Assembly: GCA_016795485.1 (NCBI GenBank)
Contig: JAEUHM010000009.1
Location: 62,001 to 126,000, forward strand
Reading direction: 5' to 3'
Source: Verrucomicrobiaceae bacterium
GTDB lineage: Bacteria > Verrucomicrobiota > Verrucomicrobiia > Verrucomicrobiales > Verrucomicrobiaceae
DNA: 64,000 nt
Shown here: in pieces, positions 1 through 64,000 of the stretch
Layout of the letters: the number at the start of each line of letters is the position of its first letter
How positions within the stretch are numbered: position 1 is the first letter of the stretch
Program-made: the position numbers and the translations under genes
Notes under the pieces: generated by a model
What the model was told of the DNA's origin: nothing
What the model saw: the letters and a program-made list of their open reading frames with translations, nothing else
Database searches by the model: none

Positions 1-3000
1 CAGCACCTTGATCAGGTTATCGTTGGCAGACTCTGTGTCTGCTGTGCTGCTGGCAGTGACGGGATCGGTTTCCTGCACAAAATACGTTCCGTTAGGTAGG
101 CCCAGGAAGACATAGTTTCCGAGGCCATCCGTCAATGTGGTATCGAGCAGAGTATCAACACCTGGTTCAAAAGTACCACTGCCGTTAGAATCCGCAAACA
201 ACCGAATCGTCACGTTCGGCACGGGTTGATCGTTATCCGAGAAGTTTGCGTCAGCATCAAAGTCATCTCTCACCTGACCAGAGATCGAGTAAAGCCCCTC
301 AGTCTCAAGGAATCCAAAGTCCAACGTGGTTTCTGTTTCGCCTGCCATGACGAGGAAGACCGGACTGTATACAGGTCCTGTAGTTGTAGACTGGACTCCA
401 TTATCATCACCGTCCTCTCCGTTGTCTAGCTCGTCAGTTACGGTTGACGACAGAGGGTAAAGCACTGGCGGAGCTAAGATGCGCAATTGATAACTACCAG
501 GCCGGATGCCTGTGAATGCGTAAGCACCACTCCCGTCGGTTACTGTTATGGTGGACTGAACGCCTGACGTTAGTGGATCAGAGTCGATCGAGTTGCCCAA
601 ATCGTCCAGCAGTTCAATGGTTACACCAACAATGCCGGTCTCACCGAGATCGCGCACACCATTGTTATCGATATCATGCCATACAAGGTTGCCAATGCTG
701 GCCGGTTCTTCGACAAGGAAGTCATTCCCATCGTCAGTCTCGCCAGCTGCAATCGTCACGGCTATCATGCGGTTGCTAACATTCGCATCCGAAGAGTCAT
801 CTTGCGCATCCGTTCGATCTCCTTCAAGCACATGCAGGGTGTCAGGCACTGGCTCGACAATGACTACATAAGAACCAGGTGGCAGTTGCCCGCTTGAGTA
901 GCTCCCAGAGGCATTTGTCATAATTGGCCCAATAGCCAAAGTGCCATCCGAAGGATCACCATCGCCATTTGGATCGGAGTAAATATTGATCGTCGCTAGA
1001 TTCACTCCCGAATCAGGGAGATCGTCGTTGTCTGTGTCTTTTGCTACACTCCCCTCAATGAATCCTGGGATAAAATAGCCATCATTTCCGGCATGGGTGG
1101 TCTGTGCTGCAACAGCAATCACCAAACCAGGGTCAGTGCCCTCGGTCTGCACGCCCCCAGCAGGAAACTCAGTGTCCGCATTGTCAATATCGATGGCGGA
1201 GACACCTGGCGGTACTGTAGCACTCCAGTTGCCTGAAGAGTCCGTAGTGACTGTTTGACTGTTGCCATTCGAGTCGACAACAAACACGTCGATATCAGCT
1301 AGGTCAGGTTCGCTGGAGTCTTGTGAACCATTGCCGTTCACGTCCAGATAAACATGACCGGAGATTTCCGCCGGGCGATAGTATCCATCAACTCCTCCGC
1401 TCAGACTGGCTCCAGCCACGGCAACGACCGTGCCGGGATTTGTTCCCTCGGTTTGAATCGCCCCGGAAGGGAAATCTGGATCAGACTCCATCACCAAGAC
1501 AGAAGTGTTGCCAGGTGGCACCTGAATCGACCAGTTGCCGTCCAGGTCGGTCTCAATGATGTGGGTTTGAAGATTGCTGTCGGTCACTTCGACAGAAATT
1601 GCAGCTAGGTCAGGCTCACCAGAATCCTGAATCCCATTGCCATTAGTGTCGAGATAGACATGCCCGGTAAGCGTGGCTGGGACGAAGTATCCGTCTATGC
1701 CTCCATTGGTTGTCTGTCCAGCCAGTGCGACGATCGACGTTGGATCGTCTCCCTGCGTGTGAACGGCACCTGCCGGATAATCAGGGTCTGCCTCGTCGAC
1801 ATTCACCGAAGTTGATCCAGGTGGTAGGCTAGCCGTCCAAGCTCCATCGGGTCCTGTCGCAACCACCATACTGCCGCCATTTGCATCGGTAATGATGAGA
1901 TCGACATTCGGCAGGTCTGGTTCTGCAATGTCCTGTAGGCCGTTTCCATTCACATCCAGATACAGATTGCCAGTGACGATTGCGGGGATGAAGTAGCCAT
2001 CTATTCCCGCATCGACACTTACGCCAGCAAGAGCAGATACCACTCCTGGGTCACTCCCCTGTGTTTGGCTCGACCCTACAGGAAACTCGGGATCAGCATT
2101 GTCCACATCCACTGTCGTGATGCCTGGCGGAACAAGGGCCAACCAGTTTCCTGATGAATCTGAGGTCACCGTCTGTGAGTTTCCATTCGAGTCACCGATC
2201 AGCACATCTACGTTAGCGATATCTGGTTCCCCCGGATCTTGGTCTCCATCACCATTGGTATCCAAGTAGAGGTGACCGAAAATCGTAGCGGGGACAAAAT
2301 ACCCGTCGTCACCACCATCATTGGTTACACCCGCCAAAGCATTGATCACGGTGGGATCATCTCCATCTGTCTGAATGCTTCCCGCTGGGTAGTCAGGGTC
2401 AAACTCGTCCACCTTGATGGAGGTAACGCCAGGAGGAACCAGCACGGACCAGTTTCCGCTTCCATTCGTTGCGATCAGATGATCAGCCCCACCAGAGTCC
2501 GTCACAGTCACGGTGACATTGCTCAGATTAGGCTCTCCTAGATCCTGGGCTCCATTTCCGTTCACATCCAGATACAGATGCCCCTCCAGGATAGCTGGTA
2601 TGTAGTAACCATCGTAGCCAGCATCCGATACGCTTCCCACCACAGCGGTGACGGTCGTAGGATCCGCCCCGTCAGTCTGAATACTGTTTACTGGGAAATC
2701 TGGATCCGTCTCATCCACATTTGCAACTGTCTGTCCGGGAGGAACACTTGCTACCCAGATACCGTTTGAATCGGACGTTACCGTTGAGGTCACGCCATTT
2801 ACATTGGTGACGAGCACATCCACGCCAGCAATGTCCGGTTCGCCTGGATCCTGGTCACCGTCACCGTTCGTATCTAGGTAGAGATGCCCAGTGACACTCG
2901 TCGGGAAGTAGAAGCCATCCACACCGGCAGAAACGGAAGTAGCAGCAACCGCAATCACTCCAGACGGGTCATCGCCTTCGGTTTGAGTACTTTCTACAGG

Positions 3001-6000
3001 ATACTGCGGATCCGCCTCAACGATCTTCGCCGTGGTGGTTCCAGGGGGGACATTGACGCTCCAGTTTCCTGATGGGTCGGTGGTAATGGTTTGCTGCAGG
3101 TTGTTTACATCGGTGACAATAACATCCACGTCAGCAAGATTTGGTTCGCCTAAGTCCTGAGTTCCATTGCCATTTACGTCAATATACAGATGGCCGGTCA
3201 CCGTAGCCAAGATCACATAGCCATCGACCCCGGCGCTTATGGCAACGCCCGCGACAGCAAAGACAGTTGTCGGATCGGACCCCTCTGTTTGGGCCGCAGA
3301 AGCTGGGAACTGCGGATCAAGTTCATCGACATTTGCAACCGTCATGCCAGGTGGAACATCTAGCGACCAGTCGCCTGCCGAATCTGTCTCAACGATATGA
3401 ATGACGCCGTTGGCATCAGTAACAATCACGTCCACATTTGCGAGGTCTGGCTCACCAGGGTCCTGCTGCGCATTTCCATTTGTGTCCACGTAGAGGTGTC
3501 CATTGACCGTGCCGGGGAGGAAGTAACCGTCGATTCCAGCGCCTGTAGATGCGCCCGCCACGGCAGTCACCACGGTGGGGTCATTCCCTTCAGTCTGGAT
3601 TACTCCCGAAGGCAACTGTGGATCACTGTTCACTACATTCACTGATGAAGCGCCTGGTGGAACACTGGCAGACCAGTTTCCATTTGGGTCAGTCACGACT
3701 GTTTGAACGGCATTGTTCGCATCCGTGATCTCGATGTCGAGACTGGCTAGATCGGGTTCGCCAACGTCCTGGTCGCCATCGCCATTCGTGTCTAAGTAGA
3801 CGTGTCCAGTAATGGTCGCCGGAATGAAGAATCCGTCATTACCCGCGGAGACCGTGCTATTTGCCACAGCGACAGCAGTTGAAGGGTCAAGCCCATCTGT
3901 CTGCACGACCCCTGTTGGCATATCCGGGTCACTGTTCTGGACATCAATCGTAGTTAACCCTGGCGGCACTGTGGCCGACCAGTTGCCAGAAGCATCCGTG
4001 CTGACCGTCTGAGGATTGCCATTTGAGTCGGTGATCTGCACGTCCACCTGACCTAGATTTGGCTCTCCCGAATCTTGATTTCCATCTCCGTTCACGTCCA
4101 GGTAGACATGTCCTGTCAATGTTCCCGGCACATAGAAGCCATCAATCCCAGCAGAGGTGTTCTGCCCACCGACAGCTACCACTGCTGAAGGGTCAGAACC
4201 CTGAGTCTGAACCGCCCCAGCAGGGAACTGCGGATCTGCGTTCGAAACATCCGCAGTCGTATTGCCCGGAGGCACCTCGGCTGTCCAATCTCCGGAGCTA
4301 TCGGTAGTAACCGTCTGTGTCTGCCCATTGGAATCCGTCACAAGCACATCAAGACCTGAGATAGAAGGCTCGCCGACGTCCTGAGTGCCGTTACCGTTCA
4401 CATCCAGATAGACATGACCACTAATGGAGGCCGGAACAAAGTAGCCATCCTCACCCGCTGAGATGGTCGCGTTGGCTACAGCGATGACAGGCGTTGGATC
4501 GGTGCCCTCTGTTTGATCGCTACCAGACGGATACTGCGGGTCTGTCTCATCGACATCGACAGAGGCAGCACCAGGTGGAATCCATGCCGTCCAGTCGCCA
4601 TTGCCATCCGTGGTCACACGGTGCTCCACTAGATCGACGTCTGTAATGACCACATCGACATCACCAAGGTTTGGCTCGCCAATATCTTGAGAGCCGTTGC
4701 CATTCACATCGAGGTAAAGATGGCCCGTGACGATACCCACTTGCCTATAACCATCATCACCAGCGTCAGTGGTCACCCCACTCACAGCCGTAACGGCGCT
4801 TGGGTCGATTCCAGCCGTCTGTTCATAGCCAACCACAAATACGGAGGTAAAGTCGGGATCTGATTCCTTAACATCCACATTCACGTTTCCTGGAACAACA
4901 GAGGCGATCCAGACACCATTGACGTCTGTGACCACTGTTTGCGTGTTATACTGGTCTAAAACAATCACGTCCACACCAGCCATTACCGACTCAGAGCCTG
5001 AATCGAAGACGCCATTCCCATTTGCGTCATGGAACACCCTCCCAGTCACCTGCCCCTGCTGGACGTCAAAGAAGTCTCGTCCTGTATAAGAGTTCCCTGC
5101 GACAGCCCCGATCGCGATCTGGTTGCTTGAAGTGCTGGCCCATCCGAAGAGATCACGCTCAACGATGACGTAATCCCCAGGTGGAAGACCGGCAAAAGAG
5201 TAGCTTCCATCCGCCGCCGTCTGAGTGGATTGATAAACAGGTTCACCAACATCAGCAAACCCGTTGGCATTCACATCCTGGATGAGATCGACAACGACGT
5301 TCGCTATGCCTGTCTCACCCGCGCTAAAGTCTCCACTGACATTGGTGTCATTCCAAACTGTGCCGGCAACCGCAGCATAGTCGTCAGGATCGGGGAGGTG
5401 ATCGTAAAACACACCGCTATAGTCAATGTAGCTTGTGATGTCCACTGCCACGCGGTTGTCGTTGAGTCCTGAACTATCAGCGGAACTGCCGTAGCCTACC
5501 GGATCAATCTCGACGATGACATACTTTCCAAGAGGCAAATTGGGGAAACTAAATGTGCCAGAAGCTGATGTGGTCGTAATCCCGACCAGTTCACCATCGG
5601 CAGGGTCACCATCACCGTCTGGGTCCGTGTAAAGTTTGACAGTGACATCTGCAAGATTGAGGTCGCCAACGGTCGATCCTCCACTGTTATCCACATCATC
5701 AATCACTGAACCACTGATGGACGCCGCCACAAGGGTCACCGTGGCGCTGCTCTGAACAGCAGGCGGAGAGTCGCCATTCACATCGACGGTGTATTCAGCA
5801 CGGGCAAGGTTCACAGCCGGATTTGCCGATCCTTTGGCTTTCAATGTCACAGAGATCGTTACCGAGCCTCCCAAAGCGAGATTCCCTGGGCCCGTGGCAT
5901 CCAGCCAAAGTAACGAGCCTGCCCCAATGGCATCTGGAGGCAACGATGCTGACACAAACTCAAAGTCTGCTGCACTAAAGGTGTCTTCCAACGGCAAGCT

Positions 6001-9000
6001 GGCGATCGCTGTGCTTCCATCATTGGTTAGGACAATGTCGAACGTCACGTTGTCGCCAATTTCAGCACTTGGGGCGGACGTTCTAGATTTCGTAATGCTA
6101 ACATGCGGGTTAGTCACTGTGACATCGGCGGAATCGCTGTCTCCTGCAGTTCCTCCAGTCGCACTGGCTACGTTGGTAGTAGGTGCTGCTGGAGCCAGCG
6201 CTGTGAACGTCACGTTGAGTGTCACACTTTGGCCAGATGAGAGCGGCCCAACGTTACTCCAGGTCAATGAACCTGCTCCAGTAGAACTCGGCGGCGGACT
6301 TGCGGAGACGAAAGCAAGTTTTGTGGAATCGAACGTGTCGGTGACAGGCACCGTAGCTAGCGCGTTACTGCCAGTATTGACGATCTGAATGCTGAAGCTG
6401 ACTGATTCACCAATGACCGCCACCCCATCGCTAGGCGACACCAGCGTTTTGGTGACTGATATTCCGTCTACACCAGGAGGCGGTGGAACAGTCGCTGTGT
6501 CACTAGAGGTATCAGTGCTGTCGGTTGGGTCCACATAAACCACCGTCAACAGATCACCCACTTCCGCATGGAGAGTCCCGTCGTTCTGACCTGTTCCTCC
6601 AGTCGTGCTTGCCGGAATGCAATAGACAAAAACGCCGGTGTGTATTCCCGTTTCAGTCAGGGTTACAACTTCGCGATCTCCAGTGGCGCTTGTGATGACG
6701 GCAGTGACCGTTTCGACAACTGTTGCATTGAGGTCCTGGTCAAGGTCCGTCACACGCACACAAACTTGCTCATTGCCAGCATATGTCGGCGTACCAACTC
6801 CATTCAACCCTGCAGTGAACTCAGTGACGCTTGGTGTACCCAAATCTAGGAATGTCACGTTCACGCTTGTGGCACGTTGGGCCTGAATCCCCTCAGTTCC
6901 TTCATGAGCAGTGACGAAGATGTTGTAGGTTCCGATGGTAGAGCCAACTACCCACGAGTATTCGTAAGTCTTGGTGCCGGTGCCTGTTGCTACCACATGT
7001 CCACCACCCAGTGTAGTGGTGAAGTCTCCTGCAGTGCCGGGGCCGTCCACACTGAGTCCCATGCTGGTAATGTCGTAGGCCCCAAATGGGTCGCTTGCTG
7101 TGCTGCGAATGTAGACAGTGGTTCCGCTAGCCGGTGCGGTCACTAGACTACCTCCGGGATACGGCGCATCATAGACAGCAAGCGAGTCTACATTGATCAC
7201 CGTCGTGGTGGGTAGCGACACCTTCGAAGGAGCAGTCGCACTATCATACTGCACCGTAAAGCTGACACCGTTCTGATTGGAAGTAACCACCAGATCTAGC
7301 AACTGACCTGCAGGAATCGTCACATTGCTTCCGAGCGTTCCAGACCAGATCAGTGTTCCTGCACCGCTATTGTAAGTGGGAGATGTGAGATTCGCTACGG
7401 TCGTCGTGCCGTACTTAAGCTCTGCCGTCACACTGGGTGATGCTGGTAGAGTTCCGCTGATGACATTTACGTAGCTCGTCACATTGATAGGCCCACCTGA
7501 CGGTAGAGAGAACGGACTGGCAAACGAAGGAGTCTGAGAGAAGGTCGTTGCTGAACTGATACTAACAGGCTTGATCGGAACAGCAATGAGCGTCCAAGCA
7601 TCTGCAGTAACATTCCAAGTCATCGCTGTAGAGGCAGAACCTAGTTTCGTGCTTCCACCGGCCCGAATACCATCGGAGTTGACGGTTCCAGAAGTTGCGC
7701 TCCAAAGCTGAGTCTGAGCCGAATCAGGCGATGCTGAGCGAGCATCATCGAGTGCAAGGACATCGAAAACTAGCTCTCCCGAAGCAGACGTGGCAGTCAC
7801 TGATGCCGTTGCTGTAGAGTTTGTGGCTGATACAGCAGTACCAAGCGGTGTTGTTTGGTTTACTCCTGCGAATGTAGCCACCCCGACGACTATCTCATCG
7901 CCAGTTCCAGAGCCCGTCGTCGATACTTCAAGCGTTCCAACCCCACTGGGTGGATTCACCAGACGCCACAGCTCACACCCTGCTTCCTGGGACGACATCT
8001 GGCTCTTCACAAACGTTAACGGCTGACCCGCGTATGTGACGCCGGTGATTGTCAGCCCCAAAGTATTGTCGTCCTCGTAGCTGATGCCAACAAGCATCAA
8101 ACGATTGGCCCCACTGCCTGTCGTGTGAGTCGTGGTCACCGTGCCGATGGTGTGGGATTTGGCAACAGTTGTGGCCGGCCCATCCTGTAGAATCGAGTTG
8201 TAAGTCACCTCCAGCTTTGGTCGGATCGTCGATGTGGCATTCTCATCGCTAGCAAACTGCTGCGAGTTGTCGCCACCAGTGTCTGGCGAGGCGAGCATAA
8301 TGCCGTTGTTAGCGATAGAGCCATTGACCCAACCTTGGACTAGAGACGCGATGTCCCAAGTGTAATTGCCATTGGTGGAGACCGGCACACTGGCATCCGC
8401 TGTGGAGTTGTAGTCGCCTCCAGCAGAAGTCCAGCTCGTCCCTGATTGACGCTGAGACCAGCTTGCGGCTCCCGCGCTACCGTTCTGCGTTCCTTCTGTC
8501 CAGGTGTTAGTGACGCGATACAAATCGACATTCTGAGTTACCGTGGCGCCGCCTGTTTTTGTTAGAACGAGTTGGGCGGAGGTGATGACTGCTCCTGTAG
8601 GGATGGATGACAGATCAAACTGGAGCATTGCGCGTTCTTCACCGACACCGCCACCTTGGCGGTCGATGTTGAAAGTCGTCGAGCTACCGTAGTTCAACGT
8701 TGAACTCACCGAGTTGAGCCAAGTGTCCTTCGTCGCGCTCAATGTCGTAGACACCAGACCTCCCACCGTTGCGCTTAGTGTCTCACTAGTGGCAGTTGTG
8801 CTGTCTCCTGTTGCGACTGGGTCTACCCTGTCCATGTCTTGATCAGGAGTTCCCGTTCCATTGGTGCTTAGATACAGGACTTTTGTCTGGGTGGGCACCG
8901 ATACCGTGGCATTGCCCGAGCACGTCTCATTGAACTCAGGATCAGTGTAGGTGAATGACAAACTGTTCCCAGGCGCAACAAGTAGCGTTGAGTCCATCTG

Positions 9001-11154
9001 ACTCGAACCGGCTGTTAGTGAGGTGACCAGCCCAGAAGTATTGCGGAAGATGCCTGAACTTGCGGTTGTCTCCACGAGTGTCAGAAACTCCGCATCGCCA
9101 TTGCTTGTGTTGTTGATCACCACGGTAATCTGCTCCACGGCACTGCTATTGTTGTTTGCATCGGGGTCTGTCAGAGTTGCGTAAACGCTGGCTCCTGCAG
9201 CATATGACGTCATCACGGTGCCAATTGAGTCTGTAAACTGTGCTCCACACGCTGTTGAACCCCCACCCGGCGGCACAACGACTTCCGAAGTGGAAGTGAG
9301 GTTATAGTTAGCGTTGCTGGCAGTGTTGTTGATTGAACCAGCCGCATTGATCACACAACGATAACTAAACTTCGTGCTTCCTCCCCGTTGAATGATGGGA
9401 ATCACATATCCCACTTCATCTAAAGGAAACACGGTTCCCGTCGTATTGTCTGCAACTGGTGAGCCATCTCGCTTGGTAGAACCAGCCACATAGGTCAGGG
9501 ATGGGTTCAGAGGATCAAGCACTAGCAAGTTACCCAACGGAAGCAGTCCTTTGTTGTCCACGTTGATCGAGTATTCAACTGTGTCACCGACACTGTATCC
9601 TGTCGGCGCCGTATCAATCGCGAGGGTCACAGACTTGACCATTGTGGGCACAGGAAATGGAAGCACAGTCGTGCCTACATCGAGGAATGGATTTCCAGGA
9701 CCAGCAACACCCGGGTCTTGTCCCCAGGCAGCCGTAATAAGCGTTCCATCCAGCGTGTAGACGCGCATGGCACTTTGATCTTTGTCCGGGTCATAGATGA
9801 TCTTGCTGCTGTAAGCGGTCAGATCGTAGTGCACATCATACTTGTTATTCTTTGGATCGGTTTGCGACCCGTCTCGATCACCATCGTAGTCGACATAAAG
9901 CCTTGTGGCCACTTCCGGCATGACCCACACGGGGCTTCCATTCTGTGAGAGATCACTGCTTCCTGGCCCCCATCCAACGACGGCCTCCGTCGTCAGGCTA
10001 TCGGATGGCACGAGCGTGAATCCCCAGTCATGGACGTTGTTCGCAGAAGGATTGGCCCCAACCATCACGATTCCAAAAAAGGGCAAGTCGGCGGCCTGCG
10101 TGTACCGCGTGCCCGAGTTTTGTGCCAGTTGGTGCTGATACACGCCGTAAGCCGGTATGCTGAAGGTGCCTGAACCGAGTTTGGACTGGTGGTTGATGGT
10201 GATAGGACTAGAGCTTGGGTTGTAGAGAAACGCATATGCGGGATCACCGTCTGAAGCTGTTCCTACTGGAGAAAAGTATCTGCTGGACCATTGATCTTGA
10301 GGATAGAGGGTGAACCAGTCCGTCTCAAACCTTGCTCCGATGTCCCCTGTGATGAGTTGAGCTTGCACGGGCTTGTTCGCCGTCACTTTAGCCCCTTTCA
10401 AGACCCCTCCGTTAACTAGGTAGGATTCTCCTTGGTTCAATGTGAACGTGGTCGCTCCTCCGGTTGCAGGGCCATTCACATCGACCGTCACTGATGTCGC
10501 ATTCTCGCGAGCCATTACCATAAGGCCAACGTATTCAAACATGGATGCGGCAGACACATCCTGCCCCACCGGTGAAGTGAACTCGTAGCCATAATCCGTC
10601 GTAGCTGTGACTTCGACGGAGCCAGCCAACACCGAACCCGGTGTGGTGGCCCACGAAGTTCTTGTTACCACCAAGGCCTTTGTGCCACCAAAGCGGTCAC
10701 GTCCATCGTAGAGAACCGCAGACGGATTTCTGGGCAACGTGATGAGGTTTCGCAAGTTGATGACAGCACCAGAAGAAAGGCCCGCCGGATCATTTGCCAT
10801 TCCCGGCGGTACACCGTTCGCGTTGTTGCCGTCTCCCCAAATCTTTGTGGTGGCCTGGACGGGATTATTGATATCAACCTCGTAGCCATCCTCCCATTCA
10901 TCGTAGTGAATGATCGTCCCGGTGCCCGTTGCCACGATCGAAATAACAGACTCCATCGTCGTCCCAACCACTCCAGATGCTGGCTCGATGGCGACGAATG
11001 CCGTCCTGACCTGCGATTCTGGCATCGGCACATAAAAGTCGTGAATGATATTCGCAGCGTTCCCCCATGTCGTGCCGAGCATGAGGAGGCAGACCATCAA
11101 GGTCTTTAGCAGGCAACACGGCTGCCTTAAATTGTATCCAGGGGACGTTTTCAC
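1..11154 (-). CDS. Giant secreted multidomain protein with SdrD-like/DUF11 repeats (C-terminus outside window)
   Basis: This frame stays open for 3,718 codons and runs off the left edge. I chose GTG at 11154 because it gives a signal peptide with basic residues, a hydrophobic stretch (LMVCLLMLG) and a likely cleavage after GNA; internal ATGs at 11097 and 11082 would remove the basic part. Seen in order: a ~350-residue head resembling IgGFc-binding-type N-terminal domains, a DUF11-like repeat (about 9480-9650), a DNRLRE-like module (about 8240-8740), two more DUF11-like repeats (about 5790-6460), two SdrD_B-like modules, a 13-unit tandem array (1054-5043), then three more SdrD_B-like modules toward position 1. 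Spot checks near 1, 1350, 7500 and 11100 all keep the same phase, so there is no net frameshift. It is inferred to be a calcium-stabilised surface stalk or adhesin. No anchor is visible because the C-terminus is missing. Confidence 0.93.
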   Translation of the reverse strand, partial: MKTSPGYNLRQPCCLLKTLMVCLLMLGTTWGNAANIIHDFYVPMPESQVRTAFVAIEPASGVVGTTMESVISIVATGTGTIIHYDEWEDGYEVDINNPVQATTKIWGDGNNANGVPPGMANDPAGLSSGAVINLRNLITLPRNPSAVLYDGRDRFGGTKALVVTRTSWATTPGSVLAGSVEVTATTDYGYEFTSPVGQDVSAASMFEYVGLMVMARENATSVTVDVNGPATGGATTFTLNQGESYLVNGGVLKGAKVTANKPVQAQLITGDIGARFETDWFTLYPQDQWSSRYFSPVGTASDGDPAYAFLYNPSSSPITINHQSKLGSGTFSIPAYGVYQHQLAQNSGTRYTQAADLPFFGIVMVGANPSANNVHDWGFTLVPSDSLTTEAVVGWGPGSSDLSQNGSPVWVMPEVATRLYVDYDGDRDGSQTDPKNNKYDVHYDLTAYSSKIIYDPDKDQSAMRVYTLDGTLITAAWGQDPGVAGPGNPFLDVGTTVLPFPVPTMVKSVTLAIDTAPTGYSVGDTVEYSINVDNKGLLPLGNLLVLDPLNPSLTYVAGSTKRDGSPVADNTTGTVFPLDEVGYVIPIIQRGGSTKFSYRCVINAAGSINNTASNANYNLTSTSEVVVPPGGGSTACGAQFTDSIGTVMTSYAAGASVYATLTDPDANNNSSAVEQITVVINNTSNGDAEFLTLVETTASSGIFRNTSGLVTSLTAGSSQMDSTLLVAPGNSLSFTYTDPEFNETCSGNATVSVPTQTKVLYLSTNGTGTPDQDMDRVDPVATGDSTTATSETLSATVGGLVSTTLSATKDTWLNSVSSTLNYGSSTTFNIDRQGGGVGEERAMLQFDLSSIPTGAVITSAQLVLTKTGGATVTQNVDLYRVTNTWTEGTQNGSAGAASWSQRQSGTSWTSAGGDYNSTADASVPVSTNGNYTWDIASLVQGWVNGSIANNGIMLASPDTGGDNSQQFASDENATSTIRPKLEVTYNSILQDGPATTVAKSHTIGTVTTTHTTGSGANRLMLVGISYEDDNTLGLTITGVTYAGQPLTFVKSQMSSQEAGCELWRLVNPPSGVGTLEVSTTGSGTGDEIVVGVATFAGVNQTTPLGTAVSATNSTATASVTATSASGELVFDVLALDDARSASPDSAQTQLWSATSGTVNSDGIRAGGSTKLGSASTAMTWNVTADAWTLIAVPIKPVSISSATTFSQTPSFASPFSLPSGGPINVTSYVNVISGTLPASPSVTAELKYGTTTVANLTSPTYNSGAGTLIWSGTLGSNVTIPAGQLLDLVVTSNQNGVSFTVQYDSATAPSKVSLPTTTVINVDSLAVYDAPYPGGSLVTAPASGTTVYIRSTASDPFGAYDITSMGLSVDGPGTAGDFTTTLGGGHVVATGTGTKTYEYSWVVGSTIGTYNIFVTAHEGTEGIQAQRATSVNVTFLDLGTPSVTEFTAGLNGVGTPTYAGNEQVCVRVTDLDQDLNATVVETVTAVITSATGDREVVTLTETGIHTGVFVYCIPASTTGGTGQNDGTLHAEVGDLLTVVYVDPTDSTDTSSDTATVPPPPGVDGISVTKTLVSPSDGVAVIGESVSFSIQIVNTGSNALATVPVTDTFDSTKLAFVSASPPPSSTGAGSLTWSNVGPLSSGQSVTLNVTFTALAPAAPTTNVASATGGTAGDSDSADVTVTNPHVSITKSRTSAPSAEIGDNVTFDIVLTNDGSTAIASLPLEDTFSAADFEFVSASLPPDAIGAGSLLWLDATGPGNLALGGSVTISVTLKAKGSANPAVNLARAEYTVDVNGDSPPAVQSSATVTLVAASISGSVIDDVDNSGGSTVGDLNLADVTVKLYTDPDGDGDPADGELVGITTTSASGTFSFPNLPLGKYVIVEIDPVGYGSSADSSGLNDNRVAVDITSYIDYSGVFYDHLPDPDDYAAVAGTVWNDTNVSGDFSAGETGIANVVVDLIQDVNANGFADVGEPVYQSTQTAADGSYSFAGLPPGDYVIVERDLFGWASTSSNQIAIGAVAGNSYTGRDFFDVQQGQVTGRVFHDANGNGVFDSGSESVMAGVDVIVLDQYNTQTVVTDVNGVWIASVVPGNVNVDVKESDPDFTSVFVVGYEQTAGIDPSAVTAVSGVTTDAGDDGYRQVGIVTGHLYLDVNGNGSQDIGEPNLGDVDVVITDVDLVEHRVTTDGNGDWTAWIPPGAASVDVDETDPQYPSGSDQTEGTDPTPVIAVANATISAGEDGYFVPASISGHVYLDVNGNGTQDVGEPSISGLDVLVTDSNGQTQTVTTDSSGDWTAEVPPGNTTADVSNADPQFPAGAVQTQGSDPSAVVAVGGQNTSAGIDGFYVPGTLTGHVYLDVNGDGNQDSGEPNLGQVDVQITDSNGNPQTVSTDASGNWSATVPPGLTTIDVQNSDPDMPTGVVQTDGLDPSTAVAVANSTVSAGNDGFFIPATITGHVYLDTNGDGDQDVGEPDLASLDIEITDANNAVQTVVTDPNGNWSASVPPGASSVNVVNSDPQLPSGVIQTEGNDPTVVTAVAGASTGAGIDGYFLPGTVNGHLYVDTNGNAQQDPGEPDLANVDVIVTDANGVIHIVETDSAGDWSLDVPPGMTVANVDELDPQFPASAAQTEGSDPTTVFAVAGVAISAGVDGYVILATVTGHLYIDVNGNGTQDLGEPNLADVDVIVTDVNNLQQTITTDPSGNWSVNVPPGTTTAKIVEADPQYPVESTQTEGDDPSGVIAVAATSVSAGVDGFYFPTSVTGHLYLDTNGDGDQDPGEPDIAGVDVLVTNVNGVTSTVTSDSNGIWVASVPPGQTVANVDETDPDFPVNSIQTDGADPTTVTAVVGSVSDAGYDGYYIPAILEGHLYLDVNGNGAQDLGEPNLSNVTVTVTDSGGADHLIATNGSGNWSVLVPPGVTSIKVDEFDPDYPAGSIQTDGDDPTVINALAGVTNDGGDDGYFVPATIFGHLYLDTNGDGDQDPGEPDIANVDVLIGDSNGNSQTVTSDSSGNWLALVPPGITTVDVDNADPEFPVGSSQTQGSDPGVVSALAGVSVDAGIDGYFIPAIVTGNLYLDVNGNGLQDIAEPDLPNVDLIITDANGGSMVVATGPDGAWTASLPPGSTSVNVDEADPDYPAGAVHTQGDDPTSIVALAGQTTNGGIDGYFVPATLTGHVYLDTNGNGIQDSGEPDLAAISVEVTDSNLQTHIIETDLDGNWSIQVPPGNTSVLVMESDPDFPSGAIQTEGTNPGTVVAVAGASLSGGVDGYYRPAEISGHVYLDVNGNGSQDSSEPDLADIDVFVVDSNGNSQTVTTDSSGNWSATVPPGVSAIDIDNADTEFPAGGVQTEGTDPGLVIAVAAQTTHAGNDGYFIPGFIEGSVAKDTDNDDLPDSGVNLATINIYSDPNGDGDPSDGTLAIGPIMTNASGSYSSGQLPPGSYVVIVEPVPDTLHVLEGDRTDAQDDSSDANVSNRMIAVTIAAGETDDGNDFLVEEPASIGNLVWHDIDNNGVRDLGETGIVGVTIELLDDLGNSIDSDPLTSGVQSTITVTDGSGAYAFTGIRPGSYQLRILAPPVLYPLSSTVTDELDNGEDGDDNGVQSTTTGPVYSPVFLVMAGETETTLDFGFLETEGLYSISGQVRDDFDADANFSDNDQPVPNVTIRLFADSNGSGTFEPGVDTLLDTTLTDGLGNYVFLGLPNGTYFVQETDPVTASSTADTESANDNLIKVL
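1054..5043 (-). repeat. Thirteen tandem 102-residue calcium-loop repeats inside the giant protein
   Basis: The segment coding for GHxYLD recurs at top-strand positions 1352, 1658, 1964, 2270, 2576, 2882, 3188, 3494, 3800, 4106, 4412 and 4718, always exactly 306 nt apart. These twelve units cover 1054-4725. A divergent thirteenth unit of 318 nt covers 4726-5043. Each unit carries DxNGxGxQDxxEPD, which fits the 1-3-5-7-9-12 spacing of an EF-hand-type loop, then a VTDxxG-type strand, VPPGxT, and a QTxGxDPxxVxAV segment. The units differ substantially at DNA level, so the array is old or diversifying rather than freshly amplified. Confidence 0.92.
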
Positions 11155-11188
11155 GAGGTTGAGGAGGGAAAATAGTGAACTTTCGTTA

Positions 11189-11215
11189 ATTTTAATGCAT
11201 TTTTCATAATTTCAA
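11189..11215 (-). promoter_or_regulatory. Candidate promoter for the giant SdrD-like gene
   Basis: On the minus strand TTGAAA (11215-11210) and TAAAAT (11194-11189) are 15 nt apart, in an AT-rich patch just upstream of the GTG at 11154. The spacing is shorter than the ideal 17. No Shine-Dalgarno sequence is visible before the GTG. The rest of the 218-bp divergent gap to the next gene has a TTGACA at 11331 on the plus strand but no good -10 after it. Confidence 0.25.
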
Positions 11216-11372
11216 TACTAAATAGTAACAACTATTCCCCTTATTCTGCTCTTCAGGCCCCTCCCTCCTACCCGTTGCCCCCTGATCCACCCCTAAAATC
11301 GCGGCAACCAACCGGCATCGTTGACAGTAAAGACTTCTACCCCAATCGTCCTCCCCCTTTATTTAATCGCGA

Positions 11373-12560
11373 ATGAAACACCCAGCGTCCCTGCCCGAGA
11401 AGGCCTTCGTCTCTCACGCCCCGGGCTATTGGCTAGGCTCCAACGTCCCTGAGGCCGATTGGAACAGTTCTGCTTGGCAGCTAAAAAACCGCATCACATC
11501 CCTGGCCCATTTGGAGCAACACTTGAGCCTTACCCGTGAGGAACGTGCTGGCGTTTTGCTCAGTGGGGACAAATTGGCACTCGCGATAACCCCCCATTAT
11601 TTTAACCTGATAGACAAAGACGACCCCGACTGCCCCATACGCCGTCAGGTCGTACCCCGGATCGAAGAGACCCTCGACGACCCCGCGGAAATGACAGATC
11701 CGTGCGGAGAAGATTCCCACATGCCAGTTCCCGGATTAGTCCACCGCTACCCAGACCGGGTTCTATTCTTGGTTACGGACCGCTGTGCTTCTTACTGCCG
11801 CTACTGCACCCGCTCTAGAGTGGTCTCTGGGGCCGGAGAGCAGGAACTGCACACGGAGTTCGAAGCGGCCTACCGTTACCTGGAACAGCACACCGAAATC
11901 CGAGACGTGCTACTATCAGGCGGCGACCCTCTTCTCTTTTCGGATGCAAAACTGGACGCCATCTTGACCCGCCTCCGCTCTATCCCTCACATCGAGTTTG
12001 TTCGCATAGGCAGCCGCGTGCCCATCTTCTTACCTCAGCGCATCACCCCTGAGCTGTGCCAGATGCTTCAGAAGCATCATCCGCTGTTCTTGAGCATCCA
12101 CACCAATCACCCACGCGAACTCACCACCGAGGTCCGTGCTGGACTGGAGCGCTTGGCCAATCACGGCGTTCCACTCGGCAACCAGAGCGTGCTGCTGAAA
12201 GGCGTGAATGACGACCCTGAGGTCATGAAGTCCCTCGTCCACAAACTACTCATGTGCCGAGTCCGTCCGTACTACCTTTATCAGTGTGATTTGATCAAAG
12301 GTTCATCCCACCTCCGCACAAGCGTCAAAAAAGGTCTTGAGATCATCGAGTCGCTTCGTGGTCACACCACCGGATACGCCGTGCCCCAATTTGTTATAGA
12401 TGCGCCCGGAGGAGGTGGTAAAGTACCCGTGAACCCGGACTACGTCCTCCAGCACGCGCCTCACCGCACTCTCATTCGTAACTTCGAGCATCGCACCTTC
12501 GAGTATCCTGAACCCTCACAGGCCGCATTGCCGACCAACGAGCCTACTTTCCATCCTTAA
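11373..12560 (+). CDS. kamA: KamA-family radical SAM lysine 2,3-aminomutase
   Basis: This is a radical SAM, PLP-dependent aminomutase of 395 residues, close to the usual length of L-lysine 2,3-aminomutase and longer than the EF-P modifying EpmB. The iron-sulfur CxxxCxxC is C138-C142-C145 in the segment TDRCASYCRYCTRSR. The PLP lysine is predicted to be K350 in the glycine-rich PGGGGKVP motif. The family interconverts L-lysine and L-beta-lysine, either for lysine fermentation or for beta-lysine osmolytes. No EF-P, EpmA, 5,6-aminomutase or beta-lysine acetyltransferase gene is nearby, so the downstream use is open. It is first of three tightly packed genes; the next start is 3 nt after its stop. 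Family call is firm; exact substrate is not proven by sequence. Confidence 0.85.
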   Translation: MKHPASLPEKAFVSHAPGYWLGSNVPEADWNSSAWQLKNRITSLAHLEQHLSLTREERAGVLLSGDKLALAITPHYFNLIDKDDPDCPIRRQVVPRIEETLDDPAEMTDPCGEDSHMPVPGLVHRYPDRVLFLVTDRCASYCRYCTRSRVVSGAGEQELHTEFEAAYRYLEQHTEIRDVLLSGGDPLLFSDAKLDAILTRLRSIPHIEFVRIGSRVPIFLPQRITPELCQMLQKHHPLFLSIHTNHPRELTTEVRAGLERLANHGVPLGNQSVLLKGVNDDPEVMKSLVHKLLMCRVRPYYLYQCDLIKGSSHLRTSVKKGLEIIESLRGHTTGYAVPQFVIDAPGGGGKVPVNPDYVLQHAPHRTLIRNFEHRTFEYPEPSQAALPTNEPTFHP

Positions 12561-12563
12561 ATC

Positions 12564-13763
12564 ATGACAGAAGCCGAACGGCACTCAGCATCAGATCAGG
12601 CAGAAAGCTCCAAACAGCGGGGTTTTCGTCTGCTTCTGGCCGCAGCGTGCTGGATTGTGCTGCTGGCAGGCATGAAGGCTGCAGCAGGCATTCTTCTTCC
12701 CATCGCCTTCGGGTTTTTCCTCGCCGTCCTCAGCTATCCGCTGATTCGTCTGCTCGTGAGATGCCGGGTGCCCCGCGTCCTCGCATTGGGTATCACCATC
12801 CTACTGAACATCGCCGCTGTCGTCGGCATTGGCAAAATTGCAGTCGATTTGATCATCGCATTCCAAAGAGACGTTCCCTCTTACATCAAAGCAATGGAGA
12901 GCCAGATCAATCAAGCTGCTGAGTGGCTTCAGAAGCAAGGAGTTGAGGGCGCAGTCGAGACCGCACATGGCATGTTTGATTGGAATGGCATCGTCAACTA
13001 CATGACTCAGCAGAGCGTCATGGCCAACGTCGGCAGCATGTTAGGAAGCACCTTTGGCACCGTTGCCACTGCCTTTGCGAGCATCATCATGACATTTCTC
13101 GTGATGATCTTCATCCTCATGGAAGCGCATGGAACGCACGGCCGTTTTGCAGCCGTAAAGCTCTCCGGTGGCCCAGACCTCACTTCATTGCTGCAATCCG
13201 TGTCTGACATTCAGCAGTATCTCGGAGTCAAAACTCTCATCTCGGCCCTTACCGGCATCCTCGCTGGCTTTTGGTGCTGGATGTTTGATCTCAAGTACCC
13301 GCTACTTTGGGCCATCCTCGCCTTCGTCTGCAATTTCATCCCCGCAGTCGGCTCGACCGCAGCCTCTCTGCCTGCCATCATTGAGGCACTCGTTCAAGAC
13401 GGCTGGGGCAATGCCCTCGGTATTGCTCTGGGCTACGGTGGCATCAACTTCTGTCTCGACAACTTCGTGCAGCCAACTCTGCTCGGCCGCAGGTTCGGCA
13501 TTTCGCCGCTGCTCATCATCCTGTCCGTCATCTTTTGGGGCTGGCTGTGGGGACCAGTGGGCATGTTCCTAGCCGTGCCGCTGACGATGGTGTTCAAGGT
13601 CCTGCTCGACAACTCAGAGGAGTTCCGCTGGCTCTCGGTCGCTATGTCAAAAAAGAACGTCACCGCCTCCGGAGAAGTCTTCCTTGAGGACTATGGACTC
13701 TCGCCTGAGGATCTCGAAGCCATCGGCGGCGGTGCAGCCACTGAAGTGCCCAGACGACACTGA
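12564..13763 (+). CDS. AI-2E family (UPF0118/PerM-like) membrane transporter
   Basis: A 399-residue polytopic inner-membrane protein. Hydrophobic helices are near residues 21-62, 70-100, 160-187, 222-275 and 283-345. The family signature is clear: NFIPAVGS (257-264) and PTLLGRRFGISPL (304-316), then the FWGWLWGPVGMFLAVPL segment. A soluble helical stretch between the second and third hydrophobic groups (about 101-158) is also typical. Members have been linked to autoinducer-2 export and, for some UPF0118 proteins, Na+(Li+)/H+ antiport; substrate cannot be read from sequence. It starts 3 nt after kamA and its stop abuts the next ATG, so co-transcription and translational coupling are likely. 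Confidence 0.88.
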   Translation: MTEAERHSASDQAESSKQRGFRLLLAAACWIVLLAGMKAAAGILLPIAFGFFLAVLSYPLIRLLVRCRVPRVLALGITILLNIAAVVGIGKIAVDLIIAFQRDVPSYIKAMESQINQAAEWLQKQGVEGAVETAHGMFDWNGIVNYMTQQSVMANVGSMLGSTFGTVATAFASIIMTFLVMIFILMEAHGTHGRFAAVKLSGGPDLTSLLQSVSDIQQYLGVKTLISALTGILAGFWCWMFDLKYPLLWAILAFVCNFIPAVGSTAASLPAIIEALVQDGWGNALGIALGYGGINFCLDNFVQPTLLGRRFGISPLLIILSVIFWGWLWGPVGMFLAVPLTMVFKVLLDNSEEFRWLSVAMSKKNVTASGEVFLEDYGLSPEDLEAIGGGAATEVPRRH

Positions 13764-14489
13764 ATGGTCGAAGTTCTCCCCTTCCCGGCCGCTCTTCAGT
13801 CTCCCTTCAGCACTAGCGTGCGATTGGTGCATAGTTTTGATGAACTTCTAAGCACCCCCTTTCAAGCAGATGTGAACGCCCTCTGCTGGCAAAGAAAACT
13901 CGACGGCGACTTCAGCGAACTTCTTCAACACATCGAGTCAGATACTGACATTGTCATACTCGACGAAGCCCCTTTCCAAAGAATGCCGCTCAGCGCTGCA
14001 GGAAAGATCGCTTCTCAAGCCATGCTAGCCGACTTCACGCGCCTCCTGAACGCCGGGCTTCAGCCAACCATTGAGTGCGTCAACGGATACCAACGGGATG
14101 ATCCCGACAGCCCAGTGCAAACTGATGTCTTTTCGTTTCACGTCGACAGCGCCACTACCGAAACCGACACGTGGCTCTGTACTTACCACGGACCGTGCTC
14201 CGAAGCCCTTCTTAATACAGACGCCATCCCGCGCATTCACGTTCCCGAAACCAGGGCACGGCTGCTTGCAGACTATGGAGGCGAAGATGACGCGGACTTT
14301 GTCGAGTGGTTAGCCGATAACTGCTTCGATCTGCACTACGTACCCCGAACAGGCGCCAAGGCATACAGTTTCGGCCTCGGCAACCTCTGGCGCATCTCCA
14401 CGCAACATCCTGGTGCCAAAGTACCGCCCTGCGTTCATCGCGCTCCACCCACTTCTCCGGGAGAACGCCGACTCCTGCTCATCAGTTGA
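13764..14489 (+). CDS. DUF1826-like protein
   Basis: A 241-residue soluble protein whose ATG directly follows the stop of the AI-2E gene. The pattern fits DUF1826: NALCWQRKLDGDF near residue 38, FHVDS near 125, LCTYHGPCSEAL near 138, and a C-terminal VHRAPPT segment. The repeated His/Cys positions would suit metal binding, and family members often occur in zinc-homeostasis contexts, but no zinc transporter or Zur-like gene is seen here. No signal peptide or membrane segment. It is the last gene of the kamA unit and ends 3 nt before the convergent AraC gene. The family call is by recalled motif, not a search. Confidence 0.6.
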   Translation: MVEVLPFPAALQSPFSTSVRLVHSFDELLSTPFQADVNALCWQRKLDGDFSELLQHIESDTDIVILDEAPFQRMPLSAAGKIASQAMLADFTRLLNAGLQPTIECVNGYQRDDPDSPVQTDVFSFHVDSATTETDTWLCTYHGPCSEALLNTDAIPRIHVPETRARLLADYGGEDDADFVEWLADNCFDLHYVPRTGAKAYSFGLGNLWRISTQHPGAKVPPCVHRAPPTSPGERRLLLIS

Positions 14490-14492
14490 TGT

Positions 14493-15365
14493 TTACTCGG
14501 TAGAATCGCTCGGCTTCTGCCCCGCCTCGGTCTCGCGGTACACCGTTGGCGAGAGCAACGTGAAACGTTTGAAGTCTTTGCTGAAGTAGAACTGATCAGA
14601 GTAGCCAACTTGCCGCGCTACATCCTTGACGGGGTCAGTACTCTCCAACAATCGGCGCTTAGCTTGCTGAATGCGGTAATGTCTCAGCCAATCGATCGGC
14701 GATGAGCCAACAGCCGACCGAAACGTCCTGGTAAAGTGCGAAGGACTCATTCCAGCTACATCCGCAAGGTCAGAAATGCGCAACGGCTTGTGATAATACA
14801 GCCGCATGTGCTGCACCGTGCGCTCCACAGGTGGCGGCAGCAGTTCCATCGCTGAAATGGGATGCTTTTGTCTCGATTCCCAGCACAGAGCCAGCACGGT
14901 GGAGGTGTGCACATTGATCCATGCGGCATTCACAGGGGTGTCCACCTTCATCAGACCAAAGATCGCCTCGTATTCAGCCACCACCTTCTCTCCGTTCAGT
15001 TCATCGAACACCGGACGGGCTTCACCCGATAGGATTTTCCATACTCGGTCCATATTGGATCCCTCCACGCGAATCCAATCCACTTCCCATGGCTCTTTGC
15101 GATCAGCGCCATAACTGTGCGGGTGGTGGCAGTTCACCCACGCAAGCTGTCCAGCTTTCACCGAGTGATTCTTGCCGCGAGTCTTCACCCAGCCCTTGCC
15201 AGATCGGCAATAGATGAGTTCATGGCCAGGATAGTAGTCCCGCTCAATCACATGATCTGGACCTGCCGCCAGCCGCCCCGCCCTCACTACCGTGAGAAAC
15301 ACCTCGCGTAACGGATCAGGTGCTACACCAAACAGCGAGATGAGAAATCGAGTTGCCTCTGCCAT
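14493..15365 (-). CDS. AraC-family transcriptional regulator
   Basis: 290 residues, starting at ATG 15365. The N-terminal ~165 residues look like an AraC-type cupin sensor (segments YPGHELIYCRSGKGWV and AGQLAWVNCHHPHSYG). The last ~100 residues form the paired helix-turn-helix DNA-binding domain: ISDLADVAGMSPSHFTRTFR is the first recognition unit, followed by ARQVGYSDQFYFSKDFKRF. The second helix-turn-helix matches the AraC signature well. AraC proteins of this layout usually answer to sugars. The closest carbohydrate gene is the GH5-like enzyme at 17341-18735, but nothing shows a regulatory link. It is transcribed divergently from the McsA-like gene across 108 bp and convergently with the DUF1826-like gene. 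Confidence 0.9.
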   Translation of the reverse strand: MAEATRFLISLFGVAPDPLREVFLTVVRAGRLAAGPDHVIERDYYPGHELIYCRSGKGWVKTRGKNHSVKAGQLAWVNCHHPHSYGADRKEPWEVDWIRVEGSNMDRVWKILSGEARPVFDELNGEKVVAEYEAIFGLMKVDTPVNAAWINVHTSTVLALCWESRQKHPISAMELLPPPVERTVQHMRLYYHKPLRISDLADVAGMSPSHFTRTFRSAVGSSPIDWLRHYRIQQAKRRLLESTDPVKDVARQVGYSDQFYFSKDFKRFTLLSPTVYRETEAGQKPSDSTE

Positions 15366-15473
15366 GGTCGGATTTTACAGTACCACTTCGTTTGCTGCAA
15401 CTCCCGTGATTCATCTTGAGCCGTCGGACATCCTGAGCGTTGTTGCAGGCGTAGACATTTTCACCAGACCCAA

Positions 15474-15983
15474 ATGAAGTGCGACCTTTGCAACAATAAA
15501 GCCTCAGTCTTCCTGACCCAGATCATTAAGGATCAGATGACGACGGTGAACTTGTGCGAAAAATGCTCCAAACAAAAGGGCGTCACTGACACGACAGGCT
15601 TCAGTCTTGCTGAAGAGTTTCTCGGGCCTGTTTCTGCACGTGCAGACGAGCTCTCCTGCCCGGCATGTGGCTTTACTCAGAGTCAGTTGAAGAAAATCGG
15701 ACGGATGGGCTGCCCGGAGTGCTACACCACCTTCCGTGACGGACTGGAGAACCTTCTGGCCGCGATGCACAAGGGGACCAGCCATGTCGGCAAAGTCCCC
15801 GGCAAGTCCTCCGTCAAGTTCCCCGAGCGAAAGGCTCCTCCTGCCCCCAAGTTGCAGGAAGTTGACAAGAAGAAGCTGATTGAGTCTCTCCGCACAAAGT
15901 TGGAGGCGGCTGTGTCTGAGGAGCGTTACGAGGACGCAGCTCAGTTGAAGCGTCAGATCAATGAACTGAGCAACAAGTCCTGA
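15474..15983 (+). CDS. McsA-like zinc-finger/UVR-motif protein
   Basis: 169 residues. Three CxxC pairs are visible: C3/C6, C28/C31, C62/C65, plus C80/C83, giving eight cysteines arranged as two zinc-finger-like units, followed by a UVR (UvrB/UvrC) coiled motif at about 132-166. This is the McsA architecture. In Firmicutes McsA activates the arginine kinase McsB and works with CtsR and ClpC in protein quality control. None of those genes lies in this window, so the partner here is unknown. The protein is short, soluble and single-gene in context: divergent from the AraC gene, and converging with the subtilase 12 nt downstream. Confidence 0.82.
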   Translation: MKCDLCNNKASVFLTQIIKDQMTTVNLCEKCSKQKGVTDTTGFSLAEEFLGPVSARADELSCPACGFTQSQLKKIGRMGCPECYTTFRDGLENLLAAMHKGTSHVGKVPGKSSVKFPERKAPPAPKLQEVDKKKLIESLRTKLEAAVSEERYEDAAQLKRQINELSNKS

Positions 15984-15995
15984 GCGCGGCACGAT

Positions 15996-17306
15996 TCAGT
16001 TTCGGATCCACAGAACCCCTGCCCCGACTTGATTGCGAGGCGCCCCGGTTGCTCTCGCAGAGTTGCTGAGCACCCTGACGATGTCTGCGGGCGAAACTCC
16101 TCGACTCAGAAGCGCGGCCACCGCTCCGGTCACCACTCCCGCCGAGCCGCTGGTGCCGCTCGTGATGGCTTTCATCTGAGTCTCCCAGGCCACCGGCAAG
16201 CCTACACCCGGCGCACTGATGTCCAATCCCGCTCCTGAGTTGGAAAAGTAGGCTTGCTTGCTGTTGCGATCCACACTCCCCACACTAATGACCCTCTCGA
16301 TGGCCGCAGGAAACGCCAAGCGATCGTAGCTATCGTTCCCAGCGGCGGCTACCACGATCACTTGCTTCTTGGCTGCATACTCGATGGCTCTCCGCAGCAG
16401 CACGCTGTCATCATAGCCACCCAGACTGATGTTAATCACATCCGCGCCTCGATCCACTGCCTCCACGATGCCTTGCGCTAGCACCATGTTCACACTCAGC
16501 CCTTGGTCGTTCGCTACTCGGATGTCGAGGATGTCCGCAGCGGGCGATACTCCAGGCACTTGATCGTCCTCACCCGCTATGAGAGACGCCACACTGGTGC
16601 CGTGGCTGTGTGGCGTCTTGCCATCTTGCACCAAATCAATGTGCGTCAGGCGTCCTTCACCAAAGGTTGGATGCTGGGCCACTCCCGTATCGAGCACCGC
16701 TACGGTCACGCCCTTCCCCCACGCCGAGCGATCTCCCACGGCATTGATCGCGGTTAAAAACTCACTGCCCACGGCCGCACTTCCGCCCTGGTTGTCTTTA
16801 GCGGGCTTTGGAAGTTGCGGCGTGGTCAGCCAGAAGTGCGGTTCCACGTTAGGGCTGTCCGGCCTTCCTTTCTGGGACTTCAGGTAGCGATTCAGCGTCT
16901 CCGCATCGCCAAACCCCACTCGCACGCCATGGATGGCATCCAGGCTGGAGATCACTCGCAGACCCAAGCTCGCAGCACTCGCCAAAAACTTCCGCAGCGC
17001 CTCAGCCGTGTCGAAAGTCAGCACCGCCTCATTAGGCACCGCCGTCGGTTCATCCAGCAGTTCGATGAGCGCCACCAGATCCTCATCCACGACAGGTGTC
17101 GGCACATTCATGACTACCGGTTCCGGCTTCTTCAGTTCCACCGGCTTGAGCTGAGGCACCACAGGAGGCGGCGGTGGCTTCACGTTGAAAGCATCCGTGA
17201 CTTTGTCTCTGAGCACCGCAAAGAGCGCCACAAGCGCCAGCAGGCCAACGAGCACCAGCACCATCGTCACAATGGTGGAGGTGGTGGACCGCTCTTGCTG
17301 GCTCAT
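15996..17306 (-). CDS. Membrane-anchored S8 subtilisin-family serine protease
   Basis: 436 residues. An N-terminal transmembrane helix (about 11-32) is followed by a proline-rich linker with PPPPP (44-48), then a region of about 100 residues that resembles an inhibitor-like propeptide (TAEALRKFLASAASLGLRV), and the peptidase domain from about 185. The catalytic triad is visible: D206 in VAVLDTGV, H235 in SHGTSVASLIAG, S386 in GTSGSAG, with the oxyanion Asn N324 in AAAGNDS. No C-terminal domain follows. A single uncleaved anchor would place the protease on the periplasmic side. It lies 34 nt downstream of the GH5-like gene on the same strand and may be co-transcribed with it. Confidence 0.92.
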   Translation of the reverse strand: MSQQERSTTSTIVTMVLVLVGLLALVALFAVLRDKVTDAFNVKPPPPPVVPQLKPVELKKPEPVVMNVPTPVVDEDLVALIELLDEPTAVPNEAVLTFDTAEALRKFLASAASLGLRVISSLDAIHGVRVGFGDAETLNRYLKSQKGRPDSPNVEPHFWLTTPQLPKPAKDNQGGSAAVGSEFLTAINAVGDRSAWGKGVTVAVLDTGVAQHPTFGEGRLTHIDLVQDGKTPHSHGTSVASLIAGEDDQVPGVSPAADILDIRVANDQGLSVNMVLAQGIVEAVDRGADVINISLGGYDDSVLLRRAIEYAAKKQVIVVAAAGNDSYDRLAFPAAIERVISVGSVDRNSKQAYFSNSGAGLDISAPGVGLPVAWETQMKAITSGTSGSAGVVTGAVAALLSRGVSPADIVRVLSNSARATGAPRNQVGAGVLWIRN

Positions 17307-17340
17307 GAGGTTACAAATCTAGAGGGCTGCATGCGCTAGT

Positions 17341-18735
17341 TCATTCCCACTGAATCACCGCAGCCACATCCTTGTCATACGTTGGTGCCTTGAGCACGGC
17401 GCTCTTCTCGCGCTCCTGGCGCACCTCTCTCATCGTCACCGGATCATACCAGGTCACCTGAGCCGCTTTGGCGGGCAGGTGCAGTTCCACCTCGTCCTTC
17501 CATGGCCCCGGCTTCATTTTGTCGTGGTGCAAATACATCACCGCGTGATTCTCACCTGCCAGAATGCGCACCGAGAGGCCCTTGCTGGCCTTCTTGATCA
17601 TTGGCTGAGCCGGTTTCATCTTCGCGAACTCCATTCTCGTCAGCAGCGCCTTCAGAAAGCCGAGTTGTGCTCGCAAAGCAGCACTTCCTCCGCCCGGCTG
17701 GGTCTCCGGGTAACGAAAACTGCCGTCCTCGTGGCCCACCGTGAAGGAGTAGTCCAGGTGATTGAACGCCGCACCGCCAGCCAGCAGCCAATCCCACGCC
17801 TCACTGCGATACAAGTCATCCCCATTGCCGCGGAAGCCCGTTTCGTTGTTCCCCACCGCCACTCCCAGGTCCCAGTTCTCCTCCACCGCCACAGGCGGGT
17901 AAGTGTAATGGAAGTTGAAGAGCTTCACCCCTTCAGGCCGCTCAGCAATCCTCGCGCTCTTGTTAGCGATGTTCAGCGAGATGATCTTCTTCGTCTCATG
18001 CGTCCTCTGAGCATCGTTGATGAGGCTCACCACCCACTTTTGCCATTCCATCGTCACCCCGCCGAAGTAGGGCTCGTTGCACACCTCGTAGTAGACGTTC
18101 CCGGCATCGCGCAGTTCCTCCACCAGCTTGCGCACAAACTTTTCCTGCACGGCGAGCAGTCGTTTGTCCGCTTCCATGCTGTAGACCTGGTCATGCGGCG
18201 TCTTTCCGTAATCGCCTACATGATTGTTCGGATGAAACGGACTCAGCGGCCACATCTTGGACTTCGTCTTGTCATCCTTGTCGGGATAGAACGGGCAAAA
18301 CAGATTCAGCTCCAGCACCACCCCGCACCGGTCAGCAGCGGCCACCACCGCGTGCAGTCTCTTATAATAGGCGTCATTCCAGTTTCCCAGATCCCACTTC
18401 CCCTCCACCTCCGCCCACGGCGCGAGGTAATCCCTCCTCGGAGGCGCCAACGTATTCCGCTCAATGTTGAACGCCCCCTCCGGCTCCACGTAGGACGCCC
18501 CCATGAACACCCGGCTCACGTTCAGTCCGTCCTGCTGCAGTTGCGTGAAGTAGCGCTCAAAGTCGAACGCCCGATTCAGCAGCACCCCGTAGTGCTCCCC
18601 ACTTCCCACCAGCAGCACCGGCTGCCCACGCCATTCAAGGTAACGCGGGTTCCACTCCATTACGCAGAGAGAATCAGACGCAGCAGCGGCACTCATGGTC
18701 AAAAGCAGGGCGTATACAGGTGGCAACCCAGGCAT
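17341..18735 (-). CDS. Secreted GH5-like (clan GH-A) glycoside hydrolase
   Basis: 464 residues from ATG 18735, which begins a short signal-peptide-like segment (PVYALLLTMSAAAAS). The frame stays open upstream to 19230, but that extension only mirrors the divergent Smr gene and was excluded. The core is a TIM-barrel glycosidase: YYEVCNEP supplies the predicted acid/base E221, and GNNETGF the predicted nucleophile E298, as in clan GH-A. The C-terminal ~90 residues look like a small beta-sandwich. Closest resemblance is to cellulase/mannanase-like families; substrate cannot be assigned. It is divergent from the Smr gene with only 21 bp between start codons, and upstream of the subtilase on the same strand. 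Confidence 0.8.
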   Translation of the reverse strand: MPGLPPVYALLLTMSAAAASDSLCVMEWNPRYLEWRGQPVLLVGSGEHYGVLLNRAFDFERYFTQLQQDGLNVSRVFMGASYVEPEGAFNIERNTLAPPRRDYLAPWAEVEGKWDLGNWNDAYYKRLHAVVAAADRCGVVLELNLFCPFYPDKDDKTKSKMWPLSPFHPNNHVGDYGKTPHDQVYSMEADKRLLAVQEKFVRKLVEELRDAGNVYYEVCNEPYFGGVTMEWQKWVVSLINDAQRTHETKKIISLNIANKSARIAERPEGVKLFNFHYTYPPVAVEENWDLGVAVGNNETGFRGNGDDLYRSEAWDWLLAGGAAFNHLDYSFTVGHEDGSFRYPETQPGGGSAALRAQLGFLKALLTRMEFAKMKPAQPMIKKASKGLSVRILAGENHAVMYLHHDKMKPGPWKDEVELHLPAKAAQVTWYDPVTMREVRQEREKSAVLKAPTYDKDVAAVIQWE

Positions 18736-18756
18736 CCCCGCCCATACTCCAGCCCC

Positions 18757-19047
18757 ATGCCGGAAGAAAGCGACATTCCAGACCAGCCCGTCGTCATCCC
18801 CATCACCGGGGAGCTCGACCTCCACGCCTTCCAGCCCCGCGAGCTCGGCACTCTGCTGCCAGACTACTTTGAGGAATGCCGCCGCGCGGGCATCCTCACC
18901 GTCCGAGTCGTCCATGGCAAAGGCACCGGCGCCCTCCGCACCTCCGTCCATGCCCTCCTTCAGCGCCTCCCCGGCATCCAGGGCTGGACCTGGCCACTCG
19001 ACGCCACCAGCGGCGGCTGGGGAGCCACCCTCGTCAGGCTTGCATGA
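18757..19047 (+). CDS. Small stand-alone Smr-domain protein
   Basis: 96 residues from ATG 18757. The sequence is almost entirely an Smr (MutS2 C-terminal-like) domain: the LDLHAFQPREL start, a helical region (LLPDYFEECRRAG), then the core VRVVHGKGTGALRTSV, where HGKG is the family signature. Stand-alone Smr proteins are nucleases or nucleic-acid-binding proteins; some cleave mRNA on collided ribosomes. No partner domain such as MutS2 or DUF2027 is present. Its frame is open far upstream only because it lies antisense to the glycosidase gene. It sits 75 nt before zwf on the same strand and could share its transcript. Confidence 0.85.
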   Translation: MPEESDIPDQPVVIPITGELDLHAFQPRELGTLLPDYFEECRRAGILTVRVVHGKGTGALRTSVHALLQRLPGIQGWTWPLDATSGGWGATLVRLA

Positions 19048-19122
19048 CGCCCCTTCCCGCCTAGCCTCGCACTCCCCACCCAACCACGGCAAAAACTCAC
19101 CCAGAGCCGACAAAGAACCGCA

Positions 19123-20670
19123 ATGTCCGTAGACGCACCCGAAAACCCCTTCCTCGACACCCTCATCACCCGGCAGCGCGCAGAACCCTGCACCGTGGTC
19201 ATCTTTGGAGCCACCGGCGACCTCACCCACCGCAAGCTCATCCCCGCCCTCTACAACCTAGCCGCCTCCTCCGAGCTCCCGCCCCAGTCCAAAGTCATCG
19301 GTTTCGCCCGGAGAGACAAATCAGACGAAGACTTCCGCACCGAGCTCGAAGCCGCCAACCGCAAACACTCCCGCCAAGGCCACGACGACGCCCTCTGGGG
19401 CAGTTTCGCCCAGGGCATCCACTACCACCGCAGCGAGTTCACCGACACCGAAGGCTACCGCGGCCTAGCCAAGCTCCTCGACGACTTCGACACCCAGCGC
19501 GGCTCCCCCGCCAACCGCCTCTTCTACCTCGCCACCGCCCCCGAGTACTTCCACGTCGTCCTCGAGCAACTCGCCGCCGTCGGCCTCAACATCGCCCCCG
19601 AGGGCAAATGGGCACGCGTCGTCTGCGAGAAACCCTTCGGCAAAGACCTCAAATCCGCCCAAAAGCTCAACACCACCGTCAGCCAAGTCTTTGCCGAGCG
19701 CGACACCTACCGCATCGACCACTACCTCGGCAAAGAAACCGCGCAGAACCTCATGGTCCTCCGCTTTGCCAACGAAATCTTCGAGCCCCTCTGGAACTCC
19801 CGCTACATCGACAACGTCCAGATCACCTGTGCAGAGAACCTCGGCATGGAAGGCGGCCGCGGCGCCTACTACGACACCGCCGGAGCCCTCCGCGACATGG
19901 TGCAGAACCACCTCTTCCAGCTCCTCAGCCTCGTCGCCATGGAGCCCCCCACCGACCTCAGTGCAGACTCCGTGCGCGACGAGAAAGTCAAAGTCATCCG
20001 CTCCCTCCGCCCCCTCGCCACCATTGAGGAAGTCGCCCAAAACGTCATCCGCGCCCAATACACCGCCGGCTTCGTCGATGGCCAATCCCGAGTAGGCTAC
20101 CGGAAGGAAGACCGCGTCAACCCCCAGTCCCTCACCGAAAGCTACGTCGCCCTCCGCCTCCGTATCGACACTTGGCGTTGGCAAGGCGTCCCCTTCTACA
20201 TGCGCGTAGGCAAGCAACTCCCTCGCAAGGCCACCGAAATCTCCATCCACTTCAAGACCCCGCCCCAGAACCTCTTCCGCACCCTAGAGGTCAACGAAGG
20301 CGGCAACGTCCTCGTCATCCGCATCCAGCCAGACGAAGGCATCTCCCTCCGCATGCTCTCCAAGCAACCCGGAGTCCTCTTGCGCATGCAACCCGTCAAG
20401 ATGGACTTCCACTACCGCACCAGCTTTGGCAAATCCTCCCCAGAAGCCTACGAGCGCCTCCTGCTCGACGCCATGGCCGGAGACGCCACCCTCTTCGCCC
20501 GGAACGACGAAGTCGAAAGCGCCTGGAGATACATCGACGCCATCGAACACGCCTGGCACGACGACCCCAAAATCGCCCCGCCCATGCACGAATACCCCGC
20601 CGGATCGTGGGGCCCCCGAGCCGCCGACGAAATGCTCGGAGTCGATGGCCGAGTGTGGCGGAGGATATAA
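19123..20670 (+). CDS. zwf: Glucose-6-phosphate 1-dehydrogenase
   Basis: 515 residues, full length for the family (about 490-515). It oxidises glucose 6-phosphate to 6-phosphogluconolactone with NADP+ in the oxidative pentose phosphate pathway. The Rossmann motif IFGATGDLTHRK (27-38), CEKPFGKD (168-175), and the catalytic RIDHYLGKE (197-205, with H200 and K204) are all present. The C-terminus ending in GSWGPRAADEM is also typical. Lactonase and 6-phosphogluconate dehydrogenase genes are not adjacent. Third codon positions are dominated by C, which matches the C-rich top strand of this stretch rather than the rest of the window. The repeat cluster begins 7 nt after its stop. Confidence 0.97.
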   Translation: MSVDAPENPFLDTLITRQRAEPCTVVIFGATGDLTHRKLIPALYNLAASSELPPQSKVIGFARRDKSDEDFRTELEAANRKHSRQGHDDALWGSFAQGIHYHRSEFTDTEGYRGLAKLLDDFDTQRGSPANRLFYLATAPEYFHVVLEQLAAVGLNIAPEGKWARVVCEKPFGKDLKSAQKLNTTVSQVFAERDTYRIDHYLGKETAQNLMVLRFANEIFEPLWNSRYIDNVQITCAENLGMEGGRGAYYDTAGALRDMVQNHLFQLLSLVAMEPPTDLSADSVRDEKVKVIRSLRPLATIEEVAQNVIRAQYTAGFVDGQSRVGYRKEDRVNPQSLTESYVALRLRIDTWRWQGVPFYMRVGKQLPRKATEISIHFKTPPQNLFRTLEVNEGGNVLVIRIQPDEGISLRMLSKQPGVLLRMQPVKMDFHYRTSFGKSSPEAYERLLLDAMAGDATLFARNDEVESAWRYIDAIEHAWHDDPKIAPPMHEYPAGSWGPRAADEMLGVDGRVWRRI

Positions 20671-20676
20671 ACAAAG

Positions 20677-20962
20677 CCTCTCGCGCCCCTTCAGGGCGCA
20701 ATGCATTCATTCACCGCGAGACCCAGGGCATCGCTACGCTCAGCCCTGGGCTAGAGTCTCAGCCCCCTTTGGGGGCGTTTTGGGGCAACGGTGTGTTCCG
20801 CCCATCGCCCCGCCACACGAACCGGCCCAACGCTCGGTTCCGCCCATCGTCCCGCCACACGAACCGGCCCAACGGGCCGGCAGATTTAGCCCAGGGCTGA
20901 GCGGAGCGATGCCCTGGGTTCGTGGCACGGCAACGCCGGGTGCCCTGGAGGGGCACGAGAGG
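20677..20962. repeat. Inverted-repeat element, copy A (286 bp)
   Basis: The ends are imperfect inverted repeats: CCTCTCGCGCCCC at the left and a reverse-complement-like GGGGCACGAGAGG at the right. Inside lie a left 32-bp block (20721-20752) and a right block (20888-20919); each folds into CCCAGGGC/GCCCTGGG and the two are reverse complements at 31 of 32 positions. A GC-rich hairpin (AGCCCCCTTTGGGGGC) and two tandem ~45-bp modules based on CGCCCATCG and GGCCCAACG occupy the centre. Short open frames across it are not believable genes. Confidence 0.9.
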
Positions 20963-20993
20963 CCTCATTCATGCCCCCGCGCGCCTGCCGTGG

Positions 20994-21446
20994 TCAATCC
21001 CACACGTACCGCTCGTCGAACGCGATCTCGTACTTCCGCAAAAACGCCCGGAACTCCTCCTGAAACGTCTTTACCCGATGATGCTCCCGCTGGTTGCGAA
21101 TGTAATCCCGCACCTCCTCCACCGCCGACTGACTCACGGAGAACGCCCCGTAACCCGCCTGCCAATGGAACCCACGGAACCCCTCCCCGCGCTCTCGGAG
21201 CCAATCCGTGGCGCTCTTTTTCAGGCCGCCCACCACATCGCTCAACGCCACCGTCCGCCCGAGCAAAAACAGCACGTGCGCGTGATCCGGCTCCGAGTTC
21301 ATCTCCACCGGCATGCAATCCATCCCCTTCAGCACCCCGCCCATGTAGGCGTGCAAATCATCGCGGATCGCATCCACCAGCACGCGGTCGCGATTTTTCG
21401 TGGAGAAAACCAAGTGCACATAGAGTTTGGCAAGCGATTGCGGCAT
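20994..21446 (-). CDS. REP-associated-type Y1 (HUH) transposase
   Basis: 150 residues, ATG at 21446. The HUH motif is H55-x-H57 in EPDHAHVLF, and the predicted catalytic tyrosine is Y115 in EVRDYIRNQREHH, the layout of IS200/IS605 TnpA and of REP-associated tyrosine transposases (RAYTs). The N-terminal VHLVFSTKNR also fits. No TnpB or IscB gene accompanies it, and no IS200-type end structure is seen next to it. Instead it sits between two copies of the ~286-bp inverted-repeat element (31 nt from copy A, 104 nt from copy B), the arrangement typical of RAYTs and their cognate palindromes. Such proteins are single-copy, domesticated nucleases that are thought to spread REP sequences. It appears intact. 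Confidence 0.88.
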   Translation of the reverse strand: MPQSLAKLYVHLVFSTKNRDRVLVDAIRDDLHAYMGGVLKGMDCMPVEMNSEPDHAHVLFLLGRTVALSDVVGGLKKSATDWLRERGEGFRGFHWQAGYGAFSVSQSAVEEVRDYIRNQREHHRVKTFQEEFRAFLRKYEIAFDERYVWD

Positions 21447-21550
21447 GGCGACGGATCAGGCCAGTGTAAACCAGATTGGCCGGAGCGGAAGAGTTTCATC
21501 CAAGACAGGGCCCCAGGCAATGAAATCGGTGCGGTGGGAAAGGAAAGGAG

Positions 21551-21835
21551 CCTCTCGCGCCCATTCAGGGCGCAATGCATTTATTCACCGGTGACCCAGG
21601 GCATCGCTACGCTCAGCCCTGGGCTGGGGTCTTAGCCCCCTTTGGGGGCGTTTTGGGGCAACAGACATCCCGGCGGGTCGTTTTGTTGGGGGGATTGGTC
21701 CGGCGTTCGGTTCGGCCCATTGTTTTGTCGCGTGGACCGGCCCAAGGGGTCGGGAGGGTTAGCCCAGGGCTGAGCGGAGCGATGCCCTGGGTTTTTGGGT
21801 TGGCAATGTGGGGTGCCCTGGAGGGGCACGAGAGG
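21551..21835. repeat. Inverted-repeat element, copy B (285 bp)
   Basis: Same layout as copy A: terminal inverted repeats, left 32-bp block at 21594-21625, right block at 21761-21792, and the GGGGGC hairpin in between. The central module is the most diverged of the three full copies (TTGTTTTGTCG-type sequence replaces the CGCCCATCG module). It follows the transposase gene start at a distance of 104 bp. Confidence 0.9.
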
Positions 21836-21843
21836 GTTTGGAG

Positions 21844-22129
21844 CCTCTCGCGCCCCTTCAGGGCGCGGGGCGTGGGGGCATTCGTGACCCAGGGCATCGC
21901 TTCGCTCAGCCCTGGGCTGGGGTCTTAGCCCCCTTTGGGGGCGTTTTGGGGCGCGGCGGGTCGCCTCGCCCATCGTGCCGCCGGGAGATTGGCCCAACGT
22001 TTGGTTCCGCCCATCGTTTGGCCGGGTGGACCGGCCCAACGGGTCGGGAGATTTAGCCCAGGGCTGAGCGGAGCGATGCCCTGGGTTCGTGGGTTGGCAA
22101 TTTGGGGTGCCCTGAAGGGGCACGAGAGG
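21844..22129. repeat. Inverted-repeat element, copy C (286 bp)
   Basis: Begins 8 bp after copy B, in the same orientation. Left block 21887-21918 differs in its loop (TTCG in place of TACG); right block 22055-22086 is intact. The central module has two CGCCCATCG-based sub-repeats, as in copy A. Confidence 0.9.
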
Positions 22130-22137
22130 GTTTGGAG

Positions 22138-22242
22138 GCTCTCGCGCCCTTTCAGGGCGCAATGCATTTATTCATCGCGAGACCCAGGGCATCGCTACGC
22201 TCAGCCCTGGGCTAGAGTCTCAGCCCCCCTTGGGGGCGTTTG
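22138..22242. repeat. Inverted-repeat element, truncated copy D
   Basis: Only the left part is present: terminal hairpin (GCGCCC/GGGCGC), left 32-bp block at 22182-22213, and the GGGGGC hairpin. It breaks off where the others continue with TTTTGGGG and runs into GT-rich sequence. No right block was found downstream. Confidence 0.85.
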
Positions 22243-22535
22243 TGGGGGCTATTGTGGTGTTTGTGGTGGATGCGTGGGCGTTTGTGGTAGTTGCTTGGGT
22301 GTTTTGGGGTTGTGTTTTGGGTAAATGGGGGTGTGTTTTGGGTTTTTGGGTGGGTTCTCCGCTGTTTTTGTTGGGTGTTTTGGGTAAATGGGTCGTTGAT
22401 TTGGGTTTTTGGGTCGATTCTCCGCTGTTTTTGTCGTGTGTTTTGACAGCATGGGGTTGTTTTCTTGAATCAGTGGTGTATTTTACTGAATCATTGACTA
22501 TTTTTGGCGGAGAAACGGTCTATTTTCTTGATACA
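22243..22535. other. GT-rich gene-free stretch upstream of the orphan gene
   Basis: Almost devoid of C on the top strand and dominated by runs such as TGTTTTGGG and TTTGTGGT. It contains a two-copy 63-bp tandem repeat (22321-22446). The frame of the downstream gene is open through it and would code for a hydrophobic G/V/F/W-rich stretch, but composition explains this better than coding. Confidence 0.6.
22321..22446. repeat. Two-copy 63-bp GT-rich tandem repeat
   Basis: Copies at 22321-22383 and 22384-22446, each starting GTAAATGGG and containing TTCTCCGCTGTTTTTGT. The period of 63 nt is a multiple of three. Confidence 0.8.
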
Positions 22536-23219
22536 ATGCTTGCTGTTTATGATTTTGCGGTGACTCAGCTTCGTTATGTGATGGCTGCTATGGTGGAGGT
22601 GCCTGCTTTTCGTCCGGATGGGGCTTCGGTGGCTGATGTGGAGGCTATGTTGGATGGGGCGGAGCCTATTGGGACGGCCTACGTGAGTGCTCGGATGAAT
22701 CTGGGGTTTGCTCAGACTGGGCGGCGGCTGGCTTTTGAGGTGCTGAATGATGCTTGTGTGGACTTTTTTAGTCAGGCGGGCAATGCTTTCCGCAAGGATG
22801 CGGCGGTTATGGAGCAGTTGGGGGCTCTGCCGGTGAATGCTAGGGCGTTTCCGAAGATGTTGGCGCGGGCGGATGCGATTTTGGCGGCTTGGGCTCAGTT
22901 GCCGCTGATTGGGGTGCCGCCGGGGGTGTTTGTGGTGGCTCAGGTGGATGCGCCGCTGACGCGGGTGGGGATGCTGGGGCTGCGGGATGCGGCGGTGGCT
23001 GCGGGCGGGGTGCTGACGGTGGCGGAGCAGGCGTTCCAACTGCATCGCAGTGCGCTGAATGCGAAACTGCGTGAGATGCGGGATTTTGTGGTGGCGGCTC
23101 TGAGGCTGGGGAGGTCGCAGTTTCCTGAGGGTTCTGTGGACCGGGGGCTGATTGACGCGGTTCCGAAGCGGAGAAAGGCTAGGCGGGAGGACGAGGAGGG
23201 GGGCGGGGAGGAGGGGTGA
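22536..23219 (+). CDS. Orphan hypothetical protein
   Basis: 227 residues from ATG 22536. I do not recognise the family. It looks helical and soluble: no signal peptide, an N-terminal segment (AVYDFAVTQLRYVMAAM), a middle part with RRLAFEVLNDACVDFF and GNAFRKDAAVMEQL, and a charged tail (PKRRKARREDEEGGG) rich in Lys/Arg then Glu/Gly. The open frame reaches back to 22230, but the upstream part lies in GT-rich repeat sequence. The chosen ATG is the first after that tract; a second ATG in MAAMVEVP is possible. Codon third positions favour G and T, as does the top strand overall here. It lies next to the repeat/transposase cluster and converges with the PPC gene 13 bp away. Confidence 0.7.
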   Translation: MLAVYDFAVTQLRYVMAAMVEVPAFRPDGASVADVEAMLDGAEPIGTAYVSARMNLGFAQTGRRLAFEVLNDACVDFFSQAGNAFRKDAAVMEQLGALPVNARAFPKMLARADAILAAWAQLPLIGVPPGVFVVAQVDAPLTRVGMLGLRDAAVAAGGVLTVAEQAFQLHRSALNAKLREMRDFVVAALRLGRSQFPEGSVDRGLIDAVPKRRKARREDEEGGGEEG

Positions 23220-23232
23220 CGGGTTTTTTGGG

Positions 23233-24669
23233 TCACTTTCCTGGGGGTTTGCTCACGGTGAGCCAGGGGTGGACGTCGGTGGTGAGGAGGAGGGGTCCGC
23301 GGGGCTCGGTGAAGGGCACTATATAAGAGGCGGTGGTGCTGAGGGCGGGGTCTGGGGCCTGGGTGGTGAGTTTGAGCCGGATGGGTTGCTGACTGACGGG
23401 GGCGGTGGGGTCAGCTTTGAGCTTGAGGGTGACGTCTGCGCTTTTGGGGGGGACTTGGAGGGGCTCTTGGGTGACTCCGGGGGGGAGGGCTTCTGCGGTG
23501 AGGGTGAGGGGGTGCTTGAGGGTGCCTTTGACGGTGACTTTGAGCTTGAGGTCGAGGGTTTTGCCGGGCTCTAGGTGGTAGCTGTGGGTGTCTAGGTGGG
23601 CGGTGACTTGGGGGGCGGTGGGGGTGAGGGTGAGCTGGTAGTGGTGGCTGGGGCTGCCGGCTGAGAAGCGGTCGGTGAGGATGAGTTTGTAGTCTCCGTC
23701 TGCGGGGGCGGTGAGCTTGAGCTCGGGATCGAGGTTTTCTTCGGCTCCGTCGTCTGCGGTTTGGAGGGTTTTGCCCTTGGGGTCTTCGGCGCGGAGGACT
23801 GCGTCTAGGAGGCTGCCGGTGGTGCTGGCGCGGACGGTGGCGGTGAGTTCCTGGCCTTTCTTTAGGGTGCAGAGGAAGGTGTCTGCCTGGCCTGGGTGGG
23901 CGATGGTGCCGTGTACGGTGTCTGGGAGGGTGAGGTGCTTGCGCTCTTGTACCTCGGTGCGGTTGGGCTGGGTGGTGACTTGGAGGCGATAAATGTGGGC
24001 GGGGCTGCCTTTGAGGGAGACGTCGGCTGCGGGTGGGTGGGCGAAGGCCATGACTTGGACGTAGAGCCGCGCGTCTGCGTTAGGGAGGTGGTCGAGCGCG
24101 GGGTCTAGGTTGTGGGAGTCGTGGGCGAGGGCGAGTTGGTTGCCTGTCTGGTCGAGGAGCCGGATGGCGGGGTCCATGGGTGAGCCGAGGGCATAGCCGT
24201 GGAGGCGGATCTGGAGGAGTTGGCCTTTTTTGGCGAGGATGGGATGGCTGTCGACATCGCCCGCTTTTTCTAACAGGCCGTTGATGACTGCATTGGCCGC
24301 TGGGACTTGTTTGGAGTCTGCGGGTTTGTCGTTAGGCTCGGCTTCGGTGAGTTCTGGGAGCTTGCCAATGACGAAGATGCGTGGCGGGGAGCTGCCTTCT
24401 GGGTGCTGGAGGCGGACGAGACAGGGGCCGAGGGGTGTGTCTGGGGGGATGGTGAGCTGAAACTCTTTTGGCTTGGCTGTGGGCTGGGCGGTGATGCCGG
24501 GCTGGCTGAACCAGGGGGTGACGGGGCTTTTTTCTAGCCCGGCTCCGGTGACTCTGATGGTGAGGGTGCTGCCGGCTTGGGCGCCTGCCGGATAGATGCT
24601 CTCAAATCCGGGTGGGGCGGCGTGGGCGAGGCTGGCGGCGGTGAGTGCGGCGAGGAAGCGGAGCTTCAC
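23233..24669 (-). CDS. Secreted PPC-domain protein
   Basis: 478 residues with a GTG start at 24669 that overlaps the stop of the upstream DUF1501 gene (GTGA), so the two are translationally coupled. A signal peptide is visible (FLAALTAASLAHA). The rest is beta-rich: an IPT-like opening (SIYPAGAQAGSTLTIRVTG), then segments of the pre-peptidase C-terminal (PPC) type (EPNDKPADSKQV; PADGDYKLILTDRF), ending in a beta-sandwich. PPC proteins of this kind commonly accompany DUF1501 proteins in Planctomycetes and Verrucomicrobia. No catalytic residues are recognisable; a role in extracellular binding is inferred. Confidence 0.82.
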   Translation of the reverse strand: MKLRFLAALTAASLAHAAPPGFESIYPAGAQAGSTLTIRVTGAGLEKSPVTPWFSQPGITAQPTAKPKEFQLTIPPDTPLGPCLVRLQHPEGSSPPRIFVIGKLPELTEAEPNDKPADSKQVPAANAVINGLLEKAGDVDSHPILAKKGQLLQIRLHGYALGSPMDPAIRLLDQTGNQLALAHDSHNLDPALDHLPNADARLYVQVMAFAHPPAADVSLKGSPAHIYRLQVTTQPNRTEVQERKHLTLPDTVHGTIAHPGQADTFLCTLKKGQELTATVRASTTGSLLDAVLRAEDPKGKTLQTADDGAEENLDPELKLTAPADGDYKLILTDRFSAGSPSHHYQLTLTPTAPQVTAHLDTHSYHLEPGKTLDLKLKVTVKGTLKHPLTLTAEALPPGVTQEPLQVPPKSADVTLKLKADPTAPVSQQPIRLKLTTQAPDPALSTTASYIVPFTEPRGPLLLTTDVHPWLTVSKPPGK

Positions 24670-25997
24670 GCAAAGAGTTCCTTGATCTGACGACCGCCGT
24701 TGATGAGTTGCACGGGGCGCCCGGTGTTGGTGTAGAGCATCTGGTGGGGGTCGATGCCGAGCTTGGTGTAAAGCGTGACGGCAAAGTCCTCCGGGGAGTA
24801 GACGTTCTCGCTGGCGTAGTAGCCTTTGGGGTCGGTAGCGCCTACGATGCCGCCACGGGGTACTCCGGTGCCTGCAAAGAGGACGTTCATGGCTCCTGGC
24901 CAGTGGTCGCGTCCGTTGTCTTTGTTGATCTTGGGTGTGCGACCGAACTCGCCAAGGGCAACGACGAGGGTGCTCTCTAGGAGGCCGCGGCGGTCGAGGT
25001 CGGTGATGAGGGCGGCCATGCCTTTGTCAAACTTCTGCATGAACTCGCCTTTGCAGGTCTTGAAGAGGTCGCGGTGGTGATCCCAGCCGCCGTAGTGGAT
25101 GGTGACGAAGGAGACGCCGACTTCGACGAGGCGACGTGCGAGGAGCATGCGCTGACCGAGGTCGTTGCGGCCGTACATTTCGCGGGTCTTGTCGTCCTCG
25201 CGTGAGATGTCGAAGGCGTCTTGAGCGGTGGGGGAGCCGATGAGATCGACGGCTTGGCCGTAGAAGGTGTCGAAGGCGACAGCGGGGTCTTCTGCGGCAC
25301 GGTCGTTGAGGCGCTTCATGCGGTCGAGGGCACGGCGGAGGTCACTGCGTGCTATGCCGCGGGCATCGGTGATGTCTTGGGGGAGGACGACGTCACGGAC
25401 TTTGAAGTTTTTGCTGTCTGGATTGCCGTCTGCCACGAAGGGGGCATGAGCGGCTCCGAGGAAGTTGGGGCCGCCGGACCGGGTGATGCTGGGCATGACC
25501 ATGTAGGCGGGGAGGCCACCCTGCACGCCGCGCTGATGGCTGACGACGGAGCCGAAGGAGGGATGAAAGGTGACGAAGGCTCCACAACCGACCGGGACGG
25601 GCGTGGGGGCTCCGGTCATCATGTAGTGGTTGCCACCGCCGTGATTGGGGTCCTTGTGCGCGATGCTGCGGACGATGGACATTTTGTCTGCGACCTTGGC
25701 TAAGTTTGGCACGCACTCGGAGAAGTGTACGCCGGGGACGGAGGTGGAGATGGGCTTGAACTGACCGCGCACTTCACTGGGGGCATCTGGCTTGGGATCA
25801 AACATCTCGTAATGAGAAGGTCCGCCATCGAGCCAGACGAGGATGCAGTTGACGGGGCGACTGAGGGAGCGGCCAGGGGCTGCCTCACGGGCTCTGAGCA
25901 TGTCAGTAAACCCGAGACCGCCACCGGCAGCGGTGAGGCCTAGTTTGAGGAAGTCGCGCCGGTGATGTCCGGCACAGTTGTGAGTGATGCGAGGCAC
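24666..25997 (-). CDS. DUF1501 protein (alkaline-phosphatase/sulfatase-like fold), Tat-exported
   Basis: 443 residues, GTG start at 25997. The twin-arginine leader HHRRDFLKLGLTAAGGG is clear. DUF1501 features: CILVWLDGGPSHYEMFD early on, HYGGWDHHRDLF in the middle, GEFGRTPKINKDNGRDHW near residue 350, the spacing of metal-binding Asp/His positions in the alkaline phosphatase superfamily. Substrate unknown. It forms a two-gene unit with the PPC gene; the DUF1549/DUF1553 cytochrome-like partner often found with DUF1501 is absent. It is divergent from the SBBP gene. Confidence 0.9.
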   Translation of the reverse strand: MPRITHNCAGHHRRDFLKLGLTAAGGGLGFTDMLRAREAAPGRSLSRPVNCILVWLDGGPSHYEMFDPKPDAPSEVRGQFKPISTSVPGVHFSECVPNLAKVADKMSIVRSIAHKDPNHGGGNHYMMTGAPTPVPVGCGAFVTFHPSFGSVVSHQRGVQGGLPAYMVMPSITRSGGPNFLGAAHAPFVADGNPDSKNFKVRDVVLPQDITDARGIARSDLRRALDRMKRLNDRAAEDPAVAFDTFYGQAVDLIGSPTAQDAFDISREDDKTREMYGRNDLGQRMLLARRLVEVGVSFVTIHYGGWDHHRDLFKTCKGEFMQKFDKGMAALITDLDRRGLLESTLVVALGEFGRTPKINKDNGRDHWPGAMNVLFAGTGVPRGGIVGATDPKGYYASENVYSPEDFAVTLYTKLGIDPHQMLYTNTGRPVQLINGGRQIKELFA

Positions 25998-26092
25998 GAT
26001 TTGAAGGAAGTGGGGGTGATGAACCTACGGCAGGTAGAAGGGGCTCTTTCACGGCAGAGGGACAGGTTGAGAGGTGCGGAGGAGGAGGGTGA

Positions 26093-26128
26093 GTATCCGA
26101 CCTTTGTCCTACTCCAGAGGTCCGATAC
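26093..26128. promoter_or_regulatory. Dyad symmetry between the divergent DUF1501 and SBBP genes
   Basis: GTATCCGACCT (26093-26103) and AGGTCCGATAC (26118-26128) are reverse complements except for the central C:C, with 14 nt between. It lies 35 bp before the SBBP start. It may be an operator for either gene or a transcript hairpin. No -10/-35 pair convincingly overlaps it. Confidence 0.35.
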
Positions 26129-26163
26129 CCGGAGTGTTTGACGTGGGTGAAGATGGCGGCGTC

Positions 26164-29010
26164 ATGAAGAAGATCCTTTCGTTAATCGTCACCTCAATGC
26201 TCCTCACGCCAGCGGCCCGCGCTGAGCGGAACTACATCGCCTGGTCTCAGGTGAATGCCGAACACTCCGGGAGTGCTAACCAGAGCTACTACCCCGTGGC
26301 AACGGTGGTGACGCCGCAGGGTCACACGGTGGTGACGGGCTATCAGGACAATCTGGTGAAGGATGTCTGGGTGACGGAGTGCTACGATGCGTTCACGGGA
26401 ACGCGTCGTTGGAGCAAGACGAATAGTTCGTCCACCGGGGAAGCACGGCCTGCATCCGTGACGACTGATCTCGTGGGGAATGTGTATGTGGGTGGCTACG
26501 TGGATGTGACTGGCCAGGGCTCTGACTATTGCCTGATCAAGTATGACGTGAATGGCGCGGAGGCATGGAAGCGGACCTACAACAACAGCGCGAAGGATGG
26601 CGAAGATAGAATCGTGGCGATCACCACGGACGGCTCCACAGGCGTGTATGTGACGGGGCACTCGATGGGGACAAGCAGTGAGGACTTCTACACGATGAAG
26701 TATGACCTTGCGGGCACGGTGCTGTGGGAGAAGCGCCACGCCACGAGCTACCAGGACAGGCCAGCAGCGATCTGCGTGGGTGAGAATGGCAACCCGGTGG
26801 TGGCAGGTAGGTCACGGATAGCGACGACGTTGTGCTACTGCGCGGTGACCTACGACGCTAACAATGGAACGCCGTCAACGCCACTGCACTATGACCTGAA
26901 TGACATCGATGAAGCAACGGACGTGAGGGCTGACTACTATGGCAACACGTACGTGACGGGCATCGTGAGAGATGGTGTGACGGCAGACTACATGGTGGTG
27001 ACGGTGAAGTTTAACAGCAGCGGCGGACAAGTTTGGGCAAAGGTGTTCGACCCTCCTGGTGGGAACGGAACCGCGCCTAACTATCGCCCACGTCTTGCCT
27101 TGGAGCAGGAGGGGGACCTCTACATGGCGTGCACGGCTAAGCTGGATGGCTTCAAGACGGTGTGCTCGCTGACCCGATACACCCCTGCGGGCGGTGTGGT
27201 GTTCAGCAAGACCAACGAACCTGCCAATGTGCCCACCGGGACGTTCATCACGGACCTCGTGCAGGACTTGGCGATGGATCACTCTGGAAACTTGATCACG
27301 GTGGGAGGCTGCTACTCCACAGCGACCGGGCAGGATGTGCTGGCGGTGAAGTTTAACCGCAACGACGGCGCGGTGATGTGGGAGCAACGCATCCGTGGTG
27401 CATCCACGAGTGGAGCAGACCGCGGAGTGGCAGTGGCGATCACCCCGGATGACCATGTGTCCATCGCGGCGTTTTTAGACCGAGGCGATACAAACAACTA
27501 CGACCAAATGGCGGTGATCCGTCTGAATAACCTGACGCTGAGCAAGGGAGACGCGGTCTACGGCGGTGGAGTGAAGCCAGGCGCAACGATCAACAGCTTG
27601 GGCACACCTTGCCTGAGGGATGGGGGAACCATCATCACGAAGGCCACTGTGAAGAGCGGATCGAGCGTGCTCAATGCTCTGGTAACCACTACGGGGGGCA
27701 ACCAAGTCATAGCGCTGCAAGGACAAGCGGTACCGAACATCGCGGGAGCCAAGTTTGCGACCTTCAGTGACCCTGTAGCCAACGGCTACAGCTACTTTGG
27801 CTCCGTCGTCACCCTGACGGGCACGCCGAGCGACCAGAGCACGGGATTGCTCACCAACATCGACGGATCGCTACAGGTGCTCCTGCAAACGGGCAAGCAG
27901 GTACCCGGCCTGCCGGCTGGCACCCAGGCGAGCAAGATCGTCAATGTAGCGCCCAACCTGGGCGCCCACGACATCCTTTTGACCCTGAAGGGCGCCGGGA
28001 TCACCAGCGCTAACAACCAAGCGCTGGTGCGCCTGACCAGCACGGGTGGATTGTGGAACTGCACGAGCATCTTCCGCACGGGTGAGACGGTAACGGTCAA
28101 CGGTAAGGCGAGTAACGTCACCGGCATCAGCATGTTCTCCCCACCGACAGCAGCCACCGGACACTCCCGCTACTCCGGCTTCTACTCCCGCACGACTTTC
28201 ATAGCCACCCTAGCAGATGGCCGCAAAGTAGTGGTCATGGTGAAAGCAGGCACGCGCTACTTCAACGCCGTTACGACAGGGGATGGCATCATCGCCGGCA
28301 CCAAGTGGAAATCTTTGACCTCCCCAGGAGTCACTGCCAAGGGGACCAACACCGTAGCTAAGTTCATCTTCAGCGGGATGCTGCAAACTGGCATCGGCGG
28401 TGTGTCCTCAGGCAACGATGGGGTGCTGGTGGTGTCCGAGAATGGATATAACGGCTTCGGAGTGCTTGCGCGTGAAGGCGATGCCGCTTCAGGGATCAAC
28501 GGTGCGAAGTTTGCCACACTCAGTGCGCCTGTTTCATCAGACATCGGCTATGCATTCAAAGCCACTCTGACAGGCAGTGGCATCAACTCCGGCAACAACA
28601 CCGGCATCTGGAGGGCAAGTGCCGCCGGGAACGCCAGCTTCCTCGCCCGCACAGGCGGGATCGCTCCCAATGCGCTGGGAGGTTCATCAAGCGCTCTGTT
28701 CAACAGCTTCAGCAACATCGCGTGGGCCGGAGCCGAGGCGGGACCGACCATCCGCGCGAGCTTGCGTGGCAGTGGCATCACCAGCGCTAACAACCAAGCG
28801 CTGTATGCTTTCGACAGCAAAGGCGTCATGCGTGAAGTGCTCCGCACGGGAGCGCAGTGGGGCACCCTGAAGGTGAAGAGCTTCACCGTGCTGAACTCAG
28901 TGGCCAAGGGAATGTGCAGCTCCCGGAGCTTCAATGAAGAAGGATTCATCACCGCGCTGGTCACTTTCACCAACTTGAGCCAGAGTGTCGTGAAGATTGC
29001 GATGCCGTAA
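26164..29010 (+). CDS. Secreted SBBP-type beta-propeller protein with C-terminal repeats
   Basis: 948 residues from ATG 26164, chosen for its signal peptide (KKILSLIVTSMLLTPAARA); the frame opens earlier at 26074 but gives only a basic, unlikely N-terminus. Residues ~30-470 contain SBBP-like beta-propeller repeats: GNVYVGGYV, STGVYVTGHSMG, GNTYVTGIVRDG and GNLITVGGCYS recur with KYD and KFN turns. From about residue 480 a different repeat begins: AGAKFATFSDPV and NGAKFATLSAPV, and GITSANNQAL twice. The two halves suggest an extracellular protein with one or more propellers. No anchor or sorting signal is obvious at the C-terminus. It is followed by three small membrane proteins on the same strand. 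Substrate or partner unknown. Confidence 0.82.
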   Translation: MKKILSLIVTSMLLTPAARAERNYIAWSQVNAEHSGSANQSYYPVATVVTPQGHTVVTGYQDNLVKDVWVTECYDAFTGTRRWSKTNSSSTGEARPASVTTDLVGNVYVGGYVDVTGQGSDYCLIKYDVNGAEAWKRTYNNSAKDGEDRIVAITTDGSTGVYVTGHSMGTSSEDFYTMKYDLAGTVLWEKRHATSYQDRPAAICVGENGNPVVAGRSRIATTLCYCAVTYDANNGTPSTPLHYDLNDIDEATDVRADYYGNTYVTGIVRDGVTADYMVVTVKFNSSGGQVWAKVFDPPGGNGTAPNYRPRLALEQEGDLYMACTAKLDGFKTVCSLTRYTPAGGVVFSKTNEPANVPTGTFITDLVQDLAMDHSGNLITVGGCYSTATGQDVLAVKFNRNDGAVMWEQRIRGASTSGADRGVAVAITPDDHVSIAAFLDRGDTNNYDQMAVIRLNNLTLSKGDAVYGGGVKPGATINSLGTPCLRDGGTIITKATVKSGSSVLNALVTTTGGNQVIALQGQAVPNIAGAKFATFSDPVANGYSYFGSVVTLTGTPSDQSTGLLTNIDGSLQVLLQTGKQVPGLPAGTQASKIVNVAPNLGAHDILLTLKGAGITSANNQALVRLTSTGGLWNCTSIFRTGETVTVNGKASNVTGISMFSPPTAATGHSRYSGFYSRTTFIATLADGRKVVVMVKAGTRYFNAVTTGDGIIAGTKWKSLTSPGVTAKGTNTVAKFIFSGMLQTGIGGVSSGNDGVLVVSENGYNGFGVLAREGDAASGINGAKFATLSAPVSSDIGYAFKATLTGSGINSGNNTGIWRASAAGNASFLARTGGIAPNALGGSSSALFNSFSNIAWAGAEAGPTIRASLRGSGITSANNQALYAFDSKGVMREVLRTGAQWGTLKVKSFTVLNSVAKGMCSSRSFNEEGFITALVTFTNLSQSVVKIAMP

Positions 29011-29052
29011 GCTCGTTTAACCAAACAAGACAGCAACTCACCCGCTCGAACG

Positions 29053-29607
29053 ATGAAAGCCAACTTACCTATCCCCAGCTTTAGCGCTCTTTATTGGAAA
29101 GAGGGCCTCCTCCGCGGCTGTGTGACGGCCATAGGCCTAGCAGTGATGATAGCGGTGGGCATCCCCTGGGCCAGCCAACCGCAGCCGGGCGTGCCGCCTT
29201 TGGAGAATGTCATCGAAATGCAGAAAATGGCCAAATGGGCACCTCTCCTGGGTGCGGTGATCGGCACGGTGGCTCTGCTGATCCTCGTGACGCGCTATCT
29301 CCGCATCCGCTCCATCCTCACGGATGGCATCATCGTGAAAGGCAAGGTGGACAAGATTGAAACTTATGAGCGCCGTACCGACAGCCGCACGGTGACCTCC
29401 ACACCAAGCTACTCCCGGAGCTACTGGGCCACGATGTCTTACAACGTGAATGGCACGCCTCACCAAGTGTGCCAGAAGCTGCCCTACTCCCCCAGCACGG
29501 ATGGCGCTCTGGAGGGCAAAGAGATCGAACTGGTGGTCCTAGAGTCCGCTCCAACCAAACCTTTGATCAAAAACGTCTATGCGGTGAGGCCCAGCATCCG
29601 CAAGTAG
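29053..29607 (+). CDS. DUF3592-like membrane protein
   Basis: 184 residues with two transmembrane helices (about 22-40 and 62-82) and a soluble domain after them. The segment IIVKGKVDKIETYERR and the later SRSYWATMSYNVNGTPHQV resemble the extracytoplasmic-type domain of DUF3592 proteins, which are small membrane proteins of unknown function. It starts 42 nt after the SBBP gene. Similarity to the 161-residue protein two genes on (30294) is visible, both by topology and by a TEGATAEGMIVSK / TDGIIVKGKVDK segment. Confidence 0.6.
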   Translation: MKANLPIPSFSALYWKEGLLRGCVTAIGLAVMIAVGIPWASQPQPGVPPLENVIEMQKMAKWAPLLGAVIGTVALLILVTRYLRIRSILTDGIIVKGKVDKIETYERRTDSRTVTSTPSYSRSYWATMSYNVNGTPHQVCQKLPYSPSTDGALEGKEIELVVLESAPTKPLIKNVYAVRPSIRK

Positions 29608-29691
29608 TGCCGAGAGCCGACCAAGAAGGCCGCAACGATCACTCACGTCCACTGAGATAGCCCGAACCACCATCAAACACCCTCAACGACC

Positions 29692-30297
29692 ATGGGTTCC
29701 TTTTCAGACTTCAGCCGCCAGGACTCCGACCCGAACACCAAGAAACAGACCAAGGCGCTCAACTTTGGCATGCAAATGATCGCCATCGGCGTTCTCCTGG
29801 GCGCGCTAGCGATCGCTACAGGAGTGGCTCCGGTTTCATGGATCAAGTTTGAGCGCAAGGGACACGACGTGCGAGCTCGTGTACAGTCCTGTGTGTTCTT
29901 CATCGTCCCGTATCACACCGTTTGGGTGGAAGCTGTGGAGAAGATTGATACCCGGATCAAAACGGGCAGCAACCAACGCCGAGCAGGCCGAGACATTCCT
30001 AACAAGAAGGCAGAAGATGTGGGCTACCTCATGATCGACGGGCCAAGTAGCAGCGCCGAAGTGCCAATAGCGCCGTCCGACCTCACTTCTGTGAAGGAGA
30101 AGTCGCTGAGATTCCTCGCCGATAAGCAAGCAACTGAGTTGGAGCTGTTTGTGGTCGCGAACTGGCTCTTCAGCTTGGTGTTCAGTGGCCTAGCCACCCT
30201 CTTCGGGCTCATCATCGCAGGGAGCTTTGTGGTTGGCCTCATCCAGTTGGCCAGAAGGAAGCTAAGCATCAACCGGAAGGCCGCTACTCGGAGATGA
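29692..30297 (+). CDS. Hypothetical two-helix membrane protein
   Basis: 201 residues: a transmembrane helix at about 27-47, a soluble domain (about 48-155), and a second helix near 158-185 followed by a basic tail (RRKLSINRKAATRR). The soluble part holds PYHTVWVEAVEKI and DVGYLMIDG. It may be a distant DUF3592-like relative, but I do not recognise it securely. Its stop overlaps the next ATG by 4 nt (ATGA), so it is coupled to the following gene. Confidence 0.6.
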   Translation: MGSFSDFSRQDSDPNTKKQTKALNFGMQMIAIGVLLGALAIATGVAPVSWIKFERKGHDVRARVQSCVFFIVPYHTVWVEAVEKIDTRIKTGSNQRRAGRDIPNKKAEDVGYLMIDGPSSSAEVPIAPSDLTSVKEKSLRFLADKQATELELFVVANWLFSLVFSGLATLFGLIIAGSFVVGLIQLARRKLSINRKAATRR

Positions 30298-30779
30298 AAC
30301 GACAGAACCGACCACCGAAGTCCGCCGGCAAGATCATCTTGGCGATCAGCATTATCTTCGCGTTGATGTCACTGGTGTTCGTGTTCGTCGGCATCGGACA
30401 GCTCAAACTGGAGCGGCGCTACGAGACGGAAGGAGCGACGGCAGAAGGGATGATCGTTTCCAAGCGAGTCGATGAGAAGCACAGCCTCGACCGCGAGACC
30501 AAACGCCCCGTGGTGACGCGGAGCTACTTCATGACGGTGAGGTTTCCATTGGAGAGGGGACACGAAGTAGAGGCCGAGACCTCCATCTCTCAAGAACGCT
30601 GGCAGACCGCCCAAGAGAACGCCTCCATCACCGTGCAATACCTCACGGCTGCACCCACCACGTGCCGTGAAGTCGGTGCCTCAGGGAAAGTCAAAGCCTA
30701 CGCCTTCACCACGCTAGGCGTAGTCGGTGTGTTCATAGGCTTGGGAGGCCTGGTGCGACACTTTTTGAAGAAGGACTAA
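30294..30779 (+). CDS. DUF3592-like membrane protein
   Basis: 161 residues, start overlapping the previous stop. Helices at about 11-34 and 136-156 bracket a soluble domain with TEGATAEGMIVSKRVDEK and TRSYFMTVRF, the DUF3592 pattern. Topologically it is the mirror of the two preceding genes, suggesting a family of paralogues or a membrane complex. It converges with the second DUF1501 gene. Function unknown. Confidence 0.65.
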   Translation: MKRQNRPPKSAGKIILAISIIFALMSLVFVFVGIGQLKLERRYETEGATAEGMIVSKRVDEKHSLDRETKRPVVTRSYFMTVRFPLERGHEVEAETSISQERWQTAQENASITVQYLTAAPTTCREVGASGKVKAYAFTTLGVVGVFIGLGGLVRHFLKKD

Positions 30780-30838
30780 CGGAGTGCACGGACGCTTGAT
30801 GCCCGGTTGACCGCCAAGTCACACAAGTCACTGGCGCA

Positions 30839-32257
30839 CTACGCCAGGAGCTTGTCTACCAGCTCGCCGTGGACGTTGGTCAATCTCATGTCCAGGCCTT
30901 GGAACTTCACGGCGAGCTTGGTGTGATCAAATCCAAGGAGGTGGAGAAGTGTGGCGTGAAGATCGTGCACATGGACGGGATCCTCCGTGACATTGAACCC
31001 AAACTCGTCGGTGGCACCGAGTGTAAGCCCTGGTTTCATGCCACCGCCCGCAAACCACATGCTAAAAGCGTTCGGATGGTGGTCACGACCATCATTTCCG
31101 CCCTGCACCATCGGTGTGCGTCCAAACTCACCACCCCAGATGACGAGAGTGTCCTCTAGCAGGCCGCGCTGCTTCAAGTCGCGCACCAACGCCGCACAGG
31201 ATTGGTCGGTTTGGCTGCACTGCTCCTTCAAGCCATTCTTCAGACCACCGTGGTGATCCCACGCTTCATGAAAGAGCTGCACAAACCGGACACCGCTCTC
31301 GATGAGCCTTCTGGCTAACAAACAGTTATTGGCAAAGGATGCCTCTCCCGGCTTGGCGCCATACATGTCGAGAATGTGTTTAGGCTCGCGGGAGATGTCC
31401 ATGAGCTCGGGTGCAGTTTTCTGCATCCTGTAGGCGAGCTCGAAGCTGTTGATGCGTGACGCGATCTCCGGGTCTCCTACTTCAGCTAAGCGCTCTTCGT
31501 TAAGCTGCTTGAGCACATCCAAAGTATCGCGCTGTGTCGCATCACTGATGCCTTTAGGGTTGCTCAGGAAGAGAACCGGGTCCCCTGCACTGCGGAATGG
31601 CACGCCCTGATAAACCGTGGGCAAGAAGCCGCAGCCGAAGTTAGATAGCCCACCGCTGGGACCTTTTGCCCCGCTCTGCATCACCACATAGCCCGGCACA
31701 TTCTGGTTCTCCGTGCCGAGTCCATACACCGTCCACGCGCCGAAACTTGGTCTCCCGAAGATCTGCGAGCCAGTGCTCATCAGGATCTGTCCCGGAGCAT
31801 GGTTAAACGCATCGGTCTTCATCGACTTCACGATGGTGAGGTCATCTGCCACCGCACCGAGATGCGGAAGCAACTCGCCCATCTCCGCACCGCAGGCTCC
31901 ATACTTCTTGAACCCGTATTTGGGGCCAAGGAGCGTGCTGTTGGGATTGATGAAGGCCGCACGATAGCCTTTGAGCAAGTCTGCGGGTGGGAGCTTGCCA
32001 TCCCACTTGGTGAGTTCGGGCTTGTTGTCGAACAACTCCAAGTGACTCGGCGCACCACCCATGAACAAGTAGATGACGCGCTTAGCTTTGGCCGAATGAT
32101 GAGGGCGTTTAACGCCAAGCGGATCAGCCGGAGCAGACTGCATCATTGAAGTGGCCGCCAGTGAGGCCATCCCCACCCCGCACTCACGAAAAAACCACCG
32201 CCGCGTGCGGTAGAGTCCATATTCACGAAGAAGGTCAGCCTGGATGGTGGTTCTCAT
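30839..32257 (-). CDS. DUF1501 protein, second copy
   Basis: 472 residues from ATG 32257 (a TTG nine nt upstream is less likely). An N-terminal twin-arginine-like segment (TRRWFFRECGVGMASLAATS) is followed by the DUF1501 domain: VIYLFMGGAPSHLELFD, FHEAWDHHGGLKNG, and GEFGRTPMVQGGNDGRDHH. These correspond position by position to the copy at 24666-25997, but overall similarity is modest and this one lacks a PPC partner. Alkaline phosphatase/sulfatase-like fold; substrate unknown. It is divergent from proB with 146 bp between starts. No DUF1549/DUF1553 gene is adjacent. Confidence 0.9.
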   Translation of the reverse strand: MRTTIQADLLREYGLYRTRRWFFRECGVGMASLAATSMMQSAPADPLGVKRPHHSAKAKRVIYLFMGGAPSHLELFDNKPELTKWDGKLPPADLLKGYRAAFINPNSTLLGPKYGFKKYGACGAEMGELLPHLGAVADDLTIVKSMKTDAFNHAPGQILMSTGSQIFGRPSFGAWTVYGLGTENQNVPGYVVMQSGAKGPSGGLSNFGCGFLPTVYQGVPFRSAGDPVLFLSNPKGISDATQRDTLDVLKQLNEERLAEVGDPEIASRINSFELAYRMQKTAPELMDISREPKHILDMYGAKPGEASFANNCLLARRLIESGVRFVQLFHEAWDHHGGLKNGLKEQCSQTDQSCAALVRDLKQRGLLEDTLVIWGGEFGRTPMVQGGNDGRDHHPNAFSMWFAGGGMKPGLTLGATDEFGFNVTEDPVHVHDLHATLLHLLGFDHTKLAVKFQGLDMRLTNVHGELVDKLLA

Positions 32258-32403
32258 GTCGTGCAAACAACGTCGGCAAGATCATGGTCCTCAATGGAGA
32301 ATCTTGCACAACCAGCCGTGAAATCCTATCAAACGCAGAGGCAAAAGGAAGAGACACCGGTTGCGCCGCCTGGGTCCAAAGGCATATTTGCCGCCCATTT
32401 TTC

Positions 32404-33195
32404 ATGAGCAACAACACCAGCAAGCCACGACGTGTCGTCTTGAAGTTCGGTTCGGGCATTCTGACCCGGCTGGACAAGGCGCAACCCGATCCCGTGCAGT
32501 TGCGCAAGCTGGTGGAGGCCATAGCGCTGATCAAAGCGAACGGAAATCAGTGCGTTGTCGTCAGCAGTGGTGCCGTTGCTTCAGGATTAGGGCCGCTGGG
32601 ATTTGACGAGCGTCCAAGTGACATGACCACGCTGCAAGCGTGTGCCGCGCTGGGTCAAACTCGCCTCATGCACGCCTACGAGTCACTGTTGCGTGATCAC
32701 GATCTGCATGTGGCCCAACTTCTTCTCACCCACGAAGATCTAGAAACGCCAGAACGAGCGGCTCGTGTGAGGAGTACGCTGGAGCGCCTGCTGGAGTTCC
32801 CACAAGTAGTACCTGTCATCAATGAAAACGACTCGGTGGCGATCGAAGAGTTGCGATTTGGTGACAACGACAAACTTTCTTCGCGTGTCGCGAGACTTTG
32901 GGGAGCGGATCTGCTGATACTGCTCACTAGCGTGCCGGGCTTGCTCGAAAATCCCGAAGACTCGAACGCAAAACCCATTCCCGTGGTGAACAACATCGAT
33001 GAGGTGTTGCATCATGCTCAAGAGGTAAAGGGCCGTCTAAGCGTGGGAGGCATGATTTCTAAACTGAACGCCGTCAAGGACGCCGTCGATGCTGGCGTGG
33101 AGTGCGTGATCGCCAGTGGACGACACGCAGAACAGCTCCCTGAAGTGGTGTCCGGCAGTGGCGTGTGCACTCGTTTCCCCGCTATTTCATCATGA
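32404..33195 (+). CDS. proB: Glutamate 5-kinase
   Basis: 263 residues from ATG 32404. The frame is open from 32146 but that part overlaps the divergent DUF1501 gene. The amino acid kinase fold is complete: VVLKFGSGILT at the N-terminus, VVSSGAVASGLGPLG, INENDSVA, FGDNDKLSSRVA, and GGMISKLNAVKDAVDAG. It phosphorylates L-glutamate for proline synthesis. The protein ends soon after the kinase domain, so the C-terminal PUA domain of E. coli ProB (367 residues) is missing. The stop overlaps the proA ATG (ATGA), giving a coupled proBA unit. Confidence 0.93.
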   Translation: MSNNTSKPRRVVLKFGSGILTRLDKAQPDPVQLRKLVEAIALIKANGNQCVVVSSGAVASGLGPLGFDERPSDMTTLQACAALGQTRLMHAYESLLRDHDLHVAQLLLTHEDLETPERAARVRSTLERLLEFPQVVPVINENDSVAIEELRFGDNDKLSSRVARLWGADLLILLTSVPGLLENPEDSNAKPIPVVNNIDEVLHHAQEVKGRLSVGGMISKLNAVKDAVDAGVECVIASGRHAEQLPEVVSGSGVCTRFPAISS

Positions 33196-34454
33196 GCGAC
33201 GACATTCAATCTGCCATCCTCGACATGGGAAAGAAGGCCCGCGCGGCCTCTTATGAACTGGCAACTCTCTCAGCCGAGCAGAAGAACAATATTCTGCGAG
33301 CTATGGCGGAGGGCATCATGGCCGCCGAGACTGAGATCCTCGAAGCAAACGCCAAGGACATCGCCGCCGGAGAAGCCAACGGTCTCAGTAGGGCCATGCT
33401 TGACCGCCTGTTGCTCAACTCCAAGAGACTTCAAGCGATCTCCACAGCCGTGCGCGAAGTAGCTGATCTCCCTGACCCAGTGGGTGAAGTTCTTTCCGAG
33501 TGGACCCGTCCAAACGGCTTGCGCATCGTAAAGAAACGCGTGCCGATAGGCGTGATTGGCATCATTTTTGAATCCAGGCCCAATGTCACTTCAGATGCAG
33601 CATCGCTCTGCTTCAAGACGGGCAACGCGACCATCCTGCGTGGTGGATCTGAGGCGATTCACTCAAATCGGGCTCTTGCTGCTGCCATGCAAAGCAGTGG
33701 TGCAGCATGCGGCCTACCAGAGAACAGCATTCAGCTCATCCCATTCACTGATCGCTCCAGCGTGGAGCATATGGCGCGGATGGATCAGTATTTGGACCTG
33801 ATCATTCCACGAGGGGGCAAGGGATTGATTGAGAAAGTCGTCAGCACAGCGCGAATGCCCGTCATCAAACACTACGATGGCGTCTGCCATGTGTTCGTGA
33901 ACGACGATGCGGATCACGCCATGGCGATCAATATTGTCCTGAACTCAAAAACTCAGAAGCCAGGTGTGTGCAATGCACTTGAGACGCTCCTGGTGCACAA
34001 AGACGTGGCATCGTCTTTCCTGCCGAAACTGGCAACCACACTGACCTCGGCCAAAGTGGATATGCGAGCAGATGAAGCTTCCCTTCCCCTGCTGCAAGGA
34101 GCATCGCCTGCTGTGGAAGACGACTGGCGAACTGAATACCTCGACCTGATTCTTTCCATCAAGACCGTGAGCGGACTTACGGAAGCCATTTCGCATATCA
34201 ACGCTTACGGATCGCACCACACGGACAGCATCGTCACCCAACGTGAGTCAGACGCGATGCGCTTCATGAGTGAGGTAGATTCAGCAGTAGTCATGTGGAA
34301 TGCCAGCACGCGTTTCAATGACGGAGGGGAGTTTGGTTTCGGCGCTGAGATCGGAATCAGCACAGACAAACTCCACGCCAGGGGTCCGATGGGCTTGGCA
34401 GAACTGACGAGCTACAAATATCTGGTTTACGGCAGCGGGCAGATTCGATCCTAG
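33192..34454 (+). CDS. proA: Glutamate-5-semialdehyde dehydrogenase (gamma-glutamyl phosphate reductase)
   Basis: 420 residues, the family's normal length (E. coli 417). It reduces gamma-glutamyl phosphate, the ProB product, to glutamate 5-semialdehyde with NADPH. Characteristic segments are IGVIGIIFESRPNVTSDA, CFKTGNATILRGGSEA, and the active-site region QKPGVCNALETLLVH with the nucleophilic Cys. Starts at ATG 33192, overlapping proB. The third gene of the pathway, proC, is not here. A hairpin plus T-run at 34507-34546 ends the unit. Confidence 0.96.
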   Translation: MSDDIQSAILDMGKKARAASYELATLSAEQKNNILRAMAEGIMAAETEILEANAKDIAAGEANGLSRAMLDRLLLNSKRLQAISTAVREVADLPDPVGEVLSEWTRPNGLRIVKKRVPIGVIGIIFESRPNVTSDAASLCFKTGNATILRGGSEAIHSNRALAAAMQSSGAACGLPENSIQLIPFTDRSSVEHMARMDQYLDLIIPRGGKGLIEKVVSTARMPVIKHYDGVCHVFVNDDADHAMAINIVLNSKTQKPGVCNALETLLVHKDVASSFLPKLATTLTSAKVDMRADEASLPLLQGASPAVEDDWRTEYLDLILSIKTVSGLTEAISHINAYGSHHTDSIVTQRESDAMRFMSEVDSAVVMWNASTRFNDGGEFGFGAEIGISTDKLHARGPMGLAELTSYKYLVYGSGQIRS

Positions 34455-34506
34455 CACATTTTTTATAACTTTGATAAAACCAACCTTCCAAGAAATGGAA
34501 GGTAGC

Positions 34507-34546
34507 CTCTCGCAACTTTGCGAAGATGGCTATTGAGAGCTTTTTT
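34507..34546 (+). terminator. Intrinsic terminator of proBA
   Basis: CTCTC (34507-34511) and GAGAG (34535-34539) enclose an inner stem CGCAA/TTGCG, followed by C and six T. A separate hairpin, CCTTCC/GGAAGG at 34484-34502, lies between it and the proA stop. Confidence 0.55.
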
Positions 34547-34730
34547 GAACAGGCGGATGTGAATAAGTGCTCAATTGCTCACACGTCAGGTCCCGCTTGT
34601 CCTGAGCGGGCGCGAGGATCAGGGAGATTGTGTCAAGCCACATAGATTCAAAATATTTCCAGTATTTCAACGTTTTGGACACTCATTTTTGAGAATAGTG
34701 GAACCTTTTTCAAAAAGCCCCTGTGTCAGG

Positions 34731-34758
34731 TTGACCTTTGGAAAAAAGTTTTTAACAT
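34731..34758 (+). promoter_or_regulatory. Candidate sigma-70-type promoter
   Basis: TTGACC (34731-34736) and TAACAT (34753-34758) are 16 nt apart. Transcription would start near 34765. The -35 is one base off consensus; the -10 is two off. It would drive either a small RNA or a long leader of the L,D-transpeptidase gene. Confidence 0.4.
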
Positions 34759-34764
34759 AGGGTG

Positions 34765-34886
34765 TCCGAGAAGCTGGTCTTCAAAGACCTCGAATAGCAA
34801 GCCGTGAGGTGAGTGTTTCGTGTTCGATCCTCGTTGTTGGTTGCTGGATCGTTGGCCCCCGGGTCGTAAGGCCCGGGGGCCTCTTT
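34765..34886 (+). ncRNA. Candidate small RNA or structured leader (about 120 nt)
   Basis: Bounded by the promoter above and a perfect 10-bp GC hairpin with a short T-tail. Internal structure is possible: GGTCTTCAAAGACC near 34777 is self-complementary. The CTTCAAA within it recalls a selenocysteine tRNA anticodon loop, but the stem geometry and acceptor stem do not fit a tRNA. No known RNA family recognised. Confidence 0.25.
34854..34886 (+). terminator. Strong GC hairpin with short T-tail
   Basis: GGCCCCCGGG (34854-34863) pairs perfectly with CCCGGGGGCC (34872-34881) around an 8-nt loop, then TCTTT. It lies 11 nt before the next start codon, so it would either end a small RNA or act as an attenuator or ribosome-access block for the downstream gene. 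Confidence 0.5.
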
Positions 34887-34897
34887 GCATCAAGTTC

Positions 34898-35647
34898 ATG
34901 CGATACCTCTGTGCTGGCATTTTACTTTTCGTCATAAGCTCGGTGCTGATAGCTTTAGAAATGGATGTAGAAGAAGAGCGCTGGCGCAAACTCACACCTG
35001 CACAACGAATAGCAGACGTAGAGCAACGACGAGGCAATGAAGTCCGCAGTTCACTGACCACTGCAGGATTCAAGCTCGGCGATTTGACTTACTTGCGAGC
35101 CATCAAAGAAGCCAGTGTTTTGGAAGTGTGGATGCAAAAGCGTGGTGAAGTTCGCTACAGCCTCTACAAGGCATATCCCGTAGCTCGGTGGAGCGGAACA
35201 CTGGGACCAAAACAAAAGGAAGGAGATCTACAAGCACCTGAAGGCTGCTATGCCATCACACGTGGTCTCATGCACCCCGCTAGTAGTTACCACCTAGCGA
35301 TGAATATCGGCTACCCAAATGAATTGGACCGTTCACTCGGCCGTACCGGAAACTTGATCATGATTCACGGCAAAAACGTGTCACTGGGCTGCTTTGCAAT
35401 GACCGACCCAGCGATTGAGGAGATCTACATGATCGTCGATGCGGCTCTGAAAAACGGACAGTCCTCCATTCCAGTTCACAGCTTCCCTTTCCGCATGGAC
35501 GAAGCTCGGATTGCCTCAGCAACCGCAGACGAAATGAAGTGGCAGATGTTCTGGCGTGATCTGCTGGTCTTGTGGGATCACTTTGAGAAGACTGGTCAGC
35601 CGCCAACGTGCCGCGTAGTGGACAATCGCTACGTTCTCGGCAGATAG
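34898..35647 (+). CDS. L,D-transpeptidase (YkuD family, YafK-like)
   Basis: 249 residues from ATG 34898, chosen because it begins a membrane anchor or signal segment (YLCAGILLFVISSVLIAL); the frame opens upstream at 34820 but would read through the GC hairpin. The YkuD catalytic motif is HGKNVSLGCFAM, the HGxxxSxGCxxM form with the nucleophilic Cys, preceded by APEGCYAITRG and by SLYKAYPVARWSG. Members cross-link or trim peptidoglycan or attach lipoproteins to it; the precise reaction is not readable. It sits 4 nt before the dehydrogenase gene on the same strand. Confidence 0.88.
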   Translation: MRYLCAGILLFVISSVLIALEMDVEEERWRKLTPAQRIADVEQRRGNEVRSSLTTAGFKLGDLTYLRAIKEASVLEVWMQKRGEVRYSLYKAYPVARWSGTLGPKQKEGDLQAPEGCYAITRGLMHPASSYHLAMNIGYPNELDRSLGRTGNLIMIHGKNVSLGCFAMTDPAIEEIYMIVDAALKNGQSSIPVHSFPFRMDEARIASATADEMKWQMFWRDLLVLWDHFEKTGQPPTCRVVDNRYVLGR

Positions 35648-35651
35648 GGTC

Positions 35652-36641
35652 ATGCGCGCCCTGCAACTCACCCAAAAAAGACAGCTTCACGGTGTTGATA
35701 TACCTGAGCCGGGAGCACCTGGCCCAGGGGAAGCACTCGTGGCCACCAAAACCATGGGCGTCTGCGGCACTGACATCAGTGGCTTCCTGGGCAAGATGCC
35801 ATTCATCGACTTCCCACGCATTTTGGGACACGAACTCGGCGTGGAGGTCATTTCAGTCGGAACCGGTGTGTCCCATCTTCAGGTCGGGGACCGCTGCTGT
35901 GTTGAGCCTTATCTGCATTGTGGACAATGCTATTCTTGCCGCCGAGGTAGTACCAACTGCTGCGAGCACATGCGCGTTCTTGGCGTCCACTGCGATGGAG
36001 GATTGCGAGAACGAATGGTTTTGCCTGCATCCAAGCTCCATGTGGCAAACTCTCTGTCGTATGAGCAACTGGCGCTCGTGGAAATGCTTGGCATCGGTTG
36101 CCATGCAGTCGACCGCGCTAAGTTGTCACATGCAGATGAAGTCCTAGTGCTTGGAGCCGGACCCATCGGCCTTACAGTGATTGAGTTTACGTTGCTGACT
36201 GGCGCACGCACAACGGTCTGTGAACCGGGTGAAACCAGACGTGCTTTTGTTAAAGCCCGCTACCCCGAGGTGACGGTCTTGAGTGAACCACCGAACGATC
36301 TCGCAGCCCAGGTGGTGTTCGATGCCACCGGAAATCCTGGCTCGATGAGCCAAGCTTTCCGATATGCCCATTTCACTGGCCGAATCATCTATGTCGGCAT
36401 CACCAAAGAGCCTGTGGTTCTCGATGATCCACTTTTTCACCGAAAAGAGCTGACTCTCTTAGCCTCGCGAAATGCTCTCTCCCGCGACTTCCCGCGTATC
36501 CTTGAGTTGATGACTACAGGAAAGCTCGCGATCACAGATTGGATCAACGATTTTGCAACGCTCGATGATGCTCAAGAGGGATTTGAGCGCTGGACGAAGC
36601 CTGGCTCGACTGTCGTTAAGGCAGTGATTCGTGTGAGCTAG
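35652..36641 (+). CDS. Zinc-dependent medium-chain alcohol dehydrogenase family
   Basis: 329 residues. Catalytic zinc ligands C38, H60 and E61 (motifs GVCGTD and GHELGVEV). Structural zinc cysteines C90-x2-C93-x2-C96-x7-C104 are all present. The nucleotide-binding motif is VLGAGPIGL near residue 171. It fits the sorbitol/threonine dehydrogenase-type subgroup; substrate is not readable. It starts 4 nt after the L,D-transpeptidase stop and may be co-transcribed with it, but no functional tie is evident. Confidence 0.88.
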   Translation: MRALQLTQKRQLHGVDIPEPGAPGPGEALVATKTMGVCGTDISGFLGKMPFIDFPRILGHELGVEVISVGTGVSHLQVGDRCCVEPYLHCGQCYSCRRGSTNCCEHMRVLGVHCDGGLRERMVLPASKLHVANSLSYEQLALVEMLGIGCHAVDRAKLSHADEVLVLGAGPIGLTVIEFTLLTGARTTVCEPGETRRAFVKARYPEVTVLSEPPNDLAAQVVFDATGNPGSMSQAFRYAHFTGRIIYVGITKEPVVLDDPLFHRKELTLLASRNALSRDFPRILELMTTGKLAITDWINDFATLDDAQEGFERWTKPGSTVVKAVIRVS

Positions 36642-36701
36642 CGTTGTGATCACTCCATTTGCGGCATGACCACTCATGGCTTTTGTGACTGAGATCAAAC
36701 C

Positions 36702-38546
36702 ATGACCTTTCTTGAACCCGCCAATCTGCACTGGCTTTGGCTTACCGTGCCACCAGTGCTGCTTTGGCTGTTTCGCCGGAGGGCGAGGCAAGTGCCTGTC
36801 TCGACCCTGTTATTTTTCAGGTCTCTGGCACGTGAGCACCGAGAGTCCGCGTGGTTGAGACAGCTCAAAAGATGGCTGTCGCTATTGCTTACGCTTTTGG
36901 CGATCATTCTCGCGGCCCTTGCACTGGCGCGGCCCGCCAGCACCGGAAACAAAGGCGGAGCGCAAGGCATCGTCATCCTGCTGGATCAGTCTGCCTCCAT
37001 GGCACTAGCTGAAGACGGAAAGTCCCGAATCGATGTCGCTAAACTTGCCATCAAGAATCGCCTACTCGCGCTTCCTGACAATGTTCCCGCAAGTCTGATT
37101 GTGTTTTCCTCTGATGTGGATGTTCTGCTCTCGCGATCACGAAATCGTCGCGAACTAGCTAGACTGTTGGAAGGCGTGGCCCCGATGCCCATTGAGGACT
37201 CAGCGGCTCCCGCATTGGAAGTAGCAGAGCAGTTGGCAGTTCTGGATGCGCCTGCGGAAGTCATTTTTGTATCCGACCGGCCTCCTCCAGAAGCCAAAGA
37301 ACCAGCCAACGGCATTGCATGGCACTGGGAAAATGTTGCTGCCTTGTCACCTCACAACGTTGGGATCAGTGGGTTTGACGTGCGTCCTGCACCACTCGAA
37401 CGCAACCGCTACGATGGCTTTCTCCGTGTCGCCGCCTCGTCAACGAACGCGGTGGCGGCTGCCTCTAGCATCGAAGTAAAGGTGAGCGGTCGTCTCGCGC
37501 ACCTCCGTGAAGTGACGCTGAAACCCGGGCAAGAGATTTCACTGTTGTTGCCGCTTGATGGGGCTGATGGAGAGCAGTTGGAAGTTCGCCTTACTACATC
37601 TGGAGACATGCTGCCCTTGGATGATGTCGTGCTGGCAGCTTTGCCCCCCGTGAAGCCGCTGGTTGTGGCGTGGATTTCCGAGAAGCCTGATCCATTCACT
37701 GATCTTGCGCTCGCGGCTATGATTGAAGCTGGCCGACTTGAAGTGTGGAAGGGCTCACCCTCCGAGTGGCCACCAAAAGACAAGCCTGACGTATTGGTGC
37801 TGGAGAACTGGCTGCCTGACAAGTCATTGCAAGATGTGCCATGCCTGCTTCTCAATCCGGTTGGCGGAACCGAGAACTGGCTCAGCGCCACGGCTTATTC
37901 TCGCGGAGTGCCGCTGGATCGAGTGCGAGTTGTGCAGCCCGAGCATCCAGTTCTATATGGCATACCCGCCAATAGATTATCTCTGACACAAACAACGGCT
38001 CTGAAAGCGGGAGTCGGTTTGGAAGCGCTCTGGATGGGTGCCAACGAGCCGCTTCTTTTGGCCGGAGAAGTTCAAGGAGCTCGCGTGGTGGTCACGACCT
38101 TTTCACCATCGGTATCCGAACAACTTGCGCTCCAACCAGCCTATCCATTGCTTCTCGCAAACGCTATCCATTGGTGCGCGGAGACCCTGGCGAGCAGAGC
38201 CATGTTCAAACCATTACGCACGGGAAGTCTGCTAACCGCCACAGCATCCCTTAACTGGGACACATGGAATGGCACCAACATCATCACGAGGACCGATACC
38301 ATCGATGGTGGAATCATCAGGCTCAACCGAACAGGTATTTGGGAGACTACAGACGGTAGGCAGGGTTCATCAGTCCTCGCCAGCCGCCAAGAGACCAACA
38401 CAGCGCGCAACGATGCGCCCCAGTCATCCACCGGACCGTCTTCGTCATCTGGATTTGGATTAGGTCATGCTCAACTCTTGCTTTGGCTACTGCTGTTACT
38501 GGTGCTGTTGGAGAGCTTCCTGTTCCATCGACGTGCTGTTTACTAA
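36702..38546 (+). CDS. BatA-type vWA membrane protein
   Basis: 614 residues. The N-terminal double membrane helix (about 10-26 and 57-78) with the opening FLEPANLHWLWL is the BatA/aerotolerance-type signature. A von Willebrand A domain follows, with the MIDAS motif LLDQSASMA (D95, S97, S99). The middle is a beta-rich soluble region; the C-terminus has another helix (LLLWLLLLLVLLESFLFHRR). Such proteins commonly act with MoxR-type ATPases, DUF58 proteins and further vWA proteins; none is in the immediate neighbourhood, so those may lie elsewhere. It is followed by the GHL10-type gene 13 nt downstream. Confidence 0.85.
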   Translation: MTFLEPANLHWLWLTVPPVLLWLFRRRARQVPVSTLLFFRSLAREHRESAWLRQLKRWLSLLLTLLAIILAALALARPASTGNKGGAQGIVILLDQSASMALAEDGKSRIDVAKLAIKNRLLALPDNVPASLIVFSSDVDVLLSRSRNRRELARLLEGVAPMPIEDSAAPALEVAEQLAVLDAPAEVIFVSDRPPPEAKEPANGIAWHWENVAALSPHNVGISGFDVRPAPLERNRYDGFLRVAASSTNAVAAASSIEVKVSGRLAHLREVTLKPGQEISLLLPLDGADGEQLEVRLTTSGDMLPLDDVVLAALPPVKPLVVAWISEKPDPFTDLALAAMIEAGRLEVWKGSPSEWPPKDKPDVLVLENWLPDKSLQDVPCLLLNPVGGTENWLSATAYSRGVPLDRVRVVQPEHPVLYGIPANRLSLTQTTALKAGVGLEALWMGANEPLLLAGEVQGARVVVTTFSPSVSEQLALQPAYPLLLANAIHWCAETLASRAMFKPLRTGSLLTATASLNWDTWNGTNIITRTDTIDGGIIRLNRTGIWETTDGRQGSSVLASRQETNTARNDAPQSSTGPSSSSGFGLGHAQLLLWLLLLLVLLESFLFHRRAVY

Positions 38547-38559
38547 GCGGAGGCCCCAA

Positions 38560-40002
38560 ATGAAAACATTGCTCGCCCTGTTTGTTTCGACTGTGCTCGG
38601 TGCAGCAGAATCGCCACCTCCACAACCCTTGCGAGAGTTTCGAGGCGCTTGGGTGGCAAGCGTGCGCTGCATTGACTGGCCAAAAAGCCCAAGTCTTTCC
38701 ACCGCTGAGCAACAAGCTTCACTGCGGTCGATTTTTGACAAGGCTGCTGCACTCCACCTGAATGCAATCATGTTTCAGGTGCGCCCGGCTGGAGATGCTC
38801 TCTATCGCAGCAGCATTGAGCCATGGTCTCCGTGGCTTACAGGCCAGATGGGCCGCCCTCCCAGCCCTGAGTGGGACCCCTTGGAGTTCGCGATCAATGA
38901 AGCGCATGCACGTGGCATTCAATTGCACGCTTGGTTCAATCCCTTCCGTGCACTTGCCTCAGCGGATCGGTTTGAAGCATCCGCTATGCACATCTCCCGG
39001 CAACATCCGGAGTGGACGATGCGATATGGTGGCGAACTTTGGATGGATCCAGGGGTGGTAGACGTGCGCCAGCGTGCTATCGCGGTGATGACGGATGTTG
39101 CACGCCGTTACGATGTCGATGGCATCCACATGGATGACTACTTCTACCCCTACCCCATCAAAAACAAAGATGGAGGGATAAAACCTTTTCCCGATGATGA
39201 CAGCTTTGCCATTTACTCTTCGGCAGGTGGCACTCTCAATCGAAAATCTTGGCGCAGGAACAACATGAATGAGTTTATCCGCGATCTATATGACCAAATA
39301 AAGAAGACCAAGCCGAATGTGGCCTTCAGCATAAGTCCATTTGGTTATTGGCGCCCGCAAGTGCCTGAAGGGATCAAGGGCTCGCTAGATCCATATGAAG
39401 ATCTGGCAGCCGATGTGAAGCTTTGGTTTGAGAATGGCTGGATGGATTTCATCGTCCCACAACTCTACTGGCCCATTGAGCCCGCCGAGTTGAGCTTCAC
39501 ACGGCTCTATGAATGGTGGCAGAGCATCAATCGCCACCAGCGCCCTGTTTATGCGGGAATCGCGGTTGACCGAGTAGGTAAAGATCGTGATGCAGGCGAA
39601 ATCCTTGATCAGTTGCAAATAACGCGCCGCAGTCATCCTCAGGTCGCTGCGGGACATGTTCTCTGGAACTGGACGTCTCTTCAGGCGAATCGAGACAACG
39701 TTCGCTCCGCGTTGTACTCCGAAAGGTATCAGGAAATGGCTATTCCTCCTCCCACCATCGTGCAACCTGGAGTCAACGTGCCGGTACCTACCGCGAGTAT
39801 ATCTCCACAAGGGCTGCTCAATGCAAACGTCCAGCAAGCACGTTGGATCACAGTTCAGGTGCTTGCAGAAGGGAAATGGACGACCACACACGTCAGACGA
39901 GGCCCAAGTTGCCAAGTCTCGCTGCCGACTGGCTTTCAGAGAGTGGCAGTTCGCTCCGTATCTTCTTCGGGACAGTTCAGCAGGGCACTGTTGCTGCCCT
40001 AG
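38560..40002 (+). CDS. Secreted GHL10-type (DUF187) glycoside hydrolase-like protein
   Basis: 480 residues from ATG 38560, preceded by a Shine-Dalgarno-like GGAGG at 38549-38553. The frame is open earlier within the vWA gene but that part is not used. A signal peptide is visible (KTLLALFVSTVLGA). The glycosidase core begins EFRGAWVASVRCIDWP and has GIQLHAWFNPFRA, DVDGIHMDDYFYPYP, and FWGY-like strands (SISPFGYWRPQ), the pattern of the GHL10 TIM barrel related to GH13-like peptidoglycan or glucan hydrolases. The C-terminal ~80 residues look like an added beta domain. Substrate unknown; it probably acts in the envelope or outside. Confidence 0.85.
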   Translation: MKTLLALFVSTVLGAAESPPPQPLREFRGAWVASVRCIDWPKSPSLSTAEQQASLRSIFDKAAALHLNAIMFQVRPAGDALYRSSIEPWSPWLTGQMGRPPSPEWDPLEFAINEAHARGIQLHAWFNPFRALASADRFEASAMHISRQHPEWTMRYGGELWMDPGVVDVRQRAIAVMTDVARRYDVDGIHMDDYFYPYPIKNKDGGIKPFPDDDSFAIYSSAGGTLNRKSWRRNNMNEFIRDLYDQIKKTKPNVAFSISPFGYWRPQVPEGIKGSLDPYEDLAADVKLWFENGWMDFIVPQLYWPIEPAELSFTRLYEWWQSINRHQRPVYAGIAVDRVGKDRDAGEILDQLQITRRSHPQVAAGHVLWNWTSLQANRDNVRSALYSERYQEMAIPPPTIVQPGVNVPVPTASISPQGLLNANVQQARWITVQVLAEGKWTTTHVRRGPSCQVSLPTGFQRVAVRSVSSSGQFSRALLLP

Positions 40003-40059
40003 TTAGGCCGATGATGATTTTCACGAGCTTAGCCAGCCGCCGCAGACCGAGACGTTCAT

Positions 40060-40094
40060 AAAAAAAACTCCCCGCCCGGTGAACGAGCGAGGAG
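40060..40094 (-). terminator. Intrinsic terminator of glnB
   Basis: On the minus strand CTCCTCGC (40094-40087) pairs with GCGGGGAG (40075-40068), with one G-T pair, followed by eight T. The stem begins 45 nt past the glnB stop. Confidence 0.8.
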
Positions 40095-40139
40095 CTGTTT
40101 GAAAAGAGTTGGTTGGATAATGAAATTGAACGAATCCGA

Positions 40140-40535
<396 letters not shown>

Positions 40536-40549
40536 CTAACTTCACCTAA

Positions 40550-40565
40550 AGCGGAAAGCGTGCCA
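40550..40565 (-). promoter_or_regulatory. Sigma-54 (RpoN) -24/-12 promoter of glnB
   Basis: The minus strand reads TGGCACG, four bases, CCGC, T. The -24 element (40565-40559) is perfect, and GG and GC are separated by exactly 10 nt as sigma-54 requires. The -12 element deviates at TT to CC. Transcription would start near 40540, leaving a leader of about 58 nt before glnB. No NtrC-like site was found further upstream, where the next gene begins. Confidence 0.55.
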
Positions 40566-40635
40566 ATTTGCGAGGAACTTATTTTACAATAAAAAAGGCG
40601 TTGTGGCCCGATCCGTGACGAACACGTTCCCAATC

Positions 40636-41181
40636 ATGATTTCACAAGCCTTCCGCGCTACAACAGCCCTGCTCCTGGTATTGCTTTCTGCATGCCAATC
40701 CTCGTCTGTAGAAGAGGATTTGGCCTTGGTGGGTGGTTTTGACCCCAAGACCGGTGCGTTACCCACAACCGTTGGCCAATCCCCGCAGATTGAGAATATC
40801 CCTCCGCCTGATACGGGCGATCCATTGATCGGGCGCTGGTTTACCCGAGGCGCTGACTGCCAGCCACCTCTCGACTACGACGCTCTAGTGGTCAGACGTG
40901 CCGATGGTTACTACACCTGTGACTTCAACTACGGAACTGAGGGCCGTCGGGTTTTTGCTGAAGGTCGCTGGACACGTACAGGCAACATCTACAAAGTGCA
41001 AACCCTCAAGTCTGGAGACTCGTATCTGTCTCCAAAGGACCCCATGCATCTCATCGAATACAAAGTCGAAAAAGCAGATCAGGCCGAAGTTTGGTACCGC
41101 AGCGAGAAGACAAACAAGCTGTTCAAGACCAAACGAGTCGATGATTCTTTTGTCCTTCCGACATACAGTTCTGGAAGTTGA
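40636..41181 (+). CDS. Putative lipoprotein
   Basis: 181 residues from ATG 40636. A GTG at 40603 would add 11 residues; the ATG gives a better lipoprotein signal, with the lipobox LLSAC. The mature part is beta-rich without a recognised domain; segments LIGRWFTRGADCQPPLDYDA and VFAEGRWTRTGNIYKVQTL suggest a small barrel such as a lipocalin-like or DUF-type fold, but this is only a guess. It starts a three-gene run: the following protease begins 2 nt after its stop. Shares upstream sequence with divergent glnB. Confidence 0.75.
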   Translation: MISQAFRATTALLLVLLSACQSSSVEEDLALVGGFDPKTGALPTTVGQSPQIENIPPPDTGDPLIGRWFTRGADCQPPLDYDALVVRRADGYYTCDFNYGTEGRRVFAEGRWTRTGNIYKVQTLKSGDSYLSPKDPMHLIEYKVEKADQAEVWYRSEKTNKLFKTKRVDDSFVLPTYSSGS

Positions 41182-41183
41182 CC

Positions 41184-41894
41184 ATGCTTTCTCGTTATCT
41201 GGCTTCTGCCCTTTTTTTGCCTTTGCTCTGCGTGGGCTGTAAGGCTCCTGTTTACCAGCCAAAACCGTTAAATGGGGGTCAACTTGCGTCTTATTTGATG
41301 CAACGAAGGGCTGTGGTGATGGCTCCACAGGTTGATGGCAATGTCAAAGAGTCTAGTCTTGGCTCTGCTACTCCAGTGCATCCAGCGGGTTACCTTCTCA
41401 CTGCAGCTCATGTTTTGGACGGTGCCGACCGGACACGAATCCGCGTCATGTTGGATCCAAAGTCCGGCATCCCAAAGCGTCTACTGGATGCGAGAGTCGT
41501 GATGTATGATCGCGAAGCAGATGTTGCTCTGCTAAAGACGAGTGTGCCCCTGCCTCACGTGTTCCAGTGGAGCCCTCAGAATGCTCTGTTACCAGCCGGA
41601 CTGCCGGTAGTCCACACGGGCCTAGCTACGGGGCACAAATCGGGACTTGGCACGCTGACAGAGCCATCCGACTCAAAGCCAGGGAAGTTTTGTCATACGC
41701 TACACCTCGCACCCGGCGACAGTGGTGGAGCGCTCGTGAGCCTCGGTGGAGAAGCTCTCGGCATCAACCACGCAGTGGGGCGCATCCAGACCTTTGGTGC
41801 CTCGTTTTTCTCCGGTTCCTATTCTGTGAGACCGGATTTGAGACGCATCGAGCGAGCGATCGCTTCCGACATCAAAACACACTCAAAGCCATGA
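41184..41894 (+). CDS. Trypsin-like (S1 family) serine protease, lipoprotein
   Basis: 236 residues from ATG 41184 (a TTG six nt earlier is rejected). The lipobox is LLCVGC. The catalytic triad is visible: His in LLTAAHVLDGA, Asp in READVALLKT, Ser in APGDSGGALV. There is no PDZ domain, so it is not a DegP-type protease. It is predicted to act at the periplasmic side of a membrane. Its stop overlaps the next ATG (ATGA), coupling it to a second lipoprotein; the preceding gene also encodes a lipoprotein. A shared role in envelope turnover is possible. Confidence 0.87.
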   Translation: MLSRYLASALFLPLLCVGCKAPVYQPKPLNGGQLASYLMQRRAVVMAPQVDGNVKESSLGSATPVHPAGYLLTAAHVLDGADRTRIRVMLDPKSGIPKRLLDARVVMYDREADVALLKTSVPLPHVFQWSPQNALLPAGLPVVHTGLATGHKSGLGTLTEPSDSKPGKFCHTLHLAPGDSGGALVSLGGEALGINHAVGRIQTFGASFFSGSYSVRPDLRRIERAIASDIKTHSKP

Positions 41895-42283
41895 AACCTA
41901 TCGCATCCCTCTTGCTGGTTTTGGCGGTGTCACTCCTGGAGGTTTCGTGCATCGGTCCATCTCCGGGTGGACTTCAGTTGATCGCCAATCACCCGCCAAA
42001 TGCGGGACTCCTGAGGTTGCAACAACTCGAAGCCAAGCACCCTGGACTAGCTGCATTTCTCAAAGATTACGGGCTGCCTGATTACACCCTTGAAACGACA
42101 GGAACACCAGGCAGAGGGGTGATGCTTTACTACCTTGGCCCAGGAAAGGCTTGGCTGATGGTCGAGCACAAGAAAAACAGTGCCCCCGTTTTTCTGGGCC
42201 CCGAAACGATTCAGCGCAAAGAGCTCAACTTCCTCCGGGCAGCGAAAGACCTCAACCAGCCTGACCCAAAGGTGAATCAATAG
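41891..42283 (+). CDS. Small putative lipoprotein
   Basis: 130 residues from ATG 41891, which overlaps the protease stop. The signal segment ends in LLEVSC, a lipobox-like site. The remainder is soluble with no recognised domain; it carries a helical part (LLRLQQLEAKHPGLAAFLKDYG) and a beta-hairpin-like GVMLYYLGPGKAWLMVEHKK. The frame is open upstream inside the protease gene but that is a shadow. Its end overlaps the convergent TPM-like gene by 7 bp. Confidence 0.75.
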   Translation: MKPIASLLLVLAVSLLEVSCIGPSPGGLQLIANHPPNAGLLRLQQLEAKHPGLAAFLKDYGLPDYTLETTGTPGRGVMLYYLGPGKAWLMVEHKKNSAPVFLGPETIQRKELNFLRAAKDLNQPDPKVNQ

Positions 42284-42894
42284 CTTAACACGGCTTGCTC
42301 TGACTCACCGTCAAGATCATCCGGGCCGTGCACTACCTCACCCTTCCATCCGTAGGTTTCCGCAGCGCTTGTGCAGACACGGGAAGCGAGAACATCGAGT
42401 GCCTGGAACACTTTCATCACGCCATCGACCCACTCCTTTGCAGCAAATGCAGATGAGCCTGCTTCAAGGCACTTTTGCAGGTCCAATGCAGTCAAAAAAG
42501 GCTCTAAGCCATAGCCAATCATGCACGATGCGGAACCACGCTGCGGGTCCAGGGTAACTAAAATGAGACGATTGGAACTGCCAGCCTCTAGGGCGCTCAC
42601 CGCCTGACTGTGATTGAACATCCAAAACGTATAAGCCCCAAGTGGAATGCCCTCAGGAGGTGCACAAAACGCGACTACCGCACCCAATTGCGGAAATCGT
42701 TGTTCAAAGCACTCCAAAACGGTCTCCACCCTCTTTTTGGCTGACCGGGTGAGGACATTACAGAAGTCGTTGACCGGCTGAGTGACGATCGGCGGCACGC
42801 CAAGCGCCCGATCTAACCGCTCCATCGTCAGTGAACACTGCCCACAGGAGGCAGAATCTTCTGAAAGCAGCGCTTGGCAGGCAGGACATTGCAC
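42277..42894 (-). CDS. TPM-domain-like protein with N-terminal zinc ribbon
   Basis: 205 residues from GTG 42894, the only start before an in-frame TAG upstream. It opens with a zinc ribbon (CPAC at 3-6, CGQC at 17-20), then VNDFCNVLTRSAKKRVETVL and ASCMIGYGLEPFLTALDL, which resemble the TPM (TLP18.3/Psb32/MOLO-1) fold: VND start and the GYGLE motif. No signal peptide or membrane helix, so it would be cytoplasmic, unlike most secreted TPM proteins. Function unknown. Divergent from htpG. Confidence 0.65.
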   Translation of the reverse strand: MQCPACQALLSEDSASCGQCSLTMERLDRALGVPPIVTQPVNDFCNVLTRSAKKRVETVLECFEQRFPQLGAVVAFCAPPEGIPLGAYTFWMFNHSQAVSALEAGSSNRLILVTLDPQRGSASCMIGYGLEPFLTALDLQKCLEAGSSAFAAKEWVDGVMKVFQALDVLASRVCTSAAETYGWKGEVVHGPDDLDGESEQAVLSY

Positions 42895-42918
42895 ATTGAT
42901 AGCCTAGCACTCAAGACG

Positions 42919-42949
42919 GGCTTGAATCAAGCCGCGACAAACCTAAAAT
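42919..42949 (+). promoter_or_regulatory. Candidate htpG promoter with overlapping palindrome
   Basis: TTGAAT (42922-42927) and TAAAAT (42944-42949), 16 nt apart. The -35 lies in a perfect palindrome, GGCTTGA-A-TCAAGCC (42919-42933), a possible repressor site. CTTGAA also matches a sigma-32 -35, though no matching -10 follows. Confidence 0.4.
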
Positions 42950-42978
42950 CCGCGCCCCAAACTATCCCCCAATAACCT

Positions 42979-44841
42979 ATGAGTCAGTCCACCGAACATC
43001 GAGAGTTCCAAGCAGAAGTCCGCCAGCTACTGGACATCGTGATTCACTCCCTCTACACGGACAAGGAAATCTTCGTCCGGGAACTAGTGAGCAACGCTTC
43101 TGATTCCTTGGACAAACTGAAGCACATCCAACTCACCCAGCCAGAAGTTCATCAAGGACACCTGCCGCTGGAGATTCACATCACGACGAACGAAGAGGAG
43201 CGCACGCTTTCAATTGCCGATCACGGAGTTGGCCTCACCCATGACGAGTTGGTCCAAAACCTTGGCACCATCGCTCACTCTGGCTCTAAGACCTTTGTGG
43301 AAGCCCTTAAACAAGCTGGAAAAGATGGTGCCAACACCACCCAATTGATTGGTCAGTTCGGAGTTGGTTTCTACTCGGCATTCATGGTCGCCTCGGAGGT
43401 GGATGTCTACACCCGCTCGTGTCAGCCAGAGGGTTCCTCCTACGTGTGGACGAGTGACGGAAAGACCGGTTACACTATCGACGAGTCAGCAGACTTACCT
43501 CGCGGTGCACGCATTGTGTTGCATCTCAATGAGGCAGACGCGGAGTTTGCCAAACCTGAGCGCATCAAGCAGATCCTGGCCAAATACTCCAACTTTGTTG
43601 GGTATCCGATCTTCCTCAATGCTGAGCGCGTAAACACCGTGGAGGCTCTATGGCTCAAGAACAAAGCTGACGTCAGCCAAGAAGAGTACAACGCGTTCTA
43701 TAAGTTTACGGCCCACGCTTTCGGAGACCCAACCTACACGTTGCATTTCAATTTGGAGGGCAATCGCGTCATTAAGGCGCTCCTTTTCGCTCCAGGCGAA
43801 AATATGGAACTCTGGGGCATGGGACAGATGAAACCCGGAGTGTCACTCTACTGCAAAAAGGTTCTCATTGATCCCGAGCCCCCAAAACTGCTGCCGGAAT
43901 GGATGCGCTTTGTGCGCGGAGTTATCGACTGTGAGGATATCCCACTAAATATCTCACGGGAGTCGATGCAAGACTCAGCGCTCGTCCGGACAATTGGTGA
44001 AACCGTTACCAAGCGCTTTCTAAAGTTTCTCGATCAAGAAGCCACCGACAACGGGGAAAAATACAACGAGTTTTACGCCAAGTTCGCGCGCTTTATCAAG
44101 GAGGGCGTTGCTACAGATCATGATCACCGCGAGGCAGTAGCCAAACTACTGAGGTTTGAGAGTTCGATGACGGAACCAGGTAAACTCACATCTCTGGCGG
44201 AATACGTCAGCCGAGCAAAAGAGGAGCAAAAGACCATATATTATCAGGTCGCGCCCAGCCGCAGCACAATCGAATCCGGTCCCTACTTGGAGGCGTTCAA
44301 AGCGCGAGGTTTGGAGGTGATCTATCTGTACGAGCAGATTGACGACTATGTCATCAGTTCACTTCGGGAGTTCAACGGCAAAGCCCTGAAGTCGGTCAAC
44401 TCAGACCAACTAGACTTGCCCGATGGGCCGCCTGCCGAAGGTGAAGCACTGAGCGAAGAATCAACCAACGGCCTCGTGTCATGGTTGAAGGAAAAACTGG
44501 GCGACAAGATCGTAGAGGCGCGGTCCAGCCAACGCCTCATCTCTAGTCCGGCAGCCGCCCTTCTGCCAGAAAATGAGCCGACAGCTCAAATGCGCCACAT
44601 GATGCGTGCGTTAAAACAAGACACCGGGTTGGATCAACCGCGGGTGATTCTGGAACTCAATCCCAGGTCCGAGTTGATCAAATCATTAGCAGTTAAGAAG
44701 GATACAGATTCTGAGACAGCTACGTTGATCGCAGAGCACCTGTTGGACACGACGCTCTTAAGCGCTGGACTGATCGAAGACCCTCAGATCCTGGCCACCC
44801 GAAGCCAGAAGTTGCTTGAGTTGCTCGCAGCTAAACTCTGA
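42979..44841 (+). CDS. htpG: Molecular chaperone HtpG (Hsp90)
   Basis: 620 residues, full length (E. coli 624). The ATPase domain motifs are clear: FVRELVSNASDSLDKLKHI near residue 34, IADHGVGLTHDEL, and IGQFGVGFYSAFMV. Middle-domain segments (FVRGVIDCEDIPLNISRE) and the C-terminal dimerisation region (LILELNP-type RVILELNPRS) follow. No other chaperone gene adjoins. A promoter with a palindrome lies upstream (42919-42949), and a T-tailed hairpin ends it (44920-44959). Confidence 0.97.
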   Translation: MSQSTEHREFQAEVRQLLDIVIHSLYTDKEIFVRELVSNASDSLDKLKHIQLTQPEVHQGHLPLEIHITTNEEERTLSIADHGVGLTHDELVQNLGTIAHSGSKTFVEALKQAGKDGANTTQLIGQFGVGFYSAFMVASEVDVYTRSCQPEGSSYVWTSDGKTGYTIDESADLPRGARIVLHLNEADAEFAKPERIKQILAKYSNFVGYPIFLNAERVNTVEALWLKNKADVSQEEYNAFYKFTAHAFGDPTYTLHFNLEGNRVIKALLFAPGENMELWGMGQMKPGVSLYCKKVLIDPEPPKLLPEWMRFVRGVIDCEDIPLNISRESMQDSALVRTIGETVTKRFLKFLDQEATDNGEKYNEFYAKFARFIKEGVATDHDHREAVAKLLRFESSMTEPGKLTSLAEYVSRAKEEQKTIYYQVAPSRSTIESGPYLEAFKARGLEVIYLYEQIDDYVISSLREFNGKALKSVNSDQLDLPDGPPAEGEALSEESTNGLVSWLKEKLGDKIVEARSSQRLISSPAAALLPENEPTAQMRHMMRALKQDTGLDQPRVILELNPRSELIKSLAVKKDTDSETATLIAEHLLDTTLLSAGLIEDPQILATRSQKLLELLAAKL

Positions 44842-44919
44842 CAAGGCCGCAGCCTAACCTGCGGCTCTCTCACCGAAGGCTCCAGCGAACATTTAGAGAG
44901 TAGGGCTCCACCCAAGTTG

Positions 44920-44959
44920 CCAGTGAACAGTCTTGAACTGCTCACTGGTGCCATTTTTT
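44920..44959 (+). terminator. Intrinsic terminator of htpG
   Basis: CCAGTGA (44920-44926) pairs with TCACTGG (44942-44948) and CAGT with ACTG around a CTTGA loop, with an A:C mismatch, followed 5 nt later by six T (44954-44959). A smaller hairpin, GCCGCAG/CTGCGGC (44846-44865), precedes it. It may also end transcription of the convergent giant gene, though no T-run follows on that strand. Confidence 0.65.
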
Positions 44960-44973
44960 CTGGACATTTCCGA

Positions 44974-47900
44974 CTATGGCTGTGGCTCTAGCACAACTTG
45001 TCCGGAAAGGATAGGTGAGGTGGACACCGTGGTTCCTGACTGAGGTGGTTGAGCCAGCAGGAAGTAACCAGGATTTACATAAGCGCTGCCCGTCCAAACA
45101 ACTATACCGTTGAACTTGGCAGTCCGGACAAGGGTGGTCACCGCGTTGGGGATGGTGAACGTGCCGCTGTATTGCCCAAGTGGCTTAGATGCGAGCTTGA
45201 AGGTGACTTTGTTGGTATTGACCACGGGCAATTTCACCGTCTGAGCAACCGCAGTGCCGGTATTGCGAATGCTGAACACAAACGGGTTGGGCGTAAGGTC
45301 ACCAGTGTTGAGTCCGCCAGAGGAGAACGCCAAGCGTGCACGGTTGTCGGCATTGATGAGTCCAGCTATGACTTGTCCAGCAGCAGGGGCTTTGTATTTG
45401 CCTCCGACGATGCTCAAGCTGATCGGTTGGAACCCGTTACGATAAGTGACCCCTTTGGAAGTGCTGGGCTCAGCAGCGCGATTCCAGCTTAGATTGCCAG
45501 TGTAAGTGCTGTTCACAAAGCCAACTCCAGCTGGGGTGACGGTGGTGGTTCCAAGGAGGCTGCCTCCAGGTGCCTTAAACGCGGAGTAGACAATGACACT
45601 GACTGGGCCATTGGCCACAGCTGCCGGGCCAACAAATCCTGCTGAACTGTAAGCCAAGCCGTCTGCAGTCTGACCAGCGAGGGTCAACTTGCCATCAACA
45701 GCGACCGTGTAGCTGCCAAAACCGTTTCCTTGAGGGATGTCGATGTCGCCTTCTGCGCTAACGGGGATCTCCAAACCGTAATTGTACTGGCCAGCATAGG
45801 TGCCAGCGTTCTTAGCCACCGCCCACACATTGCGATAACCATTCACAGCCTCGCTAACCAAGGTATTGATGTCGGTGATCGTGCCGGTGAGCAGGTTCGC
45901 AGTTGCATCCAGGGTAAACTCCAGCCTGAGCGTGGCTCTGCCTGCCCTGGTATACTCAGCGCGACCTGTCGCCCCGGTAACGTTAGGACCAGTGAAGACT
46001 GGGATCATCGTTCCGATAAACTTGGCGCCAGTGAGGCCTTCACTCGTCACAGCGGCGGTAAATCCTCCTGTGGCAGTCGTAGTGAGGTCAACCCGAGCCC
46101 CAAGGTTGCCAGCCAGTGCGGTATTACGTCCAGCCAGACCAATGTAGCTTCCAACCAAGTTGGCCGGATACACCACTGGGGTCGCAACACGCAATGTGTT
46201 GACTCCGCCATTCTTCATGACTGTGGCCAAGCTTCCTGTGGCGCTCACGGTGCAGGTATAAGTGCCCGCATCTCCCACAGCCGCAGCGGGAAGAGAGAAT
46301 GTCTTGGAGTTGATACCGACGTTGGTGACTCCATCACGCTTCCATTGGTAGCTAAACACGGTTCCAGCAGGCCCAGTGGCGTTAACCACGAAGCTGGCAG
46401 GCTTCCCGGCAGCAACGGTGAGCAATTTGGCTGTGGCGTCGAGCACAAAGACCTTCACCGAGGCGGTAGGGGTGATGCCTGCTGGGCCGGTGATATCACA
46501 AACATAATCACCTGCCAATGCGGTCGTAGCATTGTGAACGATGTAGGTCGGTGAGGTGGCTCCTTTGATGGCCTTGCCACCTTTCTTCCACTGATACTTC
46601 AGTCCGGCTGGGCCAGTGGCCACCACGGCGAGCGTGAGTGTCTCCTTCAGGGCAATGAACTGATCTGTCGGTGCCGTGGTGATGCTAATGGCTGCATCAT
46701 TGTCTGTGATGCTAAGGGTGTGCGAGGGATTGCCACCCAAAATGAGTCCCCCAGGCAAGGCACCAAAGTTGAATACGATCGTCTCCGTGCCCTCTGCGGC
46801 GGTGTCGTTGGTAATCGGGATGCTCACGTTAGCCGTGGACTGGCCAACGGCGAACTTCACTGGAGTCACGGGCGAGGTGTAGTCTGCCGCAGAAGCTGTG
46901 GAGGCAAGGCCAATGGTCACTGGCACATCCAGAGCGGTGGTAGCAGGCGCGCTAAGAGCGATGACCACATTGGCCACTCCTACGCCTTCATCCACGCTGC
47001 TGCCAGTGGCTGCAAACTGAATGCTGGCAGCAGGAGCAACACCTGTAGTGGTGAAGCAACGCAGTGCTCCTGTGCGAGTGCCGAAGGCATTGATTCCAAC
47101 GACCTGATAGTAATAGGTGGTGCCCGGAGTGAGACTGCCAACACTTGGGCTCACTGCCACTGCTACTGTGCCGTTCCCAACGTCAGTTGCAGGCAGGTTC
47201 ACTGCGTTGCTCATGTCAGCAAGCGTGCCGTAGCGGATGTAGGCGCTGGTAGAAATGGAGTTCGGGTCCACTGTGGCATTGAGAATGGCTGTGGTGTCCG
47301 TGATGGTAGTAGCTGCCAACGTAGCGAGTTGCATGACCTCAGGCACGTCAAGCTTGAACAGGTCGTTGTAGCTGTTGTTGCCATTAATGCCACCGAAGCT
47401 CCAGAGGTTGCCCTCAGCGTCCATGCCCAAAGCACTCTGCTGACGTGCGCCTGGAGTGTTTGGCTCGGCTCCCACGTGCAGCGTGCCATACAGTGGTTTG
47501 GCAGCCGCAGTGCGTGATCCTTTCAACCAAGTCCAAACGCCGGTAGCTGGTTGATAGCTCCAAACATCATCACGAAGCCCGGCACCAAGACCTCCAAAGA
47601 GAACAAGTGCGCCGTCGGCATCAACCCATGTGCGTGCTCCTCCACGAGAAGCGGGTTCGGTAGCGGCATCAGGAAGACCTACGACTTTGTAGACACCAGC
47701 AAAGCCAGCTTTCTGCTGTCCGCTGATCCAAGCCCATGCGTTGGAGCTTGGATCATACTTCCACAAATCATTGTTGTTGCTGCCGCCAAACAGCCAGAGA
47801 GATCCATCGCGCCCAGTCCATGCGGAGGCATCGGTACGAGCACCTGGCGTGTTGGCAGCTGCTGCCACGCCCTTAGTGCCGTAAACGCCAAGCTGTTTGG

Positions 47901-50900
47901 CGAGATTGCTGCCGTTTAGCCAAGTCCAGTTGTTGGTCAGCGGATCGTATCTCCACAAGTCATTCATCAAGGCGATAGCCGTGCCTGTGCTGCCCATGCT
48001 GTTGCCGCCGAAGACATATACCTTGCCGGTGCAATCGACCCAGCCAGCCGCTCCACTTCGGGCTCCTGGGATGTTGGGAGTCGCAGGAGTGCCCTTTGTG
48101 CCATAGACACCAAGACCTTTCACGGCGGTAGTGCCTTTAACCAGCGTCCAAGTGTTGCCGGTGATGTTGTACTTCCACAAATCGTTGAGAGGGCCGGCCT
48201 TGGATAGTCCACCAAAGAGCCAGAGATTACCGTTGCCATCATTGACAGCAGTAGCACCCGCGCGAGCCCCAGGGAAGGAGGCTGTGCTAGCTGCATCCTG
48301 TGTATCTGTGCCTCCGAGCAAAGTCCAAGTCTGGGTGGTCAGGTCGCAAACCCAGAAGTCATTGAGGGCGCCAGGACCAGCGGTGGTGGTAAAGCCAGTG
48401 CCACCGAAAACATACAACTTGTTGTTAACCGGATCAGACCAAGCGGCCATATTCCCCCTCGCACCAGGGGTGCTGACCGAGCGCTTCTGCTTAGCAAGGT
48501 TTGAGCCACCTTCCCATGACCAGTGCGGAGGACGGAGAACGATAGCCAAGGTGACCGTGGCCGTGCCAAGCACGCCAGTGTTGTCAGACACCTGATATGT
48601 GAAGCTATCGTTGCCCAAGAAACCGGTATTGGGCTGATATCGATAAGTTCCATCGCTATGCACCGTTGCTGTGCCGTTGGTTCCATTGCTCAGAAGTTGG
48701 AATACCAATGGCCCTGAAGGAGTGCCACTCACGTTCAGAGGATTCACCAACAAATCATTGGCCACTCCAACGTCTGCCTGATCAGCAATGGTGACCAGCG
48801 TGCGGTTGAGCGTGATGGTGTAAGTCGTCTGGGAACCATTCTGCGCGGTGACACGCACATCAATGGTATTAGCACCTACATTCATACTAAGAGGTGCGCT
48901 AGCTGAACCACTAGCAACTGATGCGAACGAACCGCCATTTGAGCGAACCTCGATTGTGGCAAATCCGCCCAGCATAGTCGGGGTCACCGTGATCGAAGAG
49001 TCAGCGGGTCCAATTGTATTCTGATAGCTTGTCGTATTGGAAGCGAAGGAAGGCGAAAGCGCACCCGAGCTGATGGAAAGATTGGCAAGCTTAGACTCGG
49101 TCTCTGCTGTCTGGCTTATCGTGAAGGTCTGGACAGCAGAAGTTTCAGCAGGGCTTCCGGCGGTCGCATCGTCGGTCAAGGAAACATCAATCGTCGCAGT
49201 GCCACCCACACCATCCAGAGTGTAGGTGAGATTGCCTGAAGAATCGACAGCCGGAGGCACAGTGAAGATGCTATCTGGGTCGCTCGTGACAGTTACGTTG
49301 AAGCTCAGTGCCTGCGAAACCTCAGGATCGCCATCGTCGATTCCCGTGGCCCAACCTGTTACGGTCTGAGGAGCGGTCACTGTCAGAGGAATGACCTGAT
49401 CTGCTCCTTTGGTGAACACAGGAACATCATTTTTCTGCACCACCGTCAGAACAAACGAGTCCTGAACAGTGGTCAAGCCATCAAAGGCACTCACGGTGAT
49501 CGTAGTGGTGCCAAACTGGTCATTTGCGGGCAGTGCCGTCAACGTACGGTTGGCACCGGTGCCACCGAACGAGATATTGGCTACCGGCACAAGCGTGGGA
49601 TTGCTTGATGCGGCTGAGAGCACCAAACCATCGACGTCTTCTGGGTCGGTGAGAGTAAATGCTAGAGGAGCCGTTGCGACATCCTCATCGGTAGAAGCGT
49701 CTGCGATGTCCGAAATGGTAGGTACCTCGTTCTCATCCGTGATGTTGATCGTGATGACCTCATCGTAACTCAAAGGAGGGGTGCCGGTGTCGGTTGCGCG
49801 GATGCGGATGGAACGGGTGGCCTGCACCTCGCGGTCAAACGAGACTGCAGTGGTTAGATTCGTGCCGTCAAAATTGAACAATGCGTTATCCGTATCACCA
49901 GGGCCAGTCACAAGAGCGAAGGTCAGCGTGGCAGACTGCCCTGCATTTGGGTCGCTGCCCGTTACCGTCCCAACGAACGTATTCGCCGGAGCATTCTCAA
50001 TGACCGAGCTAGGAGCCAGAGTGATGTCAGAGGGTGCCACGTTGGAGACGTTCGTCAGAGTAATCTGATTCGCTCCAACGCCATCGTTGTAGTTGAAGAT
50101 AAACTTCTGGCTAGCGATCGTGATCTCCGAGTCATCAGCAAGAGGGTTGCCATTGAAAGTAAAGAGATCCGTGGGCGACCATCCGCTTCCGTAAGTCACC
50201 AAGGTGATCACATCGTTCAAGCCGAGGGGTGGTATATCGTTCAGTTCGGTGAAGGCAATCGTGGGTGCTCCAACAATGCTCAAGCCGCCCACCACATTGA
50301 TGGTATCTGAAGTTTTGGTGGAACTATCAATATCAAACTTCAGGAACGCACCAGCTGAGAAGGTCAAACTTACCAAGTCCAGAGCACCGATGGTGCCATC
50401 AGTGCCTGGTGCGAGCGTTGCCCCACCTTCAACGACCACGGGTCCGAGCGTAGCCGCACCCTGAAGTGTGCCACCTGTCTGTATCGTCACAGTCGAAGCT
50501 GCGGGGAAGCTGCCAAGCAACCTCAATGTACCACCAGAGATAGTAACGGGTCCGTGTGTGCTGGCTAGGGAAGAAGCACCCACTACAGCTAAACCGCTAC
50601 CTGTCTTCGTGAGCAGGCCAGTTCCAATGCTAACGCCACGGGAAACAATAACATCGCCAGCTCCAGACAGCGTAAGGTCAAAATTGGTTCCGGTAACCGA
50701 AGCGCCAGTGCCTGGGTCGATGGTCAATGAACCGGCGTCAGCAGCAATCTGCGCTGCTGCGCTCATATTCACGGTGCCAACCCAAGTATTTGCGCCCGAG
50801 ATGCCACGCAACGCTCCACCGTTGGCAACGCCCGTGCCAGCGATGGTAAGCGCTTCACCAGTGACTGTTACTGTGCCATCAAGTTCCAGCGCACCACCTG

Positions 50901-53900
50901 CGGCGACTGTCGTCCCATTCGTCGTGGTTCCAAGAGAACCCGCGTTTAGCACACGTAGAGCGCCCTGATTGATTGCTGTGGTGCCGGAGTAGTTGTTGGC
51001 ATTTGGCAAAGCCCAAGTTGCAGCCCCAGTCTTGGTCAAGCTAAACACAGCGATCCGTTGATCAAGCGCCGCGATGGAGTTCACGATCGTTGGATCTGCA
51101 TTGCCACCTAGGGTGACCGTTTTTGTGCCAGGAGTTGCCCCCACAACACCAGTTGTCAGCACGAAGGCTCCTGTGCCATCCGCGTTCACGATCGCGCCGC
51201 CGGTCGTACCTTGAGCGGCAATGGCACGGTTAGAACTGGCTCCGGGACCTGTGTATCCGATACCGCCAGCCACCGTACCGAGACCGACTCGGATGATACT
51301 CTCTGCCAGACTGGAAGGGTTACCAGCAGCACTCGGGCCAGAACCAACGTCTCCAATAGAGCCAAACGCGAGAACTCCAGCCTGAACCTCAATAGCGCCC
51401 GTGAAGGTGTTGAGACCAGTAAGTGTCACTGTGTTTGCCTCAGTCTTGACCACGCCCTGTGAGCTGGAGAGGACAGGGGAAACAGAAGTGTCTCCCGTGT
51501 GACCAAAGAAGAAACCTTCCGCCGAGTTGATCGTGCCGGTACCGTTGATTACCGAGCCTACGCCAGTCGTCGTGAGCGATGAGTGGTTTAAGGTGAACGC
51601 TCCCGTATCAAGTGTCGCACCGTTCACGGTGAGAGGACCGCCTACACCGGTCGCATTGTTCGCGCCTGCGGTGAGGGTGCCTGCACTGATGGTCGTGCCT
51701 CCCGTGAAGGTCGCCGCTGCATTGAGGGTAAGATTTCCAAGGCCTGCTTTGGTCAAGCCACCGATTCCCGATCCAGCACTGCCAGCAAGGACTAGATCAA
51801 GTCCATTGGTGTCAATTGTGCCCCCACCAATCAGGTAGCTGATGGACCGAGTCGAGAGATCATCGCCCGAGTAGGTAGCGGAGAGCCGCAATGTTCCGCC
51901 GCCAAACACCAAACCTCCAGTGCCACCACCCATGTTGTCTAGGTCAGTGATTTCCAGCACGCCTTCGTTTAAGGTGACTTTGCGCGCGCCTCCACCAGCG
52001 GTATTGACCGAAGTAAGCACCAGCGTGCCCCGACCTGACTTTGTTATATCGGCAGCAGATGTTAATGGTGAGCTAATCACCGCAGATAGTTTAGGTGTCG
52101 TCAATGCAGCTGAGGGGTTCTGCACGAAGATTACATATTCGTTAGTGGCACCCACTGTGATACCCGAGTCAAATCCAGAAACCGTTGTGCTGTTATCCGA
52201 TGACGCCAGCGCTAGCGGATTCAAGGTGAACAACATGGTGCCGGCCGTAACCGCCAGTGAAGTACCTGCACCAGCGCCACCCACTGTCACAAAGGCATTG
52301 CTGCCATCGGCGGGTGCGTTGTGGAAGACAATCGCGTTCTGGGTGCTCGATGCGAGCCCAATCAAATCGGCAACTAGAACTTCCCGGAGGTTCTCGTTAT
52401 TCGCTGCTTTGGAACCAAATGTCACGTAGTCCGTGGTGAAGTCCAACCCGCGGAATCCCTGTCCCGAGGTGTAAGTCAGCAAAGTGTTGCCCATGTTGGC
52501 ATCGGCCAAAGTGCCAGTCGTGATCTCCCCGAATGCCCAAGGAACAATCGACTGAGTCGTGGTGGCCGCAGCACCTGCACCACCCACCATTGCAGTGATG
52601 AAGGCAGTTTGATTCGTGGCATCACCAATCCGGAGCTGACTGCGGTTACCTGATGATCCACCAAGATTCCGGCCGCGTGCGTCAATCGTTGCGTTATTCG
52701 AGCGAACAAAGTTCGAGGCGATAACGGCCGTAATACCATCTGTTCCCGAGGCATCTCCGCGGAAGTAGTTTGCCCCCGAAGCAAAGGTCAGCACCCCGAT
52801 GGTCTCGTTCGTCGTTGCTGCCTGATCGGTCCGGATTGCCAGGCCGCTAGGTCTGACCTCGGAGTTCCAAGCGCCGTCCGCAGAGTTAAGGGTCATAGGC
52901 ATGTTGTCTGGCAACCGTGCACCACTTCGAGTTGTGCCATTGTTACTGATGAGGAAGCTTCCACCCCGATTTACTGTAATGGAGGAGGCGTTCATGGTGC
53001 CCAGAGTCTCGAGATAGACTAAGCCTCCGTTGATGGTGAGGGATCCTGTAAAACCTGCCCCGGAGGTTCCAGTAAACAGCAGGTTGCCAACGCCCGAGCG
53101 GCCATTCCGAACAATCGCGCCAGAGCCAGTCAAGGTGCCAGCATAAGTTCCGTTCGCTGTTTGGTTAATGGTCAGTGTGTTGGCACCCACATTCACGTTA
53201 CCCAGGAGGAAGCCCGCTGTAGCATTACCCCCAGAGAGGTTTCCAATGGTCTCATTTGAGAGAAGCGTCAGAGTCGCTTGTTGGTCATCTGCCAGAACCA
53301 CTGCTGCGCGATCTCCAATGCCTTGCCCACCAGAAACTTCAAGCGTTCCAGCCTGAATCTGCACGCTACCGGTAAAGTTATTGGCACCAGATAGCCTCAA
53401 GGTGCCGGTGCCGGTCTTTGTAAGTGCGTTGGTATTACGAATGGCCGAGCCAATCTCAAACATCTGGCTGCTGTCCTGGGTTACCACTACATCGGTGATG
53501 CCCGAGTTGATTGTCCCACCGAATATACCAGGCGTTCCGGACGTAACTGCTGGTGTAACGAGAATCGAACCAGAAGAAATATCCAACTGGTCGATCACAG
53601 TGCCCACATTCACCACGGACCCAGGTGAGCTATTGAATCTGATGGTGTTCACAACCCGAGAGCCTGTGGTGCCCGTATACCCGCCGGCATCATCGGTAAC
53701 GTTATCGTTTGTTGCCCACGTTGAGACATCGTTGCTGATCGTTGAAATCAGCGGTACGATGTTATTAGTCCCGTTTTTCGTGGCAAAGTAAATCCCAGTC
53801 CCATCGCTCACCGTTAGGAATCCGCCGAGCGCGCCATTTGTCAGTGCAGCTGTGGTAATGACGCCATTGGTCGCATCTTGAACCCCAGTTGGGAGATTGA

Positions 53901-56900
53901 TACGCAGAGTGCCAGCATTTGCCGCTCTGGTTATGCCACCGAGGGAGAGCACGATTGGCTGCCCCACTCCAGGATTTAAGTTGATCCGATTGGAACCTCC
54001 GCTGGCAAGCGTTAGGCTAGCCACAGTCTGCGATGTCGGTTCAGAAGCACTACCATTGAGCGTCAATGTGCCACCCCGCATATCCAAACCAGTTAGCGCC
54101 CGCAACTTAGTCGTATTACTCGTCGTGTAGTCCAAAATCAACTCACCCGCATCAACACGAGCTGCGGTAGTTCCAGTCAGACCGCTGTTGTTGCCCGAAA
54201 CCGTAACCGTTCCGCCAAAGGCCTTCAAGATCGCTCCAGCACCAGCAAGGTTAGCAACGATGTTCCCTTGGTAGAGGTTAATGTTAGTCGTGGCAGTAAC
54301 ACTGCCAGTGCCGACAACCGAACCGCTGAATCCAGCAGTGGCCTGACCCAGGTCGAGACGAGCAGTTGTGATGTTGAAGGTGTTTGTGTTGAGAACACCA
54401 CCAGAAGAGTTGTCAGAAATAAGAATGAAGTCGTTACTTCCTGAGTTATTCACTCCGGTAACATCAGGAGCATTCAGGTTGATCGTCGAGCCGAAACGAG
54501 CATACAAACCATTGCTGGTTCCCGAAGTGTAGGCCAGGACGCCAGTAGAGTTGAGGTTCAAAATCGAAGCATTTCCGGCCACTGTGCCAACGATGACGTC
54601 ATCAGCAAAAACGTTGGTCCCGGTTAGGTTCCATGTGCCTGAAACGACCGTCAAATCTGCCGCAGTACCTGTCTGAGTGATTCCACCTGAAATGAAACCC
54701 TGATACGTATTATCAACCCCGGTCAGGGTAATAGCGTTGGCCCCCGCAGTCACTGCGCCAGTATAGGTTATAGTTGCCGCGTTGGTCGTACCGGCAGTCC
54801 TCAGAGTCGAACCTGCCGTCAAGGCGATGGGCCGGTCAGTGCTAGCGGGCACGCTTCCGATGTAGGCAAGGGTGCCGCCACCCATGTTGATGTTAGTTCC
54901 CATACCAAGGTTGCTCGCAGGACCCCCAACGCTATTCACCGTCGAATACTCAACGGTGCCTCCACTCATATTAAAGTCACCTGTAAACGTGTTGGCAGCG
55001 TTAAGACGCAGGATGCCCAGAGTCGCACCCCAGCTTGTACCCGAAGCGGAGTTATTGTTCGCCCAGAAAGTTGTTCCCGGATTCACCTCACTGATCACCG
55101 AGTTCACCACGGCACGAGCCGCAGCGTTTCCAGCGACTGCCATGTATCCTGTCGCCGAGTTGATCACAATCGGACCATCAAACACCGCGACCGAGTTAGC
55201 CACATCGGCGAGGAACACACGCGCCTCCCCTGCTCCAGCCGCACCACCGAGTGTCAACGTTCCAGTAAACGATGCCGTGAACGGAGACGTGACAGCACCC
55301 GATACGTTGTCGACACCCATTTCCAGCATGGCATGGCCGCCAGCATTCACGATGTTGATATTGTTACTAATGGTGTAGTTCGCGCCGTTCGTGCCTTGCC
55401 AAGTGATGCGACCAAATCCGGCTGGTACGTTTACATCGCCTGTGCCAAGGCCATTGGCTTTATTGGTCGTGATGGTGCCACGCATGAGATCCACCCCTCC
55501 CGTCCAAGTGGGACTCGCACCATTGAGCGCTAGAGTTCCGGTGAGTTGGTTTCCTGTGGTTACAGTCGTGACCGAATCAACTATAAGCTTGGCAGCACCC
55601 GAAATGGCACCTTCCAAATTGATCTGCCGGGCGGTTGGAGTCACTTGGAGCGGATCAACAAGATTTACTGTAGAGGCAACAGGCACCGAGATTGGTCCGC
55701 TATATGTCTGAGTGGCGGAACCAACTGTGAGCGTTCCCCCATTCAACACGATTGGATTCGCAGCGTTTTGTGTCGTTGCATTGTTCAGGTAGAAGCGAGT
55801 GCCTGCATTGACATTCACAGTGGCTGCATTTCCAAGCAAAGCACTGCCCAGGGCATTTCCATTGCCTATCTCAAAGTCACCCTGATTGATCGTAACCGAT
55901 GGGACCGCAAACGCTGAGTCAGCCGCATTGGAGACCACCACCCGTCCAGCGCCCTCTTTCGTCAAGGCACCAGTTCCCGTCAGCGCACCAGTCACGGTAA
56001 GGCGTGCCGTTGCATCAGCTACCGTCCAAGTTTGGTTTGCTCCCAGCTTGACGGATGCACCGATATTCACTGTAGGTGGGCTGCCAGCAGAAAGTGTGAT
56101 ACCAGCAGTGGATACCCCGGGTGCAACGTCGAGTCGAGCACTGGTGTTGGCTCCAGGGTTAACGTTCACCACACTAGGCGTTGCTGCACTTGACTCAAAT
56201 GTCAGGCTGTTCACGCGGAAGTTTTGCTCCAAAGTAGTCGTTTGAGTGCCGCCAGGCAGCGCGTCCGACTGGAAGACCACATCGTTACCTGCACCTGGAA
56301 TAGAAGCGGCTACCAAACTGCCTGCCTTGTCGGAGGACCAGTTGTTCACGTTGGCATTCCAAGCATTGTTGGTGAGTCCACGCCAGTAAAGTGTTCCCGA
56401 CAACAAGTTGCCGGTTGTAATCGAGATGATGTTATCTGTCTTATTGATCGTGATTGTGCTGAATCCGCCGGGCGCACCACCCAGAATCCAATTTCCAGCT
56501 CCGAGCGCTCCGGTGATGAGCCCTCCACCAGGCGCCGTAACAAGGTTATAGGTTTGATTGGCTCGCAAGCCGGCATCGGACAAGTCGAACACGACGTTAT
56601 TGCCTGCGAACAGATTGAGGGACCCAGCTAGTTTCAGTCCAAGGATATCAGTGGCTCCCATATCGCCTGCCGTGAGCAAATCTCCCACATCAAGACTTAG
56701 CGTTGTGCTCGTTCCGCCGCTGGAACCAAGAGTCAAGTTGTCTAAGGCGAGCTGAGTTCCCCCAGAGTTGACCAAGTTCAAACTGGAACCGCCGCCAACC
56801 GTCAAATTGGCGATGGAGGTTGGTGAAGTCACACCACCAAGAAGCGCAAGAGCGCTTCCTGTGCCAGTCACTGAGATGGAGCCTGTGGTACCTACGTCGC

Positions 56901-59900
56901 CAAAAATGGAGAGCCGACCGCCGGAAACCGTCGTGCTTCCAGTGAAGGCCGCATCACCTCCGATGACCATATTGCCTGCGCCTGTCTTGGTCAGAGAGTA
57001 ACTACCCCCACTTTCCAATACGCTTGCAAGGGTCAAGGTGCCTACACCAGCTCCGTTCACATTGGTGACGTTGAACGTCGGGCTACCAGTGATCGTGGTT
57101 GCTCCAAACGCGAGATTGGCCACAGCAGGAGCGGTGTTGTTAGCACCGTTCGCACTGGTCAAGGTCACGCCAGCCAGCGACAAATCACCCATGGTCATGG
57201 TGATATCGGTAGCGGCTGCTGTCGTACGGCCTGTGGTTATGGTGGTGTTCGCCAAAACATTCACGTTATTCCCAAAGACACCCCCGCCGTTGAGGCGAAG
57301 ATCCAAATCAGCACCATTGAGGGTCAAGGCTGCTTTGTCGGTTGTTCCAAGAGCTCCAACGTTGGCCTGGAGACGCACACTGCCACCAGTAGCGACGAGA
57401 CTGCTGCCTGCACCAATGTCTACGCCATAGTCACTGCCCAGAATGAGCAAACCGGTTCCCGTTTTCGTCAGCGTACTACCAGGAGCGATCCCAAACTGAC
57501 CCGCATCATCCAACTGAAGCGTCGCACCTGCTGCTACATTGAAAGTGCCTCCCCCTGAGCCTACACGGATAAGATTGTAGTTTGTCGTGGAAGCAGCACC
57601 AGGGTTAACCGTGCCAGAGCTAACATTAAGTCGGCCTCCGTTAATGAGAGTCACCGTCTTGGATGTTGAACTTGCAACTGTTGGTCCACCCCAGTCCCGG
57701 TCATTGTCAACGTTCAATCCACCACCATCGACTACGATGTCTCCCGTGAATGTGTTTCCTGTGTTTCCAAAGCTAACAGAACCTGCACCCTTGATTGTCA
57801 AAGCCGTGTTCGCTCCGGGGGTCGCTTGGGTCGAGTTTCCTGGGCCACCAGAGACAATTCCATCAAACGCCAAGGTCGAACCCATCCCTGCATCTGCGAT
57901 CCAAGTCTGCGGGGATCCAATTACCACTGGGGCACTGATGAGAGTAGCAGGTTGAGCTCCAGCTTGGATGTCGATCCCTTGTGACCCGAGTGTGAGTGAA
58001 CCTGCTGCGCCTTGCGTGATAGTCACCGACGGTGTCGTCGTGGCAAGGAAACGCATTCCTTGAACAGAAACTGGAGATTCTAGGGTCATGCCCGTGGGCA
58101 CATTGACTGAAGTAGAACTGAACGTCACAAAGTTGTTTGCGCCTGGACCATAGTCCGTGACGCTTGCTCCATCTGCAGTCGAAGACCAGTTCGAGGTGTT
58201 TCCTGCAAGGCCACCCCAAGCTGTATTGACTCCACCCTTCCAGAACAAATCACCCGCTGGTGCAACATCAGTCACATTGAGAGTGACCGTTCCCCCAACT
58301 GTGTTTACGCTGTAGCGGAAACCCGATGGTAACGTGCCAGCCTGGAATGTGCCGGACCCAGAGATCGTTGCGCCCGATATGACGTCATAGGAGTTACCAA
58401 CAGCAAATCCGGCGAGCGCCGTGCCGCTAATGAATCCGCCGCCCGCGTTTACAACCAAGGAACTGCCAGGAGCAAAGATCATTCGATCTGAAGTTGATGT
58501 ATTGGATCCCAGGTTAAATCCAAGAGAACCGGTCGACGTAAGCCCCCCTAAGTTGATGGTTTTTCCAGATCCAATGTTCCAAGGAGCGGCAATGCCATCG
58601 GCCAAAAGATCAAGTGTTCCAGAGGTCGTAGCACCCACATTGAATGTATTCACATTTGGCAACGCGATCGGAGCAATCGAAAGGGCCCCACCTTCGATAA
58701 CCACGTTGTTGGTGGCGTTGGTGCCAGTCAAAATCAACCGTCCTCCAGTCACCGTGATTGGGCCGGTGAAAGTATTGTTTCCACTTAGCGTCAGGTTTCC
58801 TAGCCCAGACTTGGTGACACCGCCAGACACATTGCCCGCGTTAAATGTCACTGCACCAAGAGTGGCCCTCGTTGTGTAAGTTGAGGTGGTATCTCCCATC
58901 GACACGGTAAGGTTGTCGAGTGGGTTGTACCCAGTTCCCGGACTCGTGATCGTGATGCTGCCGATCTTGAACGTTCCATTTCCAGTTCCATCATCCACCA
59001 TGTTGGCAATTGCCGTGGCACCCACCCCACCGCCACCAGAGATTTTGATGTGCGGTGCACCGACGTATCCGCTTCCTCCGCTTGTAACTGCGATGGTTTG
59101 AACACCAACTCCAGTGACGGCCTGCAAAGGCGTAGGAATAACGGAGTCGTATCCATTCGAATCCACATTCAATCCCCCAGCGTTCACGTAAGCCCCGGAT
59201 GCGGCATTGAGGCCAGTCATCGTGAATCCAACCAAAGTAGGGCTGTGGAAGTTCGGCTTTAGAGTGCCACCATCGAAATTGACGATGCCAAGATTGTTCA
59301 CTCCAGAAGTAGCATTAGCCATCACGATACCACCCGCAGGGGTAGCGATCGTTCCGCCAGTTAGCACGTTAAGGATCGTGATGTTGTTGCTGTTACTGGT
59401 GTTGTTATTTAGCAGAGAGATAGCCGTGCCATTCTTGCTGAGTGTTCCGGTGCCTCGCACGTTCATAACGGCGTAGTTTCCGCTGCCGTGTGAGGACGCG
59501 AAGTTCGTGCCTGCGTTAAATGTGCCCCCAGATATGTCGAACAACGCGTTCGTGCTGCCTGATTGCGTCGGAATCACCCAAGTGGCGATATTTACGACAC
59601 CGCCAGTCTGCTCGAACACCCCGGATGCAGCACCAAATCCGTTCCCTGCGATTGTAAGTCGGTTAGCATTCACGACACCGCCTTCCACACGCATGATGCC
59701 GTGTGCCACGGCAGCATTACCCACCACTATACCAGCATTTGTAGCATCAGCGGCTGTAGATGTGAGAGTACCACCACGGACGGTGAGTGCCCCGCTACCA
59801 GTGCCGTTTCCGCCCAAGAATACGCTCGTGGCCGTCACATTGCTAGCTGACTCGATGAACATCTGACCACGGCTACCCGCAATAGCAGCAACGGAGAGAG

Positions 59901-62900
59901 AGCCTGCCCCTGTTGCAACAGTGCCACCATTAATAGAGAACCGACCACCATTCACCACGATATTCGTGGTGCTGGTGTAGTTGCCATTCAATGTCATACC
60001 GCCAGGCCCCACTTTGGTCAGTATCCCACCCGGAGTCAGGTTTGAGGCGATAGTGAAGTTATTAGCAGCGTCAGATACTTCGAAATTGGACGTCCCGGGA
60101 AGCGTGAAGGTCCGAGAAGTAACGACATTGCTTGTGCCTGCAGCCCGCAGTGTGGCTCCAGCCAGAATCGTCACCGCACCAGCAGGGGCGCCCAGATTTG
60201 AGTCCGAGGTGAAGCTTAGACTTCCAGCCGCCACGGTGGTACCACCCGTGTAGCTATTGTTACCAGTTAGACTAAGAACATTAGTGCCCAACTTGATCAA
60301 CGCGCGAGACGCGGACTGGTCAGTGCTGTATGTAAAGTCTCCAGCAGTGGTGTCGATCCCGACTCCAGATGTAGCTGCGAGAGATACATTCAGCATGGTG
60401 TTCGCAAATAGTGAGTCCACATCAGACTGGCTATAGAAGCCGGCCCCACCAACGCCAAGGCCAAGGGCTGCCGTAGGACCGACATTCGTTGTCCCTGTAG
60501 CGGGCTGGCTGGCGGTCGTGCCGTAAACAAGGACACCATCATTCACTTGCGTACCACCTGTGTAGCTGTTTGCGCCAGTCAGGGAGATGATCCCTGCTCC
60601 TGCCTTCACCAAAGAAACAAATCCTGCACCATCGACGATGGTTCCCGCATACGTGCCAATAGCGGTATTGAGTGATCCTGTCCCAATCGTCAAAGTGCTC
60701 GTAGTAGCAGCACTGCCATTCAGGATTGTCCCAGCAGCAGCGCCAGTCAACAAACCGACGCTCTGATTCGTCCCACCTAGATCAAGCGTTCCAGCCGTCA
60801 TCGTAAGCGGCGCTGATCCATTGCCCAGTGTTCCTGCTCCAGAGACACGTAGAGTGCCCCCAGCGCCGTTGACTACTGTGGCCCCGGTGTATGTGTTGGC
60901 CCCGGTGAACAACAATGTGCCTGCACCAGTTTTCGTCGGGCCAAAGGCACCAGTAGAACTGATGATAGATGTCACCGTCAGGTCGACGGGGGCGTTAATA
61001 CTGTCTGCGATGGCAAAAGTGCGAGCAGCATTCAATGAGAGTGTTCCGCCCAAAATGTTAGCTGGAAGGAAGCCGTTCGCCGCAGTTGCATTTACCGTGA
61101 GCGTTACGTTTCCACCAAGGGTCAGTGTGCCGCCGGTGCCGATGTTAAGATCAGCCTGACTAGTGGCATCCGAGGCCGTCCCATAAAACGTAACGGCGGC
61201 TGAAGTCCAATCATTGCCATTCAAGTCGAACAGAACGGGGCTCATGCCATTCGCCGGAGCATTCATGATCGTCAGCGCACTCGCGGCCAAGGCGTTATCA
61301 ATACCGTAGCGAATCGTTCCATTGTTCAGGATCGTCGAGCCAGTATAAGTGTTATTGGTGACCAATGTCATCATGCCAGTGCCCACCTTCGTTAGGCCAA
61401 AGGTGCCCGATCCACCGTTTGCCATTAATCCACTGAACGTTGTAGACGAATTGTCCGCTCCAACAGTGAGGGTTGCTGCAGCAGTGCCGTTATTGTGGAC
61501 CGTTCCCGACCCTGCGAGCGAGCCGATGGCATTATTGAAACCGTTAAGCCTCAACGTAGCCCCTGTAGCTACGGTGTAGGCAGATGCTGGGCTAAACGTA
61601 TTGGCTGCTCCGCCTTGCAGGATTGCTCCAGTACTTATGCTTGTCGTTCCAAGATAACTTCCAGGGGTTGTGCCTCCGAGCGTAACCACTCCACCATTGG
61701 TCGCATTGACGGTCAAGTTGCCGGTTCCGCTCACCCCGCCGTTCAAGATGAGTGCAGCCCCCCCCGTTCCATCAACACTCCATGTCTGATTCGCTCCGAT
61801 GATGAATGGCGCAGAGATCGTAACCGCCCCAGAAGACCCAGCCACGTCGATACCATCGGTAGAAAGAGCAGGAGCCACGGTGAGACTATTCGAGGGAACT
61901 GCACCCGGAGTCACATTGACCGCGCTAACACCTGGAGGGTTCGCTGTGAACTTCAACGCATTGATTGTATAAGAGTTCTCCAGAGCAGTAGTGACGGTTG
62001 GGCCAAGCGCTAGGCTCGACGAGAAAATCACCGTGTTCTGTGGGCCTGGACTGCCTCCTGGATCAATGGTTCCAAGTGAATCGGTTGAAAAGTTTGAGTT
62101 GGCCCCATTAAGGGACGCCCATGCGTTTCCAAGATCTCCTGACCAGTATAAATCTCCAGCAGCAATCGGCGTCACACCCAGTTGGACCAACGTAGCACTG
62201 GTGTTCAAATTGTAACTGAATCCGCCAGGCATAAAGCCAAGCGTGTAAGCAGCAGCATCAAGTCCAGCCGATGCAGAAATCAAATCATAGGTCAATGAAG
62301 AACCGAATCCGGTCAATGCCTTGAGGTTGAGCTGAATCGTATTTGCCAACGTCGGAGCGCCAGCTAGGACAATTCGATCGGAAAGGGCAGTACTCGCTCC
62401 GACATCAAGACCAAGTGACGCTATCCCTGCACCTGCTCCCAAATTAAGTGAAGTCAGTGAGTTAAAGTTAGAACCCACATTGTCCCAGAGAACCAAGGTT
62501 GCTCCACCGGACACTGTCATTGATGTAAGCGCCGTCGGGTTCGTTATGCCACCTGTCAGAGCCAGAAGACTCCCCACCCCTGTGGCGCTGAGGCCCGTGG
62601 TGCCGTTTACAGGCGCGTTAATGATGAATGAGCCACCAGTCACGCTTGTCGATCCCTCATGGCTGAGGACAACGGACGAAGGGAATGTCACCGTGGTTGA
62701 CCCGACTTTAGTGATCGAGAGCTTTCCGGTTCCTGTATCTGTGATGGTGTAGGTTCCCGTGCCACCTCCAAACGCGACGGCCTGCTCATTGTCTCCGAAA
62801 ATAAACGATGCGTCAGTAGCAGACGTGTTATTGATCACGACATTACCAGCAGAAGTAGCAGTCAGACCATTGATAGTCTCAGTGCGTCCATTCAGATCAA

Positions 62901-64000
62901 GCGTTGCGGTCACGCCTACCGCTGGAGAGATAACAACGTTTCCGTTAGCTCCTGGACCTGCGCCGTTTGGGATGACTTCATCAGCACCCACTCTAATAGT
63001 GCCAGAGTTGATCGTGAAAGTACCGGCAGTCACCTGATTCCACAAAGAAGAACCACTTGCGCCCAACGTCATCGTCCCACTTCCTGAGAACACCGGGTTC
63101 AAGTTGAACGCCGTCGAATTGGTCAGAGGCCCGGTGATGTTCCAGTCGCCTGACCCACTGAAAGTTAGTGAACGGGCTGCCGTGATTGAATTATTGGTTA
63201 TTGCACCAAAAGTCAGCAGCTTGCCAGGAGCTAAATTGTTGACGATGCTGTTGGAGTTGGCCGCAGATGCATTTGCGTACGTATTCGTGAAGGTGATGCT
63301 GTAATCACCATAAAAGGCTGGCGTTGTGTTGTTACTGTGTGTGATAGGGTTGGCAATGGTCCGATCTCCCCCATGAGCAAAAATGGAACTGTTGGAGAGA
63401 ATCAGTGTTCCCGCTCCCAGTGCTGAGTTATTTCCAATGCCAAGCGAACCTGCAGAAGCTGTCACAGAACCAGTAAACGTGCTTGCTCCAGAAAGAATCC
63501 ACGTCGCACTTCCATCAACCGTGACCCCCAGAGTTCCGCCATTGTCGGCCAAACTGCTGGTGATCATATTCCCCGCAGCATTCGTTCCGCGCAGGAACAA
63601 GGTTTTAGCACCTGAGGCCATCGTGTTGTCCACATTAGTCAAAACAAGAGGCCCCGAGCCATTAGCATGAATCTGATTTGATGCTGTTGTCGTGTTGATT
63701 CGGATCATCCGGTCCGATATTTCTCCACTACCAACGTAATCAAGAATACCGGCCGCTGTTGTGCCGTTGCCAAGGAGAACAGCACCTGTAGTCGCATTCC
63801 CCGCCGTGCTGTCACCAACACTTGAAGCACCAGGTGAAGCAGAGCTTCCAAGGCTAGTGACGATCAGCGTTCCCTCAGAAATACCAGTGGTGCCCACATA
63901 GGTGTTGGCACCGAAAAGTTGCAACTGTCCTGTCCCGTTCTTTACCAAACCACCAGTTCCCAATGTGTCACTAATGATGCCAGTAATGGAGGCGAAGTCC
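44974..64000 (-). CDS. Giant autotransporter-repeat protein with kelch, Calx-beta and Ig-like domains (N-terminus outside window)
   Basis: The frame is open for over 6,340 codons from the right edge to TAG at 44974. At the right edge it already reads SDTLGTGGLVKNGTGQL, a repeat core, so the start lies beyond 64000. From about 64000 to 50050 it is filled with autotransporter-associated beta-strand repeats (recurring LTKTGTGTL, LSGANTYTG-type motifs). Three longer modules start with LYWSG/LFWKG/LYWRG near 62150, 58250 and 56380. Then come cadherin-like segments (about 49100-50050), a cadherin-like beta sandwich and an Ig-like module (48540-49100), six kelch repeats (about 47335-48540), FN3-like (47040-47335), Calx-beta (about 46700-47030), two Ig-like domains (46200-46700), and a ~400-residue C-terminal domain. 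I see no type V translocator barrel signature at the C-terminus. Extracellular role inferred. Confidence 0.93.
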   Translation of the reverse strand, partial: DFASITGIISDTLGTGGLVKNGTGQLQLFGANTYVGTTGISEGTLIVTSLGSSASPGASSVGDSTAGNATTGAVLLGNGTTAAGILDYVGSGEISDRMIRINTTTASNQIHANGSGPLVLTNVDNTMASGAKTLFLRGTNAAGNMITSSLADNGGTLGVTVDGSATWILSGASTFTGSVTASAGSLGIGNNSALGAGTLILSNSSIFAHGGDRTIANPITHSNNTTPAFYGDYSITFTNTYANASAANSNSIVNNLAPGKLLTFGAITNNSITAARSLTFSGSGDWNITGPLTNSTAFNLNPVFSGSGTMTLGASGSSLWNQVTAGTFTINSGTIRVGADEVIPNGAGPGANGNVVISPAVGVTATLDLNGRTETINGLTATSAGNVVINNTSATDASFIFGDNEQAVAFGGGTGTYTITDTGTGKLSITKVGSTTVTFPSSVVLSHEGSTSVTGGSFIINAPVNGTTGLSATGVGSLLALTGGITNPTALTSMTVSGGATLVLWDNVGSNFNSLTSLNLGAGAGIASLGLDVGASTALSDRIVLAGAPTLANTIQLNLKALTGFGSSLTYDLISASAGLDAAAYTLGFMPGGFSYNLNTSATLVQLGVTPIAAGDLYWSGDLGNAWASLNGANSNFSTDSLGTIDPGGSPGPQNTVIFSSSLALGPTVTTALENSYTINALKFTANPPGVSAVNVTPGAVPSNSLTVAPALSTDGIDVAGSSGAVTISAPFIIGANQTWSVDGTGGAALILNGGVSGTGNLTVNATNGGVVTLGGTTPGSYLGTTSISTGAILQGGAANTFSPASAYTVATGATLRLNGFNNAIGSLAGSGTVHNNGTAAATLTVGADNSSTTFSGLMANGGSGTFGLTKVGTGMMTLVTNNTYTGSTILNNGTIRYGIDNALAASALTIMNAPANGMSPVLFDLNGNDWTSAAVTFYGTASDATSQADLNIGTGGTLTLGGNVTLTVNATAANGFLPANILGGTLSLNAARTFAIADSINAPVDLTVTSIISSTGAFGPTKTGAGTLLFTGANTYTGATVVNGAGGTLRVSGAGTLGNGSAPLTMTAGTLDLGGTNQSVGLLTGAAAGTILNGSAATTSTLTIGTGSLNTAIGTYAGTIVDGAGFVSLVKAGAGIISLTGANSYTGGTQVNDGVLVYGTTASQPATGTTNVGPTAALGLGVGGAGFYSQSDVDSLFANTMLNVSLAATSGVGIDTTAGDFTYSTDQSASRALIKLGTNVLSLTGNNSYTGGTTVAAGSLSFTSDSNLGAPAGAVTILAGATLRAAGTSNVVTSRTFTLPGTSNFEVSDAANNFTIASNLTPGGILTKVGPGGMTLNGNYTSTTNIVVNGGRFSINGGTVATGAGSLSVAAIAGSRGQMFIESASNVTATSVFLGGNGTGSGALTVRGGTLTSTAADATNAGIVVGNAAVAHGIMRVEGGVVNANRLTIAGNGFGAASGVFEQTGGVVNIATWVIPTQSGSTNALFDISGGTFNAGTNFASSHGSGNYAVMNVRGTGTLSKNGTAISLLNNNTSNSNNITILNVLTGGTIATPAGGIVMANATSGVNNLGIVNFDGGTLKPNFHSPTLVGFTMTGLNAASGAYVNAGGLNVDSNGYDSVIPTPLQAVTGVGVQTIAVTSGGSGYVGAPHIKISGGGGVGATAIANMVDDGTGNGTFKIGSITITSPGTGYNPLDNLTVSMGDTTSTYTTRATLGAVTFNAGNVSGGVTKSGLGNLTLSGNNTFTGPITVTGGRLILTGTNATNNVVIEGGALSIAPIALPNVNTFNVGATTSGTLDLLADGIAAPWNIGSGKTINLGGLTSTGSLGFNLGSNTSTSDRMIFAPGSSLVVNAGGGFISGTALAGFAVGNSYDVISGATISGSGTFQAGTLPSGFRYSVNTVGGTVTLNVTDVAPAGDLFWKGGVNTAWGGLAGNTSNWSSTADGASVTDYGPGANNFVTFSSTSVNVPTGMTLESPVSVQGMRFLATTTPSVTITQGAAGSLTLGSQGIDIQAGAQPATLISAPVVIGSPQTWIADAGMGSTLAFDGIVSGGPGNSTQATPGANTALTIKGAGSVSFGNTGNTFTGDIVVDGGGLNVDNDRDWGGPTVASSTSKTVTLINGGRLNVSSGTVNPGAASTTNYNLIRVGSGGGTFNVAAGATLQLDDAGQFGIAPGSTLTKTGTGLLILGSDYGVDIGAGSSLVATGGSVRLQANVGALGTTDKAALTLNGADLDLRLNGGGVFGNNVNVLANTTITTGRTTAAATDITMTMGDLSLAGVTLTSANGANNTAPAVANLAFGATTITGSPTFNVTNVNGAGVGTLTLASVLESGGSYSLTKTGAGNMVIGGDAAFTGSTTVSGGRLSIFGDVGTTGSISVTGTGSALALLGGVTSPTSIANLTVGGGSSLNLVNSGGTQLALDNLTLGSSGGTSTTLSLDVGDLLTAGDMGATDILGLKLAGSLNLFAGNNVVFDLSDAGLRANQTYNLVTAPGGGLITGALGAGNWILGGAPGGFSTITINKTDNIISITTGNLLSGTLYWRGLTNNAWNANVNNWSSDKAGSLVAASIPGAGNDVVFQSDALPGGTQTTTLEQNFRVNSLTFESSAATPSVVNVNPGANTSARLDVAPGVSTAGITLSAGSPPTVNIGASVKLGANQTWTVADATARLTVTGALTGTGALTKEGAGRVVVSNAADSAFAVPSVTINQGDFEIGNGNALGSALLGNAATVNVNAGTRFYLNNATTQNAANPIVLNGGTLTVGSATQTYSGPISVPVASTVNLVDPLQVTPTARQINLEGAISGAAKLIVDSVTTVTTGNQLTGTLALNGASPTWTGGVDLMRGTITTNKANGLGTGDVNVPAGFGRITWQGTNGANYTISNNINIVNAGGHAMLEMGVDNVSGAVTSPFTASFTGTLTLGGAAGAGEARVFLADVANSVAVFDGPIVINSATGYMAVAGNAAARAVVNSVISEVNPGTTFWANNNSASGTSWGATLGILRLNAANTFTGDFNMSGGTVEYSTVNSVGGPASNLGMGTNINMGGGTLAYIGSVPASTDRPIALTAGSTLRTAGTTNAATITYTGAVTAGANAITLTGVDNTYQGFISGGITQTGTAADLTVVSGTWNLTGTNVFADDVIVGTVAGNASILNLNSTGVLAYTSGTSNGLYARFGSTINLNAPDVTGVNNSGSNDFILISDNSSGGVLNTNTFNITTARLDLGQATAGFSGSVVGTGSVTATTNINLYQGNIVANLAGAGAILKAFGGTVTVSGNNSGLTGTTAARVDAGELILDYTTSNTTKLRALTGLDMRGGTLTLNGSASEPTSQTVASLTLASGGSNRINLNPGVGQPIVLSLGGITRAANAGTLRINLPTGVQDATNGVITTAALTNGALGGFLTVSDGTGIYFATKNGTNNIVPLISTISNDVSTWATNDNVTDDAGGYTGTTGSRVVNTIRFNSSPGSVVNVGTVIDQLDISSGSILVTPAVTSGTPGIFGGTINSGITDVVVTQDSSQMFEIGSAIRNTNALTKTGTGTLRLSGANNFTGSVQIQAGTLEVSGGQGIGDRAAVVLADDQQATLTLLSNETIGNLSGGNATAGFLLGNVNVGANTLTINQTANGTYAGTLTGSGAIVRNGRSGVGNLLFTGTSGAGFTGSLTINGGLVYLETLGTMNASSITVNRGGSFLISNNGTTRSGARLPDNMPMTLNSADGAWNSEVRPSGLAIRTDQAATTNETIGVLTFASGANYFRGDASGTDGITAVIASNFVRSNNATIDARGRNLGGSSGNRSQLRIGDATNQTAFITAMVGGAGAAATTTQSIVPWAFGEITTGTLADANMGNTLLTYTSGQGFRGLDFTTDYVTFGSKAANNENLREVLVADLIGLASSTQNAIVFHNAPADGSNAFVTVGGAGAGTSLAVTAGTMLFTLNPLALASSDNSTTVSGFDSGITVGATNEYVIFVQNPSAALTTPKLSAVISSPLTSAADITKSGRGTLVLTSVNTAGGGARKVTLNEGVLEITDLDNMGGGTGGLVFGGGTLRLSATYSGDDLSTRSISYLIGGGTIDTNGLDLVLAGSAGSGIGGLTKAGLGNLTLNAAATFTGGTTISAGTLTAGANNATGVGGPLTVNGATLDTGAFTLNHSSLTTTGVGSVINGTGTINSAEGFFFGHTGDTSVSPVLSSSQGVVKTEANTVTLTGLNTFTGAIEVQAGVLAFGSIGDVGSGPSAAGNPSSLAESIIRVGLGTVAGGIGYTGPGASSNRAIAAQGTTGGAIVNADGTGAFVLTTGVVGATPGTKTVTLGGNADPTIVNSIAALDQRIAVFSLTKTGAATWALPNANNYSGTTAINQGALRVLNAGSLGTTTNGTTVAAGGALELDGTVTVTGEALTIAGTGVANGGALRGISGANTWVGTVNMSAAAQIAADAGSLTIDPGTGASVTGTNFDLTLSGAGDVIVSRGVSIGTGLLTKTGSGLAVVGASSLASTHGPVTISGGTLRLLGSFPAASTVTIQTGGTLQGAATLGPVVVEGGATLAPGTDGTIGALDLVSLTFSAGAFLKFDIDSSTKTSDTINVVGGLSIVGAPTIAFTELNDIPPLGLNDVITLVTYGSGWSPTDLFTFNGNPLADDSEITIASQKFIFNYNDGVGANQITLTNVSNVAPSDITLAPSSVIENAPANTFVGTVTGSDPNAGQSATLTFALVTGPGDTDNALFNFDGTNLTTAVSFDREVQATRSIRIRATDTGTPPLSYDEVITINITDENEVPTISDIADASTDEDVATAPLAFTLTDPEDVDGLVLSAASSNPTLVPVANISFGGTGANRTLTALPANDQFGTTTITVSAFDGLTTVQDSFVLTVVQKNDVPVFTKGADQVIPLTVTAPQTVTGWATGIDDGDPEVSQALSFNVTVTSDPDSIFTVPPAVDSSGNLTYTLDGVGGTATIDVSLTDDATAGSPAETSAVQTFTISQTAETESKLANLSISSGALSPSFASNTTSYQNTIGPADSSITVTPTMLGGFATIEVRSNGGSFASVASGSASAPLSMNVGANTIDVRVTAQNGSQTTYTITLNRTLVTIADQADVGVANDLLVNPLNVSGTPSGPLVFQLLSNGTNGTATVHSDGTYRYQPNTGFLGNDSFTYQVSDNTGVLGTATVTLAIVLRPPHWSWEGGSNLAKQKRSVSTPGARGNMAAWSDPVNNKLYVFGGTGFTTTAGPGALNDFWVCDLTTQTWTLLGGTDTQDAASTASFPGARAGATAVNDGNGNLWLFGGLSKAGPLNDLWKYNITGNTWTLVKGTTAVKGLGVYGTKGTPATPNIPGARSGAAGWVDCTGKVYVFGGNSMGSTGTAIALMNDLWRYDPLTNNWTWLNGSNLAKQLGVYGTKGVAAAANTPGARTDASAWTGRDGSLWLFGGSNNNDLWKYDPSSNAWAWISGQQKAGFAGVYKVVGLPDAATEPASRGGARTWVDADGALVLFGGLGAGLRDDVWSYQPATGVWTWLKGSRTAAAKPLYGTLHVGAEPNTPGARQQSALGMDAEGNLWSFGGINGNNSYNDLFKLDVPEVMQLATLAATTITDTTAILNATVDPNSISTSAYIRYGTLADMSNAVNLPATDVGNGTVAVAVSPSVGSLTPGTTYYYQVVGINAFGTRTGALRCFTTTGVAPAASIQFAATGSSVDEGVGVANVVIALSAPATTALDVPVTIGLASTASAADYTSPVTPVKFAVGQSTANVSIPITNDTAAEGTETIVFNFGALPGGLILGGNPSHTLSITDNDAAISITTAPTDQFIALKETLTLAVVATGPAGLKYQWKKGGKAIKGATSPTYIVHNATTALAGDYVCDITGPAGITPTASVKVFVLDATAKLLTVAAGKPASFVVNATGPAGTVFSYQWKRDGVTNVGINSKTFSLPAAAVGDAGTYTCTVSATGSLATVMKNGGVNTLRVATPVVYPANLVGSYIGLAGRNTALAGNLGARVDLTTTATGGFTAAVTSEGLTGAKFIGTMIPVFTGPNVTGATGRAEYTRAGRATLRLEFTLDATANLLTGTITDINTLVSEAVNGYRNVWAVAKNAGTYAGQYNYGLEIPVSAEGDIDIPQGNGFGSYTVAVDGKLTLAGQTADGLAYSSAGFVGPAAVANGPVSVIVYSAFKAPGGSLLGTTTVTPAGVGFVNSTYTGNLSWNRAAEPSTSKGVTYRNGFQPISLSIVGGKYKAPAAGQVIAGLINADNRARLAFSSGGLNTGDLTPNPFVFSIRNTGTAVAQTVKLPVVNTNKVTFKLASKPLGQYSGTFTIPNAVTTLVRTAKFNGIVVWTGSAYVNPGYFLLAQPPQSGTTVSTSPILSGQVVLEPQP

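Follow-up and report, generated by a model that had tools for sequence, protein, structure and literature searches.

The DNA analysed here is a 64,000-nt stretch of a Verrucomicrobiaceae genome (the window; contig C7 coordinate = window position + 62000). It carries a tyrosine transposase gene, tnpA, set among inverted copies of a repeat unit of three hairpins. Gene and repeat probably constitute a REPtron-like system in which the enzyme is a subclass 1.2 tyrosine transposase, of the IS200-like class 1, and the three-hairpin unit its composite substrate. Subclass 1.2 was described as near IS200 and without IS ends or REP, so that its substrate had been unknown. The composite repeat, which flanks subclass 1.2 genes in several phyla, is a concrete candidate for that substrate and accounts for a repeat common in genomes of Verrucomicrobiota.

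A first-pass annotation had reported copies of about 286 bp, one of them truncated, around a transposase. These were found at 20675-22247 (window positions): copy A at 20675-20962, and copies related to it at 21549-21835 (80% identity), 21842-22129 (81%) and 22136-22247 (95%, the truncated one). Inverted blocks in the copies have arms of 32-33 nt with 97% complementarity. The whole copy had been taken as a palindrome unit ten times the size of a REP. Following iterated profile searches of the genome, the true repeating unit proved to be a series of three small hairpins in tandem (H1-H2-H3) of about 96-100 nt, two of which, placed tail to tail, make up one 286-bp element. The hairpins within hairpins described earlier are no nested palindrome but arise from the inverted pairing of palindrome-bearing units. 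The tandem central module was recovered as a 42-nt duplication, yet it is confined to the spacer of copy A. The features are as follows.

20678 to 20779, plus strand: three-hairpin unit 1 (profile match and fold), the first half of copy A; stems H1 GCGCCC..GGGCGC, H2 CCCAGGGC..GCCCTGGG then CT, H3 GCCCCC-TTT-GGGGGC
20780 to 20874, plus strand: tail-to-tail spacer of copy A with the 42-nt tandem duplication (repeat family D4), the former central module
20864 to 20961, minus strand: three-hairpin unit 2 (profile match and fold), of the other subtype than unit 1; stems H1 GTGCCC..GGGCAC, H3 CCGGCCC-GTT-GGGCCGG
20994 to 21446, minus strand: tnpA, encoding a 150-aa HUH/Y1 transposase, between copies A and B (PF01797, Y1_Tnp, E 2.9e-25)
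21552 to 21652, plus strand: three-hairpin unit 3 (profile match), H1 end toward the tnpA start
21738 to 21834, minus strand: three-hairpin unit 4 (profile match), head to head with unit 5, 10 nt between
21845 to 21945, plus strand: three-hairpin unit 5 (profile match)
22032 to 22128, minus strand: three-hairpin unit 6 (profile match), head to head with unit 7, 10 nt between
22139 to 22240, plus strand: three-hairpin unit 7 (profile match), a complete unit and not, as first annotated, a truncated element

The H1 end of unit 2 faces tnpA, with the stop codon 32 nt away. In units of the host genome, H1 is preceded by CTCTC and H3 by TCT, and H2 consists of CCCAGGGC...GCCCTGGG followed by CT. The H1 stem occurs in three versions (GTGCCC/GGGCAC, GCGCCC/GGGCGC and GCGGCC/GGCCGC). 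Over 57 units, 96.2% of stem cells were paired, versus at most 55% for slid partners. Two-sided stem changes were counted in 62 cells versus 19 in shuffles of these units, a level reached in 0 of 500 shuffles. The changes between H1 stem versions are compensatory.

Between the array and an ORF at 22551-23219, which is unmatched and without a Pfam domain, G/T-rich repeats of 21 and 63 nt form a run (22250-22550). Spurious long ORFs cross the palindromes (20426-21469, 21575-21928, 21632-22162 and similar ones) and could receive a 'hypothetical protein' annotation.

The copies are not confined to this locus. A profile search of the 6.5-Mb host genome gave 61 unit matches, spread over 16 loci that are all intergenic according to a simple ORF call; 57 of the matches are near full length. 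The H2 palindrome pattern CCCAGGGC-N13-GCCCTGGG was found at 44 genome sites and the same pattern read backwards at none, so the palindromes are not due to chance. Adjacent units always alternate in orientation, direct neighbours being absent from the genome, and the alternating arrays contain as many as ten units. At every locus the facing H1 ends of head-to-head junctions (23 in total) are 9-12 nt apart, and in 22 of these junctions the partners are of unlike subtype. Tail-to-tail gaps measure 34-307 nt and are locus-specific.

Near-identical units occupy intergenic loci without any common flank, for example on C32 and C11 (95 of 97 letters identical in the profile-search alignment), and the unit is therefore dispersed. 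The arrays on C24, C29, C32 and C49 have flanking gene ends in common; to judge from these flanks, part of the spread may have come with gene duplication. Arrays at C24:12663, C29:99767, C32:130137, C49:47590 and C60:3060 lie at the same point past the end of seemingly related large genes, the C60 array having just ~44 bp of that gene-end flank in common with the other four. The pair C24 and C29 (three units versus one, with matching flanks) was considered as a case of insertion and rejected, deletion between direct copies being the explanation.

The annotated Y1 transposase with intact HUH and tyrosine motifs was confirmed. Its score against NF033573 is just over the family cut-off, and it carries the motifs DHAH (HUH), WQ and YIRNQREHH. 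In 23 homologs the HUH motif, W95, Q96, Y115, Q119 and H123 are invariant, and H122 is present in at least 90%. The HUH motif, DHAH in the window protein, reads DHVH, DHIH or DHAH among these homologs, and DH[IV]H in the published form of subclass 1.2. For this subclass, Quentin et al. (2018; PMC6006769) gave the motifs Y---Q--HH and WQ and a length of about 148 aa. The motif set of TnpA (DHxH, WQ, YIxNQxxHH; ~150 aa) thus points to the TnpA-Y1 subclass 1.2 type. The nearest solved structures by sequence are 2a6m, 2vhg, 2xm3 and 2fyx, of the IS200/IS605 elements IS608 and ISDra2. The motif Y---NP of class-2 RAYT/TnpA-REP proteins is absent and Y---Q stands in its place. Because TnpA has neither the Y---NP motif nor an accompanying GTAG tag, it falls outside the RAYTs sensu stricto, to which it had first been likened.

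The host genome holds one gene of the tnpA type, besides further, distant Y1 genes. In agreement with the first annotation, no TnpB was found in the tnpA neighbourhood, nor any PF07282 match over cut-off genome-wide. In comparisons with its two nearest homologs, tnpA gave a dN/dS of about 0.03-0.07 and is therefore under purifying selection.

The pairing of transposase and repeat had initially been drawn from their positions alone. It was examined by scoring the 250-nt upstream flank of each gene against its 250-nt downstream flank in reverse complement, with distal segments as controls. In the order, 89 homologous loci gave a median flank score of 42, and 62 of them scored at least 30; the distal controls reached a maximum of 16, with 0 of 89 at 30 or more. 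Across phyla, scores of at least 25 were obtained for 19 of 23 loci in Verrucomicrobiota, 9 of 10 in Planctomycetota, 9 of 23 in Bacteroidota and 8 of 12 in others (controls at most 14, bar one at 25). By flank score, roughly 30% of the order's homologs, and more than half of those in Bacteroidota, have no clear inverted pair. When flanks were read, the H1-H2-H3 order was kept with quite different sequences, H1 usually toward the gene. Among homologs from named genomes, the same arrangement was seen in Planctomycetota, in Acidobacteriota-type and other MAGs (MAG labels may mislead for single contigs) and, less often than elsewhere, in Bacteroidota (Kaistella, Algoriphagus and others).

A sequence-blind detector of triple hairpins (score at least 22) responded to 54.6% of 317 flanks versus 1.7% of 292 distal controls. 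The gene-H1, H1-H2 and H2-H3 spacings had medians of 22, 23 and 11 nt. In 81 dereplicated units, the C directly after H2 is conserved in 72% and the T next to it in 75%, the strongest conservation outside the stems. In the same units, the 5′ tag of H1 was more like that of H3 within a unit than in 500 shuffles. No conserved tetranucleotide was found before H1, H2 or H3, and the REP tags GT[AG]G and CGTC were absent.

Co-occurrence was surveyed by counting the H2-CT pattern in 190 genomes of the order, with at least three copies scored as presence. This level was reached in 67 of 116 genomes with tnpA versus 3 of 74 without (p 9e-16, inflated by relatedness; Spearman 0.63), and the backwards control pattern matched once across all 190 genomes. 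Within the family of the window the association was weak (p 0.016). The expectation that genomes with copies always carry the transposase thus held nearly throughout, with one strong exception: G036, of the same order, has 49 H2-CT copies and no detectable transposase in an assembly that is 86% complete. In G014 fragments of tnpA remain, and G007 has three copies and no tnpA.

Also, the more similar two proteins were, the more similar were their units (Mantel r 0.27, 0 of 1000 permutations, inflated by genome relatedness). Unit likeness amounted to 0.78 for units on either side of one gene, 0.69 for those of different genomes whose proteins are more than 60% identical, and 0.55, near background, for four within-genome paralog pairs. 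As likeness tracks the protein and not the shared genome, the repeat belongs to the enzyme. Together with the flank scores and the co-occurrence, this bears out the pairing initially drawn from position.

The position of tnpA has changed between related genomes. In the window it adjoins zwf; 10 relatives have zwf conserved with no tnpA beside it. The closest homologs (90% and 87%) lie in G134 and G013, in a locus matching host C2:42-45 kb. The tnpA sites thus differ among the host, G134 and G013, units adjoining each, and tnpA has therefore moved among unit arrays. Either transposition or inter-array recombination may account for this relocation. In G134, a block of units, tnpA and further units (1155 bp in all) separates two genes between which G013 has 10 bp; the tnpA of G013 lies at the adjacent unit pair, one side of which is partly deleted. 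The comparison of loci with and without an element, proposed in the first annotation, showed differing occupancy and no clean insertion footprint. Comparison of the zwf flanks and those of two C2 arrays with relatives gave no base-perfect empty site, and at the sole candidate, G013 versus G134, divergence was too high for a base-level footprint.

As a separate observation, the gene junction at host C2:42669-45152 (L239-L243), in an apparent type I restriction-modification locus, is a hot spot. It holds unit arrays in the host and G134, tnpA in G134 and G013, and unrelated accessory genes in G140 and G088.

The changes of place, the position of tnpA between inverted units with the geometry of gene-free pairs, and the fact that IS200 requires no TnpB would also fit an ordinary IS200-type insertion sequence, in which tnpA and its two flanking units are mobile and solo units are remains or internally deleted copies (MITEs). 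This explanation is improbable in view of one gene copy versus 61 unit matches in the host genome, the strong purifying selection on tnpA, and the few within-genome paralogs examined, which are 43-51% identical proteins and not near-identical copies. The presence of several near-identical whole copies per genome, a trait of IS200 subclass 1.1, is absent from the host genome. In addition, inverted pairs of ~100-nt composites are not IS200/IS605 ends, and low copy number is published for subclass 1.2 (PMC6006769).

In the REPtron-like system, a HUH/Y1 single-strand nuclease retained by the host would recognize its cognate unit of ~100 nt in single-stranded form, for example in the lagging-strand template. 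The substrate would comprise, in order, H1, about 23-25 nt, H2 with CT, about 10-11 nt, and H3. TnpA is predicted to bind this unit, select strand and cut site, and mobilize it, single-strand cutting and rejoining dispersing non-autonomous, gene-free copies. The elementary form would be a head-to-head pair of unlike subtypes, 9-12 nt apart, and the gene-bearing copy has the same geometry with tnpA filling the gap (<- tnpA ->). Arrays may grow through repetition of the pair plus its own spacer. The cut is perhaps made at the CT after H2, by analogy with REP transposases, which cut at a CT next to the hairpin (PMC8266576).

A further reading, possible but doubtful, is that the three-hairpin unit forms a substrate class of its own, a single composite object for the subclass 1.2 enzyme in which H1 and H3 would correspond to the left and right hairpins of IS200 and H2-CT would mark the cut. 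H1 and H3 are likened to an IS200 end pair because their 5′ tags resemble each other within the unit. If so, each ~100-nt unit would be a complete miniature single-strand transposon, different from REP, with one hairpin, and from IS200, with one hairpin per end.

REPtrons (TnpA-REP/RAYT with REP, BIME or REPIN, in E. coli, Pseudomonas and Stenotrophomonas) likewise have a single-copy conserved Y1 gene with inverted palindromic flanks, many scattered intergenic copies, pairs and arrays of two subtypes in alternating orientation, a CT beside the hairpin and a repeat family of their own for each enzyme, the last seen here in the four within-genome paralog pairs. They differ in that the present enzyme has the class-1 motif (Y...Q with HH) in place of Y...NP, a GTAG/GTGG tag was not seen, the unit has three hairpins in ~100 nt whereas a REP is one hairpin of 20-40 nt, the copies number tens and not hundreds, and the hosts belong to other phyla. 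IS200/IS605 elements (IS608, ISDra2) share the Y...Q motif and hairpin substrates and provide the nearest solved structures. Where those elements carry a single same-strand hairpin at each end, inverted composite units are found here on both sides, with no TnpB and one gene copy. Class 3 TnpA-Y1 of Planctomycetes and Acidobacteria (PMC6006769) also pairs a Y1 gene with atypical many-copy secondary structures; its Y....Q motif and CnGA foot were not seen here.

Quentin et al. (2018; PMC6006769) reported subclass 1.2 as mostly from Cyanobacteria and Bacteroidetes, of low copy number and devoid of both REP and typical terminal structures. The present system agrees in having a protein of about 150 aa with WQ and YIxNQxxHH, a low copy number, divergent paralogs and occurrence in Bacteroidota, and differs from the published description in its composite hairpin flanks and in being common in Verrucomicrobiota and Planctomycetota. 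The 62 of 89 flanked homologs and those of other phyla therefore correct the description of the subclass and not the assignment, the absence of REP being a reported observation and no sequence criterion. Subclass 1.2 appears to have partner repeats after all; none is described in the open-access papers searched. The data suggest that the REPtron lifestyle, a single-copy enzyme with many passive repeats, occurs in class 1 too, beyond classes 2 and 3.

TIRtrons (De Nocera et al. 2013; PMC3733652) are Y1 genes with long inverted flanks, some partly self-complementary and some recurring elsewhere as dimers or clusters. It is quite unlikely that the present units are likewise long, incidentally self-complementary terminal inverted repeats whose three-hairpin order has no special role. 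That order, common to the units here, is not described for TIRtrons, and order, spacings and the CT after H2 persist while the stems change, also across phyla. Moreover, no TIRYT falls in subclass 1.2: of the 26, 20 belong to 2.1 and the others to 2.2 and 2.5 (PMC6006769). Terminators or mRNA-stabilizing hairpins selected for expression control, with an incidental transposase link, are a very remote explanation: the units are intergenic, often close to the 3′ ends of large genes, and rich in G+C, but they accompany tnpA homologs on either side across phyla and vary along with the transposase, their presence co-varies with that of tnpA, termination needs no alternating three-hairpin arrays of up to ten units, and an Rfam search of the units for structured RNA gave 0 families above threshold.

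The other Y1 proteins of the host genome were considered as mobilizers of the unit and rejected, 0 of 9 of their loci carrying one. Three of these genes in the host genome (G000), at L052 (C20:67579), L053 (C41:47734) and L058 (C58:103234), have their own, different short palindromes nearby; CCTGGCTCACAGAGCCAGG is repeated around L053 and CTTCGAGTGCCACTCGAAG around L052. Since these other Y1 loci have palindromes of their own, several independent REP-like families are suggested within the host genome.
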